DNA of 32,747 nt from Actinomycetales bacterium. GTDB taxonomy: Bacteria; Actinomycetota; Actinomycetes; S36-B12. Shown here one piece after another: positions 1 through 32,747 of the stretch. Under the pieces are notes generated by a model, which searched no databases, was not told where the DNA came from, and was given only the letters and a program-made list of their open reading frames with translations. The position numbers were made by a program, and so were the translations under genes. The stretch spans positions 1 to 32,747 of the forward strand of contig WGLX01000029.1 in assembly GCA_016125355.1 (NCBI GenBank). Reading direction: 5' to 3'. Every line of letters starts with the position of its first letter. The first letter of the stretch is position 1.

Positions 1-62
1 CATCGTGCAAGGTGTCCTCTCGTGAGTCTCGTTAGCCCGAACTCACTGACCCTTGCACGATG
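1..62. repeat. nested inverted repeat upstream of dnaN
   Basis: The arms CATCGTGCAAGG (1-12) and CCTTGCACGATG (51-62) are perfect reverse complements. Inside them GTGAGT (22-27) pairs with ACTCAC (41-46), and TCG (29-31) pairs with CGA (38-40) around the loop TTAGCC. The whole stretch can fold into a two-storey hairpin or cruciform. It lies in the usual dnaA-dnaN interval. It could be a dnaA terminator, part of the origin region, or a structured dnaN leader element. No T-tract follows it, and no DnaA box of the TTATCCACA/TTGTCCACA type is present in 1-202. The remaining 63-202 shows nothing I recognise apart from the dnaN ribosome binding site. Confidence 0.6.
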
Positions 63-202
63 GCCCTCTACGTCGCGGACTACGCCACGCTCAAGGCCGA
101 AAACCCACCACCACCGGGGACGTCACCCCCCGCGGCCGACCTGGGTGCGCCAAACCCCTCACATGCTGTAAGACTGACGCCTCTGGCTGACAGGAGGAGA
201 TC

Positions 203-1327
203 GTGAAGATTCGGGTCGAACGCGACGTCCTTGCGGACGCGGTTGCCTGGGCGGCTCGAACCCTCCCCTCCCGACCCTCCCTCCCGGTCCTGGCGGGCCT
301 GGTCATCACCGCCGACGCCGACACGGTCACCCTCAGCAGCTTCGACTACGAGGTTTCCGGGCGCGTCGAGATCGAAGCCGATGTCGCCGAGACCGGAACG
401 AGCCTGGTCTCCGGCAGGCTCCTCGCCGACATCGCGCGCTCCCTGCCCGCCGCTCCCGTCACCATCGAGTCCGAGGGCACCCGGTTGGCCATCGCCTGCG
501 GCCGATCCTCTTTCACCCTGCCCACCCTCCCCGTCGAGGACTATCCCCAGCTCCCGGTGATGCCCACGACATCCGGAGCGGTCTCCGGAAGCCTGTTCGC
601 GGCTGCCGTCGGCCAGGTGGCCGTCGCTGCCGGCCGCGATGACACACTGCCGACGCTCACGGGAATCCGGATGGAGTTTGAGGGCGCCAGCATCACGCTC
701 GCAGCGACGGATCGCTACCGGCTGGCCGTTCGGGAGTTCGCCTGGTCGCCCGAGTCATCGAGCATGTCCGCACACGCACTCGTGCCGGCCCGCACCCTCG
801 CCGATACCGCGAAGTCGCTGGCCGATGTCGACGAGGTCATCATCGCCCTTGCCGCCGGCGGTTCCGGGGAGGGCCTCGTCGGCTTCGAGGGGCATGGCCG
901 CCGCACGACGACCCGGCTGCTCGACGGTGAGTTCCCGAAGTACCGGTCCCTGCTGCCCACAGAATCGTCCGCTGTCGCAACGGTCGAGACGTCGTCACTT
1001 GCCGACGCGGTGAAGCGCGTCGCCCTGGTCGCCGAGCGGAACACGCCCGTCCGGCTGCTCTTCGAAGGTTCGGAACTGACACTGCGGGCGGGAGCCGGCG
1101 ATGACGCCCAGGCCGTCGAGGTGATCGAGGTTGCGCTCGAGGGTGATCCCATCGACATCGCCTTCAACCCCGCCTACCTGTTGGACGGCCTGTCCGCGAC
1201 CGGTGCCGAGGAGGTCCGCTTCTCCTTCACGCAGCCCACGCGTCCGGCCGTCATCACGGCCGCCACGCAGGCCGATGCCGGTACGGACTACCGCTACCTG
1301 CTGATGCCTGTGCGCCTGACCGGCTGA
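203..1327 (+). CDS. dnaN: DNA polymerase III subunit beta (sliding clamp)
   Basis: This is the ring-shaped processivity clamp that tethers the replicative DNA polymerase and other repair and replication factors to DNA. The 374-residue product has the normal family length and the three-fold repeated clamp fold. Recognisable stretches are the N-terminal [13 protein letters not shown] start and the C-terminal [10 protein letters not shown] motif that ends bacterial clamps and contributes to the partner-binding pocket. The GTG start at 203 is set by a strong AGGAGG (192-197) five bases upstream. recF begins five bases after the stop, so dnaN, recF and dciA are probably one transcript. Position next to recF, dciA, gyrB and gyrA is the standard actinobacterial origin arrangement. 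Confidence 0.97.
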
Positions 1328-1332
1328 CCCTT

Positions 1333-2475
1333 GTGTGGGTGTCTGGCCTCCGCCTGACGGACTTCCGGTCCTATGAGCATGCCGAGCTGACGCTGTCCCC
1401 TGGTGTCACGACGCTGGTCGGGGCGAACGGACAGGGGAAGACGAACGTCGTCGAGGCCGTCGGGTATGCCTCCACCTTGGGCAGCCACCGTGTCTCCAGC
1501 GACGCTCCGCTCGTGCGTGCCGGTGCCGAACGTGCCGTGATCTCCGTGCAGATCGTCCGTCACGACAGGCAGGCCCTGATCGAGCTCGAGATCAATCCGG
1601 GTCGAAGCAACCGGGCACGCATCAACCGCGGCACGGCCACCCGCGCGCGTGACGTACTGGGCATCCTCCGCACGGTCGTGTTCGCGCCCGAGGACCTGTC
1701 CCTGGTGAAGGGTGATCCCTCCGACCGACGCAGGTTCCTCGATGAGCTGATCATCCAGCGTGCGCCGCGACTGCAGGGAGTGAAGTCGGACTACGACCGG
1801 ATCCTGAAGCAGCGCAACGCCCTCCTGAAGTCGGCGGGGCAGGCCCGTCGGATCGACCCGGTCGAGGTCGGCCGCACCCTCGAGGTGTGGGACGAGCAAC
1901 TGGCCACCGTGGGCGGCGAACTCTGCGCGGAGCGCGTGGCGCTCGTGCGTGACATGCAGCCCTGGCTGGTGGCCGCCTACGCGTTGATCGCGGGCGGCGG
2001 CGAGGCCGTGAGCTCCGCGGATGTACGTGTCGCGTACGCCAGCGCCGTGCCCGGTTCGGAGGAGTTCGGTGGCGATCGCACCGCCTGGCGGCAGGGACTG
2101 CTCGACGCGGTGGCCGCCCGACGACGTGACGAGCTGGACAGGGGGATCACCCTCGTCGGCCCGCACCGCGACGAGTTGGAGCTCACCATCGGACCGCATC
2201 CCGCCAAGGGCTATGCCTCGCACGGAGAGTCCTGGTCGCTGGCCCTCGCGCTGCGACTGGCTGCCTTCGACGTGCTCACCGAGGACGGCGACGAACCGGT
2301 GCTCATCCTCGATGACGTCTTCGCCGAGCTGGACGCCCTTCGCCGCCGACGCCTCGGGGAGCGCATCGCCTCCGCCTCCCAGGTTCTCCTCACGGCCGCC
2401 GTTCCCGAGGATGTGCCGCCCACCCTCGCTGGCGCCCGCTTCCTCGTCACCAGGGGCACGGTGACCCCGGCATGA
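1333..2475 (+). CDS. recF: DNA replication/repair protein RecF
   Basis: RecF is an SMC-like ATPase that helps load RecA at single-strand gaps with RecO and RecR. The 380-residue protein has the Walker A motif GANGQGKT at residues 30-37 and the Walker B motif [11 protein letters not shown] near residues 324-334, and the family N-terminus [14 protein letters not shown]. The GTG at 1333 gives an N-terminus (MWVSGLRL) of the usual family length; a second GTG two codons later is also possible. There is no strong ribosome binding site, which suggests translational coupling to dnaN, whose stop lies five bases upstream. Its last codons overlap the dciA start as ATGA (2472-2475). Confidence 0.96.
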
Positions 2476-2984
2476 CAGAGGAGCAGGAGTCCGCAGGCGG
2501 CACTGGTTCGAGTGCCCCCGGAGCGACGGGTTCGACAAGCGATCCGGCGGCCGAGGCCCTGCGACGAGCCACCCGGTCGACCCGGCCAGCGTCGGCCAAG
2601 CGGTCCCGCGGGCGGTCCCCCCAGGCCGGCTCCGACCCGGAGCTGGTCGGCGACGCCATCGATCGCCTGCTCCGGGACCAGGGATGGACCGATCGCACGG
2701 CCGTGGCGACCGTGATGGCGCAGTGGCCGGAGATCGTGGGACCGGACCTGGCCGCACACGTCGAACCGCTGTCCTTCGACGAGGGTCGACTCGTCCTGCA
2801 GGCGGAGTCGACCACGTGGGCGACGCAGGTGCGGCTCCTCCTGCCGCAGCTGCAGCAGGCCCTCGAGGAGCGGATCGGTCGGGGGGTCGTCTCCCGCATC
2901 GAGGTCCTGGGGCCCGCGGCGCCCACCTGGGGCCACGGAACCCGCCGGGTCAAGGGTCGAGGACCGCGTGATACGTACGGGTGA
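2472..2984 (+). CDS. dciA: DciA-type replicative helicase partner (DUF721)
   Basis: DciA proteins assist loading or activity of the DnaB helicase in bacteria that lack the DnaC/DnaI loaders. The mycobacterial member sits at the same place, between recF and gyrB. The product is 170 residues: a basic, low-complexity N-terminal arm (about residues 1-55, rich in S, G, R and A) followed by the DUF721 domain (about 55-150). The domain contains the typical [15 protein letters not shown] segment and the later [13 protein letters not shown] strand. ATGA overlap with recF points to translational coupling. The assignment rests on domain pattern and position. The contact with DnaB in this organism is inferred. 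Confidence 0.9.
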
Positions 2985-3112
2985 GCGGGCGCTGAGGGCG
3001 CCACAAGGGGCCTGGAGGAGCAGGTCAATACGGCTCCACGTACCAGGGGGGTCACAAGGCTGTTGAGGCCCCAGAAGGCCGTGCCGAAGCCGGTCGTGTC
3101 GGCCCGAACCGG

Positions 3113-3169
3113 TAGACTGACGGTGATTTCCGGGCCCCGCCGCAGTGGGTCTGGCTGACCCACAGGAGG
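3113..3169 (+). promoter_or_regulatory. gyrB leader: candidate -10, hairpin and Shine-Dalgarno
   Basis: The 194-base gap before gyrB holds a candidate -10 hexamer TAGACT (3113-3118) without a convincing -35. It also holds a 7-bp hairpin, GTGGGTC (3145-3151) with GACCCAC (3157-3163) around the loop TGGCT. The stem ends directly against the Shine-Dalgarno AGGAGG (3164-3169), nine bases before the GTG start. The hairpin and SD are seen directly. A promoter here, and any effect of the stem on ribosome access, is inference. The rest of 2985-3112 shows nothing recognisable. Confidence 0.45.
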
Positions 3170-3178
3170 CCGCCCGCC

Positions 3179-5143
3179 GTGTCGTATGACGCCAGCGCGA
3201 TCACCGTTCTCGAAGGGCTCGACGCCGTCCGCAAGCGACCCGGCATGTACATCGGGTCCACGGGCGAGCGCGGGCTGCACCACCTGGTCTACGAGGTCGT
3301 GGACAACTCCGTGGACGAGGCCATGGCCGGCTACGCCTCGACGATCGTCGTGACCCTGCTCGCCGATGGCGGGGTACGGGTCGTCGATGACGGTCGCGGC
3401 ATCCCGGTCGACGAGCACCCGGTGGAGAAGAAGCCCGCCGTGGAGGTGGTGCTCACGGTGCTCCACGCCGGAGGGAAGTTCGGTGGTGGCGGCTACTCGG
3501 TGTCCGGTGGTCTGCACGGTGTCGGCGTTTCCGTGGTCAACGCCCTGGCGACCCGGCTGGATGTCGAGGTGGGCCGCGACGGCTACGTGTGGCGCCAGTC
3601 CTATCTGCACGGTGTGCCCACCGCCCCCCTCGAGCGCGGCGAGGAGACTGACCGCACCGGGACGACCGTCACCTTCTGGGCCGACGACCAGATCTTCGAG
3701 ACGACTCACTACGACTTCACGACCCTGTCGCGGCGCTTCCAGGAGATGGCCTTCCTCAACAAGGGCCTGACCCTCGAGCTGATCGACGAGCGCGAGCCCG
3801 TCGTGGCCGACGAGGAGGACGACGCCAGCACCGTGGAGGCCGTGCATCGGGTGAGCTACCACTACGAGGGTGGCATCGCGGACTTCGTACGGCACATCAA
3901 CGCCAGCAAGGGCGTGGCCAACCCGACCGTGATCGATTTCGAGGCCGAGACCGAGGATCGCCACATGAGCGTGGAGATCGCGTTGCAGTGGAACACGTCC
4001 TACTCGGAGTCGGTGTACACCTTCGCCAACACCATCAACACCACCGAGGGCGGCACGCACGAGGAGGGTTTCCGCGCGGCGCTCACCTCGCTGGTCAACA
4101 AGTTCGCGCGTGAGTGGAACATCCTCAAGGAGAAGGACGCCAACCTCAGCGGCGAGGACGTTCGCGAGGGCCTGACCGCCATCGTCAGCGCGAAGATCAC
4201 CGAGCCGCAGTTCGAGGGCCAGACGAAGACCAAGCTCGGCAACACCGAGATGAAGACCTTCGTGCAGAAGGTCGTCAACGACCAGCTCGGCGAATGGTTC
4301 GAGAAGAACCCGGCCGAGGGCAAGGAGATCGCCCGCAAGTCCGTGAACGCCGCTTCTGCGCGGATCGCCGCCCGCAAGGCGCGCGACCTCGCCCGCAATC
4401 GCAAGGGCCTGCTCGGTGGTGCCGGCATGCCCGGCAAGCTCATCGACTGCTCGAGCCGCGAGCCGGAGGAGTGCGAGGTCTTCATCGTCGAGGGCGACTC
4501 CGCGGGCGGCTCCGCACGGCAGGGGCGCGATCCCCGCCGTCAGGCGATCCTCCCCATCCGCGGCAAGATCCTCAATGTCGAGAAGGCCCGGATCGACAAG
4601 GTCCTGCAGAACAACGAGGTGCAGGCACTGGTGTCAGCGCTCGGCACCGGCGTGCAGGACGAGTTCGACATCAACCGGCTGCGCTACCACAAGCTCGTCC
4701 TCATGGCGGATGCCGATGTCGACGGGCAGCACATCCGCACCCTGCTGCTGACGCTGATCTTCCGGTTCATGCGACCACTCGTCGAGCGTGGTCACGTGTA
4801 CCTGGCCCAGCCGCCCCTGTACAAGATCAAGTGGTCGCGCGAGGAGCCGGAGTATGCCTACTCCGACCGTGAGCGGGACGCCCTCATCGAGGCCGGCACG
4901 GCTGCGGGCCGCAAGCTGCCCAAGGAGGAGGCCGTCCAGCGGTACAAGGGGCTCGGTGAGATGAACGCCGACGAGCTCTGGGAGACCACGATGGATCCCG
5001 AGCGGCGTGTGCTGCTGCAGGTGACCCTCGACGACGCCGCCCAGGCCGACGAGCTGTTCAGCGTGCTGATGGGCGAGGACGTGGAGTCCCGTCGGAACTT
5101 CATCCAGCAGAACGCCCGCGACGTCCGCTTCCTCGACATCTGA
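3179..5143 (+). CDS. gyrB: DNA gyrase subunit B
   Basis: GyrB is the ATPase and TOPRIM subunit of gyrase, which introduces negative supercoils with GyrA. The 654-residue product is full length. It has the GHKL ATPase signatures ([17 protein letters not shown] and [14 protein letters not shown]), the transducer domain, and a TOPRIM domain with EGDSAGGSA (catalytic Glu about residue 438) and the metal-binding DADVDG (Asp 511, 513 and 515). It ends in the usual C-terminal tail. The GTG start at 3179 gives the standard N-terminus [22 protein letters not shown] and has AGGAGG upstream. gyrA follows after 14 bases, so the two subunits are co-transcribed. Confidence 0.98.
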
Positions 5144-5157
5144 TCGGAAGGACCCAC

Positions 5158-7709
<2,552 letters not shown>

Positions 7710-7713
<4 letters not shown>

Positions 7714-8102
7714 GTGGAGTTGAGGCGCCGCACGGAGCGAAGCGGGCCCGGCTCTACGTCACCCGCATCGATCCCTGGTCGGTGACCAAGGCGGCGTTCA
7801 TGCTGGCCTTGGCCATCGGGATCGTGATCGTCGTCGCGGTCGCGGCCCTCTGGTGGGTGCTCGACGTCACCGGTGTCTTCGTCACGGTGTCCCGGATGAT
7901 CGACGAGGTCGTCGGAACCGCCACGACCGGGTTCGACCTGCTCAGCTACCTGGAGTTCTCGCGTGTCTTCGGGGTCGCGGTGGTCGTGGCATCCGTCGAG
8001 ATCGTGCTGGTGTCCCTGCTGGCCACCCTGTTCACGATCATGTACAACCTCACTGTCGGCCTCACCGGAGGCATCGAGCTCGTCCTGTCGGATGAGGCAT
8101 AG
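7710..8102 (+). CDS. DUF3566 membrane protein
   Basis: This is a 130-residue protein of the actinobacterial DUF3566 family, which normally follows gyrA (as Rv0007 does in mycobacteria). The short charged N-terminus leads into the family motif [18 protein letters not shown]. Two hydrophobic segments follow, at about residues 31-55 and 85-118, separated by a loop containing [19 protein letters not shown]. The protein is therefore predicted to be in the membrane with two transmembrane helices. The GTGA overlap with gyrA indicates coupled translation. Its function is not established. Its constant position after gyrA and before tRNA-Ile is the main clue. Confidence 0.9.
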
Positions 8103-8136
8103 CCGGACCCGTGTCGGACCCGGCGCGCCGGTCAGG

Positions 8137-8142
8137 TAGTCT
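8137..8142 (+). promoter_or_regulatory. candidate -10 of tRNA-Ile
   Basis: TAGTCT ends 12 bases before the first base of the tRNA. The same hexamer stands 13 bases before tRNA-Leu at 32525. No clear -35 is seen. A GC-only palindrome (CCGGCGCGCCGG, 8120-8131) occupies the region just upstream. Confidence 0.5.
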
Positions 8143-8154
8143 CTCCCGTCGTTC

Positions 8155-8229
8155 GGGCCTATAGCTCAGTTTGGTTAGAGCGCTTCCCTGATAAGGAAGA
8201 GGTCGGTGGTTCAAGTCCACCTAGGCCCA
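8155..8229 (+). tRNA. tRNA-Ile (anticodon GAT)
   Basis: The 75-base cloverleaf has acceptor stem GGGCCTA (8155-8161) pairing with TAGGCCC (8222-8228) and discriminator A at 8229. The D-arm GCTCAGTTTGGTTAGAGC is standard. The anticodon stem-loop is CTTCC-CTGATAA-GGAAG, with anticodon GAT. The T-arm is GGTGG-TTCAAGT-CCACC. CCA is not encoded. In related genomes tRNA-Ala follows closely; here the two tRNAs are separated by the surface-polymer region. Confidence 0.97.
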
Positions 8230-8290
8230 CCCCTCCCGTCCGTCGCCGCCGGGCAGCGCGCCCGGCACACCGCCGCGTCCACGCAGGCCC

Positions 8291-8296
8291 TACTCT
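8291..8296 (+). promoter_or_regulatory. candidate -10 of a leaderless transcript (8304 operon)
   Basis: TACTCT is followed by seven bases and then the ATG at 8304. The predicted transcription start therefore coincides with the start codon. No Shine-Dalgarno sequence precedes this ATG. The same geometry recurs at six other genes in the window. Confidence 0.55.
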
Positions 8297-8303
8297 GCAG
8301 ACG

Positions 8304-9365
8304 ATGAGCACCTTCCGCGCTCGACTGGACCGGTGGATCTCGCACCGCGCCGCCCGTTTCGCACGGCGTCTCGCCTGGGTCCCGGCATTCGATCGCGTCC
8401 TGTTCCTCGCCGAGGGCGGCGCCTCCTGTGGGCTGTCCCTGCTGGCGGCCAGCGACCTGCTGCATCAGGCCCGTCCCCGCACCCGGCAGGTGTGGGCCTG
8501 CCAGGACGGGGTCAGCGCGCCCGTGTGGGCCACTCGGGTCCGGGTGGGCAGTGGCCGGCACCGCTGGCTGGCGGCCCGGTCGCGGTGGTGGCTCACCGAC
8601 GGGATCACCATGCGGGTCACGGATCCGGAGACCTCGGGCATCGCCCTGGCGAGGGGGCCGCGGACGGCGGTTGTCGGTGTCGTGGATCCGTCGCTCGAGC
8701 GCGTGGGCAGCGACGTCGTGGACTGGCCGCTGCTGCCGGCGTCGCGGCGCCGGCTCCGACATCCCGTGGACGCCGTGCTGGCGCCGAGTGAGGTGGCGCG
8801 ACAGCGCTCCGTCTCCGCCTGGGGATTCGACGCGCCTGTGGTCCTGGCGCCCGCACTGGCCGAGATCGTGACGCAACGTGATCGGGCGCGCCGCCTCCTG
8901 GGTCTGACACCCGACCAGCGGCTTCTGGCCTGGCACCTCAGCGACAGTCGGCGGCACGGGTCGTTCCCACTCGGCGCGGTAGCGGCCGGCCTGCCGGGCT
9001 GGGGGGTCGAGGAGGTGCAGGAGAGCGCTCATCCGGCCCTGCTGGTGGCGGCCGCCGATGTCGTGGTGGCCGATACCGGGTGGCCGCTGGTGTGCGCGGC
9101 GAGCGCCGGCCACGCGGTGGTCGTCTACGCACCCGATCCCCGGGACGGGCGCTCGCGTGGCCCCGGGCTCGTGCGCGACTGGCCGGGCCGGCTGCCACTC
9201 GCCGGGGACGCGCCCACGCTGGTCTCGGCGGTGGAGGCACGCCGCGACGGACCCCTTCCGGACGATGAGGAGGCCCTGCGGACGTTCGGATCTGTTGCGG
9301 CGGACGGCGACCCTCGCGGGGCGTTCCGGCGCGGTTGGGACCAGTTGACGCGGGTGGGGGACTGA
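8304..9365 (+). CDS. degenerate CDP-glycerol glycerophosphotransferase (TagF)-like protein
   Basis: This 353-residue protein follows the TagF/teichoic-acid polymerase GT-B layout. The stretch ARSRWWLTDGITMRV matches ARAKYFVNNVNFPGTYV of the TagF domain encoded at 13071-15326. RARRLLGLTPDQRLLAWHL matches AARATLGIPDGVTTVLYAP, and ADVVVADTGWPLVCAASAGH matches ADVLLTDYSSVMFDYALLDR. The key residues are lost: the catalytic-type HGT motif is replaced by ARGPRT, and the CDP-phosphate-binding DYSS is DTGW. It is probably an inactive or re-purposed relative, for example a scaffold or regulator of the polymer machinery. A divergent active transferase with another donor cannot be excluded. It heads the operon with GT4, permease and pseudo-ATPase genes (one base to the next start) and appears to be transcribed leaderless. 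Confidence 0.6.
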   Translation: MSTFRARLDRWISHRAARFARRLAWVPAFDRVLFLAEGGASCGLSLLAASDLLHQARPRTRQVWACQDGVSAPVWATRVRVGSGRHRWLAARSRWWLTDGITMRVTDPETSGIALARGPRTAVVGVVDPSLERVGSDVVDWPLLPASRRRLRHPVDAVLAPSEVARQRSVSAWGFDAPVVLAPALAEIVTQRDRARRLLGLTPDQRLLAWHLSDSRRHGSFPLGAVAAGLPGWGVEEVQESAHPALLVAAADVVVADTGWPLVCAASAGHAVVVYAPDPRDGRSRGPGLVRDWPGRLPLAGDAPTLVSAVEARRDGPLPDDEEALRTFGSVAADGDPRGAFRRGWDQLTRVGD

Positions 9366-9366
9366 G

Positions 9367-10461
9367 GTGGCGGGCTCCCTGGTGATCATGGCCAACTCCG
9401 TCGACGAGCTCGGCGGCGCCCAGCGGGTGGCGCACACCCTCGCCAGTGGTCTGTCCCGCCGCGGCTGGGACGTCCACGCGATCGGCATCGAGCCCGCTCG
9501 GGAGCCGCACGACTACCGGGGCGAGGGCTACCGCACGACCACGCTCATGGATGCCCCCTTCGGCACCCGCGACCAGGGGGAGGAGCGCGAGGCGGCGTCC
9601 ACGTCCGCCGTAGAGCGGCTCTCGCGGATCCTCGATGACGAACGGCCGGACGCCGTCATCAGCACCCAGGTCTGGTGCATGGAGCATCTGAGCCGGGTCA
9701 GCCGCGGACCCTGGCGGGTCGTGGGCCAGTACCACTCCTCGTTCGAGGCGGCGAGCATGCCCGGTGGTCCGCTGGGTCGCCTGGTGGAGGCCTATCGCGA
9801 GGCCGACGTCGTCACGGCGCTGACCGAGGTGGATGCCGAGGCGCTGCGCGAGTCCGGCCTGCCCCAGACCGTCGCCATGCCCAATCCCCTCGCCTTCTGG
9901 CCGGAGCGGGTCGTCGATGCCGGAGCGGAGGGAGGGGAGGTGCTCGCGCTCGGCCGGCTGTCGCCGGAGAAGGCTCCCATGGTGCTCGTGCGGGCATGGC
10001 AGGAGATCGCCGACCGGCACCCGGCCTGGTCGCTGCGCTTCGTCGGCTCGGGCCCGGAGGAGGAGCGCGTCCGGGAAGCAGCCGCGCAGGGACCGTGGCG
10101 GATCCGGATCGATCCTCCCGTCGCGGACCCCCGCCCGCTCTTGCAGGAGGCGCCCGTGCTGGCGCTCCCCAGCCTGGTCGAGGGCCTTCCCCTGTCCCTG
10201 ATGGAGGCGCTGGCCCACGGCACCGCCTGCGTGGCGGCCGACTGCTCGAGTGGCGTGCGTGAGCTGGTCATCGACGGTCAGACCGGGCTGCTCGCTGTCC
10301 GGGGGGAGCCGGAGGACCTTGCTCGCCAGCTGGATCGGCTGCTCTCGGACCGGGCCCTGAGGGCCCTGCTGGGGGCCGCTGCGCGGACGCACATGGAGGC
10401 CTACCGGGCGGAGCCGATCCTCGATCGCTGGGAGCTCCTCCTGCGTGGCGATCCGGGCTGA
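9367..10461 (+). CDS. glycosyltransferase family 4 protein
   Basis: This is a 364-residue retaining GT-B glycosyltransferase. The N-terminal half has the GT4 acceptor-side motif GGAQRVAHTLA (about residues 16-26). The C-terminal half has LGRLSPEKAP, the FVGSGPEEERV strand, and the nucleotide-sugar-binding E-x7-E pair (Glu 272 and Glu 280) in VEGLPLSLMEALAHG, followed by GVRELVIDGQTGLL. These match enzymes that transfer a sugar from a nucleotide sugar in capsule, teichoic acid and mycothiol-type pathways. Donor and acceptor cannot be read from sequence. The GTG start lies one base after the TagF-like gene. The setting suggests it glycosylates or primes the polymer exported by the next two genes. 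Confidence 0.85.
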   Translation: MAGSLVIMANSVDELGGAQRVAHTLASGLSRRGWDVHAIGIEPAREPHDYRGEGYRTTTLMDAPFGTRDQGEEREAASTSAVERLSRILDDERPDAVISTQVWCMEHLSRVSRGPWRVVGQYHSSFEAASMPGGPLGRLVEAYREADVVTALTEVDAEALRESGLPQTVAMPNPLAFWPERVVDAGAEGGEVLALGRLSPEKAPMVLVRAWQEIADRHPAWSLRFVGSGPEEERVREAAAQGPWRIRIDPPVADPRPLLQEAPVLALPSLVEGLPLSLMEALAHGTACVAADCSSGVRELVIDGQTGLLAVRGEPEDLARQLDRLLSDRALRALLGAAARTHMEAYRAEPILDRWELLLRGDPG

Positions 10462-10510
10462 GCCACCGGTCCCGGATCCGAGGAGTCGGAGTCGGCGCCC
10501 GCTGGGAGGG

Positions 10511-11299
10511 ATGCCGTATGTTACCGAGGTGCTCCTTTGGCGGTACCGATCCGTGCTGCGGATGCTGGTCATGCGCGACCTGCACATCAAGTACCGCCAG
10601 TTCCGTCTCGGCTATGTCTGGGCGATCCTCGAACCCCTCGGCATGAGCGTGACGATGTGGTTCGTCTTCGAGGTCCTGCTCGGCGGCAAGAAGCTCGGCC
10701 TGCAGCCCTACTACCTGTTCCTGACCGTGGCGATCCTTCCGTGGTGGTGGTTCGTCAACAGCATCTCCGCATCGACGCGCGTGTTCATCGGACAGAACCG
10801 GACCCTGTCGGTCAGCCAGCTGCCGACGCAGTTCAACGTGGTCCGCGTACTGGTGGCCCGGGCAGCGGACTTCGTGCTCTCCCTGCCACTCGTCGTCGCG
10901 GCGATGCTGATCACCTGGACCTTCCCGACGGCGTGGATCCTGCTGTATCCGGTGGCCATGGTCATCCAGTTCGCGTTGATGTGGGGCGTCGGGCTGCTCG
11001 TCGCCTCGGTGTCCGCGATGATCCCGGACCTCGCGCGCATCATCCGGATCGTCCTCCGTGCCGCGTTCTACCTCACCCCGGTGCTGTACTCGCTGTCGAA
11101 CGTCCCGGCGGGAGCCCGTCCCCTGACGTACATCAATCCGCTGGTCGGCGTGCTCGGGCTGTACCGCATGGGCTGGTGGCCCGGCGAGCACGAGGGCTGG
11201 AAGGCCTACGCGACCTCCTTCACCGTGATCGCCATCCTCATGGTCATCGGCTTCGTCACCTTCCGACGCGTCGAGCATCGCATCCTCAAGGCCGCGTGA
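10511..11299 (+). CDS. polysaccharide/teichoic acid export ABC permease (TagG/Wzm type)
   Basis: This is an ABC-2 family inner membrane channel subunit of about 262 residues from the ATG at 10511. A 22-residue longer form from the GTG at 10445, overlapping the GT4 gene, is possible. That extension is low-complexity and Arg/Pro-rich, so I prefer 10511, which has GGGAGGG just upstream. The family signature near the start is the amphipathic MLVMRDLHIKYRQFRLGYVW segment. About six transmembrane helices follow, with the FYLTPVLYSLSNVP and YINPLVGVLGLYR motifs. It would move a lipid-linked polymer across the membrane with an ATPase. Its genetic partner, overlapping by one base, lacks ATPase motifs. 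Confidence 0.88.
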   Translation: MPYVTEVLLWRYRSVLRMLVMRDLHIKYRQFRLGYVWAILEPLGMSVTMWFVFEVLLGGKKLGLQPYYLFLTVAILPWWWFVNSISASTRVFIGQNRTLSVSQLPTQFNVVRVLVARAADFVLSLPLVVAAMLITWTFPTAWILLYPVAMVIQFALMWGVGLLVASVSAMIPDLARIIRIVLRAAFYLTPVLYSLSNVPAGARPLTYINPLVGVLGLYRMGWWPGEHEGWKAYATSFTVIAILMVIGFVTFRRVEHRILKAA

Positions 11300-12114
11300 T
11301 GGCTCGCATCCACCTGACCCCCGACCTCACGGACGAGATCCGGTTCACGGACGTCGACCTGACGATCAGCGTCGTGCGGCGCCGTGGCGGTGCATCGACC
11401 GCCCAGCGTCTCCGGCGCCTCGCCGGCGACACGAAGCGGGTTGAGGTGCCGATCTTCGACAAGCTCAACCTGTCGGTCGCCCCGGGAGAGGCCGTGGCCA
11501 TCGTGCCCGGGAGCAAGGACGCGGGCGTGCTGGAGTTCTTCCGGCTGGCCGCAGGAACGCTGATCGCCGACGGCGGAGCGGTTGAGCGCAGGCACCACGT
11601 GATCCCGATGCTGACGCGATCGGGACTGCTCAACAACTCGATCACCGTCCGCCAGAACATCTGGGTCGGCTCGCTCCTGCTCGGCCTCACCCCTGAGCAG
11701 GTGCGCGAGAGGCTCGATTGGATCGTCGGCTTCGCCGGACTCGAGAAGATCCTGGACACGTACGCCAAGCAGGTCTCACCGCTGATGCGGCGACGCGTCG
11801 TGTGGACGATGACGATGGCCACATACGCCCATGCGTTCGCCATCCAGCGCAGCCTCGTCGTCGGCGACGAGGACTTCCAGGAGAAGTGCTGGGACTACCT
11901 CGACGGCCTGCGAGCCCAGGGCGTGACCTTCCTCGTGGAGAGCACCGACGTGATGCTGCGGCGCTTCTGCACCCGTGGCGTGGTGCTCGGCAACGGCGGG
12001 GTGATCGCCGACACGACCGTCGAGGAGGCGCTGAAGCTGCGTCGGATCGACGAGACCGAGGAGGCCATGGTTCGCGAGGAGGAGTCCGAGGACGAGGACT
12101 GGCAGTCGGAGTAG
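11299..12114 (+). CDS. TagH/Wzt-like ABC 'ATPase' lacking ATPase motifs (pseudo-ATPase)
   Basis: The 271-residue product keeps the order of a TagH/Wzt nucleotide-binding protein. IFDKLNLSVAPGEAVAIV (52-69) leads to the P-loop site, ITVRQNIWVGSLLLGL (115-130) matches the LTVRENI region, VGDEDFQEKCWDYL (188-201) matches the post-Walker-B segment, and GVVLGNGGVIADTTVEEAL closes the fold. Every catalytic motif is altered. The Walker A site reads PGSKDAGV with no GK[ST], the signature LSxGM is VSPLM (159-163), the Walker B DE is missing (RSLVVGDEDF), and the H-loop His is gone (LVESTD). The tail (252-271) is strongly acidic. The reading frame is intact, so this is not an obvious decaying gene. It may pair with an active ATPase encoded elsewhere or have a non-transport role. 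Its ATG overlaps the permease stop by one base. Confidence 0.75.
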   Translation: MARIHLTPDLTDEIRFTDVDLTISVVRRRGGASTAQRLRRLAGDTKRVEVPIFDKLNLSVAPGEAVAIVPGSKDAGVLEFFRLAAGTLIADGGAVERRHHVIPMLTRSGLLNNSITVRQNIWVGSLLLGLTPEQVRERLDWIVGFAGLEKILDTYAKQVSPLMRRRVVWTMTMATYAHAFAIQRSLVVGDEDFQEKCWDYLDGLRAQGVTFLVESTDVMLRRFCTRGVVLGNGGVIADTTVEEALKLRRIDETEEAMVREEESEDEDWQSE

Positions 12115-12128
12115 CGGTCTGAGGACGA

Positions 12129-13022
12129 CTAGGCCTCGAGCGGGATCGGGACTCCCTGACGCTCGAGATCGGCGACGAGCTTGGCATAGCGGGCATCGAT
12201 GCGCTTGGTCGTCGACTCGTCGAACTGGGCCCGCCAGCGGCCTGCGTGCGACTTGGATTCCAGCACGTTCTCGTCGTACCACTGCACCATGCCCGGGTCG
12301 ACCGGGATGCCGAGGAAGTCGCAGATCGCCTGCACCGACTCGGTGCGCTTGTGCTTGACGAGGTCGAGCATGTCGATCGTGAGGATGCGGCCCGGGCGGC
12401 ACTTCTGGACCGCGGTGTGCATGCGGAGCGAACGCTTCGCCCACATGTCGAGCGCCTCGAAGATCTCGTTGGGGCCGAAGGTCTGCTCGACGAACGAGGC
12501 GGCCACGTCGCGGCCGTCACGGATGATCGCGATGACCTGCGCCTCCGGATAGATCGGCTCGATGAGGTCGGTGTGCCGGGCGTTGGCCGGCGTGCCGTCC
12601 ACCCAGCGCCGACCCTCGGCCTTGGCCGTGACCTTCGCCATGATGTCGTAGGTCATCTCCTGAGTAGCGGCCACGGGGTCCTTGCGGATGTTCGCGAGGT
12701 AGCGGTCCCCGAAGGCGCGCATCTCCTCACGGGTGATCGTCATCTGCAGGCCGCTTCCGCCGGGCCGCTTGAACCAGGCGTGACTGCACTTGCGGACCGC
12801 GCGCTCGGCCTCGCGACGGGTGAGCAGGCGCTTGGGCCAGGACGCGGTCGCCGTGGCCAGCGTCGTGGCCATGCCGCCCTCGTTCGCGATGAACCTGACT
12901 TCCTCGGGCTGGGTCAGGAACAGATCGGGGTGGTGGCCGAGTAGCCGGCCCAGGATGGTCGACCCACTCCTGCCAGTGCCGCCGACGAGCACGGGATTGA
13001 GGCAGTGTGCGGTGGTGGACAC
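12129..13022 (-). CDS. sulfotransferase family protein
   Basis: This is a 297-residue P-loop sulfotransferase, of the type that moves a sulfuryl group from PAPS to a hydroxyl. The 5'-phosphosulfate-binding loop is GGTGRSGSTILGR (14-26). The 3'-phosphate-binding strand is IIRDGRDVAASF (about 166-177). The region between contains the conserved WVDGTPAN segment. The GTG start at 13022 has no Shine-Dalgarno sequence but follows TAGTCT by six bases, so its mRNA is probably leaderless. It converges on the pseudo-ATPase gene and diverges from the GT2-TagF gene. The acceptor is unknown. The context suggests a surface glycan or polyol-phosphate polymer, though lipid or small-molecule acceptors remain possible. 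Confidence 0.85.
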   Translation of the reverse strand: MSTTAHCLNPVLVGGTGRSGSTILGRLLGHHPDLFLTQPEEVRFIANEGGMATTLATATASWPKRLLTRREAERAVRKCSHAWFKRPGGSGLQMTITREEMRAFGDRYLANIRKDPVAATQEMTYDIMAKVTAKAEGRRWVDGTPANARHTDLIEPIYPEAQVIAIIRDGRDVAASFVEQTFGPNEIFEALDMWAKRSLRMHTAVQKCRPGRILTIDMLDLVKHKRTESVQAICDFLGIPVDPGMVQWYDENVLESKSHAGRWRAQFDESTTKRIDARYAKLVADLERQGVPIPLEA

Positions 13023-13028
13023 CGGAAG

Positions 13029-13063
13029 AGACTACAGGCCGTGGAGCGGGCCATAGGTAGGCT
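13029..13063. promoter_or_regulatory. back-to-back leaderless promoters between 13022(-) and 13071(+)
   Basis: On the minus strand TAGTCT (13034 down to 13029) lies six bases before the GTG at 13022. On the plus strand TAGGCT (13058-13063) lies seven bases before the GTG at 13071. The two start codons are only 48 bases apart, so the two promoters must share their upstream DNA. No Shine-Dalgarno sequence is present for either gene. Confidence 0.55.
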
Positions 13064-13070
13064 CCTCCCC

Positions 13071-15326
13071 GTGGCGCTGTTCTCCGTGGTGGTCCCTGCG
13101 TACAACGTCCAGGCGTACCTCCGCGCCGCGATCATGTCGGTGCTCGAGCAGGACTTCGACGACGTCGAGGTCGTTGCCGTCGACGACTGCTCACCGGACA
13201 ACAGCGGCCTCATCATCGACGAGCTCGCCGCCCGTGACCCGCGCGTCAGGCCCGTGCACCTCGCGGAGAATGCCGGGCTCGGCGGTGCCCGCAATGCTGG
13301 GGTGGCCGCATCGACGGGCGACTACATCCTGTTCCTCGACGGTGACGACACCCTGACGCCCGGATCGCTGTCGGCCATCGCGGACCGGCTCCTCACGAAC
13401 GACCGACCGGAGCTGTGCGTCTACAACTACGCGCGCACATGGTGGGACGGCCGGGTCGCCGTGAGCTGGGGCGCCGAGCAGCTGGCCGCACTGTCCGCCG
13501 GCACGTTCAGGCCCCGCGAGCACAAGAAGTTGTTCAACCTGCTGCCCATCGCCTGCAACAAGGTCTACCGACGCGACCTGATCGAGCGCCTCGACGCACA
13601 CTTCGGCGAGGGCTTCTACGAGGACGTGCCGTTCACGTACCGCATCCTGACCCAGGCGGAGACCGCGGTGACGCTCAACCGGGTGGTCCTCGACTACCGA
13701 CAGCGCCGGGAGTCCGGGAGCATCCTGCGCACCCCCAGCCCGAAGCACTTCGACGTCTTCATGCAGTACGACAAGGTCTTCGAGCAGTTCGAGCGCGACG
13801 GTGTCAGCCCGGAGCTGCGTCGGCACGTCTACGACATCATGGTCAATCACTACGTGACGATCATCAGCAAGCCCGACCGGATCGCGAAGGCCCAGCGCCA
13901 GCACTTCTTCGACGAGGCCAAGAAGTCCGCCCGGAAGCACTGGCGTGATGACATCCCGGGCGAGAACACGGCGAGCGCCATCCGGGGCCGCCTTCTCCGG
14001 GACGGCACCTACTCCTCGTTCGTCGCCTACCAGCGCACCGACAAGGCCCGCCGGCGCACGAAGCGGGCCATCGGCAAGGTCTACTGGCCCACCAGGAGGA
14101 CGGTGCGCAAGGCCCGGGCGGTGGGCCGGATGGTCTACCCGCTGCTTCGGCTGATGCCCATCGACGACAACCTCGTGGTGTTCTCGGAGTACTGGGGCAC
14201 CGGATACGGCTGCAATCCCCGAGCCATCTTCGAAAGGCTCCCGGAGGTGGCTCCGCACCTCGTCCCGGTGTGGGTCATCTCCGAGGAGAAGGGGCAGTCC
14301 CTGCCTCCCGGAACGAAGCAGGTGCGACCGACCCACTGGCGGCGCTGGCCCTACTTCGCGCGAGCCAAGTACTTCGTGAACAACGTCAACTTCCCGGGCA
14401 CCTACGTCAAGCGACCCGGACAGGTGCACATCCAGACGATGCACGGCACCCCCCTGAAGCTCGTCGGGCTCGACGTCCTCGACTCCTCGGCGGCCAGCGT
14501 GGCCGTGGATCCGGTGCGTGAGCCGACGCGCAGCGAGGGCAGGGTCGTCGCGCATACCCGCGAGCAGGTGCTCAGCGAGTTCGAGAAGCTCCTCACCCGA
14601 TCCGACCGCTGGGACTACGCCCTCAGCTCGAACCCGTACTCCACCGAGACGTGGTCGCACGCCTACCCCTGCCGATACGAGTGGCTCGAGTACGGCTATC
14701 CACGCAACGACGCCCTCGTGCGGGCATCGGCGGAGGACACGGCAGCAGCACGGGCGACGCTCGGGATCCCGGACGGGGTCACCACCGTGCTGTACGCGCC
14801 CACCTTCCGCGAGGCGCCGGGGGATGTGTCCGTGCGCATCGACGTGGCCCGCGTCACCGAGCAGCTGCCGGATGACGTGGTGCTCATCGTCCGGGCCCAC
14901 CACACCGCGACCGCGGGTGACCAGGTGCGCTCCCTCATCAAGCAGGGCCGCGTCATCGACGGCTCGTCGGTGCCGGACATCCTCACCTGCTATCTGGCGG
15001 CGGACGTGCTGCTCACCGACTACTCATCGGTGATGTTCGACTACGCGCTGCTCGACCGACCGATCGTGATCTACGCCGACGACTGGGTGACCTACCGGGA
15101 GACGCGCGGCGTGTACTTCGACCTGCTCGCCGAGCCGCCCGGCCGGGTTGCTCGCAACGAGGGCGAGCTCATCGAGATCCTGCGGGATGGCCGGTACGCG
15201 GACGCGTCATCCCGCACCCTTCGGGACGCCTTCCGCGCGCGGTTCTGCGTGTTCGACCGCGGCGACGCAGCCGAGGCCGTCATCAGGAGGGTGATGATGC
15301 CGGGCTCGCCGACGGCTCAGGGGTAG
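13071..15326 (+). CDS. GT2 glycosyltransferase fused to TagF-type polyol-phosphate polymerase
   Basis: This is a 751-residue two-domain enzyme. Residues 1 to about 290 are an inverting GT2 domain (FSVVVPAYNVQAYLR, VDDCSPDNSG, and the metal-binding DGDD at 90-93). Residues from about 365 to 740 are a CDP-glycerol/ribitol-type phosphotransferase domain with the catalytic-type His 458 in TMHGTPLK and DYSS (650-653) in TDYSSVMFDYALLDRPIVIY. The two are joined by a basic linker (about 320-360). Such fusions build polymers of sugar and polyol-phosphate repeats at the membrane face. The start is set at GTG 13071, which gives the standard ALFSVVVPAYN N-terminus and sits seven bases after TAGGCT; upstream codons in frame run through the promoter. 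The last 44 bases overlap the convergent sulfatase gene. Confidence 0.9.
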   Translation: MALFSVVVPAYNVQAYLRAAIMSVLEQDFDDVEVVAVDDCSPDNSGLIIDELAARDPRVRPVHLAENAGLGGARNAGVAASTGDYILFLDGDDTLTPGSLSAIADRLLTNDRPELCVYNYARTWWDGRVAVSWGAEQLAALSAGTFRPREHKKLFNLLPIACNKVYRRDLIERLDAHFGEGFYEDVPFTYRILTQAETAVTLNRVVLDYRQRRESGSILRTPSPKHFDVFMQYDKVFEQFERDGVSPELRRHVYDIMVNHYVTIISKPDRIAKAQRQHFFDEAKKSARKHWRDDIPGENTASAIRGRLLRDGTYSSFVAYQRTDKARRRTKRAIGKVYWPTRRTVRKARAVGRMVYPLLRLMPIDDNLVVFSEYWGTGYGCNPRAIFERLPEVAPHLVPVWVISEEKGQSLPPGTKQVRPTHWRRWPYFARAKYFVNNVNFPGTYVKRPGQVHIQTMHGTPLKLVGLDVLDSSAASVAVDPVREPTRSEGRVVAHTREQVLSEFEKLLTRSDRWDYALSSNPYSTETWSHAYPCRYEWLEYGYPRNDALVRASAEDTAAARATLGIPDGVTTVLYAPTFREAPGDVSVRIDVARVTEQLPDDVVLIVRAHHTATAGDQVRSLIKQGRVIDGSSVPDILTCYLAADVLLTDYSSVMFDYALLDRPIVIYADDWVTYRETRGVYFDLLAEPPGRVARNEGELIEILRDGRYADASSRTLRDAFRARFCVFDRGDAAEAVIRRVMMPGSPTAQG

Positions 15327-17061
15327 CCGGGGGCGTCGGAGGTGGGGTGGGCGCCGGGGTCGGCGTGAGGACGGGGGCCGCCTGGGCGGGCCATTGCCCG
15401 AACGGCGGAGGCTGAATGAGGGACGGCGTTCCGGGGGCGCTGGGCGAGGGCAGCATGTCGGCGATCCGGCATGTCGGCCCGGCGCACTTCACCAGTGACT
15501 GCAGCTGTGCCCGGAGATTCGCCACGGTCGTCGGGTCGGTGACCTTGATGACGTTGTTCATCTCGAAGGGGTCGGTCACCAGGTTGTAGAGCGAGGCGTA
15601 CTTGCCGTACGAGACGTAGAGCCAGTCGTGCGTGCGCAGCGCGTGGAACTTGGGGATCGTCGTCTTCTCGTAGTCGGGGTCGCCCTTCTTCGGCGTCGAG
15701 AGCGACTCGGTGAGCAGACCGGTCCGCCAGGGGATCGTGGGGTCCTCGATGAGGGGGAGCAGGTTGCGCCCGTCGGCGAAGGCCGGCGTCTGGGCGTTCA
15801 TGTAGGCGGCAATCGTCGGGCCGAGGTCGATCGTGGAGGTCAGCGCATCGATCGTTGTCCCAGCCCTCATCCCCGGACCGATGAGGACGGTCGGCACCAC
15901 CGTGTCCTCCCGGTAGGGGGAGTGCTTGCCGCTGAGCATCCGGTGCACGCCTGCGTGGTAGCCGTTGTCGGACGTGACGATCACCAGCGTGTCGTCCGCG
16001 TGACCGGTCGCCTTCAACGTGGCGAGGACGGCATCGACCGAGTCTGCGAACGTCTCCGCCGACTCCAGGCGCCGGCTCCACAGGCCGTTCAACGACTCCA
16101 TCTGCCGGATGCTCAGGGGCTTCAGGCCCTGCTGCCACGGAGCCGGGTCGAGGCCGGTCCTGTTGAACGACGGCGGTTGCGGAGCTCCGGTGCCGTACCG
16201 GGTGCCTCGGTTCTTGACGGACGAGGGAGCCGGGGTATGCGGCACGTAGGTGTTGAGCTCGAGGTAGAACGGCGCCTGCGCCTGCTGAAGCCACGAGGTG
16301 GCATCCGCGGTCAGCGCGTCATTGAGGAAGGTCGGCCCGCCCCACGACAGCTGTCCGTCGGTGGACAGGCGATACCCGTAGCCCGTGTAGACGATGTTCC
16401 CGTTGACGGGCGTGGTGAAGTGGTCCCAGCCCGGCGGCACATAGGAGCGCATCCTGACCCGCTTGCCCGGGAACCCGTTGAGGTACTTGCCGACATGGGC
16501 GGTCTGGACGCCGGCCGAGGACAGCCAGGTGGGCAGGCAGTCGTTCTCATGGCCGAGGTCGTGGAACTTGGCCCAGCCTCCGCCGGTCTTGATGCCGTTG
16601 GAGATGACGCGGTGGTTGTGGACGTACTGGCTGCGGTAGATCGAACTTCGTGAGGGGCAGCACAGCGAGTCGGTGACGACGTAGTTGGTCAGCGTCACGC
16701 CCTTGTCCTTGAGCGCCTTGAGGCGAGGGACCTGCTCGAAGGCGTACCAGTCCAGATCGTCGGCGAGGAGCATGACGACGTTCTTCGCCTGTCCGGTGGG
16801 CGGCGGGGTGACGTCGGCAGACGCGCTCGGCTCCGGCGTGGGGAGGGGGACGGGCTCGAGTGGACGGCCCAGCAGGTCGGTCAGCGCACGACCGCTCGGC
16901 GACGGGCCAGCGGCCACGACGCCGGAGCCGCCCGCGGACGACTGGGCGTTCGAGGGAGCCCCCAGATCGCGGATGAGGATCGAGCCGATCAGCAGGGTGA
17001 GGATGGTGGCCACTGCCGCGACGACCACGCGGGTCCGCCGGGGCGGCATGGCATGACGCAC
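15283..17061 (-). CDS. membrane-anchored sulfatase
   Basis: This is a 592-residue member of the formylglycine-dependent sulfatases, which hydrolyse sulfate esters. A single N-terminal hydrophobic helix (about 11-30) acts as signal-anchor and is followed by an S/P/G-rich spacer (about 35-90). The catalytic domain opens with NVVMLLADDLDW, whose Asp 101/102 are metal ligands. The activation motif is CCPSR (134-138), with Cys 134 the expected formylglycine site. TSDNGYHAGVHRMLSGK supplies further metal and substrate residues. The C-terminus is a Pro/Thr/Ser-rich tail. The GTG at 17061 has AGGAG five bases away. It is predicted to act outside the membrane on sulfated polymers. An activating enzyme is not in the window. 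Its 3' end overlaps the GT2-TagF gene by 44 bases. Confidence 0.9.
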   Translation of the reverse strand: MRHAMPPRRTRVVVAAVATILTLLIGSILIRDLGAPSNAQSSAGGSGVVAAGPSPSGRALTDLLGRPLEPVPLPTPEPSASADVTPPPTGQAKNVVMLLADDLDWYAFEQVPRLKALKDKGVTLTNYVVTDSLCCPSRSSIYRSQYVHNHRVISNGIKTGGGWAKFHDLGHENDCLPTWLSSAGVQTAHVGKYLNGFPGKRVRMRSYVPPGWDHFTTPVNGNIVYTGYGYRLSTDGQLSWGGPTFLNDALTADATSWLQQAQAPFYLELNTYVPHTPAPSSVKNRGTRYGTGAPQPPSFNRTGLDPAPWQQGLKPLSIRQMESLNGLWSRRLESAETFADSVDAVLATLKATGHADDTLVIVTSDNGYHAGVHRMLSGKHSPYREDTVVPTVLIGPGMRAGTTIDALTSTIDLGPTIAAYMNAQTPAFADGRNLLPLIEDPTIPWRTGLLTESLSTPKKGDPDYEKTTIPKFHALRTHDWLYVSYGKYASLYNLVTDPFEMNNVIKVTDPTTVANLRAQLQSLVKCAGPTCRIADMLPSPSAPGTPSLIQPPPFGQWPAQAAPVLTPTPAPTPPPTPPATPEPSASPASSPS

Positions 17062-17118
17062 GAGTTCTCCTGTTCCTGCTCCGGACTTGGACCGTCGAAG
17101 CAGGATAGGTCATGTCGG

Positions 17119-17124
17119 TACGAT
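17119..17124 (+). promoter_or_regulatory. candidate -10 of a leaderless transcript (17131 operon)
   Basis: TACGAT is followed by six bases and then the ATG at 17131. There is no Shine-Dalgarno sequence. This lies in the 69-base gap between divergent sulfatase and sulfotransferase genes. The sulfatase, in contrast, has a proper Shine-Dalgarno site. Confidence 0.5.
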
Positions 17125-17130
17125 CCCCTC

Positions 17131-18240
17131 ATGCCGGAACCCGTGCACGGACTCGTGCCGCCCGGATCGCTGGCCCTCCACATCGGCGTGCACAAGACCG
17201 GCACCACCGCCGTCCAGTCCGCCCTGGCGGCCCGACGGGGCGACCTCCGCGCCCACAGCGTGGACTACCCGGGAACCCTCATGGCCCACCGAACCGTGGC
17301 CTCGTCCGCCATGGGCAGGCCGCTGGGGTTTCGGACGGACGGCGCGCGGCCGCCACGGCGCGGGCTCTGGGAGCGCACCCTCAAGGATGCGGACGCCTTC
17401 CCCGGCACCACCCTGATCTCCAGTGAGTTCTTCGCCGAGGCCGATGACGAGACATGCCAGCGGATGGTGGCGGAGGCGGGACCGGATCGACTGCGGGTCG
17501 TGGTCACCCTCCGCAACCTTGCCAAGATCCTGCCCTCGGCCTGGCAGCAGAACCTGAAGTCCGGGTTCCGCACGCCGTACGAGGACTGGCTGCGCTTCAT
17601 CCTTCTGGACGAGGAGGGCTCCAAGGGCACCACGTTCTGGCGCCGGCATCGCCATGACCTCGTAGTGCGCCGCTGGGCGGCCGCCGCGGGAGCCGACCAC
17701 GTCACGGTCGTCGTCGTGGACGACCGTGATCGCGATGGCATCTACCGCTCGTTCGAGCAGCTGCTCGGTCTGCCGACCGGCTTCCTCTCCCCGTCCGAGG
17801 GAACCTCGGCCAACCGGTCCTTCACCGCAGCCGAGGCGGAGCTCTTCCGCCGACTCAATCTGGCGGTGGCGGATGCGGGGGGGTGGTCGCGTTTCCGCAA
17901 CGCCGCTCACGACGGACTGGAGAAGTCCCTCGTCGAGGGTCGGTCCGCGGATCCGAGCGAGGCCCGGCTCCAGACGCCGCAGTGGGCCCTCGACCGGGCC
18001 GCTGACCTGGCCGACAGCTTCGTGGCCGCCATCCGGGACTCAGGGGTCCACGTGCTCGGCGATCTCGACGTGCTCGCCGAGCGTCTGGCCGGGCCCGAGT
18101 CGGCGCCCGAGGTTCCGGACGATGTCCCGATCGACGCCGCGGTCGCGGCCCTCCTCGGCGTGCTGGAGTCTGCCGCCCAGAACAGCGGCCCGAGCACGAG
18201 CGCCCTGCACCGGGCGCGCGGCCTGTTGCGTCGTCGCTGA
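17131..18240 (+). CDS. second sulfotransferase-like protein
   Basis: The product is 369 residues from the ATG at 17131, the start favoured by the leaderless promoter geometry; in-frame codons upstream would run into the sulfatase promoter. The PAPS-binding loop is HIGVHKTGTTAVQSAL (HKTGTT at 21-26). A 3'-phosphate-site-like strand is VVTLRNLAKILPSAWQQ (about 124-140). The C-terminal half (about 230-369) is not clearly assignable. It is quite different from the sulfotransferase at 12129, so the two probably use different acceptors. It is followed after three bases by the acyltransferase gene, so sulfation and acylation genes share a transcript. Acceptor unknown. Confidence 0.78.
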   Translation: MPEPVHGLVPPGSLALHIGVHKTGTTAVQSALAARRGDLRAHSVDYPGTLMAHRTVASSAMGRPLGFRTDGARPPRRGLWERTLKDADAFPGTTLISSEFFAEADDETCQRMVAEAGPDRLRVVVTLRNLAKILPSAWQQNLKSGFRTPYEDWLRFILLDEEGSKGTTFWRRHRHDLVVRRWAAAAGADHVTVVVVDDRDRDGIYRSFEQLLGLPTGFLSPSEGTSANRSFTAAEAELFRRLNLAVADAGGWSRFRNAAHDGLEKSLVEGRSADPSEARLQTPQWALDRAADLADSFVAAIRDSGVHVLGDLDVLAERLAGPESAPEVPDDVPIDAAVAALLGVLESAAQNSGPSTSALHRARGLLRRR

Positions 18241-18243
18241 GTC

Positions 18244-20400
18244 ATGTCCGCCCCCGGCAAGGTCTCGGCAGTCGACCACGGTTCGGCGGTGGCGCCGGAT
18301 CCCGTCTTCCGGCATCGGGTCCCGATCGACGGGCTGCGTGCGGTGGCGGTCCTCCTCGTGCTCCTGTTCCACGCCGGAATGCCGGGGATGGCCAACGGAT
18401 ATGTCGGGGTGGACGTCTTCTTCGTGCTGTCGGGCTACCTGATCACCACGCTGCTCGTACGCGAGCGATGGGCCACCGGGCGGATCTCCCTCATCGGCTT
18501 CTACGCCCGCCGGATGCGCCGGCTGCTCCCGGCGGCCATCCTCGTCCTCGTCGTCACGGCGATCGCCTACCGGCTCCTCGCCGATCCCCTCGACCTGCTC
18601 GCCAACCGAGCAGGCTTCGGCTGGGCGGCGGTGTACCTGTCGAACTGGTACTTCCTGGCGCACTCGCAGGACTACTTCGCCGTGTCGGACGCCCCGAGCC
18701 CCGTCCTGCACTACTGGTCACTGGGGGTGGAGGAGCAGTTCTACCTCGCCTGGCCGCTCGTTCTCGTCGGATTGCTCGGACTCCTGGCGGCGCGGCGCCG
18801 CCTCCTCGCCCCCGCACTCACGGCGCTCGCCGCCGGGGGGCTGCTGCTCTCGTGGTGGATGGACGCCGCCAACCCGACGGGCGCCTACTTCAACACCTTC
18901 GCCCGCGTCTACCAGCTGCTGGCGGGTGCCGCCCTGGCCGTATGGCTGGCCCGCCGCGGGGAGCGGACGGCACCAGCGTCGCGATCAGCCTCGCGATCCC
19001 GGCGATCCCGGTTGGGCGCCGGTGCCATCGGAGCCAGTGGGGTGATCCTCGCGCTCGTGCTGGTCGCCGGGGAGGCCCTCAGCCCCTGGCTCGTCGGGGT
19101 GATCGGGGTCGGCGCCACCGTGGGGTTCCTGGCGGGCATCGAGCTGAGTCCCGAATCCCGGCTCCTGCGCCCCCTCGTGTCCGTGCCAGCGGTGCGGATC
19201 GGTGGCTGGTCGTACGCGATGTACCTGTGGCACTGGCCCGTGATCGTCCTCGGGGCACTGGCGCTGCCGTGGACGACAGGCCTCGTCTGGCCGCTGCGCG
19301 TCCTGCTGGTGCTGGCGGTCACTGTCGGCCTGTCGGCAGCGACCGGACGCCTCGTGGAGGCCCGCACGCGGCGGATCTCGCTGCGGACCGGCCCGCAGCG
19401 ACAGGTGGCCATCGCGACCGGGCTGGCCGCCTCGCTCGCCTGCGGTGCGCTCGTGCTCGGTGTCGTCCAGGCTCCGATGCGCGTCCAGCAGATGGCGGCC
19501 ATCGCGTCGGCGGGTCAGGTCGACGACAGTTCGGCCACGACGGCCACCGTCGATGTCGTCCAGGCACCCGCCGACACGACCGCGCCATCGGATGCCGCGA
19601 CGGATCCCGGTCCCGCGGCGTCACGGTTCCACACCGCCGAGGCCCGAGGACGCCCGTCCACCGTCCTGCTCATCGGGGACTCGCACGCGGAGCTGTGGCG
19701 GGAGGGCTTCCTCGATGCCGCCTCCAGGCTCGGCTTCACGGGCATCATGATCACCTCGTCCGGGTGTCCCTGGATGGACCTGCCGGCCCTCAGCGGGCAG
19801 ACGGGCGAGCCCGTCGACTGCCAGGACAAGCTCTGGAAGCCCGCCCTGGAGGCCGCCCGCACCTACCAACCCGACCTGGTGATCCTCATCTCGAGGTCGG
19901 TGCTCAGCAGGCACCTCGTCATCAACGGCCAGGTGCTCCGCTCCGGAGACCCGGGATGGGCGAGCGTCATGTCCGCCGGGGTTCGGACATCCCTTGCGCA
20001 GATGGTCCCGCTGGCCAAGCAGATCGCCCTGGTCGAGCCGTACCCGCTGACCCGGACGCCCATGATCGACTGCCTGAGCACGGGAGCCCCGCCCGCGTCC
20101 TGCGATCAGCTGGCCTGGCAGATGCCGGGGACGGAATCGGTGCTCCCGCTCTACCGTCAGCTCGCGTCCACGTACCCGAACGTGACCTCGGTCTCGCTGG
20201 CCGACCTGATCTGCCCCGGGGGCATCTGCCCGGCCGAGGTCGACGGCCTGCCGACCTTCGCCGACGACAACCACCTCACGCACGCGTTCGCCGCCACGCT
20301 GGTGCCCGGCCTGCTGCAGGTGCTCGCCGACGACGGCATGCTCGTCCGAGGTGCCTCCGGGACCCCCGTCGCCGAACCAGAGGTAGGCTCACTCCCATGA
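18244..20400 (+). CDS. OafA/YrhL-type O-acyltransferase with C-terminal SGNH domain
   Basis: This is a 718-residue membrane acyltransferase. Residues from about 25 to 420 form the acyltransferase-3 domain with about ten transmembrane helices. It carries the catalytic-type His 43 (LLFHAG), the GYVGVDVFFVLSGYLIT motif, FYARRMRRLLPA and the SLGVEEQFYLAWP motif. After a Thr/Ala-rich linker (about 425-465) comes an extracytoplasmic SGNH domain with GDSH (Ser 480) and DDNH (Asp 674 and His 677). Two-domain proteins of this type pass an acyl group, usually acetyl, across the membrane and place it on surface glycans or peptidoglycan. Its stop overlaps the start of the DLW-39 gene as ATGA (20397-20400). 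Confidence 0.9.
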   Translation: MSAPGKVSAVDHGSAVAPDPVFRHRVPIDGLRAVAVLLVLLFHAGMPGMANGYVGVDVFFVLSGYLITTLLVRERWATGRISLIGFYARRMRRLLPAAILVLVVTAIAYRLLADPLDLLANRAGFGWAAVYLSNWYFLAHSQDYFAVSDAPSPVLHYWSLGVEEQFYLAWPLVLVGLLGLLAARRRLLAPALTALAAGGLLLSWWMDAANPTGAYFNTFARVYQLLAGAALAVWLARRGERTAPASRSASRSRRSRLGAGAIGASGVILALVLVAGEALSPWLVGVIGVGATVGFLAGIELSPESRLLRPLVSVPAVRIGGWSYAMYLWHWPVIVLGALALPWTTGLVWPLRVLLVLAVTVGLSAATGRLVEARTRRISLRTGPQRQVAIATGLAASLACGALVLGVVQAPMRVQQMAAIASAGQVDDSSATTATVDVVQAPADTTAPSDAATDPGPAASRFHTAEARGRPSTVLLIGDSHAELWREGFLDAASRLGFTGIMITSSGCPWMDLPALSGQTGEPVDCQDKLWKPALEAARTYQPDLVILISRSVLSRHLVINGQVLRSGDPGWASVMSAGVRTSLAQMVPLAKQIALVEPYPLTRTPMIDCLSTGAPPASCDQLAWQMPGTESVLPLYRQLASTYPNVTSVSLADLICPGGICPAEVDGLPTFADDNHLTHAFAATLVPGLLQVLADDGMLVRGASGTPVAEPEVGSLP
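20384..20389 (+). promoter_or_regulatory. candidate -10 of leaderless DLW-39 transcript
   Basis: TAGGCT lies inside the last codons of the acyltransferase gene, seven bases before the ATG at 20397. It is the same hexamer, with the same seven-base distance, as at 13058. It would give the small gene, and perhaps tRNA-Ala, its own transcription. Confidence 0.5.
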
Positions 20401-20522
20401 AGAAGCTGCTTGTGCTCGTCCTGCTCGCCGGGATCGGCTACGTCGTGTACCGCCAGATCGCTGCTCGCAAGGCCGAGCAGGACCTCTGGTCCGAGGTGAC
20501 CGCGGAGCCGGACCTGCGCTAG
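20397..20522 (+). CDS. DLW-39 family small membrane protein
   Basis: This encodes 41 residues: MKKLLVLVLLAGIGYVVYRQ, followed by IAARKAEQDLWSEVTAEPDLR. The N-terminal half is one hydrophobic helix behind two lysines. The second half carries the AEQDLWxE motif that names the DLW-39 family, short proteins conserved across Actinomycetota near the origin. Function is not known. The gene is easily missed because a longer overlapping frame hides it. Its ATG overlaps the acyltransferase stop, and its own TAGGCT element seven bases upstream suggests leaderless expression. It ends 21 bases before tRNA-Ala, restoring the core gene order after the accessory region. Confidence 0.88.
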   Translation: MKKLLVLVLLAGIGYVVYRQIAARKAEQDLWSEVTAEPDLR

Positions 20523-20543
20523 CGCATCGTCTCAACCCCGCCG

Positions 20544-20616
20544 GGGGGCTTAGCTCAGCTGGTAGAGCGCTGCCTTTGCAAGGCAGAAGTCAGGGGTTCG
20601 AGTCCCCTAGCCTCCA
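20544..20616 (+). tRNA. tRNA-Ala (anticodon TGC)
   Basis: The 73-base cloverleaf has acceptor GGGGGCT (20544-20550) pairing with AGCCTCC (20609-20615), including one G-U pair, and discriminator A at 20616. The D-arm is GCTCAGCTGGTAGAGC. The anticodon arm is CTGCC-TTTGCAA-GGCAG with anticodon TGC. The T-arm is AGGGG-TTCGAGT-CCCCT. CCA is not encoded. No TANNNT element stands at the distance seen for the other two tRNAs, so it may be read through from the DLW-39 transcript. Confidence 0.97.
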
Positions 20617-20670
20617 CTCGACGTCCGCACGCTCCCCCTCAGGCCCACTCCCGAACGGCAGGTTGACCCC

Positions 20671-21189
20671 ATGACGACGACCGCGACCATCCACACCAAC
20701 CTCGGCGACATCAGGATCAACCTGTTCGACCTGCAGGCACCCAAGACTGTGCGCAACTTCACCGGCCTTGCCGAGGGCACCAAGGAGTGGACCGATCCGC
20801 GCGTCCGCGCCAAGTCGACGGCCCCGCTGTACGACGGGACGATCTTCCACAGGGTCATCTCCGGCTTCATGATCCAGGGCGGTGATCCGCTGGGCACGGG
20901 CACCGGAGGGCCGGGCTACCGGTTCGAGGACGAGTTCCACCCGGAGCTGAGCTTCGACCGGCCCTACCTGCTGGCCATGGCCAACGCGGGCCCCAACACC
21001 AACGGCTCGCAGTTCTTCATCACCGTGGCCCCGACCACGTGGCTGAACTTCAAGCACAGCATCTTCGGTGAAGTCGCCGATCAGGAGTCCCGCGACGTCG
21101 TCGATGCCATCGCCGCCGCCGAGACCGGACCCGGCGACCGGCCTCGCACGGACGTGGTCATCTCCTCGATCGACATCGCGCGCGACTAG
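20671..21189 (+). CDS. ppiA: cyclophilin-type peptidyl-prolyl cis-trans isomerase
   Basis: This is a 172-residue cytoplasmic cyclophilin (no signal peptide) that speeds proline cis-trans isomerisation in protein folding. The active-site segment YDGTIFHRVISGFMIQGGDP carries the catalytic-type Arg. NTNGSQFFITVAP lines the pocket, and TTWLNFKHSIFGEV supplies the Trp associated with cyclosporin binding in sensitive members. The ATG is 54 bases downstream of tRNA-Ala, with a weak GCAGG ribosome binding site. Position after tRNA-Ala matches mycobacterial ppiA. Confidence 0.95.
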   Translation: MTTTATIHTNLGDIRINLFDLQAPKTVRNFTGLAEGTKEWTDPRVRAKSTAPLYDGTIFHRVISGFMIQGGDPLGTGTGGPGYRFEDEFHPELSFDRPYLLAMANAGPNTNGSQFFITVAPTTWLNFKHSIFGEVADQESRDVVDAIAAAETGPGDRPRTDVVISSIDIARD

Positions 21190-21212
21190 TCCCACGCCGC
21201 TTCCCGAATCGC

Positions 21213-22091
21213 GTGTCCGAGCCTGTTCCGAAGCCGGCCCAGCCGGTCATGGCCTCGTGCTATCGGCATCCGGACCGGCCGACGGGCATCCGCTGCGCTC
21301 GCTGCGAGCGGCCCATCTGCAATGAGTGCATGACCCCGGCCCCGGTCGGCTTCCAGTGCCCTGAGTGCGTGGCCGGGGCAGCGGCCCGAACCCGGCAGCC
21401 GACGACCGTTGCCGGTGGCACCCCGATCAATCGTCCGCTCGTCACGTACGGGCTCATCGGCATCAATGCGGCGATCTTCCTCCTCCAGGTGGCCGTCGGC
21501 ATCAATGCCGTGGCCGGCGACTGGGGCATGTGGCCGGTCGGCATCGCGATCGGGGGCGAGTCGTGGCGTCTCGTCACCGCAGCCTTCCTCCATGGATCCT
21601 GGCTGCACCTCGCGTTCAACATGTACGTGCTGTTCGCGCTCGGTCCGACGCTCGAGCGGATCCTTGGGCACGGCCGCTACCTGACGCTGTACGTGCTCGC
21701 CGCGCTCGGCGGGGGCGTGGCGTCCTATGCGTTCTCCGATTTCCGCACGGTCTCCGTGGGCGCCAGCGGCGCGATCTTCGGCCTCATGGGGGCCCTGGTC
21801 GTCGCGGGCCGGCGCCTGCGGTACGACATCACGCAGGTGCTCGTCCTGCTCGGCATCAACGTGGTGATCGGGTTCGTCTCGCCCGGCGTGGACTGGCGTG
21901 CGCATCTCGGCGGCCTCGTGACCGGTGCCGTGGTGGCGGCGATCATGGTCTTCGCGCCGCGGAGACATCGAACCGCCGTCCAGGTGGCCGGCCTGCTGGG
22001 GGTCGTCCTCGTCCTGGCGGCGCTCGCGGCCTGGCGAACGGCCCAGATCAACGACATGCTCGTCCCGCTGGGGCAGATCACCCTGGGCTGA
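21213..22091 (+). CDS. rhomboid family intramembrane serine protease with zinc-binding N-terminus
   Basis: This is a 292-residue membrane protease. The cytoplasmic N-terminus (16-52) is a B-box-like zinc-binding module with Cys/His ligands in CYRHPDRPTGIRCARC, CNEC and CPEC. The rhomboid core has about six transmembrane helices with HGSWLHLAFNMYVL (the HxxxN motif), the catalytic Ser 185 in GASGAIFG and the catalytic His 231 in WRAHLGG. A seventh hydrophobic segment follows near the C-terminus. It would cleave transmembrane substrates within the bilayer; substrates are unknown. The start is set at GTG 21213; an internal ATG at 21249 would shorten it by 12 residues but still keep the zinc ligands. 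Confidence 0.92.
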   Translation: MSEPVPKPAQPVMASCYRHPDRPTGIRCARCERPICNECMTPAPVGFQCPECVAGAAARTRQPTTVAGGTPINRPLVTYGLIGINAAIFLLQVAVGINAVAGDWGMWPVGIAIGGESWRLVTAAFLHGSWLHLAFNMYVLFALGPTLERILGHGRYLTLYVLAALGGGVASYAFSDFRTVSVGASGAIFGLMGALVVAGRRLRYDITQVLVLLGINVVIGFVSPGVDWRAHLGGLVTGAVVAAIMVFAPRRHRTAVQVAGLLGVVLVLAALAAWRTAQINDMLVPLGQITLG

Positions 22092-22134
22092 CCCAGGACC
22101 GCGGGGCGCATGCGCCGAGGTCTGGGGTCATAAT
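22090..22134 (+). promoter_or_regulatory. imperfect hairpin followed by leaderless promoter of the thiolase
   Basis: The rhomboid stop is followed by GACCC (22090-22094), which pairs with GGGTC (22125-22129). Inside lies the perfect palindrome GGCGCATGCGCC (22105-22116). The structure may end rhomboid transcription. Directly after it, CATAAT (22129-22134) is a good -10 hexamer standing six bases before the ATG at 22141, without any Shine-Dalgarno sequence. The hairpin occupies the place where a -35 would be. Confidence 0.5.
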
Positions 22135-22140
22135 GGGGGC

Positions 22141-23301
22141 ATGACTCACGACGCCGTCATCGTGTCCGCTGTTCGCACCCCGGTGGGGATCGGAAAGCCC
22201 GGCAAGGGCGTGCTCTCCGAGGTCCATCCCGCCGACCTGTCCGCACTCGTGCTGCGGGAGGTGGTCGGCCGGGTCGGCGTGGATCCGTCGGAGGTCGACG
22301 ACGTCATCTGGGGATGTGTCTCCCAGTCCGGGGAGCAGAGCGCCAACATCGCGCGCAATGCGGTGCTGTCGGCCGGCTTCCCGGAGGAGATCACCGGGGT
22401 CACGATCGATCGCCAGTGCGGTTCCAGCCAGCAGGCGGCCACCTTCGCAGCCGCGGGCGTCATCGCCGGGCACTACGACATGGTGATCGCCGGTGGCGTG
22501 GAGTCGATGTCCCGGGTGCCGATGTTCTCCAACATGGTCGGCGGCGAGGGCCCGTTCCCGACGAGCATGAAGGACCGGTACGCCGGCGGGCTCGTCAATC
22601 AGGGCATCAGTGCCGAGATGATCGCCGAGAAGTGGAACCTCTCCCGCACCTACCTCGATGAGCTCGCGGCCGCCTCCCAGCAGCGTGCCGCACAGGCCTG
22701 GGAGGACGGCCTGTTCGACGAGGAGACCATCGACGTGCCCACGCCGGCGGGCGTCGTCACGCGGGACCAGGGAGTGCGGCCCGATACGACGGTCGAGACC
22801 CTGGCCGGGCTGCCGACCCCGTTCATGGAGGGTGGCCGAGTGACGGCCGGGAACGCGTCGCAGATCTCCGACGGCTCCGCGGCCGTCCTCATCACCACGT
22901 CGGAGCGCGCCAAGGAGCTTGGACTGACCCCCCTCGTGCGGATCCACAGCGTCGCCATGGCCGGGGTGGACCCGATCATCATGCTGACCGGCCCGATCCC
23001 CGCCACCGAGAAGGTGCTGCGGCGGTCCGGCCTCGACATCGGCGACATCGGCGCCTTCGAGGTCAATGAGGCCTTCGCCTCGGTGCTCGGAGCGTGGTAC
23101 GCCGAGACGGGGGCAGACCCCTTGCTCACGAACGCTCGGGGCGGCGCGATCGCGCTCGGGCACCCGCTCGGGGCCTCGGGGGCGCGGCTGCTGACGACGC
23201 TGGTGCACCGCATGCGCCAGGAGGACATCCGGTACGGCCTCCAGACGATGTGCGAGGGCGGCGGCATGGCGAACGCCATGATCCTCGAGCGCGTCGACTG
23301 A
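22141..23301 (+). CDS. thiolase (acetyl-CoA C-acyltransferase)
   Basis: This is a 386-residue thiolase that cleaves or forms 3-ketoacyl-CoA by exchange with coenzyme A, in fatty acid breakdown or acetoacetyl-CoA synthesis. It has the N-terminal VIVSAVRTPVG, the nucleophile Cys 93 in DRQCGSSQQA, the NEAFA motif, the His motif GGAIALGHPLGASG, and the second catalytic Cys in CEGGGMANA. Length and motifs are complete, so it should be active. Whether it is degradative or biosynthetic cannot be told from sequence. It is a single-gene unit with its own leaderless-type promoter. It is an insertion relative to the mycobacterial order and has no metabolic partner beside it. Confidence 0.93.
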   Translation: MTHDAVIVSAVRTPVGIGKPGKGVLSEVHPADLSALVLREVVGRVGVDPSEVDDVIWGCVSQSGEQSANIARNAVLSAGFPEEITGVTIDRQCGSSQQAATFAAAGVIAGHYDMVIAGGVESMSRVPMFSNMVGGEGPFPTSMKDRYAGGLVNQGISAEMIAEKWNLSRTYLDELAAASQQRAAQAWEDGLFDEETIDVPTPAGVVTRDQGVRPDTTVETLAGLPTPFMEGGRVTAGNASQISDGSAAVLITTSERAKELGLTPLVRIHSVAMAGVDPIIMLTGPIPATEKVLRRSGLDIGDIGAFEVNEAFASVLGAWYAETGADPLLTNARGGAIALGHPLGASGARLLTTLVHRMRQEDIRYGLQTMCEGGGMANAMILERVD

Positions 23302-23304
23302 CGG

Positions 23305-23313
23305 TTATCCACA
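23305..23313 (+). promoter_or_regulatory. perfect consensus DnaA box
   Basis: TTATCCACA matches the bacterial DnaA-binding consensus exactly. It starts three bases after the thiolase stop codon and two bases before a 22-bp palindrome. It is a single box, not a cluster, so it is unlikely to be an origin. It could titrate DnaA or regulate a neighbour. Confidence 0.55.
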
Positions 23314-23315
23314 GG

Positions 23316-23337
23316 TTCATCCCCAGCTGGGGATGAA
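23316..23337. repeat. 22-bp perfect palindrome between convergent genes
   Basis: The half-sites TTCATCCCCAG and CTGGGGATGAA are exact reverse complements with no spacer. The element lies in the 81-base gap between the convergent thiolase and crgA genes. It may be a bidirectional terminator, though no T-tract follows. It may also be a binding site for a dimeric protein. Its TTCATCCCCAG half resembles the neighbouring DnaA box context TTATCCACAG. Confidence 0.65.
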
Positions 23338-23382
23338 TGACACCCGTGTGATTCCCCCGTCAAACATGCGGGATGCGAAGTG

Positions 23383-23649
23383 CTACTTCCAGCGGGTGGC
23401 CAGCACGAACCCACCGGCGATGAAGGCGAAGCCGATGAGGACGTTCAGCAGCGCGCTGAGATCCCGCATGACCGGGATCTGGCTGCCGGCGATGTAGAAG
23501 ATGACGATGTAGGCGAGCCCGATGACGAACAGGGCGACCATGGTGGGGGCCAGCCAGGAGGGCGAACCGATGCGCGCGACCTTGCGCTCGCCCTTCGTCG
23601 TGGGCGGGGGCGTGTAGACGGCCTTCTTGCGGCCCTTCGACTCCGGCAC
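23383..23649 (-). CDS. crgA: cell division protein CrgA
   Basis: CrgA is a small membrane protein that interacts with FtsZ and septal peptidoglycan enzymes in Streptomyces and mycobacteria. The product is 88 residues from the GTG at 23649, which has GAGGAG four bases away. A basic cytoplasmic N-terminus (PESKGRKKAVYTPPP) leads to two transmembrane helices: residues about 34-55 (APTMVALFVIGLAYIVIFYI) and about 67-84. The family end is ALLNVLIGFAFIAGGFVLATRWK. Position beside DUF881, pabA and the pknB block is the conserved arrangement. Confidence 0.95.
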   Translation of the reverse strand: MPESKGRKKAVYTPPPTTKGERKVARIGSPSWLAPTMVALFVIGLAYIVIFYIAGSQIPVMRDLSALLNVLIGFAFIAGGFVLATRWK

Positions 23650-23711
23650 GGTGCTCCTCTCGAGGTTCTGCTCATCAAAGCCTGCCACACCCGGCCCGGG
23701 GGCTCTGCAGT

Positions 23712-23717
23712 TACCGT
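23712..23717 (+). promoter_or_regulatory. candidate -10 of leaderless DUF881 gene
   Basis: TACCGT is followed by six bases and then the GTG at 23724, with no Shine-Dalgarno sequence. It lies in the 74-base divergent gap with crgA. Confidence 0.45.
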
Positions 23718-23723
23718 TGTGAC

Positions 23724-24476
23724 GTGCGACGTCCGCAGCTGCCACTCACCCGACCCGGCCCTGCCGTGATCGTGGCTGGGCTGGTCGCCATGCTGGCCGG
23801 CCTGATGTTCGCGGCCGCCGCCTCGACGAGCCAGGGCACGGACCTGCGTGCCGAACGGGCCGTGGAGCTGCGCGACCTGGTCCGGGAGCGCTCCACGCGC
23901 GTGGACAATCTCGACGCCTCGGTATCCGCGCTGCAGCGGCGCGTCGACGACCTCTCGGAGGGACGCATCGGGGACCCGGAGGCCATTGCGGTGCGCAATG
24001 CCATCAGCAGCCTGCAGAGCAAGGCAGGCACGAGCGAGGTGACCGGGCGCGCCCTCGTCGTGACGTTGGACGACGCCCCCCTGCGCGAGCCCGATGACCC
24101 GCTGTGGCAGACGCTCACGCCCGACGACGTCATCGTCCATCAGGCCGACGTGCAGGCGGTCATCAACGCGATGTGGCAGGGGGGCGCGAAGGCCATCCAG
24201 GTCATGGATCAGCGGCTGATCTCGACGAGCTCGGTCCAGTGCGTCGGCAACACGCTCCTGCTGCAGGGGCGCGTCTACTCACCCCCGTACGTCATCACGG
24301 CGATCGGCCCGGTGAAGAAGATGCGGGGGGCGCTGCGAGCCGATCCCACCGTCGCGGCCTACCGGGACTGGGCCGCGGCGGTCGGCCTCGGTTACCAGGC
24401 GAAGCGCCACAACCCGGTCACCATTCCGGGTTACGAGGGGCCGATCGCCATGGAGTACGCGACTCCGGGAGAATGA
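23724..24476 (+). CDS. DUF881 membrane-anchored protein
   Basis: This is a 250-residue protein of the DUF881 family, which resembles YlxW/YlxX proteins near division genes in Gram-positive bacteria. One N-terminal transmembrane helix (about 14-33, VIVAGLVAMLAGLMFAAAAS) is followed by a heptad-like coiled coil (about 40-75, rich in E, R, L and V). The conserved outer domain starts around GRALVVTLDDAPL and contains NAMWQGGAKAIQVMDQRLISTSSV and CVGNTLLLQGRVYSPPYVITAIGP. It probably sits with its domain outside the membrane. Function is unknown; constant linkage with crgA and pknB suggests a role in the envelope or in division. pabA starts four bases after its stop. Confidence 0.88.
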   Translation: MRRPQLPLTRPGPAVIVAGLVAMLAGLMFAAAASTSQGTDLRAERAVELRDLVRERSTRVDNLDASVSALQRRVDDLSEGRIGDPEAIAVRNAISSLQSKAGTSEVTGRALVVTLDDAPLREPDDPLWQTLTPDDVIVHQADVQAVINAMWQGGAKAIQVMDQRLISTSSVQCVGNTLLLQGRVYSPPYVITAIGPVKKMRGALRADPTVAAYRDWAAAVGLGYQAKRHNPVTIPGYEGPIAMEYATPGE

Positions 24477-24480
24477 CGCC

Positions 24481-25098
24481 GTGGTCCGGATCCTCGTCGT
24501 CGACAACTACGACTCCTTCGTCTTCAACCTCGTCCAGTACCTTGCGCAACTCGGTGCCGAGGTGGACGTACGGCGCAACGACGAGGTCACGCCGGACGAG
24601 GCCCGGACATACGACGGCGTGCTGCTCAGTCCCGGCCCGGGGACCCCCGAGGAGGCGGGCATCTGCATGGAGATCGTGCGCCAGTGCGCCGGGGATGTGC
24701 CGATCTTCGGCGTCTGCCTCGGCCACCAGGCGATCGCGGCGGCCTACGGTGCGCGGGTGGCTCGCGCGCCGGAGCTGCTTCATGGCAAGACGTCCGAGGT
24801 GCTGCACGAGGACACCGGGGTGCTGGCGGGGTTGCCGTCCCCGTTCACGGCGACGCGGTACCACTCCCTCGCCGTCGACCCGCAGACCGTGCCCGAGGTG
24901 CTCGAGGTGACCGGCGCGACGGACACCGGAGTCATCATGGCCATCCGGCATCGCGACCTGCCGGTCGAGGGCGTGCAGTTCCATCCGGAGTCGGTGCTCA
25001 CCGAGGGCGGTCACGCCATGCTGGCCAACTGGCTCGCCGAATGCGGCGACCCGGAGGCCCGCCAGCGGGCCACCACGCTCGCCCCCGTCGTCGGCTGA
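24481..25098 (+). CDS. pabA: aminodeoxychorismate/anthranilate synthase glutamine amidotransferase subunit
   Basis: This is a 205-residue class I glutamine amidotransferase that releases ammonia from glutamine for the chorismate-using partner, giving aminodeoxychorismate (folate) or anthranilate (tryptophan). The N-terminus VRILVVDNYDSFVFNLVQYL is typical. The catalytic triad is Cys 79 (FGVCLGHQ), His 168 and Glu 170 (VQFHPES). The oxyanion segment SPGPGTPEEAG is intact. The partner synthase is not in the window, so PabA and TrpG cannot be told apart; actinobacterial genes at this place are named either way. It is likely co-transcribed with DUF881 and ends at twin hairpins. Confidence 0.92.
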   Translation: MVRILVVDNYDSFVFNLVQYLAQLGAEVDVRRNDEVTPDEARTYDGVLLSPGPGTPEEAGICMEIVRQCAGDVPIFGVCLGHQAIAAAYGARVARAPELLHGKTSEVLHEDTGVLAGLPSPFTATRYHSLAVDPQTVPEVLEVTGATDTGVIMAIRHRDLPVEGVQFHPESVLTEGGHAMLANWLAECGDPEARQRATTLAPVVG

Positions 25099-25100
25099 GC

Positions 25101-25131
25101 CTCGTTTCTCCCACGTTGTGGGACAAGTGAG
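25101..25131. terminator. hairpin 1 after pabA
   Basis: CTCGTTTCTCCCAC (25101-25114) pairs with GTGGGACAAGTGAG (25118-25131) around the loop GTT. The stem has one C-C mismatch and two G-U type pairs. It starts three bases after the pabA stop. It shares the core CGTTTCTCCCAC with the second hairpin 47 bases on. No long T-tract follows. Confidence 0.55.
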
Positions 25132-25161
25132 CCAAAGGGTGCCCGCAGACCCGGCTATGCG

Positions 25162-25190
25162 TCGTTTCTCCCACTACGCGGGAGAAACGA
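25162..25190. terminator. hairpin 2, abutting the pknB stop
   Basis: TCGTTTCTCCC (25162-25172) pairs perfectly with GGGAGAAACGA (25180-25190) around ACTACGC. The stem ends two bases before the pknB stop (25192-25194). Read from the minus strand, the stem still folds, so it can serve both convergent genes. The T-run inside the arm may act as the tail on one strand. Its left arm repeats hairpin 1. Confidence 0.6.
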
Positions 25191-25191
25191 G

Positions 25192-26961
25192 TCAGGGGGA
25201 GGGGGCGAAGGTGCTGGGCACCGGCGCCGGTGTGGGGGTGTCGGTCGGGGTGGGCGTCGGCGTGGGCGTCGGTTGCGGCGGCGCATTCGAGACCGTGATC
25301 GTCACGACCGAGCCCCGGGGAAGCAGTTCCCCGCCCTTCGGCGACTGTGCGAGCACGGTGCCGCTGGGCACCGTGCCGTCCTCGATGTCGACGACCTGGA
25401 CGTCGAAGCCCTGCTGCGCGAGATCACTGCGCGCCTGCGCCTCCGACGAGCCGACGACATCGGGCACCTTGATCAGCCCGGACGACACCGTGATGTCCAC
25501 CGATGACCCGGCATCGAGCTGCGTGCCCTCCTCGGGATCCTGCGCGAGGACGTAGCCCGCCGGCTGCGCGGAGTTCCTCTCCTTGATCCCGCCGAGCTGC
25601 AGGCCTGCATCCTCCAGCGCGATCCGCGCCGCCTCCACGGAGGTCAGTGCGATGAGCTGGGGCACCGTCACCTGCTCGAGGCCGGACGAGACGGTCACGT
25701 TGACCGACTGCCCCTGCTCGATCGTCTCCCCGGCAGCGGGCTGCTGGGCGGTCACCGTGCCCACGGGTCGATCGGACGTCTCCGGCGTCTGCGCACCGAG
25801 CTTGAGCTGGTAGTCCTGCAGCGTCGTGGTCGCCTGCTCGATGGTGAGTCCCTCGAGATTGGGCACCTGGACCTGCTTGGCCGCCGTGTCTCCGAAGACG
25901 AACCGACCGATTAGCAGCGCCCCGATGATCGCGGCCGCGATTCCCACGATGCTCAGCGCCCAGAACCCCACGCTGCGCTTGCGCCGGGGCCGGTCGAGGT
26001 CGTACATGGGTTCGTACACGCCACCAGCGGCCTGGACCGGCGGCATCATCGTCGTCTTGTCCGCCGTGACCATCGGCACCGCGGCGGTGACCGGGGAGCC
26101 GGCGATGGCGCGCTCCACGTCGGCTCGGAAGTCGGCGGCCGTCTGGTACCGATCGTCGGTGCGCTTGGCGAGCGCGTGCAGCACGACGGCGTCGATCTCC
26201 GGCGAGACACCGGAGTCCACCTGGGACGGGGGCACCGGCATCTCGCTCACGTGCTGGTACGCGATGGACACCGGTGACTCACCCGTGAACGGCGGACGCC
26301 CGGTCAGCAGCTCGTAGAGCAGGACGCCCGCGCTGTAGAGATCGCTGCGGGCGTCGACGACCTCGCCGCGCGCCTGCTCGGGGGAGAGGTACTGCGCGGT
26401 GCCCATCACGGCGGACGTGGCGGTCATGGTCGAACCGGCGTCGTTGACGGCCCGGGCGATGCCGAAGTCCATGACCTTCACATCGCCCGTGCGCGTCAGC
26501 ATGACGTTGGCGGGCTTGATGTCCCGGTGGACGATGCCGTGCCGATGGGCGTAGTCGAGGGCCGACAGGATGCCGGAGGTGATCTCCAGCGCGCGCTCGG
26601 GCAGCAGCCGGCGGCCACTGGCCAGCAGCTGCCGCAGGGTCATCCCGTCCACGAACTCCATGACGATGTACGGGACGGTGACGCTGTTGCCGTCGGCGGA
26701 GGTGAGGGCGTCCTCGCCCGTGTCGTACACCGCGACGATGTTCGGATGGTTGAGTGCTGCGGCCGACTGCGCCTCCCGGCGGAAGCGGGCCTGGAAGGTC
26801 GGATCCTTGGCCAGGTCGGGGCGGAGGATCTTGACGGCCACGCGGCGGCCGAGGCGCAGGTCGCGTCCTTCGTGGACTTCGGCCATGCCGCCCCGGCCGA
26901 TGACCTCGCCGATCTGGTAACGGTCACCGAGCATGCGGGAGGCGCCGGGGTCGGTCGTCAT
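25192..26961 (-). CDS. pknB: PASTA-domain Ser/Thr protein kinase PknB
   Basis: This is a 589-residue membrane kinase that senses peptidoglycan fragments and phosphorylates growth and division proteins. The kinase domain (about 15-280) has the glycine loop GRGGMAEV (22-29), Lys 44, HRD (145-147) and DFG (165-167). Its activation loop is rich in Thr (about 175-190), with SPE in the APE position. After a linker comes one transmembrane helix (about 332-353). Three extracellular PASTA repeats follow, opening at VQVPNLEG, VTVPQLIA and IKVPDVVG. The protein ends in a Pro/Thr tail. A GAGTAT six bases before the ATG could be an internal leaderless promoter; otherwise it is read from pbpA, 30 bases upstream. 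No pknA is present beside it. Confidence 0.96.
   Translation of the reverse strand: MTTDPGASRMLGDRYQIGEVIGRGGMAEVHEGRDLRLGRRVAVKILRPDLAKDPTFQARFRREAQSAAALNHPNIVAVYDTGEDALTSADGNSVTVPYIVMEFVDGMTLRQLLASGRRLLPERALEITSGILSALDYAHRHGIVHRDIKPANVMLTRTGDVKVMDFGIARAVNDAGSTMTATSAVMGTAQYLSPEQARGEVVDARSDLYSAGVLLYELLTGRPPFTGESPVSIAYQHVSEMPVPPSQVDSGVSPEIDAVVLHALAKRTDDRYQTAADFRADVERAIAGSPVTAAVPMVTADKTTMMPPVQAAGGVYEPMYDLDRPRRKRSVGFWALSIVGIAAAIIGALLIGRFVFGDTAAKQVQVPNLEGLTIEQATTTLQDYQLKLGAQTPETSDRPVGTVTAQQPAAGETIEQGQSVNVTVSSGLEQVTVPQLIALTSVEAARIALEDAGLQLGGIKERNSAQPAGYVLAQDPEEGTQLDAGSSVDITVSSGLIKVPDVVGSSEAQARSDLAQQGFDVQVVDIEDGTVPSGTVLAQSPKGGELLPRGSVVTITVSNAPPQPTPTPTPTPTDTPTPAPVPSTFAPSP
25231..25273. repeat. short tandem repeat coding the PknB Pro/Thr tail
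   Basis: The 12-base unit GTGGGCGTCGG[C/T] occurs twice in a row at 25250-25273, with related GTGGGGGTGTCGG units just before. On the minus strand it encodes the PTPTPTPT run near the PknB C-terminus. Such repeats can change copy number by slippage. Confidence 0.6.
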
Positions 26962-26991
26962 GTGCCCATACTCTCAGTTGGTCGGATCATG

Positions 26992-28434
26992 TCAGCGCAG
27001 CACGGCCTCAATGACGTCCTTGGCGATCGGTGCGGCCAACTGGTTGCCGCTCACCTCGGGGGCACCGGCGTCCTCGACGACCACCGCCACCGCCACTTCG
27101 GGGGACTGTGCGGGGGCGAAGGCGATGAACCACGCGACGGCCGGATTGTCGTTGCCGGTCTGCGCCGTGCCGGTCTTGCCGGCCACCCGGACCCCGGAGA
27201 TGCGGGCGTTGCTCCCGGTGCCGTTGTCGACGACGTTGACCATCATGTCGGCCAGTTGGGCCGCGTACAGGGGGTCCAGCGCCTGCGCGAACTGCGTGGG
27301 CTCCGTCGTCTTGAGGATGCCGAGGTCCGGGCCGCGGATCTCCTGCACCAGGTAGGGCGACATCGTCTTGCCGTTGTTGGCGACGGTCGCGGCCACCATG
27401 GCCATCTGCAGGGCGGTGGCCCGCACGTCGAACTGGCCGATGGCGGACATCGCGGTCTGGGCGGGATCGGGATCCTCGGGGAACCGCGACGTCGCCGCCC
27501 GCAAGGGGATCTGGAAGGAGTTGTCGAAGCCCATCAGCTCGGCCTGTGCGCGCAGCGCATCAGCGCCCAGCTGGTCCCCCAGCCACGCGAACGCCGTGTT
27601 GCAGGAGACGGCCAGGGCGTCCCGCAGGCTCACCAGGCCGGTGGAGCTGCAGGCCTGGCCGGTCCAGTTCCGGATCTTGTGCGTGGAGTTCGGCAGCTGG
27701 TACGCCCGCGGGCCGGGGAGCATCGAGTCGGGGGTGTACTTCCCGGAGGCCAGTGCTGCAGCCGCGGTCACCACCTTGAACGTCGATCCCGGCGGGTTCA
27801 GCGACACGATCGGACGGTTCAGCAGCGGCATCGCCGGATCGGACTCCAGGCTGGTGTAGTACGCGCGGATCGCCGCCGGATCGTGGCTGCTCAGCTTGTT
27901 GGGGTCGAAGGACGGCGACTGGACGCTCGCCAGGATGCGTCCCGTCGACGGCTCGATGGCGACGACCGCGCCCTTCTTGCCGCGGAGGTCGGTGAACGCG
28001 GCACGCTGTGCGCGCGCATTGATCGTCGTGCTGACCGCCCCGCCCCGCGGCTCGAGGCCGGCGAACAGCTGCTCAGCACGATCGACCACGAACAGCGGCG
28101 ACTTGCCGGTCAGGATGCGGTTCTCGGTGCGCTCGAGGCCGGTGGCCCCGTAGATGAGCGAGTAGAAGCCGGTGACGGGCGCGTACAGCGGCCCGTTGGA
28201 GTACACGCGCAGGTAGCGCAGGGTGTCGCCGGTCTCCTTCGAGCGGGCGACCGGATCGGGGCCCACCAGGATGGGACCGCGCTCGCGGTCGTACTCCTCC
28301 AGCAGGATGCGCTGATTGCCGGGACGATCCCGGTAGTCGCCCGCGAGCACCACCTGGATCACCGTGATGTTGACGAGAAGTGCGACCAGGAGCAGCCCGA
28401 AGACGAGGGCCAGGCGCCGGATGGGTCGACTCAT
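26992..28434 (-). CDS. pbpA: class B penicillin-binding protein PbpA
   Basis: This is a 480-residue peptidoglycan transpeptidase that forms cross-links together with a SEDS glycosyltransferase. An N-terminal signal-anchor helix (about 7-31) precedes a dimerisation region (about 35-140). The transpeptidase domain has the three classic motifs: the nucleophile Ser 217 in STFK (217-220), SCN (277-279) and KTGTAQ (420-425). Length and motifs are complete. Its ATG overlaps the rodA stop (28431-28434), so the SEDS/bPBP pair is translationally coupled. In mycobacteria PbpA is linked to septation and is tied to the PknB system. Confidence 0.95.
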   Translation of the reverse strand: MSRPIRRLALVFGLLLVALLVNITVIQVVLAGDYRDRPGNQRILLEEYDRERGPILVGPDPVARSKETGDTLRYLRVYSNGPLYAPVTGFYSLIYGATGLERTENRILTGKSPLFVVDRAEQLFAGLEPRGGAVSTTINARAQRAAFTDLRGKKGAVVAIEPSTGRILASVQSPSFDPNKLSSHDPAAIRAYYTSLESDPAMPLLNRPIVSLNPPGSTFKVVTAAAALASGKYTPDSMLPGPRAYQLPNSTHKIRNWTGQACSSTGLVSLRDALAVSCNTAFAWLGDQLGADALRAQAELMGFDNSFQIPLRAATSRFPEDPDPAQTAMSAIGQFDVRATALQMAMVAATVANNGKTMSPYLVQEIRGPDLGILKTTEPTQFAQALDPLYAAQLADMMVNVVDNGTGSNARISGVRVAGKTGTAQTGNDNPAVAWFIAFAPAQSPEVAVAVVVEDAGAPEVSGNQLAAPIAKDVIEAVLR

Positions 28435-29849
28435 ACGCGACGCACCACCTGGGTCACCGCATCATCCGGTGACGGGGCGCTGAGGTCCGGTCGGCGGGCG
28501 CGATCGGAGATCCGCAGGAGCAGCGCCACGAGGATCCAGTTGGCGATGAGCGAGGAGCCTCCGTAGGACAGGAACGGCGTGGTGAGCCCGGTGAGCGGGA
28601 TGAGCCGCGTCACGCCGCCGATGATCACGAACACCTGCAGCGCCATGGTCACGGAAAGGCCCGCCGCGACGAGCTGGCCGAAGGAGTCGCGCACGGAGAT
28701 GGCCGTCCGCAGGCCGCGCTCGACGAGGATCGCGTACAGCAGGAGGATCGCGATGAGCCCGGTGAGGCCCAGCTCCTCGCCGAGGGCCGCCACGATGAAG
28801 TCGGTATTGGCGAAGGGCACTAGGTTGGGGAATCCCTGGCCCAGCCCGGCGCCCAGGATGCCGCCGTTCGCGAGTCCGAAGAGCGACTGCACGATCTGGT
28901 AGCCCTGGTCTCCCGCGTACGTCCAGGGGTCGAGCCAGACCGTGACCCGCAGCCTGACGTGCCCGAAGGCGTAGTAGGCCAGCACGGCGCCGATCGCGAA
29001 CAGCACGCCGCCGAGCAGCAGCCACGAGCGACGCTGCGTGGCGATGTACAGCATCGAGACGAAGAGGCCGAAGAACAGCAGGGACGTGCCGAGGTCGCGC
29101 TCGAAGATGAGGACGGCCAGGGAGACGAGCCAGGCGATGATGATCGGGCCGAGGTCCTTGACCCGGGGGAAGCCGATGCCCAGTACTTTCGTGCGCACCA
29201 GCGCCAGCGAGTCCCGCTTCTCCACCAGGTAGCCCGCGAAGAAGATGGTCAGGAGGATCTTGGCGAGCTCCGCGGGCTGGAAGGAGAAGCCGAACACCCG
29301 GATCCACAACGTGGCCCCGTTGACGGTGGTGCCGATCACGGGGGCGAGGGGCAGGACCAGGAGGATGAGGCCGGCCAGTCCGAGCGTGTAGGTGTAGCGC
29401 TGCAGGATCCGATGGTCGCGCAGCAGCACGAGCACCGACACGAAGAGGATGACAGCGACGGTGAACCAGGTGAGCTGGGAGAACACGTCGGGCGTGGGCG
29501 CCGGGTTGCCGTTCAGTTCCGCCCGCCGGGCCGCTGCGACGTCGAGTCGGTAGATCATCACGAGGCCTAGCAGCGTGAGAAGTGTCGAGACGGGCAGGAG
29601 GAAGGGATCGGCGTAGGGGGCCTTCCATCGCGTGACCCCGTGCATCACGAGTGCGAGGAACCCGACCACGCCCGCCGTGATCCACAGGCTGCTCGACGGA
29701 TCCTCGCCGATGGCCCAGCTGATCTGGAGAGTGCCGAGCAGCCCGATGGCCCACGCGAACACGAGCAGCACCAGCTCGACGTTCCGGCGCGTCGGCTGCT
29801 TGCGCGCGGGGGTCGAGGTGTCGGGGCTCAGGGTGGGCGCGGCGCTCAT
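28431..29849 (-). CDS. rodA: SEDS family peptidoglycan glycosyltransferase (RodA/FtsW)
   Basis: This is a 472-residue multi-pass membrane enzyme that polymerises lipid II into glycan strands with its partner PBP. There are about ten to twelve transmembrane helices. The SEDS hallmarks are NGATLWIRVFGFSFQPAELAK, the segment LVSLAVLIFERDLGTSLLFFGLF with the essential-type Asp, GYQIVQSLFGLANGGILGAGLG, and the C-terminal TPFLSYGGSSLIANW. The ATG at 29849 is chosen because it overlaps the pstP stop as ATGA and gives a normal cytoplasmic N-terminus. Longer in-frame extensions lie inside pstP and are not plausible. RodA and FtsW cannot be separated by sequence alone; synteny favours the RodA name. 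Confidence 0.95.
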   Translation of the reverse strand: MSAAPTLSPDTSTPARKQPTRRNVELVLLVFAWAIGLLGTLQISWAIGEDPSSSLWITAGVVGFLALVMHGVTRWKAPYADPFLLPVSTLLTLLGLVMIYRLDVAAARRAELNGNPAPTPDVFSQLTWFTVAVILFVSVLVLLRDHRILQRYTYTLGLAGLILLVLPLAPVIGTTVNGATLWIRVFGFSFQPAELAKILLTIFFAGYLVEKRDSLALVRTKVLGIGFPRVKDLGPIIIAWLVSLAVLIFERDLGTSLLFFGLFVSMLYIATQRRSWLLLGGVLFAIGAVLAYYAFGHVRLRVTVWLDPWTYAGDQGYQIVQSLFGLANGGILGAGLGQGFPNLVPFANTDFIVAALGEELGLTGLIAILLLYAILVERGLRTAISVRDSFGQLVAAGLSVTMALQVFVIIGGVTRLIPLTGLTTPFLSYGGSSLIANWILVALLLRISDRARRPDLSAPSPDDAVTQVVRRV

Positions 29850-31213
29850 GCCGGCGCCCCGGGGCATCCGGCAGGCGGGATGATGCTCGTGCACTCCTGA
29901 GCCCGCGAGGTCAGTTCGGACACGATGCGCTGCGCGTCGGCCTCGTCGGCGGCAGGGATGCCCTTGCTGACGAGTTCCTGGTCGAAGAAGGGCAGCGTCC
30001 CGACCCGGAGCCCCGAGTCGGACCACATCGACGACAGGGGATAGCCGAGCAAGGTGGCCTGGATGCCCTGGTAGACGGCCACGGTCCCCGTGCCCGCACT
30101 CCCGTTGACGGCGACGTACCACTGCGAGTTCAGCCATGAGAGGGCGATCGAGAAGGCGGCGGCGATGACGATCACGACGCCGACCGCGATGGCGGCGACG
30201 GTGGCCCACAGCCGCCGGCGGCGGGAGCGCTCCTCGGGGGTGCGCACGGGGCCCACCCCGTTCTCCGGACCGGACGCCGGAACGATGATGTCGGCGTCGA
30301 TCAGCGGCTGGGGGGCCGTGGGCGGGCCGCCCTCGAAAGGCGGCGGTTCCTCCGGACGGTCGGGATCGGGCTGCGCGTCGTCCGGGAAGCGAACGCTCGG
30401 CAGGCGTAGGCGCACCCGCGGCTCGCCGGCGGCGCCGACGACGACCGGCTCGAAGGTGCGCTGCACCTCGACGACCTCCGGCGCCGCATCGGGCACCTCC
30501 ACGACGTCGGCCACCACCACGGTCACGTTGTCGGGGGCGCCCCGTTCGAGGGTCAGGTCGACGAGACGCGTGACCGTGCCGGTGGGCTCGCCCGATCCGA
30601 GGAGGGAGGCGATCTCGTCACTGCTGACGACGCCGGACAGACCGTCCGTGCAGAGCATGTAGCGGTCGCCCGCGCGGGCCTCGCGGACGGACAGGTCGGC
30701 TTCGACGGGGGTCATGCCGTCGAGGGCGCGCATGAGGAGTGAGCGCCGAGGGTGGACGGTGGCCTCCTCCTCGGTGATCCGGCCGGCGTCGACAAGGGTC
30801 TGCACGTACGTGTGGTCGTGCGTGATCTGGCTGAGCTCGCCCTCGCGCAGGAGGTACGCCCGCGAGTCGCCCACGTGGACGATGGCGATGCGCTGCCCCA
30901 GCCAGTACAGGCCGGTGATGGTGGTGCCCATGCCGCGGAGGTCCTCGTCGGTGTCGATCACGTCGGCGATGGCGTCACCGACGTCCGTCACGGAGTCCGC
31001 CAGGGCGCCGAGGACGTCCGTGGGTGCGGGCGGGTGCACGTCGAGGTCGGCGACCGTGGCCACAGCGATGGCGCTCGCGAGCTCTCCCGCAGCGTGCCCG
31101 CCCATGCCGTCGGCGACCAGCAGCAGTCCCGGTCCGGCGTACCCGGAGTCCTCGTTGCCCTCGCGGACCAGTCCGACATCGGATCGCGCGGCGTAGCGGA
31201 GCTCCAGGGCCAT
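29846..31213 (-). CDS. pstP: PP2C-type Ser/Thr protein phosphatase PstP
   Basis: This is a 455-residue metal-dependent phosphatase that reverses PknB phosphorylation. The catalytic domain (about 1-240) has the metal-binding sites GNEDS (19-23), VADGMGGHAAGE (33-44), VGDSRAYLLR (114-123), CTDGLSG (188-194, Asp 190) and DNVTVVVAD (228-236). A Pro-rich juxtamembrane linker (about 275-335) leads to one transmembrane helix (about 335-360). An extracellular C-terminal domain of about 95 residues follows, containing two Cys near the end (ECTSIIPPAGC). Gene order and ATGA overlap with rodA bind it to the same operon as its kinase. It starts six bases after fhaB ends. Confidence 0.95.
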   Translation of the reverse strand: MALELRYAARSDVGLVREGNEDSGYAGPGLLLVADGMGGHAAGELASAIAVATVADLDVHPPAPTDVLGALADSVTDVGDAIADVIDTDEDLRGMGTTITGLYWLGQRIAIVHVGDSRAYLLREGELSQITHDHTYVQTLVDAGRITEEEATVHPRRSLLMRALDGMTPVEADLSVREARAGDRYMLCTDGLSGVVSSDEIASLLGSGEPTGTVTRLVDLTLERGAPDNVTVVVADVVEVPDAAPEVVEVQRTFEPVVVGAAGEPRVRLRLPSVRFPDDAQPDPDRPEEPPPFEGGPPTAPQPLIDADIIVPASGPENGVGPVRTPEERSRRRRLWATVAAIAVGVVIVIAAAFSIALSWLNSQWYVAVNGSAGTGTVAVYQGIQATLLGYPLSSMWSDSGLRVGTLPFFDQELVSKGIPAADEADAQRIVSELTSRAQECTSIIPPAGCPGAPA

Positions 31214-31219
31214 GGCGAC

Positions 31220-31705
31220 CTACTTCTGGACCTGGAGGGTCGTGCGCCCGATCCGCAGGGGAGCGCCGAGGGGCAGGACGGTGGGTGCGGTGATGCGCGT
31301 GCGGTCGATCCACGTGCCGTTGGTCGAGCCCAGGTCCTCGACCACCCAGGAGCCCTCCGCCGGGTAGATGCGGGCGTGCCGACTGGAGGCGTAGTCGTCC
31401 TCGATGACGAGCGTGGAGTCGTCCGCGCGACCGATCGTGATCTGGGTGTCGCCCAGGGGGATCACCGTGCCCTGCAGCGGCCCCTCGATCACGACGAGCT
31501 TGCTGCCCTTGACCTTCTGCTGCTTCGCCACCTTCGGCGGCTTGGGGGGCTTGGGGGCGCGGGCCGCGCGGCGCTGACGACCTGCCGGCTTCGCCTCAGC
31601 CGGCTGCCGAAGGTCGCGCCTCAGGACCAGGATCGTGATGAGCACGAACGTCCACAGCAGCGTGAGGAATCCCAGCCGCACGAGGGTGAGCGCGAGCTCG
31701 GACAC
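31220..31705 (-). CDS. fhaB: FHA domain membrane protein FhaB (FipA type)
   Basis: The product is 161 residues: one N-terminal transmembrane helix (about 6-26), a basic Lys/Arg/Pro/Ala-rich linker (about 28-72), and a phosphothreonine-binding FHA domain (about 78-161). The domain has the conserved IGRADDSTL, SSRHARI and LGSTNGTWID binding-loop motifs. In mycobacteria this protein (FipA) links PknA/PknB signalling to FtsZ and FtsQ. Here it would read PknB phosphorylation at the membrane. The GTG start lies two bases after fhaA. Confidence 0.93.
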   Translation of the reverse strand: MSELALTLVRLGFLTLLWTFVLITILVLRRDLRQPAEAKPAGRQRRAARAPKPPKPPKVAKQQKVKGSKLVVIEGPLQGTVIPLGDTQITIGRADDSTLVIEDDYASSRHARIYPAEGSWVVEDLGSTNGTWIDRTRITAPTVLPLGAPLRIGRTTLQVQK

Positions 31706-31707
31706 GG

Positions 31708-32394
31708 TCAGCCGCTCCGGAAGACCAGGTGCGTCGTGCCGATCGTGATCGTGGAGCCGTCGTTCAACTCGCCCTGCGACACTCGCTGTCCGTTGACGAA
31801 GGTGCCGTTGGTGGAGTTCAGGTCGCGCACGAGGACGGGCTGGCCGAGGACGATCTCGCAGTGGTTGCGGGATGCCCCGGGGTCCTCGATGCGGATGTCG
31901 GTGTCGCTGCCGCGGCCGAGTCGACTGACGGCACGGACGAGGGGGTAGGCGGTCCCGGAGACCTCGAGGCGCGGCTGCCGGGTGTCCACCTCGGCCGCCT
32001 GCTGGCTGCCCTCCGCGCGCACCTCGGCGCGGGCCTCGCTGCGAACGCGGAAGATACCGGTCTCCAGTTCGTCGTCCTGCGAGAGCAGGACATCGACCGG
32101 ACCGAGGAGGGTGTATCCCTGCTCGGCGCCGTAGTCACGCACCAGGGTCGCCAGCTCTGTCTGGAGGGCATCCTTGAAGACCGCGAGCCGGCGGTAGTCG
32201 TGCTCGGACAGCTCGACGTGGAAGACATTGGGGATGACCGTGCGAGCCCGGTCGATGACGGCGGCCCGGTCGTTCACTTCGCGTTGCAGCGCGGACGCGA
32301 TCTCGACGGGCTGGACCTCCGCCTTGAAGGCGCGCGCGAAGGCTCCGTTGACGAGTCGGTCGAGGGAGTCCTCGAACCGTTCCAGCAGTCCCAC
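31708..32394 (-). CDS. fhaA: FHA domain protein FhaA (DUF3662 + FHA)
   Basis: The product is 228 residues from the GTG at 32394. That start is set by GGAGG (32399-32403) and by the family N-terminus GLLERFEDSLDRLVNGAF; longer frames run back across tRNA-Leu and are artefacts. The N-terminal DUF3662 domain is about residues 1-122. The C-terminal FHA domain (about 148-225) has LGRGSDTDI, ASRNHCEI and LNSTNGTFVNG. In mycobacteria FhaA binds phosphorylated MviN/MurJ and regulates lipid II flow. The mycobacterial protein is about twice as long owing to a disordered linker; here the linker is only about 25 residues. It is the first gene of the minus-strand operon. Confidence 0.93.
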   Translation of the reverse strand: MGLLERFEDSLDRLVNGAFARAFKAEVQPVEIASALQREVNDRAAVIDRARTVIPNVFHVELSEHDYRRLAVFKDALQTELATLVRDYGAEQGYTLLGPVDVLLSQDDELETGIFRVRSEARAEVRAEGSQQAAEVDTRQPRLEVSGTAYPLVRAVSRLGRGSDTDIRIEDPGASRNHCEIVLGQPVLVRDLNSTNGTFVNGQRVSQGELNDGSTITIGTTHLVFRSG

Positions 32395-32447
32395 GCGTCC
32401 TCCGCATCCGGGCAGCAGCACGACACCGGTGCTGCCGGCATCAGTCG

Positions 32448-32453
32448 ATGCTA
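32448..32453 (-). promoter_or_regulatory. weak candidate -10 for the fhaA operon
   Basis: On the minus strand TAGCAT reads from 32453 to 32448, within GTTAGCAT, 53 bases upstream of the fhaA start. No convincing -35 is visible. It is offered only because this gap must hold the promoter of the fhaA-pknB operon. Confidence 0.25.
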
Positions 32454-32524
32454 ACTTGCCGGGTCTGCGCGAGGGGGGACCCGCACCGGGGCACCCGCGC
32501 TGGAGTCGGCTTTCGCGGCCCCTG

Positions 32525-32530
32525 TAGTCT
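32525..32530 (+). promoter_or_regulatory. candidate -10 of tRNA-Leu
   Basis: TAGTCT ends 13 bases before the tRNA. It is the identical hexamer, at nearly the same distance, to the one before tRNA-Ile. Confidence 0.5.
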
Positions 32531-32543
32531 TCTCCCGCTACAC

Positions 32544-32627
32544 GCGCGAGTGGCGGAATAGGCAGACGCGCACGGTTCAGGTCCGTGTGCCCGAAAGGGC
32601 GTGGGGGTTCAACTCCCCCCTCGCGCA
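32544..32627 (+). tRNA. tRNA-Leu (anticodon CAG)
   Basis: This is an 84-base class II tRNA. Acceptor GCGCGAG (32544-32550) pairs with CTCGCGC (32620-32626), with discriminator A at 32627. The anticodon arm is CACGG-TTCAGGT-CCGTG with anticodon CAG. The long variable arm is TGCCCGAAAGGGCG. The T-arm is GGGGG-TTCAACT-CCCCC. CCA is not encoded. The same tRNA follows fhaA in mycobacteria. Confidence 0.96.
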
Positions 32628-32631
32628 CGAC

Positions 32632-32662
32632 AGCCCCAGGTCAGTGACCTGGGGCTTTGTTG
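32632..32662 (+). terminator. intrinsic terminator of tRNA-Leu
   Basis: AGCCCCAGGT (32632-32641) pairs with ACCTGGGGCT (32647-32656) around CAGTG, and is followed directly by TTTGTT. It begins four bases after the tRNA. It is the clearest Rho-independent terminator in the window. Confidence 0.85.
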
Positions 32663-32665
32663 GTT

Positions 32666-32687
32666 CCCGTCGGCCCTGACCGACGGG
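32666..32687. repeat. second hairpin after the terminator
   Basis: CCCGTCGG (32666-32673) pairs with CCGACGGG (32680-32687) around CCCTGA. No T-tract follows. It may be a backup terminator or belong to a gene beyond the window. The last 60 bases show nothing else. Confidence 0.5.
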
Positions 32688-32747
32688 ATGGCGACGTGGC
32701 CGGGGGATTGGGCCGCCAGGACGCCACCCTTGTCCGACACTGATGTC

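Follow-up and report, generated by a model that had tools for sequence, protein, structure and literature searches.

The window, by which we mean the whole stretch of DNA analysed, is an entire contig of 32,747 bases from a genome of 3.34 Mb in 45 contigs (~96% complete). The contig opens with dnaN, recF, gyrB, gyrA and a DUF3566 gene, which are followed by a block of cell-envelope genes; downstream of this block come cyclophilin, thiolase, pknB, pbpA, rodA and phosphatase genes. The envelope block begins with a GT4-type glycosyltransferase (9367..10461, plus strand; Pfam Glyco_trans_1_4, E 2.2e-29), which lies upstream of a permease and which also adjoins the gene pair described here in most homologous loci. 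The permease (262 aa; 10511..11299, plus strand) is of uncertain start, either GTG 10445 or ATG 10511, and when read from 10445 it matches Pfam ABC2_membrane at E 1.6e-9. It is paired with a TagH/Wzt-like protein of 271 aa (11299..12114, plus strand), which we call a pseudo-NBD (nucleotide-binding domain). The block continues with a sulfotransferase (12129..13022, minus strand; Pfam Sulfotransfer_3, E 2.1e-26), which accompanies the pair in 9 of 47 loci (L038-L046), and a GT2 fused to a TagF/TarF-type glycerophosphotransferase (13005..15326, plus strand, probably starting later than 13005; Pfam Glyphos_transf, E 3.4e-105, and Glycos_transf_2, E 1.2e-34; NCBIfam TarF, E 4.7e-55, below cut-off). 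These are followed by a sulfatase/phosphoric-ester-hydrolase-like protein (15283..17061, minus strand; NCBIfam HdlasePehA, E 2.7e-26, below cut-off), a protein of unknown family (17053..18240, plus strand) and an acyltransferase (AT3)-SGNH protein (18244..20400, plus strand; Pfam Acyl_transf_3, E 7.2e-27, and SGNH, E 2.2e-26). The GT2-TagF/TarF fusion adjoins two sulfur-group genes, and the polymer is perhaps a sulfated, teichoic-acid-like one.

The frame of the pseudo-NBD is open throughout, and it starts with an ATG whose A also ends the stop codon of the permease. In a comparison with PDB sequences, residues 49-242 align with the Wzt of Aquifex aeolicus (6m96, E 1.9e-20) and also with TarH and TagH, and the alignment spans the NBD from one end to the other. 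In the aligned columns the canonical GPNGAGKS reads PGSKDAGV, YSSGM reads VSPLM, VSHD reads ESTD, and the Walker B DE is missing. Alignment and frame thus bear out the initial annotation, which had described a TagH/Wzt-like NBD with four altered motifs, an open frame and a one-base overlap with the permease. A Pfam search of the window protein with a limit of E 1 returned no family; among 33 scanned members of the pseudo-NBD family, 23 retain a match to ABC_tran with an E of no more than 0.1.

When 195 related genomes were searched, close homologues of the pseudo-NBD turned up in the window's bacterial family. With a profile built from 33 homologues, and taking a best match of at least 285 bits as a family-level match, the protein is present in 54 of the 85 genomes of this family. 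The best intact relative outside it reached 202 bits in the order (166 genomes) and 205 bits in the class (394 genomes), so the pseudo-NBD is not a chance match. No pseudo-NBD at the profile's level was found outside the bacterial family in the 394 class genomes, where an independently evolved one could score too low. One genome outside the 54 (G084) has a fragment only, at a contig end. The homologous loci come from uncultivated actinobacterial assemblies, aquatic for the most part. Several loci (L105-L107, L111, L114, L124 and L128, with L035 of genome G062 as the example locus) encode the same family under ill-fitting record titles such as Bifidobacterium breve or Rubrivirga sp., and these are probably misnamed metagenome bins.

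We counted the motifs in 48 aligned pseudo-NBDs (the window protein plus 47 loci) and in 14 reference NBDs. The Walker A lysine (remnant at residues 69-80, 11503..11538, plus strand) is kept in none of the 48 and is replaced by Arg in 37. Neither the SSG of the ABC signature (residues 158-170, 11770..11808, plus strand) nor the A-loop aromatic is kept in any of them. The Walker B DE (residues 179-186, 11833..11856, plus strand) is gone in the window protein and in 40/48; the eight pseudo-NBDs that keep it include loci from genus g3, and the Walker B Asp is present in 29/48. The H-loop His (residues 213-218, 11935..11952, plus strand) is gone in the window protein and in 47/48, the one exception being L074. 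The four classical motifs are jointly absent in 39/48 pseudo-NBDs and jointly present in 14/14 reference NBDs. The loss is graded, as the g3 loci L072, L075-L079, L081, L083 and L084 have a GxxxxGRT loop, and because eight members retain the DE and one the H-loop His, residual nucleotide binding is possible in part of the family. Judged by its sequence, the pseudo-NBD lacks what a functional Wzt/TagH ATPase needs for catalysis (Walker A, signature, Walker B DE and H-loop His), yet it is homologous to one. That the window protein is a conserved pseudo-NBD we hold with very high confidence.

Of 87 pairs, 74 for the pseudo-NBD and 81 for the permease had dS < 2, and over these the median dN/dS was 0.108 and 0.070, respectively; both proteins are under purifying selection. 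The initial annotation had raised the loss of all four motifs across homologues at low dN/dS. This stands for the lysine and the signature, lost in 48/48, and for the low ratio, and does not stand for the DE and the His, which persist in eight members and in one. As to intact motifs in close relatives, which it had named as evidence against its reading, the lysine or the signature occurs in 0/48 within the bacterial family and intact motifs only in other families.

Conservation was compared in 31 of the 48 pseudo-NBDs and 12 of the 14 intact sequences, those more than 85% identical having been dropped and the segment borders set by hand. At Walker A it falls from 0.89 in intact NBDs to 0.51 in pseudo-NBDs, and over gate-helix residues 28-45 the mean rises from 0.53 to 0.77. 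Pseudo-NBDs are well conserved in the stretch following Walker B and in the basic gate-helix region near the N-terminus. In the latter (residues 28-47, 11380..11439, plus strand) R28, R29 and R40 are invariant in 33/33, and the new invariants of the family are R28, R40, R82, T87, R164, W169 and F211, with R164 and W169 inside the signature remnant. A tree of NBDs that took 30 of the 48 pseudo sequences (alignments A1 and A2 took 33) places them in a single clade with support 100/100 and a long stem of 1.53. The predicted structure of the window protein (pLDDT 89.4) superposes on the ATP-bound A. aeolicus Wzt 7k2t with a Z of 26.8 and an rmsd of 2.2 over 230 residues. The gate-helix insertion between strands 1 and 2 is present in the model (strand 14-28, helix 34-41, strand 45-60); passages of PMC6379404 describe this helix as a feature of Wzt and as the likely undecaprenyl-diphosphate site. 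The pseudo-NBD belongs to the Wzt/TagH lineage, its nearest relatives by sequence and structure being Wzt, TagH and TarH.

The permease is assigned to the Wzm/TagG type by its ABC2_membrane domain and its match to solved Wzm and TarG: the profile of its family aligns with A. aeolicus Wzm (6m96_B) at E 8.9e-25 and with TarG as well. Of the 47 homologous loci, 45 have it next to the pseudo-NBD, and the remaining two lie at contig ends. The LG-loop, the TM1 proline and the TM5 Asp of A. aeolicus Wzm are all present, and L33, G34, W37, P42 and D173 (L23, G24, W27, P32 and D167 of A. aeolicus Wzm) are invariant in 33/33; L23, W27, P32 and D167 are described as parts of the moving entrance in passages of PMC6379404. 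The permeases of pseudo-NBD pairs form one clade, in a quick tree with long branches that we rely on for the single-clade result. Its stem is long (1.81), so the permease has changed too. The predicted model of the permease is of modest confidence (pLDDT 79.4). Family-wide motif loss, purifying selection and the single clade support the proposal of the initial annotation that a conserved pseudo-NBD is paired with the permease of a polymer exporter.

In related families the same cluster (permease, NBD, CDP-alcohol transferase, glycosyltransferase and often an LCP ligase) carries an intact NBD. Walker A is intact in 13/13 loci of the order and class and in 20/20 further class loci. Among these 20, a simple signature pattern failed in L193, the Walker B match of L188 (AVLDQ) was not clean, the H-loop pattern failed in L194-L196, though the His is visible in their sequences, and L199 has a second, generic NBD as well. 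A CDP-alcohol transferase accompanies the pair in 31 of 47 pseudo-NBD loci and stands beside the intact pair in 9/13 loci of the order and class and in 8/20 of the further class loci. The neighbours in L057, for example, are a DUF5941/CDP-alcohol protein, a second CDP-alcohol transferase, a GT2, an LCP ligase and an amidase. Because intact pairs occupy the same cluster in related families, the pseudo-NBD sits where a live NBD sits, in a pathway that is otherwise unchanged. An ordinary exporter has lost its ATPase in place, in one lineage, and the pathway has stayed.

The association with this pathway is also seen in gene content. Of the 54 genomes with the pseudo-NBD, 53 have the CDP-alcohol transferase, versus 11 of the 31 without it, a difference to which physical linkage and shared ancestry contribute; the two co-occur even when encoded on separate contigs, the window's own genome being an example. 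Where the cluster is present without the pseudo-NBD, the pair is cleanly missing in 6/6 loci (five of genus g14 and one of G020). Among the matches listed and the best score per genome, an additional canonical Wzt occurs in 8 of 11 cluster genomes lacking the pseudo-NBD versus 1 of 53 having it. These extra Wzt proteins, three of which were checked for Walker A, are located outside the cluster and may have replaced the function of the pair. These co-occurrence counts ignore relatedness, and the pair-less cases, being genus g14 plus one g8 genome (G020), amount to ~two events.

An active ATPase encoded elsewhere could serve the permease, and a second, canonical Wzt, which the initial annotation had suggested looking for in the window's genome, does exist: one other Wzm/Wzt pair, with intact motifs, lies on contig 18. 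We therefore considered the 26 pseudo-NBD genomes of good quality (completeness of 90% or more, contamination of 5% or less), reading the presence of a canonical Wzt from the matches listed and the best score of each genome. On this basis 16 have an orthologue of the contig-18 Wzt, two have another Wzt (that of G036 being a partial match at a contig end), and in eight there is none. In these eight, the canonical-Wzt profile gives 134-179 bits to the pseudo-NBD and at most 111 bits to any other NBD, as compared with 270-287 bits for the true Wzt in three control genomes; each has a single matching permease. A Wzt partner is thus not a general requirement, and the absence from 8 of 26 rules out a canonical Wzt elsewhere as an obligate partner. 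Nor did the 47 pseudo-NBD loci, of up to 18 kb, contain a second NBD matching a Wzt query. The best other NBDs of seven of the eight Wzt-less genomes (L164-L170; G012 was left out) were also considered and rejected: they are hydrolase-like fusions with no link to the pair, the hydrolase-like domain having been recognised by eye in four sequences.

Our preferred reading is that the pair exports an undecaprenyl-linked cell-wall glycopolymer as a transporter of the Wzm/Wzt (TagGH) type, in which the NBD has become a pseudo-ATPase serving as gate and scaffold and which is not driven by ATP hydrolysis at its own sites. To this we give an even chance, and export without ATP hydrolysis at its own sites, taken by itself, stands at roughly the same level. 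In its fullest form the proposal is of an ABC-type polymer exporter without any functional nucleotide site, with a dead pseudo-NBD in both NBD positions as lipid-diphosphate gate and scaffold, and with power from chain synthesis, wall capture or an ion gradient; this version we advance tentatively, as falling a little short of even. Two pseudo-NBDs would dock on two permeases in a WzmWzt-like manner and keep the basic gate helix positioned at the channel's entrance on the cytosolic side, where it would take up the lipid-diphosphate terminus of the polymer. The conduit would be made of the permease's LG-loop and first transmembrane helix and would no longer need nucleotide-driven opening. Candidates for moving the polymer are chain extension inside, LCP-mediated transfer to peptidoglycan outside, or an ion gradient. 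To our knowledge, all characterised members of the Wzm/Wzt-type exporters use ATP, which counts against export without it. So does the description, in passages of PMC9445017, of translocation energised by repeated cycles of ATP hydrolysis. In passages of PMC9445017 and PMC6379404, nucleotide-free Wzm/Wzt can make a continuous channel, which makes a fixed conduit plausible.

The main rival was already put forward by the initial annotation: a heteromeric exporter in which an active NBD from elsewhere pairs with the permease, with the pseudo-NBD as its regulatory or structural half. Asymmetric NBD pairs in which one site has degenerated are a familiar arrangement, as passages of PMC7756269 attest, and a possible donor is encoded in the 18 good genomes counted above among the matches listed and best scores (16 with an orthologue of one canonical Wzt, two with another). 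Generic ABC domains are abundant in the window's genome as well (84 PF00005 matches, none of them on the window's contig), and a generic ABC ATPase may act in trans. The proposal is weakened by the eight good genomes in which the matches listed and best scores show no canonical Wzt and one matching permease each, by the lack of a second NBD matching a Wzt query in the 47 loci, and by the fusions that are the best other NBDs in seven of those eight genomes, whose relatives occur in genomes lacking the pseudo-NBD too. We consider the heteromer unlikely, though deserving of attention. A different possibility is that the pair has left transport and become a membrane scaffold, a sensor or a scramblase-like regulator of glycopolymer assembly; the residues for ATP-driven cycling are all lost and the seven new invariants have appeared. 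The initial annotation had offered a pair that is no longer a transporter as its alternative. It becomes less likely, as the exporter's place in the export cluster with the LCP ligase is unchanged, the permease shows no variation at its substrate-path residues, no other exporter was seen in the 47 loci with the pair, and 8 of the 26 good genomes have no other Wzm/Wzt among the matches listed and best scores. We regard this departure from transport as improbable.

Binding of ATP or another nucleotide through the altered site, without hydrolysis or with very slow hydrolysis, might be read from the Arg in place of the Lys, the retained Walker B Asp, and the one group with GxxxxGRT and DE; however, the lysine, the signature and the stacking aromatic are gone in 48/48 and the H-loop His in 47/48, and the loop is poorly conserved (0.51), which leaves this highly improbable. 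To a recent pseudogene or an assembly error, for which the motif loss itself and nothing more could be cited, we assign practically no credence: it is ruled out by the open frame in 48 species-level genomes, a dN/dS of ~0.11 and the single clade.

ABC transporters are defined by the coupling of ATP hydrolysis to movement. With the Wzm/Wzt O-antigen exporter of Aquifex aeolicus (6m96, 7k2t, 8dne) the pair shares the NBD fold, the permease sequence, the operon pairing and the gate-helix region; unlike it, the pseudo-NBD has no catalytic motifs, and the 271-aa protein has no C-terminal carbohydrate-binding domain. Both subunits are also sequence relatives of the TarGH/TagGH wall teichoic acid exporter (6jbh, 9cfl, 7dd0), and the window's cluster has a TagF/TarF-type domain, but TarGH hydrolyses ATP according to passages of PMC7078476, whereas the motifs are absent from the pseudo-NBD. 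The intact NBD-permease pairs of other actinomycete families (L085-L095, L180-L199) hold the orthologous position, many of them with CDP-alcohol transferase, GT2 and LCP genes alongside, and differ in having Walker A (13/13 and 20/20 loci). ABC exporters with one degenerate nucleotide site, such as TM287/288 and TmrAB, likewise have an NBD with non-consensus motifs; their second site is canonical, as passages of PMC7756269 state, while the locus of our pair encodes one NBD, which is fully degenerate. A literature search covering mostly titles and abstract openings, with most subscription journals and bioRxiv outside its scope, returned no fully dead NBD as the sole NBD of a polymer exporter. 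A polymer exporter appears to have been stripped of its ATPase in evolution, with both subunits and the pathway retained, and this suggests an exporter of the ABC type that can work without an ATPase of its own. With intact and dead versions in the same cluster of related families, a ready comparison is available of which steps in the export of lipid-linked polymers need ATP, and it bears as well on whether a driving force other than ATP can move polymer through Wzm-type channels.

Some further observations concern the neighbouring genes and the wider family. Many genomes of the bacterial family encode a protein of ~790-870 aa in which a hydrolase-like domain is fused to an ABC ATPase (L164-L170). 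For the protein at 17053-18240, searches of Pfam, NCBIfam and PDB gave no family and no convincing PDB match; its N-terminus presumably resembles a sulfotransferase P-loop. A homologue lies just 3' of the pseudo-NBD in 37 of 47 loci. Of the 13 intact-NBD loci in the order and class, 12 lack it, with a weak match in L096, and weak matches are also found in L194 and L196 among the 20 further class loci. The genes running from the permease through the acyltransferase-SGNH protein, together with the GT4 upstream (9367-20400 in the window; L202, L205), appear to have moved as one unit from the LCP/CDP-alcohol cluster to its site beside gyrA, near the replication origin genes. Contig 11 of the window's genome keeps a remnant of the pathway, the LCP/CDP-alcohol cluster without the pair, and genome G017 has the transporter block and the LCP/CDP-alcohol cluster in a joined arrangement.
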